From a virus, in the IMG/VR virus record IMGVR_UViG_3300044627_002832, positions 1 through 40,191 of that record: 40,191 nucleotides of DNA; one strand, 5' to 3'. The position numbers and the translations under genes were made by a program. This document shows positions 1 through 40,191 of this stretch, one piece after another. Within the stretch, counting starts at the first letter, position 1. The number at the start of each line of letters is the position of its first letter. The notes beneath the pieces are model-generated. The model searched no databases. It was given only the letters and a program-made list of their open reading frames with translations, and was not told where the DNA came from.

Positions 1-134
1 GGAATCCGGTGCCGCAAACCTTTTTGCCCAAGCTGGGCGTCATTGCCTACTGGGTTGAGGGCGAGAAGACCAAGGACACCGCCGCGGCGTGGCTCTACAT
101 GGACAACTCGTCGCCGGTTTGCTGGCTGGAGTAT
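1..134. repeat. Terminal direct repeat, left copy
   Basis: Bases 1-134 recur at 40058-40191. The only difference is base 8 (G here, A at 40065), a synonymous change in a proline codon of the acetyltransferase. This is the overlap expected when a circular or circularly permuted genome is assembled as a line. It is not necessarily a physical virion end. Confidence 0.95.
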
Positions 135-341
135 ATGGTCAGCAATCCCGAAGCCAACGCGGGACGCGCCGTCAAAGCCCTCCGTCACTTGGATTCGTTT
201 CTGACCGGCGAGGCCAAGGCCACCGGCTACCGCGCCATGATGACGACATGCAGGCAGGATTCGCTGGTCAAGTTCCACCAGAAGAACGGGTTCACCAAGA
301 CCGACGAGGCCGTCACCCACCTCGTCAAAATTTTGAACTGA
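1..341 (+). CDS. GNAT-type N-acetyltransferase, C-terminal part (gene continues from 39973)
   Basis: This is the 3' part of a 141-aa protein whose start lies at 39973; the frame crosses the window join, with codons starting at base 3. The GTG at base 9 is an internal valine codon, not a start. The protein has the small size of a single GNAT fold, with a C-terminal segment (KFHQKNGF) typical of the acetyl-CoA fold's last helix and strand. Acetyltransferases of this kind are commonly found in T7-type podoviruses between the tail tubular and internal virion genes, as here. The substrate is unknown. Family assignment is by sequence pattern and context. Confidence 0.7.
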   Translation, partial: NPVPQTFLPKLGVIAYWVEGEKTKDTAAAWLYMDNSSPVCWLEYMVSNPEANAGRAVKALRHLDSFLTGEAKATGYRAMMTTCRQDSLVKFHQKNGFTKTDEAVTHLVKILN

Positions 342-342
342 T

Positions 343-1050
343 ATGGCTGGAGCAACCGCAACTGTCTTGGCCGGTGTGGCCATCGCTGGAAGCCTTGCCA
401 GCGCAGGGATGTCTTACTACGGACAGCAGCAGCAGGCCGCGTCCGCGCAGCGTTTGGCCAACTACAACTACCAAGTGCAGTTGCAACAAATGCAGATGCA
501 GTCGCAGATGCAGAAGATTGCCGCCGAGCAGCAATACGCCGCGGGCATGCAGAACGCCAAGATCATGGAGAACGAGGGTCTGCGCGTGGAACAGGAGGCC
601 CGCGAACGCGCCCGCCGGATGCGTTCCGAAAACGAAAAACTCTTGGGCGCACAACGCGCCCGATTCGGCAAGGCGGGCGTGACCAGCGAAGGATCGCCCT
701 TGGCCGTCATGGCCGAGAGCGCCGGACTGATGGAACTGGCCGTCAGCGACGAGATGTATAAGGCCAACCTTGAGCGCAGCGCCTTCTACCGCAAGGCCGA
801 GGTCGAGAAGTGGCAGGCCGGATACTCTTTGGTCGATAAAGCCGCCGCCGACTACAACGCGGCCAGCGCGTCCTTCCGCGCCCAGCCGATCCTCTTGGAA
901 GGCCAGAACACCGCCAGCGCCCTGCGCGTCAATAGCTATGGGTCGCTTATTTCCGGCGCAACTCAAGCGGCCAGCATGGGCGCAAATTATTCGATGGGCG
1001 GTTCTTCCCAAGCGTCACGATTGGCCCGCGCCCTAACAACCTCCGCTTAA
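343..1050 (+). CDS. Internal virion protein, T7 gp14-like
   Basis: 235 aa. The N-terminus (residues about 5-25) is a hydrophobic, Ala/Gly-rich segment. It is followed by a long Gln- and Met-rich, coiled-coil-prone region (residues about 28-110), including QLQQMQMQSQMQKIAAEQQ. A hydrophobic N-terminus followed by a Gln-rich helix is the usual look of gp14-like (internal virion protein B) ejection proteins of T7-type phages, which enter the outer membrane during DNA ejection. It lies directly before the other two ejection proteins, in the T7 gp14-gp15-gp16 order. The ATG follows the acetyltransferase stop by one base. Confidence 0.75.
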   Translation: MAGATATVLAGVAIAGSLASAGMSYYGQQQQAASAQRLANYNYQVQLQQMQMQSQMQKIAAEQQYAAGMQNAKIMENEGLRVEQEARERARRMRSENEKLLGAQRARFGKAGVTSEGSPLAVMAESAGLMELAVSDEMYKANLERSAFYRKAEVEKWQAGYSLVDKAAADYNAASASFRAQPILLEGQNTASALRVNSYGSLISGATQAASMGANYSMGGSSQASRLARALTTSA

Positions 1051-1051
1051 C

Positions 1052-3271
1052 ATGGCCAACATCCCGCTCGTCCAAATTCCCAACGCTCCCGCGACCGGAT
1101 CGACCGCCGTGCCGCTGCCGGTAGGGGCCATCCGCACGCCCGACATCGAACTCGCGGGCATGATCGACGACGCGAGCTACATGGCTGTTGGGCAGGCGTA
1201 TTCCAACTTGGGCAACGCCGGTCAAAAAGCTGCCAACGTGTTGGGCGACTTTGCTCTTAACATGGCCGAAGCCAGCGACGAGGCGAACCTTGACGCCGCT
1301 GACCGCATCAAATCCGACATGCTGTCCAAATTTGAAGTAGACACCATGACCAAGCCGGAAAGCGAGTGGAGTCGAATTTGGGAAAACAACTACGCGCCGA
1401 AACTGCGCGACCAAGTTGGCTCGCTTCGCATGGCCACAGCCGGAGGCCGCAATCGTCGAGATGCGTGGCTGGCCAACACTGAAAACGCGGTGAAGTCAAA
1501 AGTGTTCACCGACGCCAACAAGGCCATGATCGGACGCGCCACGCAGGAAAAGAAAAACTACATTGAGCGGGCAAAGCGGGAGGGCCGTTGGGAAGACGCA
1601 ATGGCCGGATACCGACAAGGGGCTACCGTCGGACTGTGGACTCCAGAGGAAGCGGACGCGGGCATGATTGCTATCGAAGAAGAACAGCGCGTCAACACCA
1701 TGACCAACGTCATCCAGCAAAACCCCGCCCAGTGGCGCAAGGAACTGGCCAAGTATCAGAAGGAAGGCAAGAACCCCCACAAGCTACGCCCCGAACAAGT
1801 CCTGCAATTCCGCCGCATGGCCGAGGGAACCCACGCCCAGCTTCTCGACGACCTCAACAACGAGATGCTGACCCGTCTGGAAACCGAGAGCGCCGCCATC
1901 ACGAACGAAGACATCGAAAAGTTTTACACTCGTCCCGACATCGATGCGCCGCGGGAACTTATCAACAAGATGAAAGAATACCGCGGCTTCAAGTATGCCG
2001 ACACGCCGGAGGGTCAAGCCGACCAAGCCACGAAATTCAGCGACCTCTGGCAGAAAATTTTTTCCTACAACGCGGAGAAGGACATCAGCATGGCTGATCC
2101 CGACACGCACAAGCGCGAATACCAGCGCCTCATCAGCGAGATCGTGACGACCGCGCCGGAGGGCCAGCGCAAGCCTTTCATGGACACGCTCGACGGCATG
2201 GTATCGAAAGCCAACCAAGGGCAGAAATCGCGCACCGACGAAATCACCAGAAACCTTATCAACCAAACCACCAGTCTGGCCGAGTGGGGCCAGTTTGGCG
2301 ATGCGGGCAAATGGAAGAAAGAGCAGCGCGGCGATGTCACTGTGACCAAACCACAAGACGTCAATGCGTGGCTCAACGTGCAGACCAAGCGCCAGCAAGT
2401 GATCAACGAGATCCGCGACATGGTTAAAGACAACCCCGACCTTACCATTGAGCAGGCGCAAGATCGTTTTAGGGGCATCGTCGAGCCATACCTTGATCCG
2501 GCGGCTTCGTTTATGAACAAGCCGGAAGAAGAGGACGCATGGTGGAAGTCCATTATGGACGTCGCCACTTGGGCCGACTTCGCCATGAACCCGACGGCCA
2601 ACAACCCCAACGTGATGACCGCCGGTCTGGGCTTCCGCGGCTTTGGCGGGTCGCCTATGGACGGACTGCAAGACGCCGACGAACCGCTTCCTCCGGTGCA
2701 AGGCATGCCGCCAGCGCCCTCCTCCGAGAATTTCAGCGTGTCGAACCTTCCTCCGGCCAAGCAACCCATCGCAGGCCAGATCGCCAGCATGGCCGAGGCC
2801 GAGGGCTTGGGCCAATACACGCCGCACCTCATGCTCTTGGTCGCGCAGGAGAGCAACTTCAACCCCGACCAAACGATCAGCACCTCGTCGGCCCGCGGAC
2901 TCTTCCAGTTACTCAACGCCGACCGCAAACGCTTTGGCAGCGACAGCAGTCTCGACGGCCAGATCCGCGCCGGTTTAGCCAAAACCAAGGAGAACATCAA
3001 CGCCGCCCGCCGCGCCCTTGGCCGCGACCCCGACCCCTTTGAACTCTATGTCGTCCACTACCAAGGCATCGGCGCTGGGCCTGCTATCCTCAAGAACCCC
3101 GAAGGTGATTTCCGCCAGACGCTCGACGCCACCGGAGGCAAGGGCCACGCGGCAGAGGTAATGAAAGCCAACCCGTGGCTGGTGCGCGACAACATCCAAA
3201 CCAACCAAGACTTCATCGAATGGGTTCGCAAGCGCCTTTCCAAAAAAGCCGCTGACCTTGGCATGGCATGA
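1052..3271 (+). CDS. Ejection protein with C-terminal lytic transglycosylase domain
   Basis: 739 aa. Residues 1-500 are polar, largely helical and carry no motif I recognise; they probably form the internal-core or periplasmic tunnel part, as in T7 gp15/gp16. Residues about 570-700 match a Slt-type (goose-lysozyme-like) transglycosylase: the catalytic Glu is probably E600 in AQESNFNP, followed by SARGLFQLL and later YVVHYQGIGAG. In T7 the transglycosylase sits in gp16; here it is on the middle protein of the set. It would open the peptidoglycan locally during genome entry. The stop overlaps the next start (ATGA at 3268). Confidence 0.85.
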   Translation: MANIPLVQIPNAPATGSTAVPLPVGAIRTPDIELAGMIDDASYMAVGQAYSNLGNAGQKAANVLGDFALNMAEASDEANLDAADRIKSDMLSKFEVDTMTKPESEWSRIWENNYAPKLRDQVGSLRMATAGGRNRRDAWLANTENAVKSKVFTDANKAMIGRATQEKKNYIERAKREGRWEDAMAGYRQGATVGLWTPEEADAGMIAIEEEQRVNTMTNVIQQNPAQWRKELAKYQKEGKNPHKLRPEQVLQFRRMAEGTHAQLLDDLNNEMLTRLETESAAITNEDIEKFYTRPDIDAPRELINKMKEYRGFKYADTPEGQADQATKFSDLWQKIFSYNAEKDISMADPDTHKREYQRLISEIVTTAPEGQRKPFMDTLDGMVSKANQGQKSRTDEITRNLINQTTSLAEWGQFGDAGKWKKEQRGDVTVTKPQDVNAWLNVQTKRQQVINEIRDMVKDNPDLTIEQAQDRFRGIVEPYLDPAASFMNKPEEEDAWWKSIMDVATWADFAMNPTANNPNVMTAGLGFRGFGGSPMDGLQDADEPLPPVQGMPPAPSSENFSVSNLPPAKQPIAGQIASMAEAEGLGQYTPHLMLLVAQESNFNPDQTISTSSARGLFQLLNADRKRFGSDSSLDGQIRAGLAKTKENINAARRALGRDPDPFELYVVHYQGIGAGPAILKNPEGDFRQTLDATGGKGHAAEVMKANPWLVRDNIQTNQDFIEWVRKRLSKKAADLGMA

Positions 3272-6200
3272 GTATTTCCTTCGCCGCCACCCCGCAGTCC
3301 AAGGAAGCCCAGCAGGCGCGGACTTACACCGACCCCAGCGCCGGAGCGCCTCCGAGTCGCCGCAGCGGCTACAACGCGCCCTACGTCGATCTGGGCCACT
3401 GGAACAAGGTCTTCACCGACCAGAACTACTTCGACTCCATCGCCAAACAGAAAGGCATGACCGAGGGCGCGAAGGTCAGCCTGCATGGCGACGACTACGT
3501 CTACCGGCAAGCCATGATCGGCTACTTGGCCGACACCCGCAAGGTGCCACTTGATGACATGCGGTCGATCTTCGATGCGGAGAAAGACGGCTTTGCCAAG
3601 ACGGTCTTGGGCAAGCAGACGGCCAGCGCCCGCGAGATGTTCGACTGGCAGAAAGGGCAATTTGAGCGCAGCAACGAGAAGAAAGCCGCCGCCGACCAGA
3701 TCCTGCAAGGCGTCATCCGCCGCAGCCTTGAGGACGCGCTCTCCGGCGGCGACACACCCTTTGTCGAAAGCGTCGGCAAGGACATCAATGCCGCCGCGGA
3801 AATGTTTGACGACGAAGAAAAGTCCCGCTTGTGGGAAAAGGCCGAGGAACTCGACATGAAGATCCGCGCCTCGCAGGACAAATTTGCACCGGAGGCCCGC
3901 TTTATCTTCGACGCCCTCCAGCAGTCCACCGGACAAAAGACCGGCTTCGGAGCGCCCGACATGCGCGAGATGGCCTCCCGCTTTGCCCAGTTGCCCGACA
4001 ACCAGCGCAAGGCCATCTACGAACTGGCCGGAGGGTTTGCCCAGATTACCCAGACCGACAAAGGCTTTTGGTATCAGATGGCCGAATCCCTTGGCCGCGG
4101 GGCCAGCGACATCGTCGAGCGCGTGCCGCGCAACTTCCGCGAGCAGACGCTCCGCGGTCAGCTTCGCCTCTTGAATAGCGACCAGCCCGTCTTCCGCGCC
4201 GCGGGCGTGGCCGGTGCCGAGTTCAGCGCCGCGGGCAACACGCCGGTCTTCGGAGCGACCCAAGGTCAGATGCTGACGCCGGAAGAACGCGAGGAGGCCA
4301 AGGCCAAGATCCAGTCCGACCTTGGCGTCTTGAAGGTCGAGCGCGAACTGCGCGACTTGGCCGAGCGCGTCGTCGATCCCATCAAGACCATTGGCGTCCT
4401 GCCGGAGATTATCGAAGAAGGTCTTTACGGTGCCGCCCGCAGCATCCCTTACACCGCCGCCGCCGCGGTGCCGATTGCGGGCGCTCCCGCCGTGGCCTCC
4501 GCGCTGTTCAGCAGCAACTACGACCGGATCATGCTGGAGTATCCCGACCTTGATCCCGACAAGGCCGCGCTTCTCGCCGCCATTTCCGCGCCCATCGAAG
4601 CCGGTCTGGAGCGCATGAAAGTCAACACCATCATGGGCCGGTTGCCCTTTTTTGGCGGTTTAGTCAAACGCTTCCAGCATCCGAACCAGCGCAACATTAC
4701 CCGCATCGCTATTGGCGGGGCGGGGGTTTTGGCCGAGCAAAACGCGCAGGAGATTTTGCAAAACGCCACCTTTCCGTTTGTCCAGATGATCGGGGCCGCG
4801 CTCGACGAGGATATCCCCGATTACAATCTCGACTTGGCCAGCATGCCGCGGGACTTGGCGGTGCAGTTTGTCGCCCTACTTCCGCTTTCCCTGATGGGTA
4901 TCGGTGCGCTCTCCTACCGCGAAATCAGCCGCGGCGAGAACTACCTCAAGAGCAAGGCCGACTTGGGGAAAGCTGGATACAGTGAGGAGCAGATCGACCG
5001 CATCACCGGAGCCGCCACCGCAGACGAGGCCCAAAGCATCCTGCGCGAAGAATCCAAAAAGCGCGACCCCAAGCTACTCAAAGCCGCCGCCCAGCGCATC
5101 GTGGACGAGTCCATCGCCCTGCGCGAGAAGGCCAATCCCGCCGCCCTGCCGCGTCTGGAGAAGCAGGGGGCCGACTACGTTGTCCTCTCGCCGGAGGGCA
5201 AGGAACTGGCCCGCACGACCGACCAGACCGCCGCCGAGCAGGCGCTGGTTTCCGCCCGCCGCGAGACAGTGCAGCGCGAGATGCGCGACGTCCACAACGG
5301 CATCAACTTCGCTATGGATTGGATTCGGAGGGTCAGTGACGCACGCGACCGCGGCGAAGACATCACACAGCTTATTCGTGAAGTTTCTGGCCGCACCCTC
5401 TTTACCGACTACGAGGCCAACCCGTCCAAAGACAATCTCGACCGCTTGTTTGAGACGGCGCGGGTTTTTGGCGGTGATCCCAAGGAACCGGAAGACCTCA
5501 AGATGTTTCCGGTTATTGGCAGCAACCAAGGCGCACTGCGCGAGGGCATCTGGCGCTCCATCATCCGCATCAACGAGGGCGCGGACGGCACCATCGTCAT
5601 GCGCGAGTTTGCCCAAGACAACCTCAAGCGGGCGCTGGCCGAGAACCGCGTCACGATGGATTGGGTGCGCCAACAGCTAAACGAAATTTTGCCGCAAATT
5701 GAAAGCGACCGCATCCAGCGCCGCCTCCGCACCGAGACGGACACCGACGTCATCGAAGCCTTTTCTGACGTTGCCTTGGCCTACTTCCGCGGTCAGATCC
5801 GCGAGGAGCAGATCCCCGAAGGACTGCGCGGGTTTTTCCGGCGCATGGCTATCATCGTTGGAGACATCTTCCGCCGCGCCTACAACCTCGCCCGCCTCCG
5901 CGCCGAGGGAAAACTCGACCGCGACTTTGAAGCACTCTTGGCCGAAGCGGTGGGCGTTGACCAGCAGGCACTGGTTGACCGCGCCCGCGAGCGGACGGAG
6001 CAAGAGGTGGGGGCGCAAGCAACAGCGCAGACGGTTCAAAATTACTCCATCACTTTTGCCGACAACAAACAGCGCGTCACCTCGTATCACCTAACCAACG
6101 ATCCTAACTTCGTTTTGGACAAAGCGCGTAAACCGCAGAATAACACAACTTTTGGCGGCGATTGGCCAAACGCTGGAATTTTTGTCGGGCCGTCTGCCGA

Positions 6201-9200
6201 GCGGTGGTTCAACGGTTACGGTTACACGCGACCTTTTGTGGTCGAGTTGTCGCATCCACCAGTTGCCACGATGGGTGGCAAAGCTATGCCGGAAGGTGGC
6301 TACGGCGGCGAAATGTTTATTCCTGCCGAAGAGTTTGACAACGTCACAATTGAGCGGGTCATTCCTTATGACGAATACGCCAGAGAGCAATTTGGGGAAT
6401 ACGGCCCAATAGAGACTTACAACGAGACTGACGCGCAAGGAAGCGCATTGCCTCCCATTGTTGGCGCTTGGGGCGCACGAGACACCGCTTCACTACAAAA
6501 TTACCGCTACAGTGGAAAGGATGTGCGCGAAATGTCTCCAGAGCAGCAACGCGCTTTGGCCGAAAGAACAGAGAAGTATGTTCGCGCAGTAAGGCCGCAG
6601 CAGAATTACTCCATCGTCCGCTCCGTCGATCACTACAGGAACGACACTCGCTTCGACAAGCTGGTCAAAGACGGACGAGTGTTCACTGGCGTGGACGTCA
6701 ACGACTTTACCGACATGCACATTCTGCTGCACTCGCCGGATAACGCCTTTGCCGGAACGATCCAGTTGACCGACGGCGGCGAGATCAAAGGCAAGGGCGG
6801 CGTCTACTATCCGGCGCTCTATGCCGACAAAAACTACTTCTGGGCGTCCACCGAAGCAATGGTCATGCGGACGGCCAACCACCTCAACGAGATCGGGGCA
6901 AAGAACGGCGGCAGGATTCTCATGGGCCTCGTCTCCGCGCCGGTCGAGAAGTTGTTCTCCTCGACATCGATGGCCACGGGCGTCGTCAAGTTTTTGAACG
7001 CGCTGACCGCGGACGCCAGAGCCGGTCTATCCAAGGACGATCTGAACGCGATGCTCATTGCGGCAAGCAAGGTGGAGGTCGTCAAAAAAACAAAAGACAA
7101 ACCCCCCGTTGTCAAAAGATTCAAGACGGCGCTTAAAGACGGCGCAACCTACGCGCAGAACCTTGCCAAGATCGACGCACTGCTGGAGCCAGACAACTCC
7201 GTATTCCAAGTCCGCAAGGCGTTTGTGGAATCGCTGGCCGAGAAAGTATCCAAGCACCTCAACGCCAACAAGGACAACGCGAAGTATGTCGCGGGCATTC
7301 TGGCGGATGCCGAGAACAAGCACGCCAAAAACTCCATCAAGCGCGGGACACTATCCAAGGCGTCGTTCTTGCAAGGTCTGGGCAACATGCTCACCGAGCC
7401 TTTCCTGCGAGACTTTCAAGAACACGGGAACGGCAAGATTTACGCCATCGTCGAAGTGCAAGGCGAGGTCAAGGGTATCGCTACAACGGAGCATGAATCG
7501 TATCCGGCGACCATTGTGCCGGTGAATAAAAAGTCCAAGGTCAAGCTGCACGTTTTGAAAGAGGCCGTCGATTGGCAGCGCGTTGTTGGCAAGGACAGTG
7601 GCAAGTATACGACGAAAAAAGAACGTCTGAAACTACTGCCAACCTCCGGCATGTCCTCCACCTCGCTCAAGGTGCTGGGCGTCAAGGCGGGCAGCAGCGC
7701 GAATTTGCTGAACTACTCCATCCTTGCCCGCTACGAGGGCATGCCGAGCGTCGTCGTCGAGGGCGGGCGTCCTTACTCGCCAATCGTCCGCGACCTTTTG
7801 CAACGTCGAGCGGCAGGCGAAGACATTCCGCGGGAAGTTATCGACCAAGCCATCAACGAGAACTTCCCAGCGCAGCTTGTCGAAGTGCCGCGCTCCGTAG
7901 CGGAATTGCCAGACCGCGCAACAATTGACGACGCCATTGACAGGGGTCAGCGCGACAAGCGCGTTGACGTCTCGACAATCGAAGCCGGTGAAAAGGTTGC
8001 CATCCGGCAAGATGTTCCGGCCATGACGCGCAAAGGCGTTGGCGTTGTCACCGTCAAAAGCAAAGCCGGAAACTCCTACGAAGCCGCCGTCCGCATCACC
8101 GAGCCAGAGTTTATCCTCAACGAAAAGAAGTCGCTGCGTATTGCAATGGGCGAAGCCAAGGGGCCGCACATTGTGATCAATGGCAAGTGGGCCGCGGATC
8201 AATCAATGCCCGACGACTTGGAGACTTGGACGCAAGTGGGCTACAACCCAGACCGTCACAGCTTTTACTATGACCGCGCCACGATGCAGCAAGTGACCGG
8301 AGGCTCCGAGGCTTACCAAATCGGCAACACCGTTTTCGTCAAAGACGCGCAATACGGAGACGGCCAGATTTCCGACATTTCCTACTCCATCTCCACCCAG
8401 CGCGAAATCGACCGCGTCGGCGCGGCGTTGAACCGGCTGGAGCGCAGTCCTCTCGACTCCTTGGGTTACACCGAGAAGATCCGCCAGCGGTTCGCGCAGA
8501 TCATGGCCGAGAACATGGTCGAATTGCAGGCCATGCAGCAGGGCGGGGTAGCCGAGCGCACCGTCCTCGACGAAGAAGGAAACCCCATCGGCCCGCAACC
8601 GGATGCCGCCAAGACCAAGGCGACCGGAGCCGAGATGCGCCGCACCAAGTTTTTGCAGGCGCTGGGCGAACTCGACGGCCTGCTTTCGGTGCTGCCGCCG
8701 CAAGTCGCCGCCAAAGTGGGCGGTTATACGGTGCTGACCAACATCGGCACCGGAGACAGGGCGCTTTCCAACTTCTTCATCAAGCGTCTGGAGATGATCG
8801 ACAAGGAATTGGAACGCTACCTCAAAGACCGCTACACGACGGCGCTCAAGGAGCTATTTAAGCGGGCGAAGCCGAAGCGTGACGACGCGGGCAAGGTTCC
8901 CAAGGGCAAGCTGGGCGCAGGAGTTCACACGCTGTTTGAACGGTTGGAGGAGGCCGTCGAAATGTCGTCGGTCGAGATCGACGGCGAGATTGCCAGCTTG
9001 GAGCAGCAGATCGCATCCGGTGAATTGGAACCGGAGCAGGAAGCGGCCAGCATTTTGCTCTCCGACTCGCTGCCGCTGTTTGGCGAGTGGAAGACCGCGG
9101 ACGCCTCGCGCATGGCGCAGGCCGTCCAGATGGGCTACGACATTTACCGCATCGCCTACAAAAAGCAGCAGGCCAAAGCAATGCTCCGCAAGAATCTGCG

Positions 9201-11301
9201 CGACCAAGAACGCATTGATGCCAAGGACGCCTCTGGTGCGCCAGACGACACCGCGCCGGTTCGCCAGCAAAACAAAAACGAGGCCGAGCAACTCAAGTCA
9301 AAGACCAAGGGAATCGTCACCAACTTGCTGGGGTTTGACCAACTCATGTCGCTGGTTTTTGGGCGCGACAGCGCGTTTACCAAAAAGTGGGTCAACTGGC
9401 AGCGCAAGTCCGACAACGCCAAAGACGATGAGTTCAACGCGGTCTACGACCAGTGGTCAAAGTTTCTCGCCACGCTGACCAAACACAAAAAGCCCTACAG
9501 CATGAAGGCGACTTACGCGGGGCAAGACCTGTCGTTTGCCATGTCGGAACCCAAATACAAAATCAAGCACACCAATCCCTTTGGCGAAGACGTCGAGTTT
9601 ACTTTCGGTCAAGCCGACCTCCTTGACATCACGATGATGTGGATGCAGCCCAAGGGGCGGGCGCACATGATCGGCAAGCTCGACGATTATGGCGATCCCA
9701 TTGACGATTGGAGCTACGACCAGACTTTTGTCAACAAAGCCGAGGCACTGCTGACCGACGAGGCCAAGGCCATCCGCGACTTTTTGCTCAACGACTACGC
9801 CGAGCAATGGAGCGAACTCAATGAGGTTTTTGTTAAACTCAACGACATCAATCTGCCACAAGAGCAGTTTTACTCGCCGCTGTCGGTCAACCCCGTTCAG
9901 ACGACACAAAATCAAACTGTCGATCCGTTGACCGGATTTGCCGTCGCCGTCCCGAACCGCACGCCGCCCTCGCTGCGCTCCCGCGGTGCCGCCGTGGCCG
10001 AGCCGGTCTTCAGCAACGCCATCAACAAGTGGTTCGCGCACCGTTTGCAAATGGCCCACTGGAAAGCGTATGCCGAGTTTAACAACGAGGCGCTGTCTGT
10101 GCTGGGCCACCGCAATGTCCGCAACGCCATTGAGGCTAAAGTTGGCCAAGCTGGACTTACATCACTTCAAAGCTATCTCACCTATTTCCAGCAGGGCGGA
10201 AACCGCGCCGCCGACGCTAATCTTGAACTAACCAAAGCGTTAAGTGGCATATTGGGCCGCGCCATCACAATGTCGCTGTTTGGACGCATTGGCACCGTTC
10301 TCATCCAGTTTACCCAGCTTGGCGCTGCCGCGGCAAAAATGCCGCTGCACGCTTATCTACGCCGGTTTGCCAAGCTGATGACCGGACAGATGGGCTGGGG
10401 CGAGGCGCTCAAGTCGCCATACATCCAGCGCCGCATTAACCAACAGCCGCCACAGGTTCAAGTGGCAATGGCCGGATTGCGGGCCAACAAGCCAAGCCAA
10501 ATCCGCGAAGCCGCCCGCAGGGTGGGTTGGCTATTAAGCGGCAACGACGGTCTGGCCACCGCGGGAACCTACGCGATGGTCTACGACTACCAACTGGAGC
10601 AAATGAAAAAGGCGGGCATGACCGGCGCACAGGCTGAAGCCGCCGCCCGCGAAGAAGCCGAGCGGGCAGTTGACGAGATTGCCCAGCCGACCAGAGCCGG
10701 TGCCAGATCCGCGTTTGAGTTGAGCCAGACCAGTCCAATGCAAACAGTGGCGTGGGCATTTGGCTCCGAGCCGCGCAAGAATGTGGCGCTTCTTGCCTAT
10801 CTCCAGCGGGCCAAGCAGCCGCTGTCTGAAAAAGGCCGCGCCTTGCTTTATGTGCTGCTTATCAACGGAGTGTTTGGTGCAATTTTGCGGACAATGCTAC
10901 GCGACTTGCGCGACGACGAAGACGACGAAATTTTCGATTGGGACGACACATGGAGTCCAAAGCGTCTTGCGCTGATGGTGCTGACCGAGCCTCTTTACGG
11001 TGTGCCGGTTTTGGGCGAAATGTCCGAGGAAGCCATCTTCCGCGCCTTCCGCGAGTATCGACCAGAGGGTTCGCTTTACAGCGTGGCCGACCCCGCTTTC
11101 AGCCTGTCCCGCATGCCGGAGCATGTCAGCAATTTGCTGGAAGGCGAGGTGGATGGACGCCGTTTGGTTAAAGACATCAACAACATCCTACGAGGATTTG
11201 GCTATGCCTATCCAGCCGCAGCCGGTGCCGCCGCCTTGTCGAACCTTGGCAAGGAAGTCTACGAAATGGCTGACAACGTCTTTGGAGACGACGACGAATA
11301 A
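3268..11301 (+). CDS. Giant polyvalent DNA-ejection protein (gp16-like core with inserted domains)
   Basis: 2677 aa. Hydrophobic, membrane-compatible stretches occur near residues 385-415, 525-550, 2320-2355 and 2525-2550. Residues about 925-1110 resemble an ADP-ribosyltransferase-like or toxin-like domain (YHLTNDPNF, then GIFVGPSAERW, FVVELSHP and GGEMFIPAEEFD). Residues about 1113-1480 form another inserted domain. Residues about 1560-1690 match a domain widespread in phage polyvalent proteins (GEKVAIRQDVPAM, later TQVGYNPDRHSFYYD). The C-terminal third, with the motif DEIAQPTRAGARSAFE near residue 2475, resembles the helical core of virion ejection proteins. The peptide (N/S)YSI recurs at residues 925, 1113, 1482 and 1705, at apparent domain borders. 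It probably travels in the virion and enters the cell with the DNA. Domain borders are estimates. Confidence 0.75.
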   Translation: MSISFAATPQSKEAQQARTYTDPSAGAPPSRRSGYNAPYVDLGHWNKVFTDQNYFDSIAKQKGMTEGAKVSLHGDDYVYRQAMIGYLADTRKVPLDDMRSIFDAEKDGFAKTVLGKQTASAREMFDWQKGQFERSNEKKAAADQILQGVIRRSLEDALSGGDTPFVESVGKDINAAAEMFDDEEKSRLWEKAEELDMKIRASQDKFAPEARFIFDALQQSTGQKTGFGAPDMREMASRFAQLPDNQRKAIYELAGGFAQITQTDKGFWYQMAESLGRGASDIVERVPRNFREQTLRGQLRLLNSDQPVFRAAGVAGAEFSAAGNTPVFGATQGQMLTPEEREEAKAKIQSDLGVLKVERELRDLAERVVDPIKTIGVLPEIIEEGLYGAARSIPYTAAAAVPIAGAPAVASALFSSNYDRIMLEYPDLDPDKAALLAAISAPIEAGLERMKVNTIMGRLPFFGGLVKRFQHPNQRNITRIAIGGAGVLAEQNAQEILQNATFPFVQMIGAALDEDIPDYNLDLASMPRDLAVQFVALLPLSLMGIGALSYREISRGENYLKSKADLGKAGYSEEQIDRITGAATADEAQSILREESKKRDPKLLKAAAQRIVDESIALREKANPAALPRLEKQGADYVVLSPEGKELARTTDQTAAEQALVSARRETVQREMRDVHNGINFAMDWIRRVSDARDRGEDITQLIREVSGRTLFTDYEANPSKDNLDRLFETARVFGGDPKEPEDLKMFPVIGSNQGALREGIWRSIIRINEGADGTIVMREFAQDNLKRALAENRVTMDWVRQQLNEILPQIESDRIQRRLRTETDTDVIEAFSDVALAYFRGQIREEQIPEGLRGFFRRMAIIVGDIFRRAYNLARLRAEGKLDRDFEALLAEAVGVDQQALVDRARERTEQEVGAQATAQTVQNYSITFADNKQRVTSYHLTNDPNFVLDKARKPQNNTTFGGDWPNAGIFVGPSAERWFNGYGYTRPFVVELSHPPVATMGGKAMPEGGYGGEMFIPAEEFDNVTIERVIPYDEYAREQFGEYGPIETYNETDAQGSALPPIVGAWGARDTASLQNYRYSGKDVREMSPEQQRALAERTEKYVRAVRPQQNYSIVRSVDHYRNDTRFDKLVKDGRVFTGVDVNDFTDMHILLHSPDNAFAGTIQLTDGGEIKGKGGVYYPALYADKNYFWASTEAMVMRTANHLNEIGAKNGGRILMGLVSAPVEKLFSSTSMATGVVKFLNALTADARAGLSKDDLNAMLIAASKVEVVKKTKDKPPVVKRFKTALKDGATYAQNLAKIDALLEPDNSVFQVRKAFVESLAEKVSKHLNANKDNAKYVAGILADAENKHAKNSIKRGTLSKASFLQGLGNMLTEPFLRDFQEHGNGKIYAIVEVQGEVKGIATTEHESYPATIVPVNKKSKVKLHVLKEAVDWQRVVGKDSGKYTTKKERLKLLPTSGMSSTSLKVLGVKAGSSANLLNYSILARYEGMPSVVVEGGRPYSPIVRDLLQRRAAGEDIPREVIDQAINENFPAQLVEVPRSVAELPDRATIDDAIDRGQRDKRVDVSTIEAGEKVAIRQDVPAMTRKGVGVVTVKSKAGNSYEAAVRITEPEFILNEKKSLRIAMGEAKGPHIVINGKWAADQSMPDDLETWTQVGYNPDRHSFYYDRATMQQVTGGSEAYQIGNTVFVKDAQYGDGQISDISYSISTQREIDRVGAALNRLERSPLDSLGYTEKIRQRFAQIMAENMVELQAMQQGGVAERTVLDEEGNPIGPQPDAAKTKATGAEMRRTKFLQALGELDGLLSVLPPQVAAKVGGYTVLTNIGTGDRALSNFFIKRLEMIDKELERYLKDRYTTALKELFKRAKPKRDDAGKVPKGKLGAGVHTLFERLEEAVEMSSVEIDGEIASLEQQIASGELEPEQEAASILLSDSLPLFGEWKTADASRMAQAVQMGYDIYRIAYKKQQAKAMLRKNLRDQERIDAKDASGAPDDTAPVRQQNKNEAEQLKSKTKGIVTNLLGFDQLMSLVFGRDSAFTKKWVNWQRKSDNAKDDEFNAVYDQWSKFLATLTKHKKPYSMKATYAGQDLSFAMSEPKYKIKHTNPFGEDVEFTFGQADLLDITMMWMQPKGRAHMIGKLDDYGDPIDDWSYDQTFVNKAEALLTDEAKAIRDFLLNDYAEQWSELNEVFVKLNDINLPQEQFYSPLSVNPVQTTQNQTVDPLTGFAVAVPNRTPPSLRSRGAAVAEPVFSNAINKWFAHRLQMAHWKAYAEFNNEALSVLGHRNVRNAIEAKVGQAGLTSLQSYLTYFQQGGNRAADANLELTKALSGILGRAITMSLFGRIGTVLIQFTQLGAAAAKMPLHAYLRRFAKLMTGQMGWGEALKSPYIQRRINQQPPQVQVAMAGLRANKPSQIREAARRVGWLLSGNDGLATAGTYAMVYDYQLEQMKKAGMTGAQAEAAAREEAERAVDEIAQPTRAGARSAFELSQTSPMQTVAWAFGSEPRKNVALLAYLQRAKQPLSEKGRALLYVLLINGVFGAILRTMLRDLRDDEDDEIFDWDDTWSPKRLALMVLTEPLYGVPVLGEMSEEAIFRAFREYRPEGSLYSVADPAFSLSRMPEHVSNLLEGEVDGRRLVKDINNILRGFGYAYPAAAGAAALSNLGKEVYEMADNVFGDDDE
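4657..4668 (+). repeat. GGTTTAGTCAAA motif copy inside the giant gene
   Basis: Exact 12-base core of the dispersed motif. It is read as Gly-Leu-Val-Lys with a TTA leucine codon. It is not near a gene start, so it may be chance or a non-initiation role. Confidence 0.4.
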
Positions 11302-11338
11302 ACTATTGCGCCACCATGACCACGAAGGTTTAGTCAAA
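11299..11338 (+). repeat. Composite boundary element: TAAACTATTGCGCCA plus GGTTTAGTCAAA
   Basis: The gap between the giant gene and the tail fibre gene holds TAAACTATTGCGCCA (11299-11313, overlapping the stop codon) and then GGTTTAGTCAAA (11327-11338), eight bases before the ATG at 11347. The TAAAC and GGTTTA ends are in inverted orientation. Related elements lie before 26717 and 35561. Confidence 0.7.
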
Positions 11339-11346
11339 TCACTAAC

Positions 11347-12291
11347 ATGGCCGTTCAGAGCGACATTTCTTCAATCACTTATACGGGCAACGCCAGCCTC
11401 ACGCTGTCGTATACCGTCCCGTTCTACTTTCTGGAGAATGGCCACCTCGCCGCCACGCAAAAAGTGACGGCCACGGGCGTCGAAACGCCGGTCACGCTCA
11501 TCAACCACATCGGCGCTGGCAGCGAAAACGGCGGCACTGTCCGCACATCGGTTGCCGTTCCGGCCACCTCGACAGTCACAATCTTCCGCAGCGTTCCGGC
11601 CACCCAGACGACCGACTACCAAGAGGGCGGCGACTTCCCCGCGGCCAGCCATGAGAGGGCGCTGGACAAGCTGACCATGCTGACCCAGCAGTCCGAGCGT
11701 AAGGTCAACCGCGCTTTCCGCGTCAGCGAGGCCGACACCGCGCTCGACGCTCTGGTCGCCGCGGCCAATACGGTCATTGGACTCAACGCCTCCAAGCAAC
11801 CCAAGGCCATGACGCCCGCCGAACTGCGCGAGTTTCTTACGCTGACCGGCACCACGCTTTCCGTTCCCGCGGGCATCCGCACCTTTGCTGACGCCGGTCA
11901 ACGCAACGCCGCTGTGCCGGACTACGCGGGCCAGCTTGCCACCCAGCGCGACGAGGGCGTCGTCTACATCGCCACCGGAACCAGCGCCGGAAACTGGACA
12001 GTGCTGCTGGTCAACGCGGACACCGTCAACACCGCGGCCATTCAAACCGCGGCGGTCACTACGCCGAAGCTGGCAGACGGGGCCGTCACCGCATCGAAGA
12101 TCGACCCTTCGGCCAAGATCGGCGGGGCCACCGGAGCCGGAACAGACCGCACGTTCTACGAGAACGACCAGAGCGTGAACACGAACTACACGATTTCGAC
12201 CAACAAAAACGCAATGTCCGCAGGCCCGATTACGGTCGCCAGCGGAGTGACAGTCACCGTTCCCAACGGATCAACTTGGACAATCGTTTAA
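11347..12291 (+). CDS. Tail fibre protein with T7-fibre-type N-terminus
   Basis: 314 aa. Residues 1-125 look like the virion-attachment domain of T7 gp17-type fibres: a beta-rich start (SYTVPFYFLENGHLA), then a TTDYQEGGDFP segment, then a helix with HERALDKLTMLTQQSERKVNRAFR. The middle is Ala-rich. Residues about 218-240 contain the repeat-like TTPKLADGAVTASKI also seen in the following fibre-like genes. The short C-terminal beta segment (residues about 280-314) is typical of fibre proteins. With the small proteins that follow it probably forms the receptor-binding apparatus attached to the tail. Confidence 0.8.
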   Translation: MAVQSDISSITYTGNASLTLSYTVPFYFLENGHLAATQKVTATGVETPVTLINHIGAGSENGGTVRTSVAVPATSTVTIFRSVPATQTTDYQEGGDFPAASHERALDKLTMLTQQSERKVNRAFRVSEADTALDALVAAANTVIGLNASKQPKAMTPAELREFLTLTGTTLSVPAGIRTFADAGQRNAAVPDYAGQLATQRDEGVVYIATGTSAGNWTVLLVNADTVNTAAIQTAAVTTPKLADGAVTASKIDPSAKIGGATGAGTDRTFYENDQSVNTNYTISTNKNAMSAGPITVASGVTVTVPNGSTWTIV

Positions 12292-12295
12292 GACC

Positions 12296-12760
12296 ATGCC
12301 AGCAACCATCAACGGAACTTCGGGATTCGGCGGCAACCTCACGGGCAACGTGACGGGGAACGCGGATACTGCAACGACAGCGGGTAAGTTTTCGACAACC
12401 AGCGGCGATGCGCCGACTTATGCGTGTCGCGCATGGGTCAATTTTGACGGGACGAAGGACACAACTGGAGCGACTTCAACGGCAAATACCAACCGCTTCA
12501 TTAACGCTTCTGGCAACGTGACGAGCGTTTTGCGAAACGGAACCGGCGATTACACGATTACATTTACAACGGCGATGCCGGATTCCAACTACGCGGCAAT
12601 GTTGAGCGGGGGTTCACAAACAGCATCGCAAGGGCGCGGGTTCATGGAACAACACGATTCCGTTCTTCGCTCAACAACACAGCTTCGCGTGTATTCACTT
12701 ACCGACACCACAAGCGCCGTGGCCGACTCAAAAGTTTATTCCGTCGCCATCTTCCGCTAA
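12296..12760 (+). CDS. Small tail fibre/adhesin-like protein
   Basis: 154 aa, starting four bases after the fibre gene. The N-terminus is Gly/Asn/Thr-rich (GFGGNLTGNVTGNADTATTA), like fibre shaft linkers. The rest is beta-rich (DYTITFTTAMPDSNYAAMLSG), a pattern common in the C-terminal receptor-binding or trimerisation domains of phage tail proteins. Base use looks more AT-rich than in the structural genes, which suggests exchange between phages. The exact function is inferred from position. Confidence 0.6.
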   Translation: MPATINGTSGFGGNLTGNVTGNADTATTAGKFSTTSGDAPTYACRAWVNFDGTKDTTGATSTANTNRFINASGNVTSVLRNGTGDYTITFTTAMPDSNYAAMLSGGSQTASQGRGFMEQHDSVLRSTTQLRVYSLTDTTSAVADSKVYSVAIFR

Positions 12761-12772
12761 CCACCCACCATT

Positions 12773-13336
12773 ATGCCAATCAGCATCGAAGCAGATCCAA
12801 CACTCGCCCAAGGCTACATCAAAGTAAACGGGACGACCGCGGCTACGGTGACGACCGGAGGTATTAGCGGGATTGCTAATGGGGCGGTGACCCAAGCCAA
12901 GTTGGCGAGCAATGTGGCAACAACTGGCCCAGCGTTTCGGGCGTATGCAACCGGAACAACTACAATAACCAATAACATTCCTGCTCGCGTAACACTGGCT
13001 GCTGAAGATTTTGATACATCCAACTGCTTCGCGTCTTCTCGCTTCACGCCAAACGTGGCTGGCTATTACCATTTTAATTTTGCTATTCGGATGGAAAATG
13101 CGCTCGCTGGGAATGCGATTCTTACAAAAAACGGCGCCGGTGTCACCGCCGGATCACACGGACAGTCTGGAACATATCAATCAAATGGCTCTGATTTGAT
13201 CTATCTAAACGGAACTACGGATTATGTTGAATTGTGGGCTGTGCATTATCAAGGCACTGCAAACGTGACCACAATGACCGTAACGGCATCTTCTGGAGGA
13301 ACATTCCTTTCCGGCTTCCTCGCCCGCGCAGCATAG
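12773..13336 (+). CDS. Tail protein with C1q/TNF-like C-terminal domain
   Basis: 187 aa. The N-terminus carries the shared fibre module ANGAVTQAKLASN. Residues about 60-187 look like a C1q-type jelly roll: FTPNVAGYYHFNFAIRM is the classic strand pattern, followed by DYVELWAVHYQG. C1q-like domains are used by phages as trimeric receptor-binding tips. AT-rich composition compared with neighbours suggests it is a swapped module. Confidence 0.65.
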   Translation: MPISIEADPTLAQGYIKVNGTTAATVTTGGISGIANGAVTQAKLASNVATTGPAFRAYATGTTTITNNIPARVTLAAEDFDTSNCFASSRFTPNVAGYYHFNFAIRMENALAGNAILTKNGAGVTAGSHGQSGTYQSNGSDLIYLNGTTDYVELWAVHYQGTANVTTMTVTASSGGTFLSGFLARAA

Positions 13337-13346
13337 AAACTTAACC

Positions 13347-13940
13347 ATGCCAACCTCCATCACATCCTCCGGCATCACGTTCGACGACGCCACGACGCTG
13401 ACAACTGGCGTTGTTCCGACGGCGAATATTGCAGACGCCGCCGTCACTCCGGCGAAACTTTCGCAGCCGCTTACGCTTGCGACGGCGGCTCCAACCACCA
13501 GTGGAGTGGCAATCGACTTCACTCCTATTCCGTCTTGGGTGAAGCGGATTACAGTGATGTTTAATGGGGTGAGTACCAATGGTTCAAGCGCCTTACAATT
13601 TCAACTCGGAACATCCTCTGGCTTTGCGACAAGCTCTTATTCTGGGGCAAGCACGCTTTTAACAGCATCGGGAGTTGGAACGTCAAACTATACGTCCGGC
13701 ATGGTATTCGGGCATAATGGTCTTGCGTCGTATGCACGCCACGGCACGGCGACAATAGCCAATGTCAGCGGAAATGTGTGGGTTGGCGGTGGCATAGTTG
13801 GACTTAGCGGTGTCGCAGAAACCGGAATGGGCGGATTCCAAGTCTCCCTTTCAGGAACCCTCGACCGCATCCGCCTCACCACCGTCAACGGCTCCGACAC
13901 CTTCGACGCCGGTAGCATCAACATCATTTACGAGGGCTAA
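13347..13940 (+). CDS. Tail fibre-like receptor-binding protein
   Basis: 197 aa. The N-terminus (MPTSITSSGITFDDATTLTT) and the module ADAAVTPAKLSQPL match the style of the two previous fibre-like proteins. The C-terminal 130 residues are beta-rich and low in charge (SWVKRITVMFNGVSTNGSS, later LSGTLDRIRLTTVNGSDTFD), as in phage adhesin heads. A paralogous role to its upstream neighbours is likely. Specificity cannot be read from sequence. Confidence 0.6.
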   Translation: MPTSITSSGITFDDATTLTTGVVPTANIADAAVTPAKLSQPLTLATAAPTTSGVAIDFTPIPSWVKRITVMFNGVSTNGSSALQFQLGTSSGFATSSYSGASTLLTASGVGTSNYTSGMVFGHNGLASYARHGTATIANVSGNVWVGGGIVGLSGVAETGMGGFQVSLSGTLDRIRLTTVNGSDTFDAGSINIIYEG

Positions 13941-13942
13941 TT

Positions 13943-14299
13943 ATGAACCGCATCGAAGTCAACGTCATCACCGGAGAGCAGCAAGTCATCCCGCTTACGC
14001 CGGAGGAAATCGCGGAAATCCAAAGCCGTCCGCAACCGGAGGTTCCTGTGATCAGTCCGCTTGATCTCGCGGAGGCCCACATCGCGTCACACTACAGCAC
14101 CGCTCGCCTGCTCCAGATGAAAGACTGGCGCGACACGTTTCCCGAAGAAGACGCGCCCATGCTTGAGGCAGTCTACGATTGGCTCAACGGCATCACGATT
14201 CAAGCCGCGCAGGGGCAGACTAACTTTGCAGAACCGCCGCACAGCTTTGAAGAACTCGTCGCGGAGGCCATGTTCATCTTGGGGGTCGAGCAGCCATGA
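13943..14299 (+). CDS. Small protein following the fibre genes, possible fibre assembly factor
   Basis: 118 aa, soluble and acidic. It begins NRIEVNVITGEQQVIPLTPEEIAEI, a beginning often seen in small proteins encoded right after tail fibres, where the TPEEIAE helix is frequent. It overlaps the next gene by four bases (ATGA). The fibre-assembly role is inferred only from position and this N-terminal pattern. Confidence 0.5.
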   Translation: MNRIEVNVITGEQQVIPLTPEEIAEIQSRPQPEVPVISPLDLAEAHIASHYSTARLLQMKDWRDTFPEEDAPMLEAVYDWLNGITIQAAQGQTNFAEPPHSFEELVAEAMFILGVEQP

Positions 14300-14631
14300 T
14301 CCTTGAACTCAAAACCAGCGCAGCCATGCTCACCGCAGGAACTTTCGGCGTGTTTGCTACCGCCGCTCCGGTCATGGAGTCCTTCGGATGGCTTCGCACT
14401 GTGGCGGAACTGGGCAGCTTTGGACTGGTCGCTTTTTCCGCCATCATGCTTTTGGTCAAGGTCGCTCCGGCTTTCATCAACCACTTGGACAAGGCGCGTG
14501 ATTCTTTCCTCGTCGAACTTTCCAAAGAGCGCGAGCAGCGCCACGCGAACGCGGAGAAACTCAACCAGTCGCTGCACCAGATCGACCAGTCGATCCGCGA
14601 CGTCCATCACACTTTGAAGGGGGTCAAGTAA
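14296..14631 (+). CDS. Membrane protein with two TM segments and a C-terminal coiled coil, possible holin
   Basis: 111 aa. Two hydrophobic segments (residues about 8-27 and 37-58) precede a charged, heptad-rich tail (residues about 66-107). This is the shape of several phage holin or spanin-like proteins. It is separated from the other lysis genes by the glycine-rich fibre gene, so assignment to lysis is tentative. Confidence 0.5.
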   Translation: MILELKTSAAMLTAGTFGVFATAAPVMESFGWLRTVAELGSFGLVAFSAIMLLVKVAPAFINHLDKARDSFLVELSKEREQRHANAEKLNQSLHQIDQSIRDVHHTLKGVK

Positions 14632-14892
14632 ATGAGCGTCAAAATCCAAGACTGGAACAAGATTGCCTCCAACGTCGTCCTCGTCGCGCAGGGGCCGGAT
14701 GGCAAGCCTGCGCTGCTTTCCGCGGACAAGCCCGCCGGAGCGACCGCGGAAAAGTTCACCTACACCAGCGGCAAGGTGACCAAGGTTGAATACTTCTCGA
14801 CTTACAATCCCGCGACCGAAACCGGCACGCTCATCGCCACGAAGAACATTCGATACAATGGCGACGAGGTGAAGGACACTTACTGGACGTAA
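14632..14892 (+). CDS. Hypothetical small virion/tail-associated protein
   Basis: 86 aa, starting directly after the previous stop codon. It is beta-rich and polar (KVTKVEYFSTYNPATETGTLIATKNIRYNG) with no membrane segment or catalytic motif. Its place between fibre genes suggests a tail-related role. I do not recognise the family. Confidence 0.5.
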   Translation: MSVKIQDWNKIASNVVLVAQGPDGKPALLSADKPAGATAEKFTYTSGKVTKVEYFSTYNPATETGTLIATKNIRYNGDEVKDTYWT

Positions 14893-14895
14893 TCA

Positions 14896-16143
14896 GTGGC
14901 GACCTTCGACTACAATCCGATCACCGGCCAACTCGACCTCGTCGGAGCAGGGGGCGGGACAAGCTACATCAACGGAGTAGTGGCCGACCCGACGGCATTG
15001 CCCGTTACCCTTGGGACGCCAGCCCTCGACTCTGTCTATCTATGCAAGGCCGGTTCCGGCCTGTGGCTGATCAACCGTCGGCCCGCAGGACTGTATGTGC
15101 GAGTGGCCAACAACGGCGTGGCCGCGGATTGGACTTATCTTGGCGCGTTTCCAGAGGTGAACTCTTCCGCCAACTGGTCGCTCTATGACGGAACTACACC
15201 AAGCAAGGAATTAAAATTTGATCTGTCGGGGATTAGCTCCTCGACGGTTCGCACGCTTACAGTTCCCAATGCCTCTGGAACCATCGCATTGTCCAGCCAA
15301 GTCTTCGACTTCTACTACGCAACAGCACCGTCTGGAGCCACAGGAGGCTCTGGCTCTGTCTGGGTCTGGAACATTCCGTCATGGTCTACGATGCAAGTCA
15401 TCACAATGATCGGCGCGGGTGGCGGTGGTGGCAGCGGGCGCGTTGGCGCATCTGGTTCTGTTGTCGGCGGTGGCGGCGGCGGCGGCAGCGGCGCGTATGG
15501 CACGTTCACAACACGGATCACGGGCGGAGATCAGATTGAAGTTCTCGTCGGCGCGGGGGGTGCAGGAGCAGCGGCCCGCGGAACCGCTATCGGCAATGGG
15601 TTAGCTGGGACGACAGGCGGCGACACCTATGTCAGATGGGTTACGCCAAACATTACGCTGCGGACAAGCTCCAGTTTTGCGGCAGGAGGCGGTGGCGGGG
15701 GCGGGCAAAATGGCGTTCTTGGCTCCGTTGGAACGGCTGGAACAGGAACCACAGGAAGCATACTTGGCAGTGGCGGCAACGGGGTTGCGGGCAACGCGGG
15801 CAACTTGGTTGGCAACGCTGGTGGCGGCGGCAACAATAACAGCACGCAAGGCGGCAGAGGCGGCGGCTCCATCGACGCAACACCAACGGCATATAATGGC
15901 GGAGCACTGTCGGGCGGTTCCTTTACAGACATGCGTGAATCTTTTCTTTTGCCCAACCTCTCGCCAAGAATCGGCACAGGCGCAAGGGGCGGCAACGCCT
16001 CAATAACCGCCGACGCACAAGCGGGAGACAACGCTGGTGGGCTTGGCGGCGGTGGCGGCGGCGGTGGTGCTGCGCTTTCTGGATTTTTAAGTGGCGCTGG
16101 CGGCAACGGCGGCGACGGCTTTGTCCGCATCAACTGTTTCTGA
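14896..16143 (+). CDS. Glycine-rich tail adhesin
   Basis: 415 aa with a GTG start. Residues 1-140 hold a fibre-like N-terminus (FDYNPITGQLDLVG) and a beta-rich domain. Residues about 170-410 contain repeated Gly runs (GAGGGGGSG, GGGGGGGSG, AAGGGGGGGG, LGGGGGGGGA) separated by short variable segments. Such Gly motifs form polyglycine-II sandwiches in known phage adhesins (for example those of phage S16), where the loops between Gly strands contact the receptor. A receptor-binding tip is therefore likely. The final residues VRINCF are a short closing strand. Confidence 0.65.
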   Translation: MATFDYNPITGQLDLVGAGGGTSYINGVVADPTALPVTLGTPALDSVYLCKAGSGLWLINRRPAGLYVRVANNGVAADWTYLGAFPEVNSSANWSLYDGTTPSKELKFDLSGISSSTVRTLTVPNASGTIALSSQVFDFYYATAPSGATGGSGSVWVWNIPSWSTMQVITMIGAGGGGGSGRVGASGSVVGGGGGGGSGAYGTFTTRITGGDQIEVLVGAGGAGAAARGTAIGNGLAGTTGGDTYVRWVTPNITLRTSSSFAAGGGGGGGQNGVLGSVGTAGTGTTGSILGSGGNGVAGNAGNLVGNAGGGGNNNSTQGGRGGGSIDATPTAYNGGALSGGSFTDMRESFLLPNLSPRIGTGARGGNASITADAQAGDNAGGLGGGGGGGGAALSGFLSGAGGNGGDGFVRINCF

Positions 16144-16144
16144 C

Positions 16145-16561
16145 ATGAACTCACTCGCCATCATCCGCGAATCAGACGGCAAGGTTGTGACCTTTGTTCG
16201 CCCCGACCAGCCTGCCGGTTGGAAGCCGCCCGCAGGCACCCGCGCCGTGGCAGAAGCTGATCTTCCGCCCGATTGGCAAATGGCAGAACCTCAACCGCAG
16301 GGCGAACCGATCACCGCCGCCGAATGGGTCGAGCAGCACCTCACCAGCACGCAACTCCACGCGCTGTCCGATCTTCGCTTGTCGCTTGTGCTGGCGGGTA
16401 AACCCCTTGGGCCGCTCATGCAATCCCTGCGCGATTGGACTTCGCAGCTGATCGTGGCATCGGCGGTTGATCCTTCGCCGCGGAACGATTGGCCCGCTGC
16501 ACCTTGTTCCTACGAAGCCGCGAGCGCCGAAGCTATCGCCGCATTGGCCTCAAACCCTTGA
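16145..16561 (+). CDS. Small protein after the glycine-rich adhesin
   Basis: 138 aa, acidic and Pro-rich in the first half, helical in the second (TAAEWVEQHLTSTQLHALSDLRLSL). It follows an adhesin gene just as 13943-14299 follows a fibre gene, and has a similar N-terminal layout. A chaperone for the adhesin is possible but unproven. Confidence 0.5.
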   Translation: MNSLAIIRESDGKVVTFVRPDQPAGWKPPAGTRAVAEADLPPDWQMAEPQPQGEPITAAEWVEQHLTSTQLHALSDLRLSLVLAGKPLGPLMQSLRDWTSQLIVASAVDPSPRNDWPAAPCSYEAASAEAIAALASNP

Positions 16562-16577
16562 CCCCCATCCGGCGTGC

Positions 16578-16592
16578 GGGTGTAGTCAAAAC
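16578..16592 (+). repeat. Boundary motif copy GGGTGTAGTCAAAAC
   Basis: One mismatch from GGGTTTAGTCAAAAC. It directly abuts the ATG of the lipoprotein gene at 16593, with no spacer. Confidence 0.6.
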
Positions 16593-16730
16593 ATGCGCCT
16601 CTTTCTTATCCTCGCCGCCTTTGCGCTGACAGGCTGCGCCAATCTTTCCGAAGTCCGCTTTGGCTACGACTTCACTAACAAATCGCTGACGGTATCCATG
16701 CCGTTGGCCAAACCGACATCAACAAAATGA
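16593..16730 (+). CDS. Small lipoprotein (lysis-module, possible outer-membrane spanin)
   Basis: 45 aa. Residues 1-15 are a lipoprotein signal (MRLFLILAAFALTGC) with a clear lipobox LTG-C at Cys15. The mature part is only about 30 residues. It overlaps the holin-like gene by four bases and lies two genes before the putative lysin. A short Rz1-like lipoprotein is plausible, but the proline content typical of Rz1 is low. A superinfection-exclusion lipoprotein is an alternative. Confidence 0.65.
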   Translation: MRLFLILAAFALTGCANLSEVRFGYDFTNKSLTVSMPLAKPTSTK

Positions 16731-16894
16731 AAAATTGGCAAACGACCCTTTTGGGCATCCTCACCATCATCGCTTCGGCCTCCAGTGCTGGCCGCGATTT
16801 CCTTACCACCGGACAGCTTCCCGACCTTGGGTTGCTCTTTGCTTCGCTGACCGCGGGATTTGGTTTGGTCATGGCACGCGATGCCCGCAACTAA
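16727..16894 (+). CDS. Small holin-like membrane protein
   Basis: 55 aa. Two hydrophobic segments (residues about 6-21 and 33-50) end in the charged tail ARDARN. The pattern KNWQTTLLGIL...LTAGFGLVMARD is the common layout of small phage holin-like proteins. Its start overlaps the lipoprotein stop (ATGA) and its end overlaps the putative lysin by 14 bases, which places it in a lysis operon. Confidence 0.65.
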   Translation: MKNWQTTLLGILTIIASASSAGRDFLTTGQLPDLGLLFASLTAGFGLVMARDARN

Positions 16895-17456
16895 ACCCAA
16901 GACGCGCCCGCGGATCACCGCGCAGGACGTCGAGGAGATTGCCCGCAAGCACGGAGTCAAAGACTCTGTCGCTATTGTGGGCATCCGCGGCTATTACCTC
17001 CGCACGCTTGGCGACCCGAAAAAGAACGACCGCAACATCTGGGATGACTGCATTGCAGTGATCTCGCCCACCGCGTTCGCTGCTTACAACGGCAACACTG
17101 ACCCGTCGTTTTGGCGGAAAGGGATCGCGTCACTCGTTGAAGGCGTCCACCAATACCGGAAGGGCAAGCACGGCATTTCCCGCGGCAATCCTTATCCGGC
17201 GCTGCGCCCAGCCAACCCCAGCGAATCGCTGCCTGTGACGCGGGACGGACAGCTTGGACGCTCGCAGGGCGTGGCCATTAACATTCACCGCGGGGGCAGC
17301 ATCAGTTCGGTATCACAATCTGTGACTTCAAGTCTTGGATGCCAGACGATCCCACGCGAGCAGTGGCCCAGCTTCATCGGCCTCGTTTACGGGGAGATGG
17401 ATCGCTACGGGCAGAAGGTCATTCCTTACGTTCTAACGTCGGCACAGAACGCCTAA
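16881..17456 (+). CDS. Putative endolysin with L,D-transpeptidase-like (YkuD-type) signature
   Basis: 191 aa when started at 16881. An upstream start at 16860 is possible, but 16881 gives the lysis-operon-style short overlap. No signal peptide is evident. Near residues 140-165 it has INIHRGG followed about 15 residues later by SSLGCQTIP. This recalls the His...Ser-x-Gly-Cys active site of L,D-transpeptidase folds. Several phages carry such folds in the endolysin position, presumably cutting peptide cross-links. Placement right after a lipoprotein and a holin supports lysis. The enzymatic activity itself is inference. Its 3' end overlaps the convergent integrase by 38 bases. Confidence 0.55.
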   Translation: MPATKPKTRPRITAQDVEEIARKHGVKDSVAIVGIRGYYLRTLGDPKKNDRNIWDDCIAVISPTAFAAYNGNTDPSFWRKGIASLVEGVHQYRKGKHGISRGNPYPALRPANPSESLPVTRDGQLGRSQGVAINIHRGGSISSVSQSVTSSLGCQTIPREQWPSFIGLVYGEMDRYGQKVIPYVLTSAQNA

Positions 17457-18573
17457 TCGCTTCGGCCATAGTTTGTATCGAAGCATGAGTGTAGTTGTTG
17501 CTGACCTTTGTCGAATCGTGGTCGCAGACGAGTTGTCGGACGCGCTGATCAACCCCTGCGTCGAGCATGAGGCTGTTGATCGTATGTCTCCAGCTATGAA
17601 AAGACTTGTCAGTCACCCCGCGACCCTTGCCTTTCTTCTGGGTCGTCGTCCGTGTGATACCGGCGCGGTCGAGTAGACGGGTAAACGTGCGCGAGGCCAC
17701 GCTGGCCGTCATGCTGGAAAGACTGGGCGTGATTTGACCCGTCCCGCGGAGGATGGAAAGTTCACCTACGAGCGGCACAGAAACTACGCGGGCCTTGCGA
17801 CTTTTTTTCTCCGGCACAAAGCGCAGGACGCCGTCTTCAATTTCTTCGTAGCTCCGGCGCGTGGCGTCTCCCAAGCGCATCCCGTAGTAAAGCCCGAAGA
17901 GGCAGGCGACTTTCCATTCTGGCTCCGCGGCGGCAAGAATGGCGTTAATGTCCGCGGTGCTAAACGGCTTGCGGCCAGATTGCGGCCCGTCCTCGCTCAT
18001 GCGAAACAGCGCCGCCGGATTGGCGTCGATCTGCCGGAGGTGCAGGGCGCGGTGCAAGACGCCGCGGACGGTTTTGGTGATCTGCTGGGCGCTGGTGCGG
18101 GAGAGGCCGCGCTTGAGCAGATCGTGGTAGAAGGCGCTGATGTCGTCCGGCTCGACCGACTGAAGGTCATGCCGCGCTCGCTGGCCAAGGAAATCCGCAA
18201 AATGCTGACAATGCTTTATGTAGCTCTCCATGCTGCGAGGCTTGGCCGTCTTTGCGTCCAGAAAGCCCTGTGCGGCCTTTTCCCAAGTGGTGCGCCTCCG
18301 CGCCCCTTGGACGCCCGCGGCCCGCATAAGCGCCTCCAAGCGTGACCTGTGGAACACCTCGTCCGGTATCTGGTCGCGTAGCTCCCGACCGATCCGCTCC
18401 ATCTCGTCGGCGTAACGCTGGGCCACGCGGCGTGAAATTGTCTTGTGGGGCATTTTGGTGCTACGACAAGTCTGCCGCCAAAAGCCGCCATCGGGATGTT
18501 CAGACGATGTCGCCCAGACGCGCATCCGCGCCATCCAGTAGGGACTGTTGGAAAGGGTGATGAGGGAAGCCAT
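17419..18573 (-). CDS. int: Tyrosine-family site-specific integrase
   Basis: 384 aa from the ATG at 18573 (residues start MASLITLSNSPYW); an in-frame ATG at 18618 would add 15 residues. Catalytic residues are visible: Arg233 in YGMRLGDA, a Lys around residue 257 in KKSRKARV, His326-x-x-Arg329 in HSWRH, His352 in CDHD, and the nucleophile Tyr361 in NNYTH. The middle holds a SAM-like core-binding domain. It would integrate the phage at the attP next to its 5' end. It is the only minus-strand gene and converges with the putative endolysin. Confidence 0.95.
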   Translation of the reverse strand: MASLITLSNSPYWMARMRVWATSSEHPDGGFWRQTCRSTKMPHKTISRRVAQRYADEMERIGRELRDQIPDEVFHRSRLEALMRAAGVQGARRRTTWEKAAQGFLDAKTAKPRSMESYIKHCQHFADFLGQRARHDLQSVEPDDISAFYHDLLKRGLSRTSAQQITKTVRGVLHRALHLRQIDANPAALFRMSEDGPQSGRKPFSTADINAILAAAEPEWKVACLFGLYYGMRLGDATRRSYEEIEDGVLRFVPEKKSRKARVVSVPLVGELSILRGTGQITPSLSSMTASVASRTFTRLLDRAGITRTTTQKKGKGRGVTDKSFHSWRHTINSLMLDAGVDQRVRQLVCDHDSTKVSNNYTHASIQTMAEAIRRSVPTLERKE

Positions 18574-18631
18574 AGTTGGCACAGCCAGTTCTACACTAAA
18601 ATGCCTACAATGCATCAAGAAAATAGTCCTT

Positions 18632-18687
18632 TTTCTCTGTAACAGAAGGGGTTACACGAAGCGTCGGTTCGATTCCGACCCTCGCCT
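18632..18687 (+). other. attP candidate: 3' half of a tRNA-Tyr(GUA) gene
   Basis: The sequence folds as a tRNA 3' half. The anticodon arm is TTTCT/AGAAG around the loop CTGTAAC (18637-18643), with U33 and anticodon GTA at 18639-18641. A long variable region of class II type follows. The T arm is GTCGG-TTCGATT-CCGAC (18663-18679). The acceptor 3' strand is CCTCGCC (18680-18686). No 5' half is present, so it cannot be a working tRNA. Phages that integrate into tRNA genes carry exactly such a 3' half, which restores the gene after recombination. Its position upstream of int supports attP. Confidence 0.8.
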
Positions 18688-18718
18688 CTCTCTCTGTAAA
18701 ATAGCGGATGGGGCTTAA

Positions 18719-18740
18719 AGTTGACACACCCAGTTGACAC
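18719..18740 (+). repeat. Tandem AGTTGACAC repeats near attP
   Basis: Two copies of AGTTGACAC lie 13 bases apart (18719-18727 and 18732-18740). A near copy, AGTTGGCAC, lies at 18574-18582 on the other side of the tRNA-like core. Direct short repeats flanking an att core are typical of integrase arm-type sites. Each copy also contains a TTGACA box that could serve as a -35 element. Confidence 0.5.
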
Positions 18741-18768
18741 TCATTTTAGATATTGCAGGCTATTAAGA

Positions 18769-18790
18769 ACTGGTTTTGACTCATACCAGT
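18769..18790. promoter_or_regulatory. Inverted repeat ACTGGT-N10-ACCAGT
   Basis: Perfect 6-bp arms separated by 10 bases, ending one base before the ATG at 18792. The position suits an operator for the first rightward gene or an accessory site of the att region. Confidence 0.45.
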
Positions 18791-18791
18791 C

Positions 18792-18998
18792 ATGCCATAC
18801 GCGGATCCCGACCGGCAGAAGGAATACATGCGGCAACGCTACCGCGACCGCTACGCTGACCCAAAGTTCGCCGCCAAGGAGCGCAAGCGTAAGGCAGCGT
18901 TCTACGAGGACAACCCCAGCTACAAAGAAAGGCTAATCCGCGGGGTCTACAAGCGGCGGGGCAAGGCGTTTCACAAGCGGACGCCCAAGGCCGCGTGA
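18792..18998 (+). CDS. Small, highly basic protein at the int/att border
   Basis: 68 aa, about one third Arg/Lys with many Tyr residues (DPDRQKEYMRQRYRDRYADP). It is the first rightward gene after attP, divergent from int. Small basic proteins at this site are often excisionases or DNA-binding regulators, but no HTH is evident. The function is unknown. Confidence 0.55.
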   Translation: MPYADPDRQKEYMRQRYRDRYADPKFAAKERKRKAAFYEDNPSYKERLIRGVYKRRGKAFHKRTPKAA

Positions 18999-19036
18999 TA
19001 TTAAAAAGATGAGACGGGTTGGACAGCGGATGTCCT

Positions 19037-19258
19037 ATGCCCGTCAGTAGTCTCGCGGGTGATATGGAACACCAAGCTATTGAACTCGTTTTGCAAATCG
19101 CAGAAAGGGAGGGTTTTACCCCATCCGAATTGTTGGCCGACGCCATTGACAGGTGTATGAAGGTGAATGACACTTGCTTCCATGAAAAAGAAAACCAGCG
19201 CCAGCGGCAACCGCCGGTCGAAAGATCGGGTGGTGAAGTCCTTGTCGTTTCCCAGTGA
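19037..19258 (+). CDS. Small regulatory-region protein, unknown
   Basis: 73 aa from the ATG at 19037; starts at 19064 (ATG) or 19019 (TTG) are alternatives. Residues about 11-38 (AIELVLQIAEREGFTPSELLADAIDRCMK) resemble the two-helix part of a ribbon-helix-helix protein, but the strand is not obvious. Its last 77 bases overlap the next gene, and its 3' part contains the operator at 19151-19175. A GGACA-N5-TGTCC inverted repeat (19021-19035) precedes the ATG. Confidence 0.45.
   Translation: MPVSSLAGDMEHQAIELVLQIAEREGFTPSELLADAIDRCMKVNDTCFHEKENQRQRQPPVERSGGEVLVVSQ
19146..19175 (+). promoter_or_regulatory. Operator with -35-like box before the first ribbon-helix-helix gene
   Basis: TTGACA (19146-19151) overlaps half-site AGGTGT (19151-19156). 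An imperfect dyad AGGTGA-ATG-ACACTT follows at 19161-19175. The dyad ends six bases before the ATG at 19182. Similar dyads are at 19435-19463 and 20103-20117. No convincing -10 box is seen here. Confidence 0.55.
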
Positions 19259-19409
19259 CTTGGTCGAGCGCATCCAAGGCGTGGCCGACGCGCAATACGG
19301 GGGCGACTTTACAAGGGCGACCTTGGAAATCCTTGCTACCCGCTATCCCGAAGCGAAGAAGTTCCTGCGCGAAAACCAGACCTTCAAGTTCAGCCGGAAA
19401 AAAATTTAG
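19182..19409 (+). CDS. Ribbon-helix-helix DNA-binding protein
   Basis: 75 aa from the ATG at 19182. An in-frame ATG at 19167 lies inside the operator, so 19182 is preferred. A basic N-terminal arm (KKKTSASGNRRSKDR) precedes a strand and two helices: VKSLSFPSDLVERIQGVAD, then DFTRATLEILATRY. This is the MetJ/Arc-type pattern of alternating strand residues (SLSF), a first helix, and a second helix starting at a Thr cap. Such proteins bind operators as dimers through the strand pair. Operators lie directly upstream and downstream of the gene, which suggests autoregulation. Confidence 0.65.
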   Translation: MKKKTSASGNRRSKDRVVKSLSFPSDLVERIQGVADAQYGGDFTRATLEILATRYPEAKKFLRENQTFKFSRKKI

Positions 19410-19428
19410 CGGGGCCATCATTTTTTTC

Positions 19429-19463
19429 TTGGCAAGGTGTAGGACACATGGTGTAATGCACCT
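19429..19463 (+). promoter_or_regulatory. Early promoter with two overlapping AGGTGT-type operators
   Basis: The -35 box is TTGGCA (19429-19434), the spacer is 17 bases, and the -10 box is TGTAAT (19452-19457), preceded by an extended TGG (19449-19451). Operator 1, AGGTGT-AGG-ACACAT (19435-19449), fills the spacer. Operator 2, TGGTGT-AAT-GCACCT (19449-19463), covers the -10. Their centres are 14 bases apart. A dimer bound at either site would block RNA polymerase. The promoter points at the gene at 19497 and probably the early operon. Confidence 0.75.
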
Positions 19464-19496
19464 AACTTCGATGCAAATCGAGGCTCCACACACACA

Positions 19497-19658
19497 ATGA
19501 AAAACGAAAACACAACGACGGGCGCAGCGAACATCACGACTGCGCGTCCGCAGACCGCAATGGAGCGGCTGCGTGAGAAACGCCGCCAAGCGAGGTCTGA
19601 CGCGATGGTGCGCCGTCACGCCAACGCTGGCAACACATCGGTTAGGCGCTCTCAATAA
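19497..19658 (+). CDS. Small basic early protein, unknown
   Basis: 53 aa: an unstructured Thr/Ala-rich start, then a basic helix (MERLREKRRQARSDAMVRRH). It is the first gene after the repressible promoter, with the ATG 34 bases after operator 2. No family is recognised. A small nucleic-acid-binding or host-takeover protein is possible. Confidence 0.5.
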   Translation: MKNENTTTGAANITTARPQTAMERLREKRRQARSDAMVRRHANAGNTSVRRSQ

Positions 19659-19662
19659 CGCC

Positions 19663-19941
19663 ATGCTAACAAAAGCGCGCATCAACAAGGCCATCGCTCA
19701 CCTCAATCTGGAGGTTCATGGGAACGGCGACGGATACTTTTACTTTGTCGATACCATTTCTGGCTACACGCGAGGCTACAATGTGGATGTTCCGCGGCTC
19801 AACATGAGGACTCTGGAACAATGGATTGCAGATGCAGAAGAAGCGCACAGCAGCAGAATTACCGAAGGCTTTGAGAAACCGGATTACGACGTTCTTTTAG
19901 AAAGATACGGCAAGAAGTGGATATTAAATGACCACCCTTAA
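19663..19941 (+). CDS. Hypothetical early protein
   Basis: 92 aa from the ATG at 19663, five bases after the previous stop; an upstream in-frame start at 19573 would overlap that gene. The content is LNLEVHGNGDGYFYFVDTISGY, then a helical acidic C-terminal half. It resembles small phage proteins of unknown role. No catalytic or DNA-binding motif is visible. Confidence 0.6.
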   Translation: MLTKARINKAIAHLNLEVHGNGDGYFYFVDTISGYTRGYNVDVPRLNMRTLEQWIADAEEAHSSRITEGFEKPDYDVLLERYGKKWILNDHP

Positions 19942-19962
19942 CATTGCCTTCCAACCAAGCCC

Positions 19963-20148
19963 ATGCCCACCGAACCCACCACCCGCAAAAGCATATCGAT
20001 GCCGCGTGACCTTGCTGCGGTCATCGAACAACACGCGCAGTCCGAACACCGGAGCTTCACCAAACAGGTGACGAAGGTTTTGTCGGACTTTTTTGCGCCT
20101 ACAGGTGTCATACACCTAACGCCCACGCCTCATGACGCTGATCGATAA
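19963..20148 (+). CDS. Arc-like ribbon-helix-helix protein
   Basis: 61 aa. Strand KSISMPRDL, helix 1 AAVIEQHAQSE, turn HRSF, helix 2 TKQVTKVLSDFF: a compact Arc/CopG-like fold of typical length. The gene's own 3' end contains the perfect operator AGGTGT-CAT-ACACCT (20103-20117), and the start of the next gene (20132) overlaps its end by 17 bases. With the protein at 19182 it is the best candidate to bind the AGGTGT sites. Confidence 0.7.
   Translation: MPTEPTTRKSISMPRDLAAVIEQHAQSEHRSFTKQVTKVLSDFFAPTGVIHLTPTPHDADR
20103..20117. promoter_or_regulatory. Perfect operator AGGTGT-CAT-ACACCT
   Basis: Perfect 6-bp inverted repeat with a 3-base centre, 15 bases before the ATG at 20132. It shares the flank CCTAAC with the operator at 19449-19463, which marks them as one family. 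No clear promoter box overlaps it. Confidence 0.65.
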
Positions 20149-20350
20149 AGCCCGCGGAGCCGCGCCCCGCAACGGTCGCCACAACTACGACCAACTCGTC
20201 GAGCCGGTCGCCATCTTGCGCCGCAAGGGATGGCCCTACGCGGACATCCACGCATGGCTCATCTCCGAGGGCGAACACATCAACCCGAACCCCGCCACTT
20301 TTGCCTCTGCCATGTCGCAGCGGCTTAAACACAACGCAAAAACACAATGA
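20132..20350 (+). CDS. Small phage protein, unknown
   Basis: 72 aa. The segment VAILRRKGWPYADIHAWLISEG looks like a helix-turn-helix-like segment common in small phage and plasmid proteins (a 'Yxxixxwl' recognition-type pattern), but this is weak. Overlaps: 17 bases with the gene before, four bases (ATGA) with the next. Confidence 0.5.
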   Translation: MTLIDKARGAAPRNGRHNYDQLVEPVAILRRKGWPYADIHAWLISEGEHINPNPATFASAMSQRLKHNAKTQ

Positions 20351-20529
20351 ACACACCCGAACTCAACGTCCCAACCTTCCGGTTGCGCGAACTCACAACG
20401 CTGGAGGTCAGCGTTACAGCAACGCTGTGCCGTCGATGGAAATGGCGCAACGACAGTCCCTACTGGCGCAGCAGCGTCCGCGACTGCATTGCCATCCTCC
20501 GCAAACTCAAACAGGCGAGGTGGGCCTAA
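20347..20529 (+). CDS. Small basic protein, unknown
   Basis: 60 aa, Arg- and Trp-rich (CRRWKWRNDSPYWRSSVRDC). It is coupled to both neighbours by start/stop overlaps (ATGA before, TAATG after). No family is recognised. Confidence 0.5.
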   Translation: MNTPELNVPTFRLRELTTLEVSVTATLCRRWKWRNDSPYWRSSVRDCIAILRKLKQARWA

Positions 20530-20690
20530 TGGACTACGCACTCGTCGGATGCCTCACCGCCCTGTGGGCGATGACACTCGTCCTCGTCTACGGACTGGGA
20601 TGGGTCGCCGGTCACGCGACCGCCAATGACAACCACCGCTGGAACCGCTGGTTGCTTCGGAAAATCGAAAACCGCAGCACACGAATTTAG
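20529..20690 (+). CDS. Small single-span membrane protein
   Basis: 53 aa with one hydrophobic helix (residues about 4-27, ALVGCLTALWAMTLVLVYGLGW) and a basic cytoplasmic-type tail. It overlaps the previous stop (TAATG). The function is unknown; early small membrane proteins sometimes affect the host membrane or exclude other phages. Confidence 0.5.
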   Translation: MDYALVGCLTALWAMTLVLVYGLGWVAGHATANDNHRWNRWLLRKIENRSTRI

Positions 20691-20770
20691 GCATGCAACC
20701 CACAAAACAAAACCCGCCGACGCAGCATGCCGCGCCGACGGGTCAGAACACAATGAAGGGAACTAATACA

Positions 20771-21478
20771 ATGACAGCAGAAAATGGTCAACTGGCTCTC
20801 CAGAAGACCCAACCCGTCGAGATCCAACTCGACCAACACGGAGTGCAACTTCGCAGCTTCGATGAAATGGGCCGCTTTTGCAAAGCGGTCGTAAACTCCA
20901 CGCTGGCTCCCAAAAGTTTCGACACACCGGAGAAGGTGATGGTCGCAATTCAAGCCGGAATGGAAGTTGGCCTCGCGCCCATGCAGGCTTTGCAGTCGAT
21001 TGCCGTCGTCAACGGCAAGCCCTGCATCTTTGGCGATGCCGCCTTGGCGTTGGCCATGCGTCATCCCGAATTTGAGGACATCGACGAGGTGGCGGGAACC
21101 GACAAGGCGACATGCACGATCAAGCGCCGTGGCCGCACGCCATGCGTTCGCACCTTCTCGATGGAGGACGCCAAGCGAGCGAAGCTGACTGGCCGCGATG
21201 GCCCGTGGCAGCAGTATCCCCAGCGGATGTTGCAAATGCGGGCGCGTAGCTGGGCGTTGCGCGATTCGTTTCCAGACGCGCTGCGCGGGTTTGGAGTGAC
21301 CGAAGAGGTGCGCGACTATTCGCCGCGGAATGTGACCACCCGCAAAGTGGCCGAGGGCGTAGTGCTGCCGGAGGTGACAACCGCCGCGGAGTTCTTCGAC
21401 AGCGCCGCGGAGCCAAGCCAGCGTGCCGCCCTTAACGACAAGGCAACCGGCGAACTGTTCGCGGAGGTGGTGAAATGA
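20771..21478 (+). CDS. recT: RecT-like single-strand annealing protein
   Basis: 235 aa from the ATG at 20771, which has the SD-like AAGGGA nine bases upstream; in-frame ATGs at 20753 and 20693 are less likely. Residues about 48-85 (MVAIQAGMEVGLAPMQALQS, then IAVVNGKPCIFGDAALAL) are characteristic of a phage RecT-family subgroup. The segment QYPQRMLQMRARSWALRDSFPD is also conserved there. It would anneal single strands made by the exonuclease encoded two genes downstream. Confidence 0.85.
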   Translation: MTAENGQLALQKTQPVEIQLDQHGVQLRSFDEMGRFCKAVVNSTLAPKSFDTPEKVMVAIQAGMEVGLAPMQALQSIAVVNGKPCIFGDAALALAMRHPEFEDIDEVAGTDKATCTIKRRGRTPCVRTFSMEDAKRAKLTGRDGPWQQYPQRMLQMRARSWALRDSFPDALRGFGVTEEVRDYSPRNVTTRKVAEGVVLPEVTTAAEFFDSAAEPSQRAALNDKATGELFAEVVK

Positions 21479-21630
21479 ACGCCGACCTCGTCTGGGCGGT
21501 CGAGTGGCTGCACACCCTCGCTGACCGCATGCCACGCGACAGTTCTGTGGGCGAGTTCCTTGAGGAACTCAAACAGCGCCGCGGGGAAAGCGCCGCGCTC
21601 GATGCTGCTGTCAAGGAGGCCGGACTATGA
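21475..21630 (+). CDS. Small protein between RecT- and RecE-like genes
   Basis: 51 aa, mostly one or two helices (WAVEWLHTLADRMP, EFLEELKQRRGESAALDAAV). It is ATGA-coupled on both sides, so translation with the recombination pair is likely. The function is unknown. Confidence 0.6.
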   Translation: MNADLVWAVEWLHTLADRMPRDSSVGEFLEELKQRRGESAALDAAVKEAGL

Positions 21631-22433
21631 ACACCGGAATCCTATCGCTACCGGAAAAGCAATACCGCGCTGCCGAGGGCATATCGAAGTCCGCTCTGGA
21701 CTACGTTGCTCCTCCGCGGACGCCCGCGCACTTCAAGGCATACATTGACGGGCTGTTCAAAACAGAGACAACGCCCGCCATGCGCTTGGGGCAGATGATC
21801 CACCGCGCTATACTGGAACCGGATGCGTTGGACGTATCGGTCAAGCCGGAGGGTCTGAATCTCTCGACCAAAGAGGGTAAGGAGTGGAAGGCCGCGCAGA
21901 CCAAAACGATCATCACACAAGACGAGTATGTGACGATCAAGGGTATGCGCGATTCGGTTCACGCGCACCCCGCGGTCAAGCGCGTCTTGGACAACGCAAG
22001 GACGGAAGTTTCGCTATTCGCAAATGGCGAAGATGGCGTCCTTCGCAAAGCGCGTATCGACGCGCTGCCGGAGGGCGGCAACGTGATCGTGGACATCAAA
22101 AGCTGCCAGTCAGCAGATCCCGACATGATGGCCAAGAGCGTGGCGAGTTATCGCTACGATGTTCAAGCCGCCTATTACCTCGACCTCTGCCAACTGCTGG
22201 GGATCGACAAGACGGAGTTCCTGTTTGTGTGCGTGGAGAAGACGCCGCCGTTTGCGGTCGCCGTCTACGCTCTGGATCAAGACGCCATCGCGTGGGGCCG
22301 CAAGCAATACCAGCGTGACCTCGCGCTTGTGAAGCACTGCATGGCCGAGGATCACTGGCCGTCCTTCACGACCGACATCACTACGCTGGGGTTACCGGCG
22401 TGGGCGGCAAAGCAAGCGGAGGCGGCGCTATGA
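21627..22433 (+). CDS. RecE-like PD-(D/E)XK exonuclease
   Basis: 268 aa. Motifs of the RecE/exonuclease VIII-like nuclease fold: His59 in LGQMIHRAIL, Asp145 in KARIDAL, Asp156-Ile-Lys158 in VIVDIKSC, and the Gln/Tyr helix ASYRYDVQAAYYLD (residues 174-186). It would resect double-stranded ends 5' to 3' to supply single strands to the RecT-like partner. The pair may repair or circularise phage DNA and promote module exchange. Confidence 0.85.
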   Translation: MNTGILSLPEKQYRAAEGISKSALDYVAPPRTPAHFKAYIDGLFKTETTPAMRLGQMIHRAILEPDALDVSVKPEGLNLSTKEGKEWKAAQTKTIITQDEYVTIKGMRDSVHAHPAVKRVLDNARTEVSLFANGEDGVLRKARIDALPEGGNVIVDIKSCQSADPDMMAKSVASYRYDVQAAYYLDLCQLLGIDKTEFLFVCVEKTPPFAVAVYALDQDAIAWGRKQYQRDLALVKHCMAEDHWPSFTTDITTLGLPAWAAKQAEAAL

Positions 22434-22684
22434 GCGAACAGACCAAGCTAACAAGCGCCAAGCTCCTCAAGGATATGGACATCATCCGGTGCAAGGCTTT
22501 AGCCGCGGAGAAAAAATACAACGACCTACTTGAGCAATACAACGGGTTGCTTGAGCGGTTGCAACGCAGCGAGGACAAGTTGACCAACACTCGTTTTGAG
22601 GTGAAAGCCGAGAAGCGCGTCAATCAAGTGCTGTTGGAAGTGCTTCGCCTTGGCGGCGGGCGGCAGGAGGCCGAGGGGCAATGA
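22430..22684 (+). CDS. Coiled-coil protein, unknown
   Basis: 84 aa from the ATG at 22430 (ATGA overlap). Almost the whole protein is heptad-like (AAEKKYNDLLEQYNGLLERL, then QRSEDKLTNTRFEVKAEKR). It is coupled to its neighbours in the recombination operon. It could be a dimeric accessory factor. Confidence 0.6.
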   Translation: MSEQTKLTSAKLLKDMDIIRCKALAAEKKYNDLLEQYNGLLERLQRSEDKLTNTRFEVKAEKRVNQVLLEVLRLGGGRQEAEGQ

Positions 22685-22992
22685 GCGAAAAATCCTTTGT
22701 TCCGAGATGGAGCAAGGGCGTCACGCCCACCGAGTGGCGTCAGCGTCTGTTGACGCTGGCGCTGCCGGTGCGGCATGCCGCGGCGCGGATCATCTGGTGG
22801 GAGACGCTTTCCCTCCGCATGCACGGCGAACGCTGCGACGTCCTCGACGACATGCTCAAGCACGGCGCGGAGGTTCCCGACAGCGACCTCCAAGCCGCCC
22901 TCATCGAAATCGGTCTACCAACCAGCTTCGTAATGCGCCGGATCACCGCAGTCAAACCGCGCCCACCGCGCAGAAAAAAGCCCGCACAATGA
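22681..22992 (+). CDS. Hypothetical protein of the recombination operon
   Basis: 103 aa, with two or three helices and a basic tail (KPRPPRRKKPAQ). It overlaps both neighbours by four bases. No catalytic motif is visible. The basic tail suggests contact with DNA or RNA. Confidence 0.55.
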   Translation: MSEKSFVPRWSKGVTPTEWRQRLLTLALPVRHAAARIIWWETLSLRMHGERCDVLDDMLKHGAEVPDSDLQAALIEIGLPTSFVMRRITAVKPRPPRRKKPAQ

Positions 22993-23384
22993 TTACCGCA
23001 ATTATTAACGGCGACCCACCAACCGTTACCGCCCAGCAGAAGGGCGTGATGGTTCGCGCCGGTCGCCCCATGTTCTTCACAAAGAAAAAGGTCAAGGACG
23101 CGCAGGACGCGCTGGTCTTGCAGCTTCGGCAGTTTAAGCCGCGGCAACCAGTGGAGTTTCCGGTCTTGATCAAGATCAAGTTCGCGTTCCGCGTGACCAA
23201 GGCGAGGCCAAACGAGCGCATCCACGCGGTGCGTCCCGACCTCGACAACTTGTGCAAGGGCGTCCTCGACGCGCTGGTGCCTGCCGGATGGATCGCGGAC
23301 GACGCGCTGGTGGATCAACTGGTCGCGGAGAAGTGCCGCGTGGGAGATCCGTATTTGGAAATCACGATGAAGGAGAGGCTATGA
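22989..23384 (+). CDS. rusA: RusA-like Holliday junction resolvase
   Basis: 131 aa, close to the usual RusA length. The acidic catalytic set is visible: Asp84 and Asp86 in RPDLDNLCKGVLDAL, with Lys90 and Asp94, then Asp104-Asp105 in WIADD and the Lys of VAEK. RusA dimers cut four-way junctions formed during recombination and before packaging. ATGA-coupled to both neighbours. Confidence 0.9.
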   Translation: MITAIINGDPPTVTAQQKGVMVRAGRPMFFTKKKVKDAQDALVLQLRQFKPRQPVEFPVLIKIKFAFRVTKARPNERIHAVRPDLDNLCKGVLDALVPAGWIADDALVDQLVAEKCRVGDPYLEITMKERL

Positions 23385-24235
23385 AGTGGCTTAACATCGA
23401 AATCAGCATCCTCCGTTCGCCCGACTACGTCGGTGCGGAGCCGGTGGAACGCGCAACGTGGCTTAACCTCTTGGCCTACTGCGCGGATCAAGAAAACGGA
23501 GGCATTATCCGCAATTGCCGGTCATGGAAATGCCGCCAGTGGCAGCAGACCTGTGGTATCACCTCTGCTGAAGCACAGCTTGAAGCACAGCTTTACCAGT
23601 GGGCTGGCGACGATCTGCTCGTTTGCCATTATCCGGTGAGCAAGGAAGCGGAGTTGCGGGCCAAGCGCGAGGCGGGTGCCAAGGGCGGCAAAGCCAGTGG
23701 CAGAGCGCGTTCCGAAGCACAGCTTGAAGCAGTGCTTGAAGCTGACCTTGAACGGAAAGGGAAAGGGAATGGAAAGGTAAAGGGAATGGAAGGGGAAGAG
23801 TCAGTGCCTGCCGAGGTCGTTGAGACTCCTACTTTGGAGCAATTCAAAGTTGCAGCCAGCATGCTCATGGTCGAGGAGGACATCGCGGAGGAAATCTGGC
23901 ACGACAACGAATCCCGCGCCATCGCCCCTTCCGGCCACTGGACAGGCTGGAACGGCCAGCCAATTCACAACTGGCAGGCGAACATGAAAGCCAGAGCCGC
24001 CGCAATTGCGCGTAAACGCCCCGCCACGGCGTTGACTAAACCAAAAGGAGTCTGGGACGCCAAACAAGGCATTGACGCCTTAAAAGCGAAGCTGGAGCGA
24101 ATGAAGGGTGACCCGCGGAACCGGAGACAAAAAGCCGACTGCCCTTGGGAAACGGAGTGGAAGGAAGAGGCCAAGGCCGAGGTGGCCCGCATCCGCGAGA
24201 AAATCAGAGAACTTGAAGGGGTGGTGGCAGCGTGA
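23381..24235 (+). CDS. Putative replication initiation/loader protein
   Basis: 284 aa. The N-terminal 90 residues (KWLNIEISILRSPDYVGAEP, WLNLLAYCADQENGGII) look like a winged-helix domain of the kind found in phage replication proteins (DnaD- or O-like). A low-complexity basic linker (ERKGKGNGKVKG) follows. The C-terminus (residues about 185-284) has NWQANMKAR and a coiled coil. Position after RusA suits a role in loading the host replication machinery. The function is inferred. Confidence 0.6.
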   Translation: MKWLNIEISILRSPDYVGAEPVERATWLNLLAYCADQENGGIIRNCRSWKCRQWQQTCGITSAEAQLEAQLYQWAGDDLLVCHYPVSKEAELRAKREAGAKGGKASGRARSEAQLEAVLEADLERKGKGNGKVKGMEGEESVPAEVVETPTLEQFKVAASMLMVEEDIAEEIWHDNESRAIAPSGHWTGWNGQPIHNWQANMKARAAAIARKRPATALTKPKGVWDAKQGIDALKAKLERMKGDPRNRRQKADCPWETEWKEEAKAEVARIREKIRELEGVVAA

Positions 24236-24489
24236 AGCTGGACTTTTACGAAGCCGACGTATTGGCGTGGTTTTTGCGCGAGCAAAAGTCGCAGTTTATT
24301 AAATGCGCCGACGAGTTTGGATACGATCCAGACGAAGCCGCCGACATGCACGACACGATTTGTCGCAAGGCATTGGATGAATTGTTTGTGGCCATAAGAC
24401 ACAACCGCAAACGGCGTTTGACCACACCCATAAAATCCACACATGCCCAACACGCTGGAGTCCTACATCCAGAACGTCCTGCACGATGA
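24232..24489 (+). CDS. Small hypothetical protein
   Basis: 85 aa with a GTG start that overlaps the previous stop (GTGA). Helical, with Phe/Asp/Glu-rich sequence (DFYEADVLAWFLREQKSQFI). Its last 47 bases overlap the next gene in another frame, and the tail from residue about 65 looks unlike the rest. Confidence 0.5.
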   Translation: MKLDFYEADVLAWFLREQKSQFIKCADEFGYDPDEAADMHDTICRKALDELFVAIRHNRKRRLTTPIKSTHAQHAGVLHPERPAR

Positions 24490-24649
24490 CGAGATTACGG
24501 TGATGAACATTCTCGCAGAGCATTGCTATCTCGTTTCCGACAACGCCTTTCGCGCCGCGGACGTCGGCAATACCGGCGAAGTCGTCGCGTGGATGGAACG
24601 CAATCCGCAATACTTTCGTAGAGGTTTAGTCAAAACCAAGAGACGATGA
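24443..24649 (+). CDS. Small hypothetical protein ending in the dispersed motif
   Basis: 68 aa, acidic and helical (SYIQNVLHDDEITVMNILAEH). Its C-terminus GLVKTKRR is encoded by the motif copy at 24623-24636. The ATGA overlap with the following frame places it in the operon. Confidence 0.55.
   Translation: MPNTLESYIQNVLHDDEITVMNILAEHCYLVSDNAFRAADVGNTGEVVAWMERNPQYFRRGLVKTKRR
24623..24636 (+). repeat. Boundary motif copy GGTTTAGTCAAAAC
   Basis: Exact 14-base motif at the 3' end of the gene 24443-24649, nine bases before the ATG at 24646. It reads through as Gly-Leu-Val-Lys-Thr with a TTA leucine codon. Confidence 0.7.
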
Positions 24650-24915
24650 AACTTTCCGGCGGAACAGGCTGTGTCAACGTGCATGTGGCAATCGCCCGAT
24701 ATGTGTGTGGGGGCCGCTTCGATATGACGCTAATCGAAGCCCGCCGGAACTCTTTAGGAGGAGCGGGAAGGGACAAGGGTCTTACCGACGCTCATCCGAG
24801 GGGCGCAGCCGTGGCCCAGCGTCTGCGCTCCGCACCCTTTGACGGCGTGCGTATGCGGCACACGACGCAATACGCAAATATGGCGAAGCCCAGCGCCGTC
24901 ACATTTTCCCCATGA
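24646..24915 (+). CDS. Doubtful ORF coupled to both neighbours
   Basis: 89 aa. It starts in an ATGA overlap and ends in another, which favours translation, but the protein looks atypical (no clear fold; RRNSLGGAGRDKG). The DNA may instead be non-coding or regulatory. If it is not a gene, 24650-24911 is a 262-base gap that follows a motif copy. Confidence 0.35.
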   Translation: MKLSGGTGCVNVHVAIARYVCGGRFDMTLIEARRNSLGGAGRDKGLTDAHPRGAAVAQRLRSAPFDGVRMRHTTQYANMAKPSAVTFSP

Positions 24916-25274
24916 TGCTGGAACTGCAACGCCCGTTCCCCGTGGACACACCGCTTGGCTATGGCTGGGCGATCATCGTCAGCCGCGAGAGCAATCTGGC
25001 CAACGACATCTGGACGGTCGTCATGGAACGCGACGGCGCGTTTGTGCATTTCCGATCCGAACAAATCTGGGCGCTCCCCAACGGGACGCTCGACATCAAC
25101 ACAACACCAACACCATGCAATACAACGACGACAACCGAGGAGCCGCCTTTGAGCGGCAATCAGACAACCCCAAAGCGCCCAAGTGGAGCGGCCCTGTCAA
25201 AATTGAAGGCCGCGATTACGAGATTAGTATTTGGGAGCAGACCAGCAAAAGCGGGAAGGACTTCCTCTCGCTGA
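24912..25274 (+). CDS. Small phage protein with an out-of-frame extension into the next gene
   Basis: 120 aa. The first 65 residues are a compact, well-formed sequence (PFPVDTPLGYGWAIIVSRES, DIWTVVMERDGAFVHFRSEQ) typical of small phage proteins. From about residue 68 the frame runs through 160 bases of the gene starting at 25115 and becomes low-complexity Thr/Pro-rich and basic. The ancestral stop has probably been lost, so the tail may have no function. I do not recognise the function. Confidence 0.5.
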   Translation: MMLELQRPFPVDTPLGYGWAIIVSRESNLANDIWTVVMERDGAFVHFRSEQIWALPNGTLDINTTPTPCNTTTTTEEPPLSGNQTTPKRPSGAALSKLKAAITRLVFGSRPAKAGRTSSR

Positions 25275-25381
25275 AGTTTGGCCCGCCGTGGCAACCAAAG
25301 GAAAAGGGCAGCAACTACAACGCACCGAAGGTGGAGACGCCGCGGACAACTGACGCGCCGGACGACGACATTCCATTCTGA
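25115..25381 (+). CDS. Small protein with SSB-type acidic tail
   Basis: 88 aa. The N-terminus (QYNDDNRGAAFE) is followed by a beta-rich core (GPVKIEGRDYEISIWEQTSK, DFLSLKFGP), a linker, and a C-terminus ending DDDIPF. That ending is the hallmark tail by which bacterial single-strand DNA-binding protein recruits partners. The body is too short for a full OB fold. Similar small phage proteins with this tail exist. It may compete for or recruit SSB-binding host enzymes; the ending is seen, the role is inferred. Confidence 0.65.
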   Translation: MQYNDDNRGAAFERQSDNPKAPKWSGPVKIEGRDYEISIWEQTSKSGKDFLSLKFGPPWQPKEKGSNYNAPKVETPRTTDAPDDDIPF

Positions 25382-25383
25382 TC

Positions 25384-25815
25384 ATGGTCAAACACGAACA
25401 AGCCAACGACGTCGAGCGCGAGGCCAATGTCGCCGCTGTCGTCGCCGCCAAGTGGGGCTGGGATCTGCAAAAGACTCCCACGTTCTACAAGGTGGACTTT
25501 TTGGCCTTTCGTAACGGGACGCCAAGGGCGTGGGTGGAAATCAAAGCGAGACACACAATCTCGCTGCGACAATACCCACACCTTTGGCTCTCGTTGGGCC
25601 GAGTGTCCGCGCTGATGCAGTTTGCTACGGACACCAACCTTCCGGCTTATGTGGTCTTTGGGTTGTCGGACGGCATTTACGCGCACCGTCTAAAGACCCC
25701 AATGGCTTACCGCATTGAAATGGGCGGGCGCACCGACCGCAACGACCCCAACGATGTCGAACCATGCTGCTGTTTGCCGCAGGACGACTTCAGCGTCATC
25801 GAACACTCATGGTAA
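25384..25815 (+). CDS. PD-(D/E)XK nuclease-like protein
   Basis: 143 aa. A helix with Glu13 (VEREANVAAVVAAKWGW), Asp38 in KVDFLAF, and Glu52-Ile-Lys54 in WVEIKARH form the standard PD-(D/E)XK core. This small stand-alone type is common in phage replication regions. It probably processes recombination or replication intermediates. A homing or anti-host role cannot be excluded. Confidence 0.75.
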   Translation: MVKHEQANDVEREANVAAVVAAKWGWDLQKTPTFYKVDFLAFRNGTPRAWVEIKARHTISLRQYPHLWLSLGRVSALMQFATDTNLPAYVVFGLSDGIYAHRLKTPMAYRIEMGGRTDRNDPNDVEPCCCLPQDDFSVIEHSW

Positions 25816-25818
25816 GCA

Positions 25819-26223
25819 ATGAAGTCAGAAGCCACATTGCAATTTGACGTTTATCGACGCCTGCAAGACGCCGGAGTGCCGTGCGAGTTGGAATGGACAA
25901 GTCCAGCGGGCCGATTGGACATTGCGATCAAAGATCAGCGCAGGCTTTACGGCGTGATCGAGTGCAAAAAAGGCAAGGCGCGAGAAAACACGTTTCAGCT
26001 TACGCGATACAGATCAATGGGGGTGCCGGTCATTGTCGTAAACTGGGAAACTGATTGCTCGCACATTGCGGACAAGTGCAAGGAATGGATTTGCGGAGGT
26101 GGAGAAAGGTTGGAAGACATCGCAAAGAGTCCGTTTGTTATTCGCAAGTGGCGAAAACCGCGCAGCCGCATGAAGGCTTTACGTCTGTTTGCAGACGAGG
26201 ACTTAAACATAAGAGAGAATTAA
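25819..26223 (+). CDS. VRR-NUC-like PD-(D/E)XK nuclease
   Basis: 134 aa. Glu4 (SEATLQFDVYRRL), Asp34 in GRLDIAI, Glu48-Cys-Lys50 in GVIECKKGK, and the later Gln60/Tyr64 helix TFQLTRYRSMG match the VRR-NUC type of structure-specific nuclease. It directly follows another PD-(D/E)XK gene but the two share little sequence. A role in resolving branched DNA before packaging is plausible. Confidence 0.75.
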   Translation: MKSEATLQFDVYRRLQDAGVPCELEWTSPAGRLDIAIKDQRRLYGVIECKKGKARENTFQLTRYRSMGVPVIVVNWETDCSHIADKCKEWICGGGERLEDIAKSPFVIRKWRKPRSRMKALRLFADEDLNIREN

Positions 26224-26253
26224 TCAAAACGCGGTCAATGTTTTAGTTTGACC
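26218..26253. promoter_or_regulatory. Inverted repeat and degenerate motif before the small terminase gene
   Basis: GGTCAA (26233-26238) and TTGACC (26248-26253) form a perfect 6-bp inverted repeat with a 9-base centre. Just before it, TTAATCAAAACG (26220-26231) differs from the dispersed motif mainly by A for G. The site lies 19 bases before the ATG at 26273 and may control the late operon. Confidence 0.45.
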
Positions 26254-26272
26254 ATCAGAGTAAAAAAGACCC

Positions 26273-26677
26273 ATGCCAATCACTTCCGACAGCGAAATGG
26301 AACACCGCGTGAGCGTGGTGGCCGACTGGGTTTTAGAAGGTCGCCGCTACTCTGAACTTGTGTCGGCTATTGTCGGCAAGTGGAAAGTCTGCAAGCGCAC
26401 CGCGGAAAGGCTGATCGAACGAGCCAATCCCATCGCCCGCGAGACGCGCATGAAGCAGAAGGAAACCATGATTGCCCGCGCCGCGGACAAGCTGGAGAAG
26501 ATCCACGACAAAGCCTACGCCCGCGAGGATTGCAGCGCCGCGACCGGAGCCGTCCGCGAACTGGTCAAACTCCTTGGACTGGCCGAACCCGACAAGACCG
26601 AGGTCAAGCACGACGTCACCGATCCCGTCAAGGCTCTCTTGGGCGAGATCGTCAACGCGCCGGACAGGGCGCAATAA
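26273..26677 (+). CDS. terS: Terminase small subunit
   Basis: 134 aa, a usual size. The N-terminal HTH-like helices (ADWVLEGRRYSELVSAIVGKW, CKRTAERLIERAN) would bind the packaging site. The central helices (QKETMIARAADKLEKIHDKAYA) are the oligomerisation part. The C-terminal segment ending VKALLGEIV would contact the large subunit. The large subunit gene is at 28301, separated by three structural-type genes. The stop overlaps a TTGCGCCA-type element. Confidence 0.75.
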   Translation: MPITSDSEMEHRVSVVADWVLEGRRYSELVSAIVGKWKVCKRTAERLIERANPIARETRMKQKETMIARAADKLEKIHDKAYAREDCSAATGAVRELVKLLGLAEPDKTEVKHDVTDPVKALLGEIVNAPDRAQ

Positions 26678-26710
26678 ACCCTTGCGCCATTGAGCCGGTA
26701 TAGTCAAAAC
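26675..26710 (+). repeat. Composite boundary element: TAAACCCTTGCGCCA plus TATAGTCAAAAC
   Basis: TAAACCCTTGCGCCA begins in the terS stop codon (26675-26689). Nine bases later comes TATAGTCAAAAC (26699-26710), one mismatch from the core motif, six bases before the ATG at 26717. The layout matches 11299-11338. Confidence 0.65.
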
Positions 26711-26716
26711 ACGCCA

Positions 26717-27187
26717 ATGATCAAACCTCGTTACATTTCCAAAGTGTCGGTCACGCGACCGAACAACACCGACGCCTACACGGCCAACGACGTTCTTGGC
26801 ACCGATCCGGCCAGCGTCATCCAGTTCACCAACATCGCGCCCGAAGGCGGCGGGACGATTGTGTTGCTTTACGCTTCAATGCGGATCGATGCCGGATCAA
26901 GCACGCAAGGCCAGACGCGCCTGCACCTTTATTCCAGCGCCCCCGCGGGCATTGCGGACAACGCGGCCTTCAATCTACCCTCCGGCGACCGCGACAAGTA
27001 TCTGGGCTACATCACGCTCTCCGCGCCGGTTGATCTGGGCGACACCATGTTCACCGAGGACGACTTTCTTCGCAAAACGATCACCGCGACGTCATCTTCC
27101 GTGTTTGCCATTGCCGAGACGACCAGCGCGTTCACGCCCGCGGCCAGCACGGTGCGCGTCTTGGAACTTCGCTCCGTCGAGGCGTAA
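26717..27187 (+). CDS. Structural-type protein between the terminase genes
   Basis: 156 aa from the ATG at 26717. Beta-rich and Ser/Thr-rich (IQFTNIAPEGGGTIVLLYAS, GYITLSAPVDLGDTMFTEDD, ending VRVLELRSVEA), like capsid decoration or tail-attached proteins. It precedes a lectin-like protein, so it may be the attachment part of an extra fibre or head appendage. No firm family. Confidence 0.5.
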   Translation: MIKPRYISKVSVTRPNNTDAYTANDVLGTDPASVIQFTNIAPEGGGTIVLLYASMRIDAGSSTQGQTRLHLYSSAPAGIADNAAFNLPSGDRDKYLGYITLSAPVDLGDTMFTEDDFLRKTITATSSSVFAIAETTSAFTPAASTVRVLELRSVEA

Positions 27188-27190
27188 GCC

Positions 27191-27967
27191 ATGTCGGCGC
27201 TCGATCTTATTGTCCGCGAGTCGCTGGACAAAGATGCCGCGGAGTATTGTCGGCGCTCCGGCGCAAGTGACAAGCGGGCCATCAATGCTTTCGTGCGCGG
27301 CGTGAAGGATCTCGGATTGTGGGAAAGCATGGTCTGCTGGCCGTTACGCTCGGAGCAAAACGCAGGCACCGGCACCACGGCGTATTCGCTGGGTGGGCTG
27401 GGGACTTTTAATGGGACGCTGACCAATGGGCCGACTTGGGGGGTGGATGGATTGAATTTTATTAAAGCGTCTGTTCAATATATTGACACGCAGCTAAATC
27501 CAAACGCCAACAATCACGGCGTGTTTGTTTGTTCCGACTGGTCGCAAGTCAACCAAGCAGCGTTAATGCCTATTGGCACTCGCAACGTGTTTAACGATGT
27601 GGGAAGTGCGGTTGGTTTGGCCATCGGAACGGTCGCCACGCCGCCCACTGGCGTAAGGCTTACAAGTGGAACGGGGGTTAGCTCAATTCATCTGTCAACT
27701 GGAATGCCCGCAGCCTTTGCGTGCTTTTCTATGGTTTCCAACGGCTCCGTATTGACCGTGAACAGGAACGCAACGCAGGAAGCTACACATTCTATTGTCA
27801 ATGGAACCGCTTTGAGCCCTCTGAATATAGGGGCAAGTGGATATGACGCTCAAGGAACATATAACGGCTTGGTGTCATTTGCGATGGCGCTTTATGCACC
27901 CGCTGACAATGCTGCTCTTTACAACCTCTACCGCCAAACCCTCGGCACCGGCCTCGGACTCCCATGA
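27191..27967 (+). CDS. LamG/concanavalin-like lectin domain protein (appendage)
   Basis: 258 aa. A short helical N-terminus (residues 1-50, FVRGVKDLGLWESMVCWPLR) precedes a beta-sandwich pattern typical of phage LamG-like proteins: GGLGTFNGTLTNGPTW, GVFVCSDWSQ, VNRNATQEATHSIVNG, and YNGLVSFAMALYAPADNAAL near the end. Such domains bind carbohydrates. The central part (27420-27900) is more AT-rich than flanking genes, a sign of module exchange. It overlaps the next gene by four bases. Confidence 0.6.
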   Translation: MSALDLIVRESLDKDAAEYCRRSGASDKRAINAFVRGVKDLGLWESMVCWPLRSEQNAGTGTTAYSLGGLGTFNGTLTNGPTWGVDGLNFIKASVQYIDTQLNPNANNHGVFVCSDWSQVNQAALMPIGTRNVFNDVGSAVGLAIGTVATPPTGVRLTSGTGVSSIHLSTGMPAAFACFSMVSNGSVLTVNRNATQEATHSIVNGTALSPLNIGASGYDAQGTYNGLVSFAMALYAPADNAALYNLYRQTLGTGLGLP

Positions 27968-28314
27968 GCAACTTCGAGACCACCGAACGCATCATCGCCG
28001 TGCCCGCCGAAGCGGTAGGCACGATGTTCCCTGACCTCCTCGCGCAGTATGGCCAAGAACTGCCCGACGCCGGACGCAGCATCCTCACCATCGGTGGCCA
28101 CTATGACGACGCCGCCAAGACCCGCATCCGTGCCGCCAGCCTCACAGACGGCACGATCACCGGCCAACCGCTCACAGACGGACGCCTCGCCTTCCGCTGC
28201 CTCTGGCAAGCCGACCTCGCCGCCGCCTTCGACGCAGGCGAGATCGAAGGCGTCGAGGAACTCACTGAAAAAGAATTGGCCAGCTTGATCCCGCCACCGG
28301 ATGTCATCGACTAA
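27964..28314 (+). CDS. Hypothetical protein after the lectin-like gene
   Basis: 116 aa, acidic. The content is an alpha/beta N-terminal half (IIAVPAEAVGTMFPDLLAQYG) and an acidic helical C-terminus. Its position mirrors the small genes behind the tail fibre and the glycine-rich adhesin, so an assembly role is possible. It overlaps the start of the large terminase by 14 bases. Confidence 0.5.
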   Translation: MSNFETTERIIAVPAEAVGTMFPDLLAQYGQELPDAGRSILTIGGHYDDAAKTRIRAASLTDGTITGQPLTDGRLAFRCLWQADLAAAFDAGEIEGVEELTEKELASLIPPPDVID

Positions 28315-29842
28315 CGACCTTGCGAACCCGCTTTGGCGGCTACGCAATCTGTATCACATCAAGCGGGCTGACGACGGGCGGATCATCAAGTTCGCCCCGC
28401 GGGCCGAGCAGCAGCGGGTCTACGACATGCTGTTCAAAGAGGGCGTCAAGCGACTGATCATCTTGAAGGCGCGGCGTCTGGGCATGTCCACCGCGCTCGA
28501 CGTCCTGCTGACCGATCAAATGCTTTGGAACGCTGGCACCCAATGCTCTTTGGTCGATCAGACCGCCGCGGATGCCGAGCGCAAATTGGCCACTATTGCC
28601 AAAGTAGCGGTGGACAATCTCCCCAGCGGCACCTTGCAGCACATTGAGCGGGTGAGGGACAGTGGCAGCATCCTTGAGGTGAGTGTGGCGGGTAACGCGG
28701 CCTCGTCGTTCTTTGCGGGTCTGCGAGCGCGTGGCGGCACGAACAACTGGCTGCACCTCTCCGAGTGGGGCGTGATCCAAGCGGACGACCCGCGGCGCAG
28801 TGAGGAGATTCTGACCGGCGCGATCCCCAGCGCCGAGCATGGCCGGATCATCATTGAAACCACTTGGAAGGGCGGGCGAGGGGGCCACCTATGGGAAATC
28901 GTCAAGGGGGCGCTGGAGACGCCGGAAGCGGCCAAGACGGACAAGGATTGGCGCGTTGTTTTCTTCCCGTGGTGGAAAGACCCGACCTATGTGGTCGAGG
29001 GCGATGTGGCCACGATTAGTCCAGCCATCAGTCAATACCTTGACCAGATGCAGTCACAAACAGGCCACACTTTTAGTGACCAGCAGCGCCTCTGGTATGA
29101 CCGGCAGTCCCGCGACCTTGGCCTCTTTATCTTCCGCGAGTTCCCGACGACACTCGACGAGTGCTTCAAATCGCCGGTCGAGGGCGCGATCTACGCGGGC
29201 GAACTGGACAAGTTGCGAGCCTCCGGTGCGATCAGCGCCTTCAAGACCGACAATTCGACCTTGGTGCATACCGCGTGGGATCTTGGCAGTCCGGTCAATA
29301 CGGTGGTCTGGTATTTTCAGATTATCGGCGGCAACGAGATCCGCGTGATCGATTGCGACATGGACATGGACATGACTCCTGTCCAGCGCGTCGGCCACAT
29401 GTTGGCCAAGGGCTACAGCTACGGGGCGCACTTCCTGCCACACGATGCCGCGGCGACTCGCACCAGCGGCAAGGCTGACGCCCAAGTCTACACCGAGGCC
29501 GGACTGGCCAACGTGCGCGTCCTGCCGCGGACGCATGACATCTGGATCGGGATCAATGCCTGCCTGCAAATGTTCCCGCGCTTCAGCTTCCGCTTGCCTG
29601 CCTGCGAGCGTGGATTGGACGCACTGGCCAACTACGCCTACAAGCGCAGCAGCGCGACGGGCATTGTGGTCAACGAGCCAGTGCATAACTGGGCCAGCCA
29701 CGCCGCGGACGCCTTGCGAATGATAGCCGAGGCCGAGATGTCCGGCATGCTCAAGACCGGCTTTGCCAAGCCGCGTCCGACCGTGGTGACGACCGGCATC
29801 CGCGACTTGGACTTCAACCGCAGGACAATCGTGCGACGATGA
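28301..29842 (+). CDS. terL: Terminase large subunit
   Basis: 513 aa. ATPase: Walker A-like K56-ARRLGMST-64 and Walker B with Glu155 in WLHLSEWG. Nuclease: Asp327 in AWDLGSP, Asp382 in LPHDAAA, and Asp470 in HAADALR form the RNase H-like metal site. The protein powers DNA packaging into the prohead through the portal and cuts the concatemer. Start at 28301 overlaps the preceding gene by 14 bases; the stop overlaps the next start (ATGA). Confidence 0.95.
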   Translation: MSSTNDLANPLWRLRNLYHIKRADDGRIIKFAPRAEQQRVYDMLFKEGVKRLIILKARRLGMSTALDVLLTDQMLWNAGTQCSLVDQTAADAERKLATIAKVAVDNLPSGTLQHIERVRDSGSILEVSVAGNAASSFFAGLRARGGTNNWLHLSEWGVIQADDPRRSEEILTGAIPSAEHGRIIIETTWKGGRGGHLWEIVKGALETPEAAKTDKDWRVVFFPWWKDPTYVVEGDVATISPAISQYLDQMQSQTGHTFSDQQRLWYDRQSRDLGLFIFREFPTTLDECFKSPVEGAIYAGELDKLRASGAISAFKTDNSTLVHTAWDLGSPVNTVVWYFQIIGGNEIRVIDCDMDMDMTPVQRVGHMLAKGYSYGAHFLPHDAAATRTSGKADAQVYTEAGLANVRVLPRTHDIWIGINACLQMFPRFSFRLPACERGLDALANYAYKRSSATGIVVNEPVHNWASHAADALRMIAEAEMSGMLKTGFAKPRPTVVTTGIRDLDFNRRTIVRR

Positions 29843-30228
29843 CGCCTATCGAAAAGTGCAAGATGCTTTACACCGCGGATTCCCCGCGGACGTTTGAGGA
29901 AGACATGCTCGCGCACTTGGCGCACGGCTGTTTTTTTTCGACGCCGGAGTATGTGATGATGGGGCGTCCGGTGTGCAGTGCCGCACCGCAAGAGATGATC
30001 AACGACGTCTGGTGTGGCTTCCAGCGCAAGGACTGGGACGCATGGTATGTCTACGCTTTCGCCTTGGCCGACGATCAAGGTCTTGCGGGTTTAGTCAAAA
30101 AACTATTGCGCCACATACCGTTTTATCTTCCGCTCATCGCATGGGAGAGGAGTGGCCATCCGCTGACTTTCTTTTCGACCGACAAACTCATCCAAAAATA
30201 TGCGCTTCTACAACTCGTCCAAGATTGA
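29839..30228 (+). CDS. Conserved-type late protein of unknown function
   Basis: 129 aa. A Cys- and Trp-containing alpha/beta protein (EDMLAHLAHGCFFSTPEYVM, then WCGFQRKDWDAWYVYAFALA). Comparable small genes occur next to terminase in other podoviruses, but I cannot name a function. The dispersed motif and the TTGCGCCA element (30087-30113) lie within its codons for GLVKKLLRH. It overlaps the next gene by 29 bases. Confidence 0.55.
   Translation: MTPIEKCKMLYTADSPRTFEEDMLAHLAHGCFFSTPEYVMMGRPVCSAAPQEMINDVWCGFQRKDWDAWYVYAFALADDQGLAGLVKKLLRHIPFYLPLIAWERSGHPLTFFSTDKLIQKYALLQLVQD
30087..30113 (+). repeat. Composite motif inside a coding region
   Basis: GGGTTTAGTCAAAA (30087-30100) is followed at once by AACTATTGCGCCA (30101-30113). 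The same two elements sit together at 11299-11338, 26675-26710 and 35351-35373, but here the order is reversed and the site is coding. Confidence 0.6.
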
Positions 30229-30493
30229 CCTCATCTGCCGCTGCCACTTCGGCGGTGGAGGAGGTGGCACACCGCCGCCCATGCCCAAGTTTGAAATGCC
30301 TCCCATGCCCAAGATGCCGGAGCCGCCGCCCGCACCGGCCCCCATGCCGGAGCGCGTCGATCAAAGCGTGAGCGATGCCCAGCAGCAGGCCCGCCAAGCC
30401 GCGGCGCGGCGCGACGGCGTCCGCAAGTCCATGCTGGCCGGTGAGACGGGCGGCTACAGCAACCCCGTGACGGGCAACAGTCTTTTGGGCTAA
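30200..30493 (+). CDS. Proline-rich small virion-type protein with LLG tail
   Basis: 97 aa. A Gly run, then Met/Pro repeats (MPKFEMPPMPKMPEPPPAPA), then a Gln/Ala helix, then LAGETGGY and a final LLG. This layout recalls the small T7-type virion proteins (gp6.7/gp7.3 class) encoded near the portal, which enter the virion and help infectivity. It shares the C-terminal motif with the next gene. Confidence 0.55.
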   Translation: MRFYNSSKIDLICRCHFGGGGGGTPPPMPKFEMPPMPKMPEPPPAPAPMPERVDQSVSDAQQQARQAAARRDGVRKSMLAGETGGYSNPVTGNSLLG

Positions 30494-30867
30494 TGGGCTG
30501 GAAGGGGCCAGAAATCAACGTCGGTCGTTCTTACAACGCGACTGGCAAAAGCTCGCGGCAAGAAGCTGCCGAGCGCGAGGCCACGCGGCAAGCGCAGGAG
30601 CAAGCGGCGCAGCAAGCGGCTATGGTGGCTGAATACAACCGCCGCTTGGCCGAGCAGGCGCAGAAAATCCGCGAAATTCAAGAAAGCGCCGAGCGCACGC
30701 AGGCCATGATTGGGCCTGCCGCACAAGATTTCAGCAAGACTGGCGAGCAGGGCGACAAGCGTGTCCGCAAGTCCTCCATGCGCGGAAGCCTCTTGGCGGG
30801 CAACACCGGAGGCTACAACCCCGCGACCGGCGGCGGGCGACTGGGGGGGCGCAGTCTCCTTGGATAA
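30493..30867 (+). CDS. Small coiled-coil virion-type protein with LLG tail
   Basis: 124 aa. An N-terminal GWKGPEINVG, a long Gln/Ala/Glu coiled coil (residues about 22-75), then LAGNTGGY and a final SLLG. The start overlaps the previous stop (TAATG). The shared C-terminal pattern with 30200-30493 suggests both dock at the same virion partner, perhaps the portal or tail. Confidence 0.55.
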   Translation: MGWKGPEINVGRSYNATGKSSRQEAAEREATRQAQEQAAQQAAMVAEYNRRLAEQAQKIREIQESAERTQAMIGPAAQDFSKTGEQGDKRVRKSSMRGSLLAGNTGGYNPATGGGRLGGRSLLG

Positions 30868-30871
30868 CCAC

Positions 30872-30958
30872 ATGGAACCGCTCGTCTATCACCTCGCCGT
30901 TGTTTCGACCGGCATCATGCTTCTCATCGCCGCAACCCACGATCCCGACCTTTGGTAA
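30872..30958 (+). CDS. Micro-ORF encoding a single membrane helix
   Basis: 28 aa (MEPLVYHLAVVSTGIMLLIA plus an eight-residue tail) filling the gap before the portal gene; its stop is directly followed by the portal ATG. One hydrophobic helix. It could be a real tiny membrane protein or a leader that couples translation. Confidence 0.35.
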   Translation: MEPLVYHLAVVSTGIMLLIAATHDPDLW

Positions 30959-32650
30959 ATGAAAGACAACGTCCAACTCGCTGACTGGGTTCTTGCCCGC
31001 AACCAAGACTTGGGTTCCGAGCGTGCCTCATGGGACACGCATTGGCAGGAGTTGGCCGAGTATTTTCTGCCGCGCAAAGCCGAGATCAGCAGTAAGCGCA
31101 GTGTGCCGGATTCTTCGCGCTACGACGTCCTCTTCGATACGAGCGCCGTCCAAGCCGCGGCCACGCTGGCCAATGGGCAGCTTGCCTACATCACGCCTGC
31201 CGACTCGCGGTGGTTTGTCTACGAGCCGCCCAAGGGCGTGATGAGCGACAAGGCCAAGCAGTGGTATGCCAAGTGTTCCGAGATGACCCAGTTGCTTTTG
31301 GCCACCAGCAATCTCTACACCGAGATTCACGAACTCTACTACGACGACAGCGTCTTTGGAACCTACTGCATGTTTGTCGAGAGTGGCACCAGCCATCCGC
31401 TCGTGTTCCACAAGTTCGACATCGGCACCTACTCACTGGCCGAGAACGACGAGGGACTGATCGACACCGTCTTCCGCGAACTGGAACTGACTGTCCTGCA
31501 AGCCGCGGACAAGTTTGGCGAAGACAACCTTGCGCCCGCCATGCAGAAGAAGCTGGCCGAGATCCGGCGCACCGGCAAGGGCGGCACCGTCAAGCATCGC
31601 TTCGTTCATGCTCTCTACAAACGGGAAGACAACGACCGCGACCGCAACAAGGCTGACGGCCCGAACAAGCCTTGGGCCAGCGTCTACGTTGACCAGAGCA
31701 ACAAGCATGTCTGCCGTAACAGTGGCTACGACGAGAAACCTTTCTTCGCCGGTCGCCACGTTAAAAGCCAGCAGGGCGTTTACGGAGTATCTCCGGCATG
31801 GATGGCGCTACCCGAAGCCCGCCAACTCAACTTTTTAGCCAAGCAACTTGACGCCCTCTCCGAGATCAAAGCGTTCCCTCGTCTCCTCATGCCCGCTACG
31901 CACGAAGGGGAAGTCGATTTGCGCTCTGGGGGCGTCACTTATTACGACCCGACCCAGCCCAACGCTTTGCCGCAGGAGTGGGCCACCGCGGGCGACTATT
32001 CCATCGGACTCGACCGCGAGGCCCGCAAGACCAACGCGATCAACGTGGCCATGCATGTGGACATGTTCCGCATGTTCGCCTCGCTGGAACGGGCCAACAT
32101 GACCGCGACCGAAGTGGCCGAGCGAGCCAGTGAAAAGCTGGTGCAGTTTTCGCCCTCGTTCACCCGCAAGACGACCGAACTTCTTTCGCCCATGCTGCGC
32201 GGAGTCTTTGGCATCCTTATCCGCAACGGCCATTTTCCCCCGCCGCCGCAGGACGCGATCCAGATGGACGCAATGGGCCAGCCCATGCTGCCGGAGCCGG
32301 AAGTCAGCTACGTCAGCAAGGTCGCGCTCGCCATCCGCGCCATGCACAACCTTTCCTTGGCAAGGACAATGGAGCGCAACGCGATCATCGCCCAAGTGCG
32401 CCCCGAAGTGCTGGACAACTTCAAGTGGGACGTCATCGCCCGCGAAACCGCCCGCAACGACGGACTGCCCGCCGACTGGCTGGCCGAAGAGGACGAGGTC
32501 GAGGAGGCCCGCGCCGCCCGCGCACAGGCTCAAGCGCAAATGCAGCAGCAGCAGGAGATGCTCACGATGGCCGAGGCCGCAGGGAAGGCCGGTAGCGTCA
32601 AGCAGGACAGCGCCCTTGGCCGTTTGATGAATCAAGCCACCGGAGTGTAG
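30959..32650 (+). CDS. Portal (head-to-tail connector) protein, T7 gp8-like
   Basis: 563 aa, the usual size for T7-type portals. The N-terminus (SERASWDTHWQELAEYFLPR) and the ANMTATEVAERASEKL segment near residue 380 are characteristic of this family. The C-terminal 70 residues form a Gln-rich helix (ARAQAQAQMQQQQEMLTMAE), the barrel end. Twelve copies form the channel for DNA packaging and ejection. Next genes are Bbp19-like and scaffold, the usual order. Confidence 0.9.
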   Translation: MKDNVQLADWVLARNQDLGSERASWDTHWQELAEYFLPRKAEISSKRSVPDSSRYDVLFDTSAVQAAATLANGQLAYITPADSRWFVYEPPKGVMSDKAKQWYAKCSEMTQLLLATSNLYTEIHELYYDDSVFGTYCMFVESGTSHPLVFHKFDIGTYSLAENDEGLIDTVFRELELTVLQAADKFGEDNLAPAMQKKLAEIRRTGKGGTVKHRFVHALYKREDNDRDRNKADGPNKPWASVYVDQSNKHVCRNSGYDEKPFFAGRHVKSQQGVYGVSPAWMALPEARQLNFLAKQLDALSEIKAFPRLLMPATHEGEVDLRSGGVTYYDPTQPNALPQEWATAGDYSIGLDREARKTNAINVAMHVDMFRMFASLERANMTATEVAERASEKLVQFSPSFTRKTTELLSPMLRGVFGILIRNGHFPPPPQDAIQMDAMGQPMLPEPEVSYVSKVALAIRAMHNLSLARTMERNAIIAQVRPEVLDNFKWDVIARETARNDGLPADWLAEEDEVEEARAARAQAQAQMQQQQEMLTMAEAAGKAGSVKQDSALGRLMNQATGV

Positions 32651-32675
32651 CCATGCCAAACCGCCCTCGCCCCTA

Positions 32676-32966
32676 ATGACCAACGACAAAGAACTGGAGC
32701 GCAGCAAAAGCATCCAGCGCATTAACAACGCCTACTACCGCTGCTTTGACAGCGAGGATGGCCGCGTCGTCTTGGACAACCTCCGCGCCTACTTCCGCAT
32801 GAACCGGCCAGCCTTTGAACGCACGCTGGGACGTCCGTTTGACCCCATCGCCGCCGCGGTGCGTGACGGCCAGCGCGAGGTCATCCTTTTTATCGAACAC
32901 AAACTTTCGCTGCCCGTCGTCGGAGATGCCGACGTTGAGCGGCCCTCCACCGAAGTCCTCCGCTAA
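32676..32966 (+). CDS. Bbp19-like small late protein
   Basis: 96 aa. The pattern YYRCFDSEDGRVVLDNL...FDPIAAAVRDGQREVILFIEH is that of the Bbp19-like family found right after the portal in many podoviruses. The molecular role is not established. Only a 7-codon ORF lies in the 25 bases before it. Confidence 0.7.
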   Translation: MTNDKELERSKSIQRINNAYYRCFDSEDGRVVLDNLRAYFRMNRPAFERTLGRPFDPIAAAVRDGQREVILFIEHKLSLPVVGDADVERPSTEVLR

Positions 32967-32970
32967 ACGC

Positions 32971-32984
32971 GGTTTAGTCAAAAC
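32971..32984 (+). repeat. Boundary motif copy GGTTTAGTCAAAAC
   Basis: Exact motif, 20 bases before the scaffold ATG at 33005. CTAAAC at 32963-32968 forms an inverted repeat with GTTTAG (CTAAAC-GCG-GTTTAG). Confidence 0.7.
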
Positions 32985-33004
32985 ACTAACCAACCAACAC
33001 CACC

Positions 33005-33868
33005 ATGATCGATGCAACCACCACCTCCGAAATCAGCACCACCGCGGACGCCGCTGTTCCCGCGTCCACCGCACCCGCTGCTAACACCAGCGTCACAACC
33101 GAAGGGACACTCCTTTCCAGTGCGCCTGCCAGCGTTACCAACGCGCCAGCGCCCGAAGTAACCGAAAAGCCCGAATGGCTACCGGAGAAATTCTGGCGCA
33201 ACGACAAGGCTGACGTTGAAAGCCTTTCCAAGTCCTACCAAGGGCTGGAGCAACTCTTGGGCAAGAAGGCCAACGCCATCGTTCCCCCCAGCGAGAAGTC
33301 CACGCCGGAGGAAATTGCCGCCTACCGCAAGGCCATCGGCGTTCCCGAATCTCCCGAAGCCTACAACCTCAAACCGGAGCAACTGCCCGAAGGCGTCGTC
33401 TGGGATGAGAGCGTGGCCAAGCGTGCCGCGGAACTGGCGCACAAGCACAACGTGCCTGCCGCCGCGATGCAGGAGTTTATGAAGTTCGACATGGAGCGGG
33501 CCGCGCTGATGAACCAAGCCGCCGCCCAGATGATCGAAACGCAACTGGAAACCGGACGCGCCGAACTCCAGAAGGTGTGGGGTGACAAGATGCCGGAGAA
33601 GATCGAACTGGCTCGCCGCGCCGCGGTGACCGCCGGAGTCGATCCGACCAGCCAAGGCTTTGTCGATCCGCAAGTGGTCAAGGCCATCGTCAACCTCGCG
33701 GAGAAGTTGTCCGACGACAAGCTGGTAGCCGGTGATCAGACCGGAGTGAGCAGCACACGCGCCCGCGCCAAGGACATTATGACCAACGCGGCGAACCCGC
33801 TTTACCTTCGCTACCAAGAGGGTGACGCGGAGGTGGTTGACCAAGTGCGCCGGATGCTGACGGTTTAA
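33005..33868 (+). CDS. Capsid assembly scaffolding protein
   Basis: 287 aa. A disordered Ala/Thr/Ser-rich N-terminus (residues 1-50), then the family segment PEWLPEKFWRNDKADVESLS followed by SYQGLEQLLGKK, then a long helical, acidic body. This is the standard layout of T7-type scaffolds. The capsid gene normally follows directly, but four accessory genes are inserted here. Confidence 0.85.
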   Translation: MIDATTTSEISTTADAAVPASTAPAANTSVTTEGTLLSSAPASVTNAPAPEVTEKPEWLPEKFWRNDKADVESLSKSYQGLEQLLGKKANAIVPPSEKSTPEEIAAYRKAIGVPESPEAYNLKPEQLPEGVVWDESVAKRAAELAHKHNVPAAAMQEFMKFDMERAALMNQAAAQMIETQLETGRAELQKVWGDKMPEKIELARRAAVTAGVDPTSQGFVDPQVVKAIVNLAEKLSDDKLVAGDQTGVSSTRARAKDIMTNAANPLYLRYQEGDAEVVDQVRRMLTV

Positions 33869-33878
33869 CCGGCTCATC

Positions 33879-34619
33879 ATGGCCAACAAAACCAAGGGCT
33901 GGCAGAAGTTTCTGGCCTGCACATGCACCCACGGGTCAGAGGCTGATCCGCGGGCGCTGGACGCCATCTTGAGACTGCGCGAAGCGTGGAAGCCGGATTT
34001 CGTCCTGCATCTGGGCGATGCGATCGATGCCCGCGCATTACGCTCCGGCGCTCGCAAGGACAGCGACAGCGCCGACCACGGGGCCGATCTGGCCGACGAC
34101 TTGATGCAGGGACTGGCTTTCCTGCGCGAACTCAAGCCCGACGTTTACCTATTCGGAAACCACGAAAGTCGATTGACCGAACTGGCCCACAGTCCGAACG
34201 CGGTCTTGTCCTATGCGGCCAGCAGCGTCCTGTCCCGCATCGAGGACGAGATGGGCAAGCTCAAGTGCCAGATCATCCCCTACGCGGGCGTCCACCGAAG
34301 CGGCATGTTCATGCTGGGCGACACCGGATTCACCCACGGCGCGATGTATAACGTGTCGGCGGCGCGGGACACCGCGGAAATGGTGGGCCATTCGGTCGTC
34401 ATGGGCCACACCCACCGCGTAGCGATGGAGAGCGCCCGCATCCACAACAAAGCCATCGGTTACAACATCGGGTGCGGGATCAAGTTGGACATCGGGTATT
34501 CGTCGATCCGACGGCAAACGCTGGGATGGCGACACGCCGCGTGTTTCGGGTCGTTCAATGGAACCAACTGCAACGTGAACATCGCGGTCTTCGATCCGCA
34601 CTACGAACTGCCCTTATGA
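33879..34619 (+). CDS. Calcineurin-like metallophosphoesterase
   Basis: 246 aa. Motifs: Asp47 in LHLGDAID, Asn94-His95 in GNHES, His153 in THGAM, and His177/His179 in GHTHR. The usual first motif DxH is replaced by CTH in ACTCTHGS, so the first metal ligand Asp is missing or moved. The substrate is unknown (nucleotide, DNA end or protein phosphate). It heads a four-gene ATGA-coupled cassette between scaffold and capsid. Confidence 0.8.
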   Translation: MANKTKGWQKFLACTCTHGSEADPRALDAILRLREAWKPDFVLHLGDAIDARALRSGARKDSDSADHGADLADDLMQGLAFLRELKPDVYLFGNHESRLTELAHSPNAVLSYAASSVLSRIEDEMGKLKCQIIPYAGVHRSGMFMLGDTGFTHGAMYNVSAARDTAEMVGHSVVMGHTHRVAMESARIHNKAIGYNIGCGIKLDIGYSSIRRQTLGWRHAACFGSFNGTNCNVNIAVFDPHYELPL

Positions 34620-34867
34620 AACAAATCAAAGCCGACAAACAACTGGAACAATGGTGCCAAGCCCTTTCGCAGCCCACTATTCCGGTCGAAAAGGTGCCGG
34701 AGGGATGGTTTACGATCAAGCAACTGGCCAAGGCCCGCGGGCGCAGCGAGTGCATCACCAGCACACAAGTGCGCCGGATGATCGAGCAGGGCTTGGCCGA
34801 TAAGCGCAACTTCACCATCCGCCTCTCCGAGCGCGTCCGGCCAGTCCCTCACTACCGACTCAAATGA
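34616..34867 (+). CDS. Small winged-helix/HTH-like protein
   Basis: 83 aa from the ATGA overlap. The segment GWFTIKQLAKARGRSECITSTQVRRMIEQG resembles a helix-turn-helix, followed by FTIRLSERVRPVPHYRL as a possible wing. It may be a DNA-binding regulator of late genes, but the assignment is weak. Confidence 0.5.
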   Translation: MKQIKADKQLEQWCQALSQPTIPVEKVPEGWFTIKQLAKARGRSECITSTQVRRMIEQGLADKRNFTIRLSERVRPVPHYRLK

Positions 34868-35154
34868 TCCGCCGCACCCCTACAAAACGTGTCGCCATCG
34901 ACGGCAAAACGTGGCGGGTCAAGATCCAGCGCCCACCGGCCCGCGTGACCCACGACGGGCTGTGCGTGAAAGACGACCGGACAATCTACATCCACCCCGA
35001 CGCGATCAGCCACCGCGGCATTGAACTGGCCTGCCATGAGATCGTCCATGCCCGTCTCTTTGACTTGGACGAGCAGTGCGTGGAAGAGATCGGGCGTCTG
35101 GTCAGCGAAGTTTGTGGCTGGCTGGCGCGGCACAACGACGGAATCATTTCGTGA
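34864..35154 (+). CDS. Small zinc metallopeptidase-like protein (HExxH)
   Basis: 96 aa. His58-Glu59-Ile-Val-His62 (CHEIVHARLFDLDEQCVEEI) is a zinc-peptidase motif with acidic residues further on as the possible third ligand. The size matches minimal SprT- or ImmA-like phage metallopeptidase folds. It is coupled by ATGA to both neighbours. Being beside scaffold and capsid genes, it could process virion proteins, but a host target is equally possible. Confidence 0.65.
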   Translation: MIRRTPTKRVAIDGKTWRVKIQRPPARVTHDGLCVKDDRTIYIHPDAISHRGIELACHEIVHARLFDLDEQCVEEIGRLVSEVCGWLARHNDGIIS

Positions 35155-35297
35155 CCTTCTGGCCGCTCCTTGCCTGCACGCTGCTTTACTTTGCCACCGC
35201 GGTAGGGTGGTGGAGGCAGGGCGATCCGGCGATGGCCGTCATCTTTTTCTTCTACGGGTGCGCCAACGGCGGATTCTTGTGGGCGGCGTTGCGCTGA
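35151..35297 (+). CDS. Small two-span membrane protein
   Basis: 48 aa, GTG start overlapping the previous stop (GTGA). Two hydrophobic helices (FWPLLACTLLYFATAVGWW and MAVIFFFYGCANGGFLWAAL) separated by a short charged loop. The function is unknown. It ends the accessory cassette. Confidence 0.5.
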   Translation: MTFWPLLACTLLYFATAVGWWRQGDPAMAVIFFFYGCANGGFLWAALR

Positions 35298-35300
35298 AAT

Positions 35301-35337
35301 TTCGACACGTTTTGTCGATATGTCGAAGCCTTCGACA
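35301..35337. promoter_or_regulatory. Tandem inverted repeats upstream of the capsid gene
   Basis: TTCGACACGT occurs at 35301-35310 and again at 35331-35340. TCGACA-CGTTT-TGTCGA (35302-35318) and TGTCGAA-GCC-TTCGACA (35321-35337) are perfect dyads. The array fits an operator for a dimeric regulator, or two hairpins at the end of the accessory cassette transcript. Confidence 0.5.
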
Positions 35338-35350
35338 CGTTGCCAAAATT

Positions 35351-35373
35351 TTTTTGACTAAACCCTTGCGCCA
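35351..35373 (-). repeat. Boundary motif, reverse orientation, with TTGCGCCA
   Basis: TTTTTGACTAAACCC (35351-35365) is the reverse complement of GGGTTTAGTCAAAAA. It runs into CTTGCGCCA (35365-35373), so here the two elements are fused. Confidence 0.65.
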
Positions 35374-35384
35374 CTTCTGGCGCA
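35367..35384 (+). terminator. Hairpin TGCGCCA-CTTC-TGGCGCA
   Basis: Perfect 7-bp GC-rich stem with a 4-base loop, 12 bases after a T tract (35349-35355). A terminator would normally have the T tract after the stem, so it may act on the minus strand or as an RNA structure before the capsid gene. Confidence 0.4.
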
Positions 35385-35531
35385 GCGCAATTCTCGCTCA
35401 CAGTTAGGCAGACAACTCCTTGTGGAGCCTGTCCAACGCGCATTGCCCAAGGCCGACGACCCGCGCTCGCGGATAATCGGTAGCGCCGAGGACACCACAA
35501 CCAATCAACCCGACAAGGCCCGCAATAACGT

Positions 35532-35546
35532 GGGTTTAGTCAAAAC
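35532..35546 (+). repeat. Boundary motif copy GGGTTTAGTCAAAAC
   Basis: Exact motif before the major capsid gene. The SD sequence AAGGAG (35548-35553) follows directly and the ATG is at 35561, so the motif lies upstream of the ribosome-binding site, not in its place. The remaining 35385-35531 shows no gene or clear promoter. Confidence 0.75.
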
Positions 35547-35560
35547 CAAAGGAGTTAATT

Positions 35561-36472
35561 ATGGCAACTGCCGTTAATCAAATCCCGCAATACTTCACGA
35601 CGGAGTTCTCCAGCAACTGGGAGCATCTGCTTCAGCAGAAACTTTCCAAGCTGCGCGAATACGTTTCCGTCGAGACAGTCCGCGGCAAGGAGAAATCCTA
35701 CAACCAAATGGGCGCAGTGGAGATGCAACGCATCACCAGCCGCGCAGCCGACACCAACATCAGCGATGTGGCCTTGGCCAAACGCTGGCTTCGCCCCTAT
35801 CCGTTTGAACACGCCACGTTGTTCGACGAGTGGGACAGCGAGTATCTGGGCGAGGTCAGCCTTCCCCAGAGCGAGACGGTTGCCAATCACGCCGCCGCCT
35901 ATGCCCGCACCGCCGACAAGGTGATCATCGATGCCGCCCTTGGCAACGCCTACACCGGAGAGACTGGCGTCACCGCGACCGCTTTGCCCGCTGGGCAGAA
36001 GATCGCCGTGGACTACGTCGAAACCGGATCGACGGCCAACAGTGGCCTCACCATCGCCAAGCTGCGTCAAGCGGCGTTCCTGCTCACCAACGCTGAAGTT
36101 GATGACAGTGACCCGCGCATCATGGTCGTTTCCGCCAAGCAGATCCAAGATTTGCTTCGCACGACCGAGGTGACCAGCGGCGACTTCAACACCGTTCGCG
36201 CCTTGGTCAATGGCGAGATCAACACGTTCATGGGATTCACCTTCCGCCGTGTTGCTTCCGGCCTCCTGCCCTACGCGAGTGGAACCGGCGTCCGCACCTG
36301 CTTCGCCTACGTCAAGTCCGGCATCAAGCTGGCCGACGCGGGACGCAAAGTGCATGTCGATATCCGTGCCGACAAGAGCCACGCCTTGCAGATCCGCACT
36401 GTCGCCTCTTTGGGCGCAACGCGCATGCAGGAAGCCAAAGTCGTCGAAGTCCCGTGTGACGAAGTCCTCTAA
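35561..36472 (+). CDS. Major capsid protein
   Basis: 303 aa with a strong SD sequence. The N-terminal helix (QIPQYFTTEFSSNWEHLLQQ), then KLREYVSVETVRGKEKSYNQ and the RYPFEHATLFDEWDSEYLG-type segment match a podoviral capsid family with an HK97-like fold (Phage_capsid_2 type). Length, position after scaffold, and a strong ribosome site all support it. It forms the icosahedral shell. Confidence 0.85.
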   Translation: MATAVNQIPQYFTTEFSSNWEHLLQQKLSKLREYVSVETVRGKEKSYNQMGAVEMQRITSRAADTNISDVALAKRWLRPYPFEHATLFDEWDSEYLGEVSLPQSETVANHAAAYARTADKVIIDAALGNAYTGETGVTATALPAGQKIAVDYVETGSTANSGLTIAKLRQAAFLLTNAEVDDSDPRIMVVSAKQIQDLLRTTEVTSGDFNTVRALVNGEINTFMGFTFRRVASGLLPYASGTGVRTCFAYVKSGIKLADAGRKVHVDIRADKSHALQIRTVASLGATRMQEAKVVEVPCDEVL

Positions 36473-36497
36473 CAACTAACCAAGGAGAACAACCAAC

Positions 36498-36965
36498 ATG
36501 GCTACCTTCTACACCGACATCGCTCCGAGCGATCTAACCCTCAACGTCCGCAACCGCGTCAGCGCCGACCTCTCCAACGGAGACGTCCGCTACGCGGAAG
36601 CGACCTACACCTGCACCGGCACCGAAGCGGCCACAGGCGACAACATCGAAGTTGCCGTTCTGCCCGTGGGCGCAACGCCGTTGCCGGAACTCTGGCGCGT
36701 CTCCAACGAGGCGAGCATGGGCGGTTCCGTTATCGCCATCCCCACCATTGGGGATGCCGCTGACGCCGACCGCTACAGCGCGACGAGCATCAGCATCAAC
36801 AGCAGCACCGCGGGTTCCGCGGCGGTTACCCCCGCCGTGGCGACCAGCGTGTTGCCCCGTCACGTTGTGACCGAGGCCACCCAGCGTGTGGTCGCCGCGA
36901 TCACCCGCACCAATGCGGTGACCGCAGGGAAGAAAATCAGCTTCCTCATCGCTTACAAACTGTAA
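36498..36965 (+). CDS. Capsid-associated (decoration-type) protein
   Basis: 155 aa with SD AAGGAG (36482-36487). It is beta-rich and Thr/Ala-rich (DVRYAEATYTCTGTEAATGD, SATSISINSSTAGSAAVTPA) and ends ISFLIAYKL. Small, well-expressed proteins directly after the capsid gene are often head decoration or cement proteins. The role is inferred. Confidence 0.55.
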   Translation: MATFYTDIAPSDLTLNVRNRVSADLSNGDVRYAEATYTCTGTEAATGDNIEVAVLPVGATPLPELWRVSNEASMGGSVIAIPTIGDAADADRYSATSISINSSTAGSAAVTPAVATSVLPRHVVTEATQRVVAAITRTNAVTAGKKISFLIAYKL

Positions 36966-36985
36966 GTCCCGACTGATTAACGCGC

Positions 36986-37012
36986 TGGCAGGCCGCGAAT
37001 AAACGCCTGCCA
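36986..37012 (+). terminator. Hairpin after the capsid gene pair
   Basis: TGGCAGGC (36986-36993) and GCCTGCCA (37005-37012) form a perfect 8-bp stem with an 11-base loop, followed by pyrimidine-rich CCTTTCTAACTTT. It is a likely partial terminator or RNA-end stabiliser that lowers expression of the tail genes relative to the capsid. Confidence 0.6.
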
Positions 37013-37026
37013 CCTTTCTAACTTTC

Positions 37027-37632
37027 ATGGCCGACGAAACCTCCATCTGCAACTTGGCTTTGGCCAAGCTGGGCATCAGCCCGATCATGGCGCTGACCGA
37101 CGACAGTAAGCAGGCCCAGTTTTGCAACCGTTTCTTCGCCCAAACCCGCGACGAAGTCCTGCAAGGGCATCGCTGGAACTTCGCCATGCGTCGCGCCGCG
37201 CTCAACAAGCTGGCCACCGCCCCGCAGAGCGAATGGGAGAGCGCCTACCAGTTGCCGGTCGATTGCCTGCGCGTCGTCCAACTCAATGGCTACGAACCCA
37301 ACGAAAGGCTGGGGGAGTTTAGTGTCGAAGCCGATCAGCTTCTGACCAACGCCGAGGAGGCCAACATCCGGTATGTTGCCCGCGTGGAGGACGGATCGTT
37401 TTACCACCCACTTTTTGTCCATGCGCTGGCCACCATGCTGGCCTCGCGTTTGGCAGGCCCGCTCACCGGAAGCCGCAACATGCCGCAGGAGTTGCTGCAA
37501 GAATACGAAGCCATCACCGGCCCCAAGGCCCGCATGGCCGACGCCTTTGAGGAGCGTCTCCGGCGCAAGATGCCGTGGACGAACAGCGACCTTGTCGCCG
37601 CCCGCTACACCAAGTTCCCGTCCAGCCAATAG
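37027..37632 (+). CDS. Tail tubular protein A (T7 gp11-like head-tail adaptor)
   Basis: 201 aa. The start TSICNLALAKLGISPIMALT, the segment RDEVLQGHRWNFAMRRAALN, and the LPVDCLRVVQLNG strand are typical of gp11 family proteins. It attaches below the portal and joins the nozzle protein encoded next. No SD is visible; translation may depend on the ATG context after the hairpin. Confidence 0.9.
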   Translation: MADETSICNLALAKLGISPIMALTDDSKQAQFCNRFFAQTRDEVLQGHRWNFAMRRAALNKLATAPQSEWESAYQLPVDCLRVVQLNGYEPNERLGEFSVEADQLLTNAEEANIRYVARVEDGSFYHPLFVHALATMLASRLAGPLTGSRNMPQELLQEYEAITGPKARMADAFEERLRRKMPWTNSDLVAARYTKFPSSQ

Positions 37633-37635
37633 GTC

Positions 37636-39948
37636 ATGGCCAACCTATTAGTCACCGCGTTCAACGGAGGCGAACTATCGCCCTACATGGACGCCCGCAC
37701 CGACGTCGCCAAATACCGCAGCGGGTGCCGACGTCTGGAGAACATGGTCGTCTTGCCCTACGGAGGCGTCTACCGGCGCAGCGGCACCGAGTATCTGGGC
37801 GAGGCCAAGCTACCCAACCGACGCTGCCGACTGATCCCCTTTAACTTTTCCACCACCACCCGTTTTGTCTTGGAGTTTGGCCACCTCTACTTGCGCGTCT
37901 GGGGCAACAACAGTTTGGTGCAGTCCGGCGGTGCGCCCTTGGAAATCGTCACCCCCTACACCGAGGACGATCTGCGCGAAATCCAATACGCGCAGCTAAA
38001 CGACATCATGTATCTGGCCCACGGGAGCCACGCCCCGCGCAAACTCTCCCGCGTGAGCGACACAAACTGGACGCTGGCCACCGTGGCCTTTGATTACCCG
38101 CCGCTGCGCGACATGAATACCAGCGCGGTGACCATTGCCTCCAGTGCGTCGAGCGGCACCACCACGCTGACCGCCAGCGCCTCGACCTTCGTGGCCGGTC
38201 ATGTCGGAAGCCAGTGGGCCATCCAGTGGCCGCGCACCAGCGGATCGATCAATCTGACCATTGACTCCAACAAGACCTCGACCGACACGCTCGACATCCA
38301 AGGCGACTGGACGATCACCACCGTTGGCACATGGATCGGCACCGTCCGCATCCTCCGCATCCCGCAGAAGGAAATGGACGAGGACGGAGGCAGCGGGTTC
38401 ACCGCCTACGAAGTGGTGCGGGAGTTTAATTCGCTGGGAACGGCCCGCAACTTCACCGCGACCGGCACCGAAACCGAGCGCGTCGGACTAAAACTTCAGA
38501 TCCTTAACTACGCCAGCAACACCAACGCCCGCGTCTTTCTGGAATCCACCGACTTCAACAGCGGCGGCACCTTCACCCTCAACAGCGTGGCCAGCGGCAC
38601 CAGCGCGGGAGCAACGGTCAACAAGTGGCTGGGATCGGTCATCACCGGAACCACCCAGTGGAGCGAGGCCGCGTTTAGCGCCCTGCGCGGCTACCCGCGC
38701 ACCGTCACCTTCCACGAACAGCGCCTTTGCTTCGGCGGCACCGCCAGCCAGCCGAACACCGTCTGGTGCAGTAAGGTGGATGACTTTGAAAACTTCCAAC
38801 TGGGCAGCAAAGAAGACGACGGGCTGTCCTTCACCATCGCCAGCAACGAGGGCAACCGCATCAACTGGATCTTCTCGCAAAAGCAGTTGATTGTCGGCAC
38901 CTCCGGCGACGAGTGGACGGTAGGCGGCGCGACCGACAGCGAACCCTTTTCCTCGACCAACATCAGCGCCCGCAGGCAGGCCAGCTACGGATCAAAGTAT
39001 ATGCGAGCCGTCCTGCTCAACGACGTCCTGCTTTTCGTCCAGCGCCGCGGGCGCAAGGTGCGCGAACTGGTCTACAAGTTTGAACAGGACGGGTGGGTTG
39101 CGCCGGATCTGACCGTTCTCTCCGAGCATGTGACCCAAGGCGAACTTGTTGAACTGGCCTTCCAGCAACAGCCGGATGCCGTCCTCTGGGCCGTCCGCGG
39201 CGACGGTGTTCTGATCGGCATGAGCTACGAGCGCGACCAAGAGGTCGTCGCGTGGCACCGGCACTTGACCGACGGGCAGTTTGAGTCCGCGGCCACCGTC
39301 TACGGTCTGGGTAGCGACGACGATGAGGTCTGGTTTGCCGTCCAGCGCACGATCAATGGCGTGACCAAACGCTACATCGAACGCTTCAAGCCCGACTTCC
39401 GCGCCCAGTTCGATGCGGAAGCCAAGGATAACTGGTGGTATCTCGATTGCGCCGCCCGCTACGAGGGCGCACCGGCCCAAGTCATCACCGGACTCTCCTA
39501 CCTTGAAGGCAAGACGGTGGGCATCTTGGCCGACGGGGCCGCGCAACCCAACGCCGTCGTCTCCGGCGGGCAGATCACTTTGGCCACATCGGCCAGCAAG
39601 GTGCTGGTGGGACTGCCTTTCACCAGCCTGCTCCAGCCCATGAAGCTCGACTACGACATGCAGGACGGGCCGACCCGCGGGCGCAAGAAGCGCCTCAACC
39701 GCGTGGAGGTGTCCCTTTTCAAGTCCTTGGGCGGGCAGGCCAGCACCGACGGCAACGAATGGCTCTGGATGTATCCCCGCGACTTTGACGACCCAATGGA
39801 CGCCAGCCCGCCGCCTTTCAGCGGCGACACCGAGGTCGTCTTGGCGGGCAACTATTCCGAGGACGCCGACATTTATTTGCGCCAAACCCTGCCCTATCCG
39901 CTGACCGTTCGCGCCCTTGTCGCAAAGCTCGACGCCTTCGGGGATTGA
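37636..39948 (+). CDS. Tail tubular protein B (T7 gp12-like nozzle)
   Basis: 770 aa, the usual length. The N-terminus (FNGGELSPYMDARTDVAKYR, then LENMVVLPYGGVYRRSGTEY) is a strong family signature. The body is beta-propeller-like, with PRTVTFHEQRLCFGGTASQP and TSGDEWTVGG segments. Six copies form the tail nozzle, to which fibres attach. Confidence 0.92.
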   Translation: MANLLVTAFNGGELSPYMDARTDVAKYRSGCRRLENMVVLPYGGVYRRSGTEYLGEAKLPNRRCRLIPFNFSTTTRFVLEFGHLYLRVWGNNSLVQSGGAPLEIVTPYTEDDLREIQYAQLNDIMYLAHGSHAPRKLSRVSDTNWTLATVAFDYPPLRDMNTSAVTIASSASSGTTTLTASASTFVAGHVGSQWAIQWPRTSGSINLTIDSNKTSTDTLDIQGDWTITTVGTWIGTVRILRIPQKEMDEDGGSGFTAYEVVREFNSLGTARNFTATGTETERVGLKLQILNYASNTNARVFLESTDFNSGGTFTLNSVASGTSAGATVNKWLGSVITGTTQWSEAAFSALRGYPRTVTFHEQRLCFGGTASQPNTVWCSKVDDFENFQLGSKEDDGLSFTIASNEGNRINWIFSQKQLIVGTSGDEWTVGGATDSEPFSSTNISARRQASYGSKYMRAVLLNDVLLFVQRRGRKVRELVYKFEQDGWVAPDLTVLSEHVTQGELVELAFQQQPDAVLWAVRGDGVLIGMSYERDQEVVAWHRHLTDGQFESAATVYGLGSDDDEVWFAVQRTINGVTKRYIERFKPDFRAQFDAEAKDNWWYLDCAARYEGAPAQVITGLSYLEGKTVGILADGAAQPNAVVSGGQITLATSASKVLVGLPFTSLLQPMKLDYDMQDGPTRGRKKRLNRVEVSLFKSLGGQASTDGNEWLWMYPRDFDDPMDASPPPFSGDTEVVLAGNYSEDADIYLRQTLPYPLTVRALVAKLDAFGD

Positions 39949-39958
39949 CATTAGTGTG

Positions 39959-39972
39959 ATTTGACTAAACCC
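39959..39972 (-). repeat. Boundary motif, reverse orientation
   Basis: ATTTGACTAAACCC, the reverse complement of GGGTTTAGTCAAAT, fills most of the 24-base gap before the acetyltransferase ATG at 39973. It directly abuts that ATG. Confidence 0.65.
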
Positions 39973-40191
39973 ATGAGCCAAGCCGCCATTCAACTCCGCA
40001 TGTTCGATCCCGCGCAAGACTATGACATGGTCTGCGCGTGGTGGACGGGCCACGGATGGAATCCAGTGCCGCAAACCTTTTTGCCCAAGCTGGGCGTCAT
40101 TGCCTACTGGGTTGAGGGCGAGAAGACCAAGGACACCGCCGCGGCGTGGCTCTACATGGACAACTCGTCGCCGGTTTGCTGGCTGGAGTAT
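39973..40191 (+). CDS. GNAT-type N-acetyltransferase, N-terminal part (gene continues at 1)
   Basis: First 73 codons of the 141-aa acetyltransferase, cut by the window end and completed by 135-341. The N-terminus (IQLRMFDPAQDYDMVCAWWT) is the typical first strand and helix of small GNAT proteins. The family is the same as described for 1-341. Confidence 0.7.
   Translation, partial: MSQAAIQLRMFDPAQDYDMVCAWWTGHGWNPVPQTFLPKLGVIAYWVEGEKTKDTAAAWLYMDNSSPVCWLEY
40058..40191. repeat. Terminal direct repeat, right copy
   Basis: Same as bases 1-134 except A at 40065 in place of G at base 8. Joining the copies gives a circle of about 40,057 bases. Confidence 0.95.

Follow-up and report, generated by a model that had tools for sequence, protein, structure and literature searches.

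A modular, mobile four-gene phosphoesterase cassette between the scaffold and capsid genes of a podovirus-like phage

Accessory gene cassettes and phage-encoded metallophosphoesterases (MPEs) are both known already. Mycobacteriophage A10ZJ24, of cluster A, encodes the MPE gp48, a toxic phosphodiesterase with DNA-degrading activity that the phage requires against host defense; the D10G substitution in gp48 abolishes phosphodiesterase activity, nuclease activity and toxicity alike (PMC12287305). A second cluster A enzyme, gp54 of mycobacteriophage D29, has primase and nucleotide-metabolism genes as its neighbors. Among solved structures, Mre11/SbcD and PolD DP1 carry two-metal site motifs of the MPE type, and in ImmA/ImmR and IrrE/DdrO a small HExxH protease gene overlaps an HTH gene. 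Phage morons and lysogenic-conversion cassettes provide the comparison for the locus as a whole.

The window, that is, the whole 40,191-bp stretch of DNA analyzed here, is the virus record of a podovirus-like phage encoding a PF12236 portal, a Bbp19-like protein, a phrog_3742 scaffold-like protein and a PF19821 capsid protein (Table 1). Its tyrosine integrase indicates a phage that is probably temperate; because 11 of the 12 cassette-carrier records tested encode an integrase, the same probably holds for carriers in general. The carriers are uncultured and appear to be freshwater phages, as judged from the sampling pattern and not from a record field. A distant match to phage P8625 is the sole pointer to the host and hints at Verrucomicrobiota; neither of the two MPE alignments found a relative in two GTDB genome-contig scans.

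A first-pass annotation had described four ORFs, joined through ATGA or GTGA overlaps, between the scaffold and capsid genes, and both the coordinates and the overlaps proved exact: ATGA joins MPE to HTH and HTH to HExxH, and GTGA joins HExxH to the membrane (TM) gene. The MPE start lies 10 bp past the scaffold stop. A search of 32900-35700 gave no sigma-70-type promoter, the one promoter type covered, and revealed no terminator-like site on the + strand. The start of the cassette just 10 bp behind a late structural gene, where nothing promoter-like was seen, suggests late expression, which fits awkwardly with early counter-defense and leaves room for a late-acting or virion-packaged role.

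Table 1. Coordinates of features (window positions unless another record is named)
Feature	Position	Strand	Description
Scaffold-like gene	33005..33868	+	phrog_3742; left boundary of cassette insertion
Metallophosphoesterase (MPE) gene	33879..34619	+	246 aa; phrog_221 family, calcineurin-like; motif I C-T-H for D-x-H
wHTH/HTH-like gene	34616..34867	+	83 aa; small, winged-helix/HTH-like; conserved VPxGW...PHYRLK
HExxH gene	34864..35154	+	96 aa; small HExxH-x7-E metallopeptidase-like protein
Membrane (TM) gene	35151..35297	+	48 aa; GTG start; two hydrophobic segments
Candidate structured RNA leader of capsid gene	35404-35542		spacer between membrane ORF and capsid ATG (35561)
Major capsid gene	35561..36475	+	PF19821; right boundary of cassette insertion
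Tyrosine integrase	17419..18618	-	PF00589, E=2e-9
MPE2 example	L072:4938-5753		DLH, NGD, GTECHT and HRH motifs
GGTTTAGTCAAAA sites	2972, 4657, 11327, 16579, 24623, 26697, 30088, 32971, 35533	+	
GGTTTAGTCAAAA sites	24030, 35352, 39959	-	
ORF for 739-aa protein	1052-3271		transglycosylase SLT domain; precedes 2,677-aa ORF; likely ejection or polyvalent protein
Single 2,677-aa ORF	3268-11301		likely ejection or polyvalent protein
Three tandem diverged copies of gene matching window 37027-37632	L087:7220-8875		47-49% identity each; single copy in other relatives

The four-gene set recurs in one fixed order, MPE-HTH-HExxH-TM as scored by stop codon, in 96 distinct cassettes, 53 of them in podoviruses with window-like head genes and 43 in contigs without those genes. 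Apparent MPE-HExxH-HTH orders were rejected as an artifact of sorting by over-extended ORF starts. A 4-bp overlap is the commonest junction both between MPE and HTH (51 of 96 cassettes) and between HTH and HExxH (73 of 96). Median pairwise dN/dS is 0.15-0.19 for each cassette gene with no sampled pair above 1, values that are rough because some pairs are close to synonymous saturation; these comparisons indicate that purifying selection acts on all four genes. The occurrence of the same genes in the same order in unrelated phages bears out the earlier view of a self-contained unit and disposes of the concern that the four might never co-occur elsewhere. No close relative of the MPE or HExxH proteins was matched in named phage or plasmid collections, and the searchable fraction of the literature yielded no description of this four-gene set.

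Within its podovirus clade, the cassette behaves like a core gene set, fixed in all sampled close capsid relatives. At capsid identities of at least 80%, all 71 sampled loci with enough upstream sequence carry at least three cassette genes (tblastn); 19 of the 71 have no match to the window-type MPE, and those checked have an alternative MPE. The cassette is missing from the five loci at 50-80% capsid identity and from 27 of 27 loci below 50%. In L230-L232, L238, L258 and L264, the scaffold-capsid gap is free of cassette genes and holds a short unrelated ORF at most, in agreement with the first-pass statement that scaffold and capsid genes are normally neighbors. The cassette resembles phage morons and lysogenic-conversion cassettes in occupying different insertion sites, in residing in unrelated temperate phages and in having no counterpart among head-gene relatives beyond the clade; unlike morons, it has no promoter or terminator of its own recognized in the window and is fixed, not sporadic, in the podovirus clade. 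The lack of recognized transcription signals of its own weakens only the "classical moron" label.

Outside the phage group of the window, the cassette adjoins a tyrosine integrase and/or an amidase plus tail-fiber-like block (L028, L145, L155 and L174), and PF12236 is not present in the L028, L034, L026, L062 and L097 records. One siphovirus-like carrier (G001, a 39,284-bp record) was compared whole with the window. It encodes a prohead protease of the Clp type along with tape-measure-like and large terminase-like ORFs, and its cassette adjoins an integrase. Apart from the cassette itself, it matches the window only in a single DUF3799 exonuclease-like gene and in short stretches. Occurrence in unrelated phage types marks the cassette as an accessory module rather than head-building machinery.

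DNA homology across these contexts begins and ends at gene ends. L022 and L027 align at 84% over 761 bp, comprising the MPE plus 20 bp; the L051/L140 alignment is chiefly membrane gene, with a short piece of the MPE, and that of L055/L174 takes in the HExxH gene and runs into the beginning of the gene after it. Among genomes whose portals are 98-99% identical, the cassette alleles nevertheless vary independently in their identity to the window: about 98 or 70%, or absent (MPE2, described below), for MPE; about 88 or 36% for HTH; about 90, 60 or 38% for HExxH; and about 98 or 47% for TM. Alleles reshuffle almost exactly at gene boundaries. The cassette is thereby established as a modular, mobile and selected accessory operon, moving whole and gene by gene between unrelated phages.

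The same distribution bears on whether the cassette serves head assembly or maturation, or whether its products travel inside the head and leave it together with the DNA. Its location between scaffold and capsid, immediately past the scaffold stop, and its presence in every sampled close capsid relative would suit such a role, against which stand the existence of capsid relatives without it and the 43 distinct cassettes away from these head genes, located beside integrase and lysis genes where read. We consider a virion role quite improbable, and a role in head assembly only, which the first-pass annotation had named as the finding that would undo its proposal, is contradicted by those 43 cassettes.

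The window MPE falls within PF00149 (E=9e-8, 33.1 bits against a curated cut-off of 21.5) and matches phrog_221 (E=1.8e-19). The GD, GNHE, H and GHTH motifs are present, and motif I reads CTH ("ACTCTHG"), as had been noted from the translation. With the canonical D-x-H missing, membership of the PF00149 fold stands and the usual chemistry does not follow. The motif-I Cys is found in 133 of 145 homologs, and Asp occurs only in distant members (L061-L068); a window-type MPE with Asp at L187 was rejected, its ORF being truncated. The other metal ligands (G46 D47, G93 N94 H95 E96, H153, H177 and H179) are invariant in 27 aligned MPEs.

The distant members match MPEs of cluster A mycobacteriophages, D29 gp54 among them, as well as Verrucomicrobia phage P8625; the MPE family model recovers D29 gp54 at 3.5e-12 in a set of four phage records, with alignment across the whole domain. 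D10 of gp48 falls at the motif-I Asp both by the published primer and in the alignment with D29 gp54, so the window MPE is naturally substituted at a residue that is essential in a relative. The cluster A and window enzymes are both phage-encoded and have the GD, GNH and GHTH motifs in common; they differ in motif I, where gp48 has its essential Asp and the window MPE has Cys. They also differ in setting: the surroundings of D29 gp54 yielded no relative of the wHTH, HExxH or membrane genes, whereas the window MPE sits in a four-gene operon.

The loss of gp48 function on D10G raises the question of whether the window-type MPE is catalytically dead and has turned to a binding or structural function. 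Cys is itself able to coordinate metal, however, the gene is under strong purifying selection, and the Cys predominates among homologs in which the GD, GNHE, H and HxH ligands are invariant. The alternative MPE in the same slot, moreover, retains Asp. We give little credence to a dead enzyme; given Cys as a possible ligand and the conservation of the others, we infer from the alignments a site that works in altered form.

An AlphaFold2 model of the window MPE (pLDDT 88) adopts the MPE fold, with Z of 12-14.5 to MPE structures. The closest is PolD DP1 (Z 14.5, rmsd 3.2, 206 aligned), followed by Mre11 (Z 13.9); SapH, an Ap4A hydrolase/phosphodiesterase, scores Z 12.5, YfcE 12.4 and LpxH 12.3, and SapH is the top Foldseek match (E 5e-7). 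PDB sequence searches with three profiles gave chance matches only. Mre11/SbcD and PolD DP1 are thus the closest solved folds and share two-metal site motifs with the window MPE, from which they differ in sequence (13-16% identity) and in motif I, where the window has replaced the Asp; unlike Mre11/SbcD, the cassette has no Rad50/SbcC-like partner.

The first-pass suggestion that the cassette acts against host signaling or defense may be right in direction, since gp48, the nearest relative studied by experiment, has a counter-defense role. The fold matches also admit a reading, along the lines of that suggestion, in which the MPE degrades a cyclic or dinucleotide defense signal or an alarmone, with the remaining genes as helpers. 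SapH and YfcE would be fitting relatives for such an enzyme, and an arms race over signals would suit both the accessory distribution and the allele diversity. The near-obligate pairing of the MPE with a DNA-binding-like protein, described next, and the alignable relative gp48 point toward DNA instead, and PADLOC matched no known defense or anti-defense family among five proteins. We regard the nucleotide-signal reading as unlikely.

Pairing was counted at 121 distinct MPE loci whose downstream sequence was long enough, covering both MPE families. The wHTH gene lies directly downstream of the MPE in 119 of the 121, whichever the family. HExxH and TM are both present at 90 loci and never one without the other (0/121), and 29 loci have the wHTH gene without the HExxH gene. 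Allele linkage is highest for MPE-HTH (rho 0.68 in podoviruses) and lower for HTH-HExxH (0.36) and HExxH-TM (0.35). The MPE slot is occupied either by the window type or by MPE2, a dissimilar phosphoesterase-like protein assigned as a phosphoesterase by motif reading only (SDLHCGS, NGD, GTECHT and RAHRHCGG, with the motif-I Asp kept). The MPE2 family has no Pfam, PHROG or NCBIfam match; distant relatives occur in the named record MW202647 (Manatee Spring), with a wHTH-like neighbor, and in the methanogen virus record BK063671.

The second protein had been called HTH-like and a regulator. Most of 31 diverse homologs retain its winged-helix-like pattern and the PHYRLK at the C terminus, which upholds the first term in part; its MarR/AbiEi-type profile matches are all sub-threshold. 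Because the wHTH gene tracks the MPE even where the protease gene is missing, the "regulator" may instead be a predicted DNA-binding partner of the MPE.

Several further elements lie in the spacers and across the genome. The candidate RNA leader of the capsid gene comprises three hairpin regions with 36 pairs, 96.6% of cells being paired in 24 relatives; 10 pairs show two-sided changes (shuffled mean 4.1, 0/500 reaching 10), and sliding controls give 26-42% paired. Rfam gave no credible match on the cassette/leader region, a minus-strand mir-598 hit being rejected with a score far below the gathering score. A ~100-bp element, TTTGGCGGTGCGGCGTGGA...GCGGGTGCAAGTCCCGCCACCGCC, recurs in the spacer before the capsid gene in L051, L017, L047, L073, L090 and L087 and shows complementarity of the kind seen in the acceptor and T-arm of a tRNA; ARAGORN reported no tRNA for the spacers between cassette and capsid, this element included. 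A 13-bp asymmetric element, GGTTTAGTCAAAA, has 13 sites in the window (up to 2 mismatches) versus 0.5 expected, several of them 7-40 bp ahead of start codons, including those of scaffold and capsid. Each of five close relatives has 11-14 sites, and the reversed control has zero. The arrangement is reminiscent of that of L5-type stoperators (PMC9283540). The unrelated, siphovirus-type cassette carriers have none, and the cassette wHTH was rejected as reader of the element on that ground.

HExxH-x7-E is present in 153 of 154 homologs of the third protein, the lone exception being truncated, so the peptidase-like description holds. The window protein has no Pfam match even at E=1 and no NCBIfam match, and the M78/ImmA profile is not matched; an SprT-like profile appears among the homologs at sub-threshold level only (E 0.03-0.06). 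Its AlphaFold2 model (pLDDT 92) gives weak matches (Z 4.2-4.9) to IrrE/PprI, the minigluzincins selecase and abylysin, and Wss1. The best of these, IrrE (Z 4.9, weak; rmsd 4.1, 82 aligned), is tied with selecase and Wss1, and the HExxH-to-Glu spacing of the window family is presumably shorter than that of IrrE. Motif and model support a predicted small zinc peptidase and do not back placement in a family. The fourth product, correctly described as a small membrane protein, has hydrophobic segments at residues 3-19 and 27-43, and both segments are seen in 99% of 96 homologs.

By analogy with ImmA/ImmR and IrrE/DdrO, the HExxH protein could cleave the wHTH protein and so switch cassette expression or lysogeny. 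A small HExxH gene overlapping an HTH gene by ATGA, the weak structural matches to IrrE/PprI (Z 4.9 and 4.6) and the integrases encoded by carriers would agree with such a switch. The wHTH gene follows the MPE, however, and also occurs without the protease gene in the 29 loci counted above; the wHTH is not XRE-like, no M78/ImmA Pfam family is matched, and the absence of the 13-bp element from siphovirus-type carriers means that the wHTH is not its obvious reader. A protease-controlled switch seems very unlikely on this evidence.

The reading we favor, put forward tentatively as the likeliest of those considered though somewhat short of probable, is an exchanged accessory operon of two sub-units, a DNA-directed MPE plus wHTH and a protease plus membrane protein, with a role in conflict and not in virion assembly. 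In the first sub-unit, the MPE would be a DNA-directed phosphodiesterase/nuclease and the wHTH its DNA-binding partner; the enzyme would cut DNA or, less likely, a nucleotide signal, and the wHTH would supply specificity or control. In the second, a minigluzincin-like protease and the small membrane protein would hit a host or competitor target, or control the first sub-unit. The net effect would be host take-over, counter-defense or exclusion of competing phages. The DNA-directed part is suggested by the MPE model lying nearest DNA-processing MPEs, by the pairing with the wHTH and by the alignability of the MPE with the cluster A family of gp48. Against the favored reading, the motif-I Asp essential in gp48 is Cys in the window MPE; the structural scores of SapH, YfcE and LpxH are nearly as high, so that the fold does not single out one substrate class, and the HExxH fold matches are weak (Z <5). 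The apparent late expression, the core-like behavior within the podovirus clade and the negative PADLOC result also count against it. A further reading, which we hold possible but rather doubtful, is a modular phage conflict system that passes back and forth among unrelated temperate phages and combines a wHTH adaptor with interchangeable MPE effectors and, optionally, a protease-membrane sub-unit. Its interchangeable effectors would be the Cys-ligated class and the dissimilar DLH class, the latter without Pfam or PHROG match.

The cassette illustrates that genes embedded in the head operon of a phage can form a mobile accessory module, and that recombination acts on it gene by gene at overlapping start and stop codons. 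Its near-obligate pair of MPE and winged-helix protein outlasts replacement of the enzyme by another family, and this pairing offers a handle on the function of many "hypothetical" phage phosphoesterases. In the window-type enzyme, a catalytic metal ligand has changed naturally from Asp to Cys, a substitution open to direct testing.
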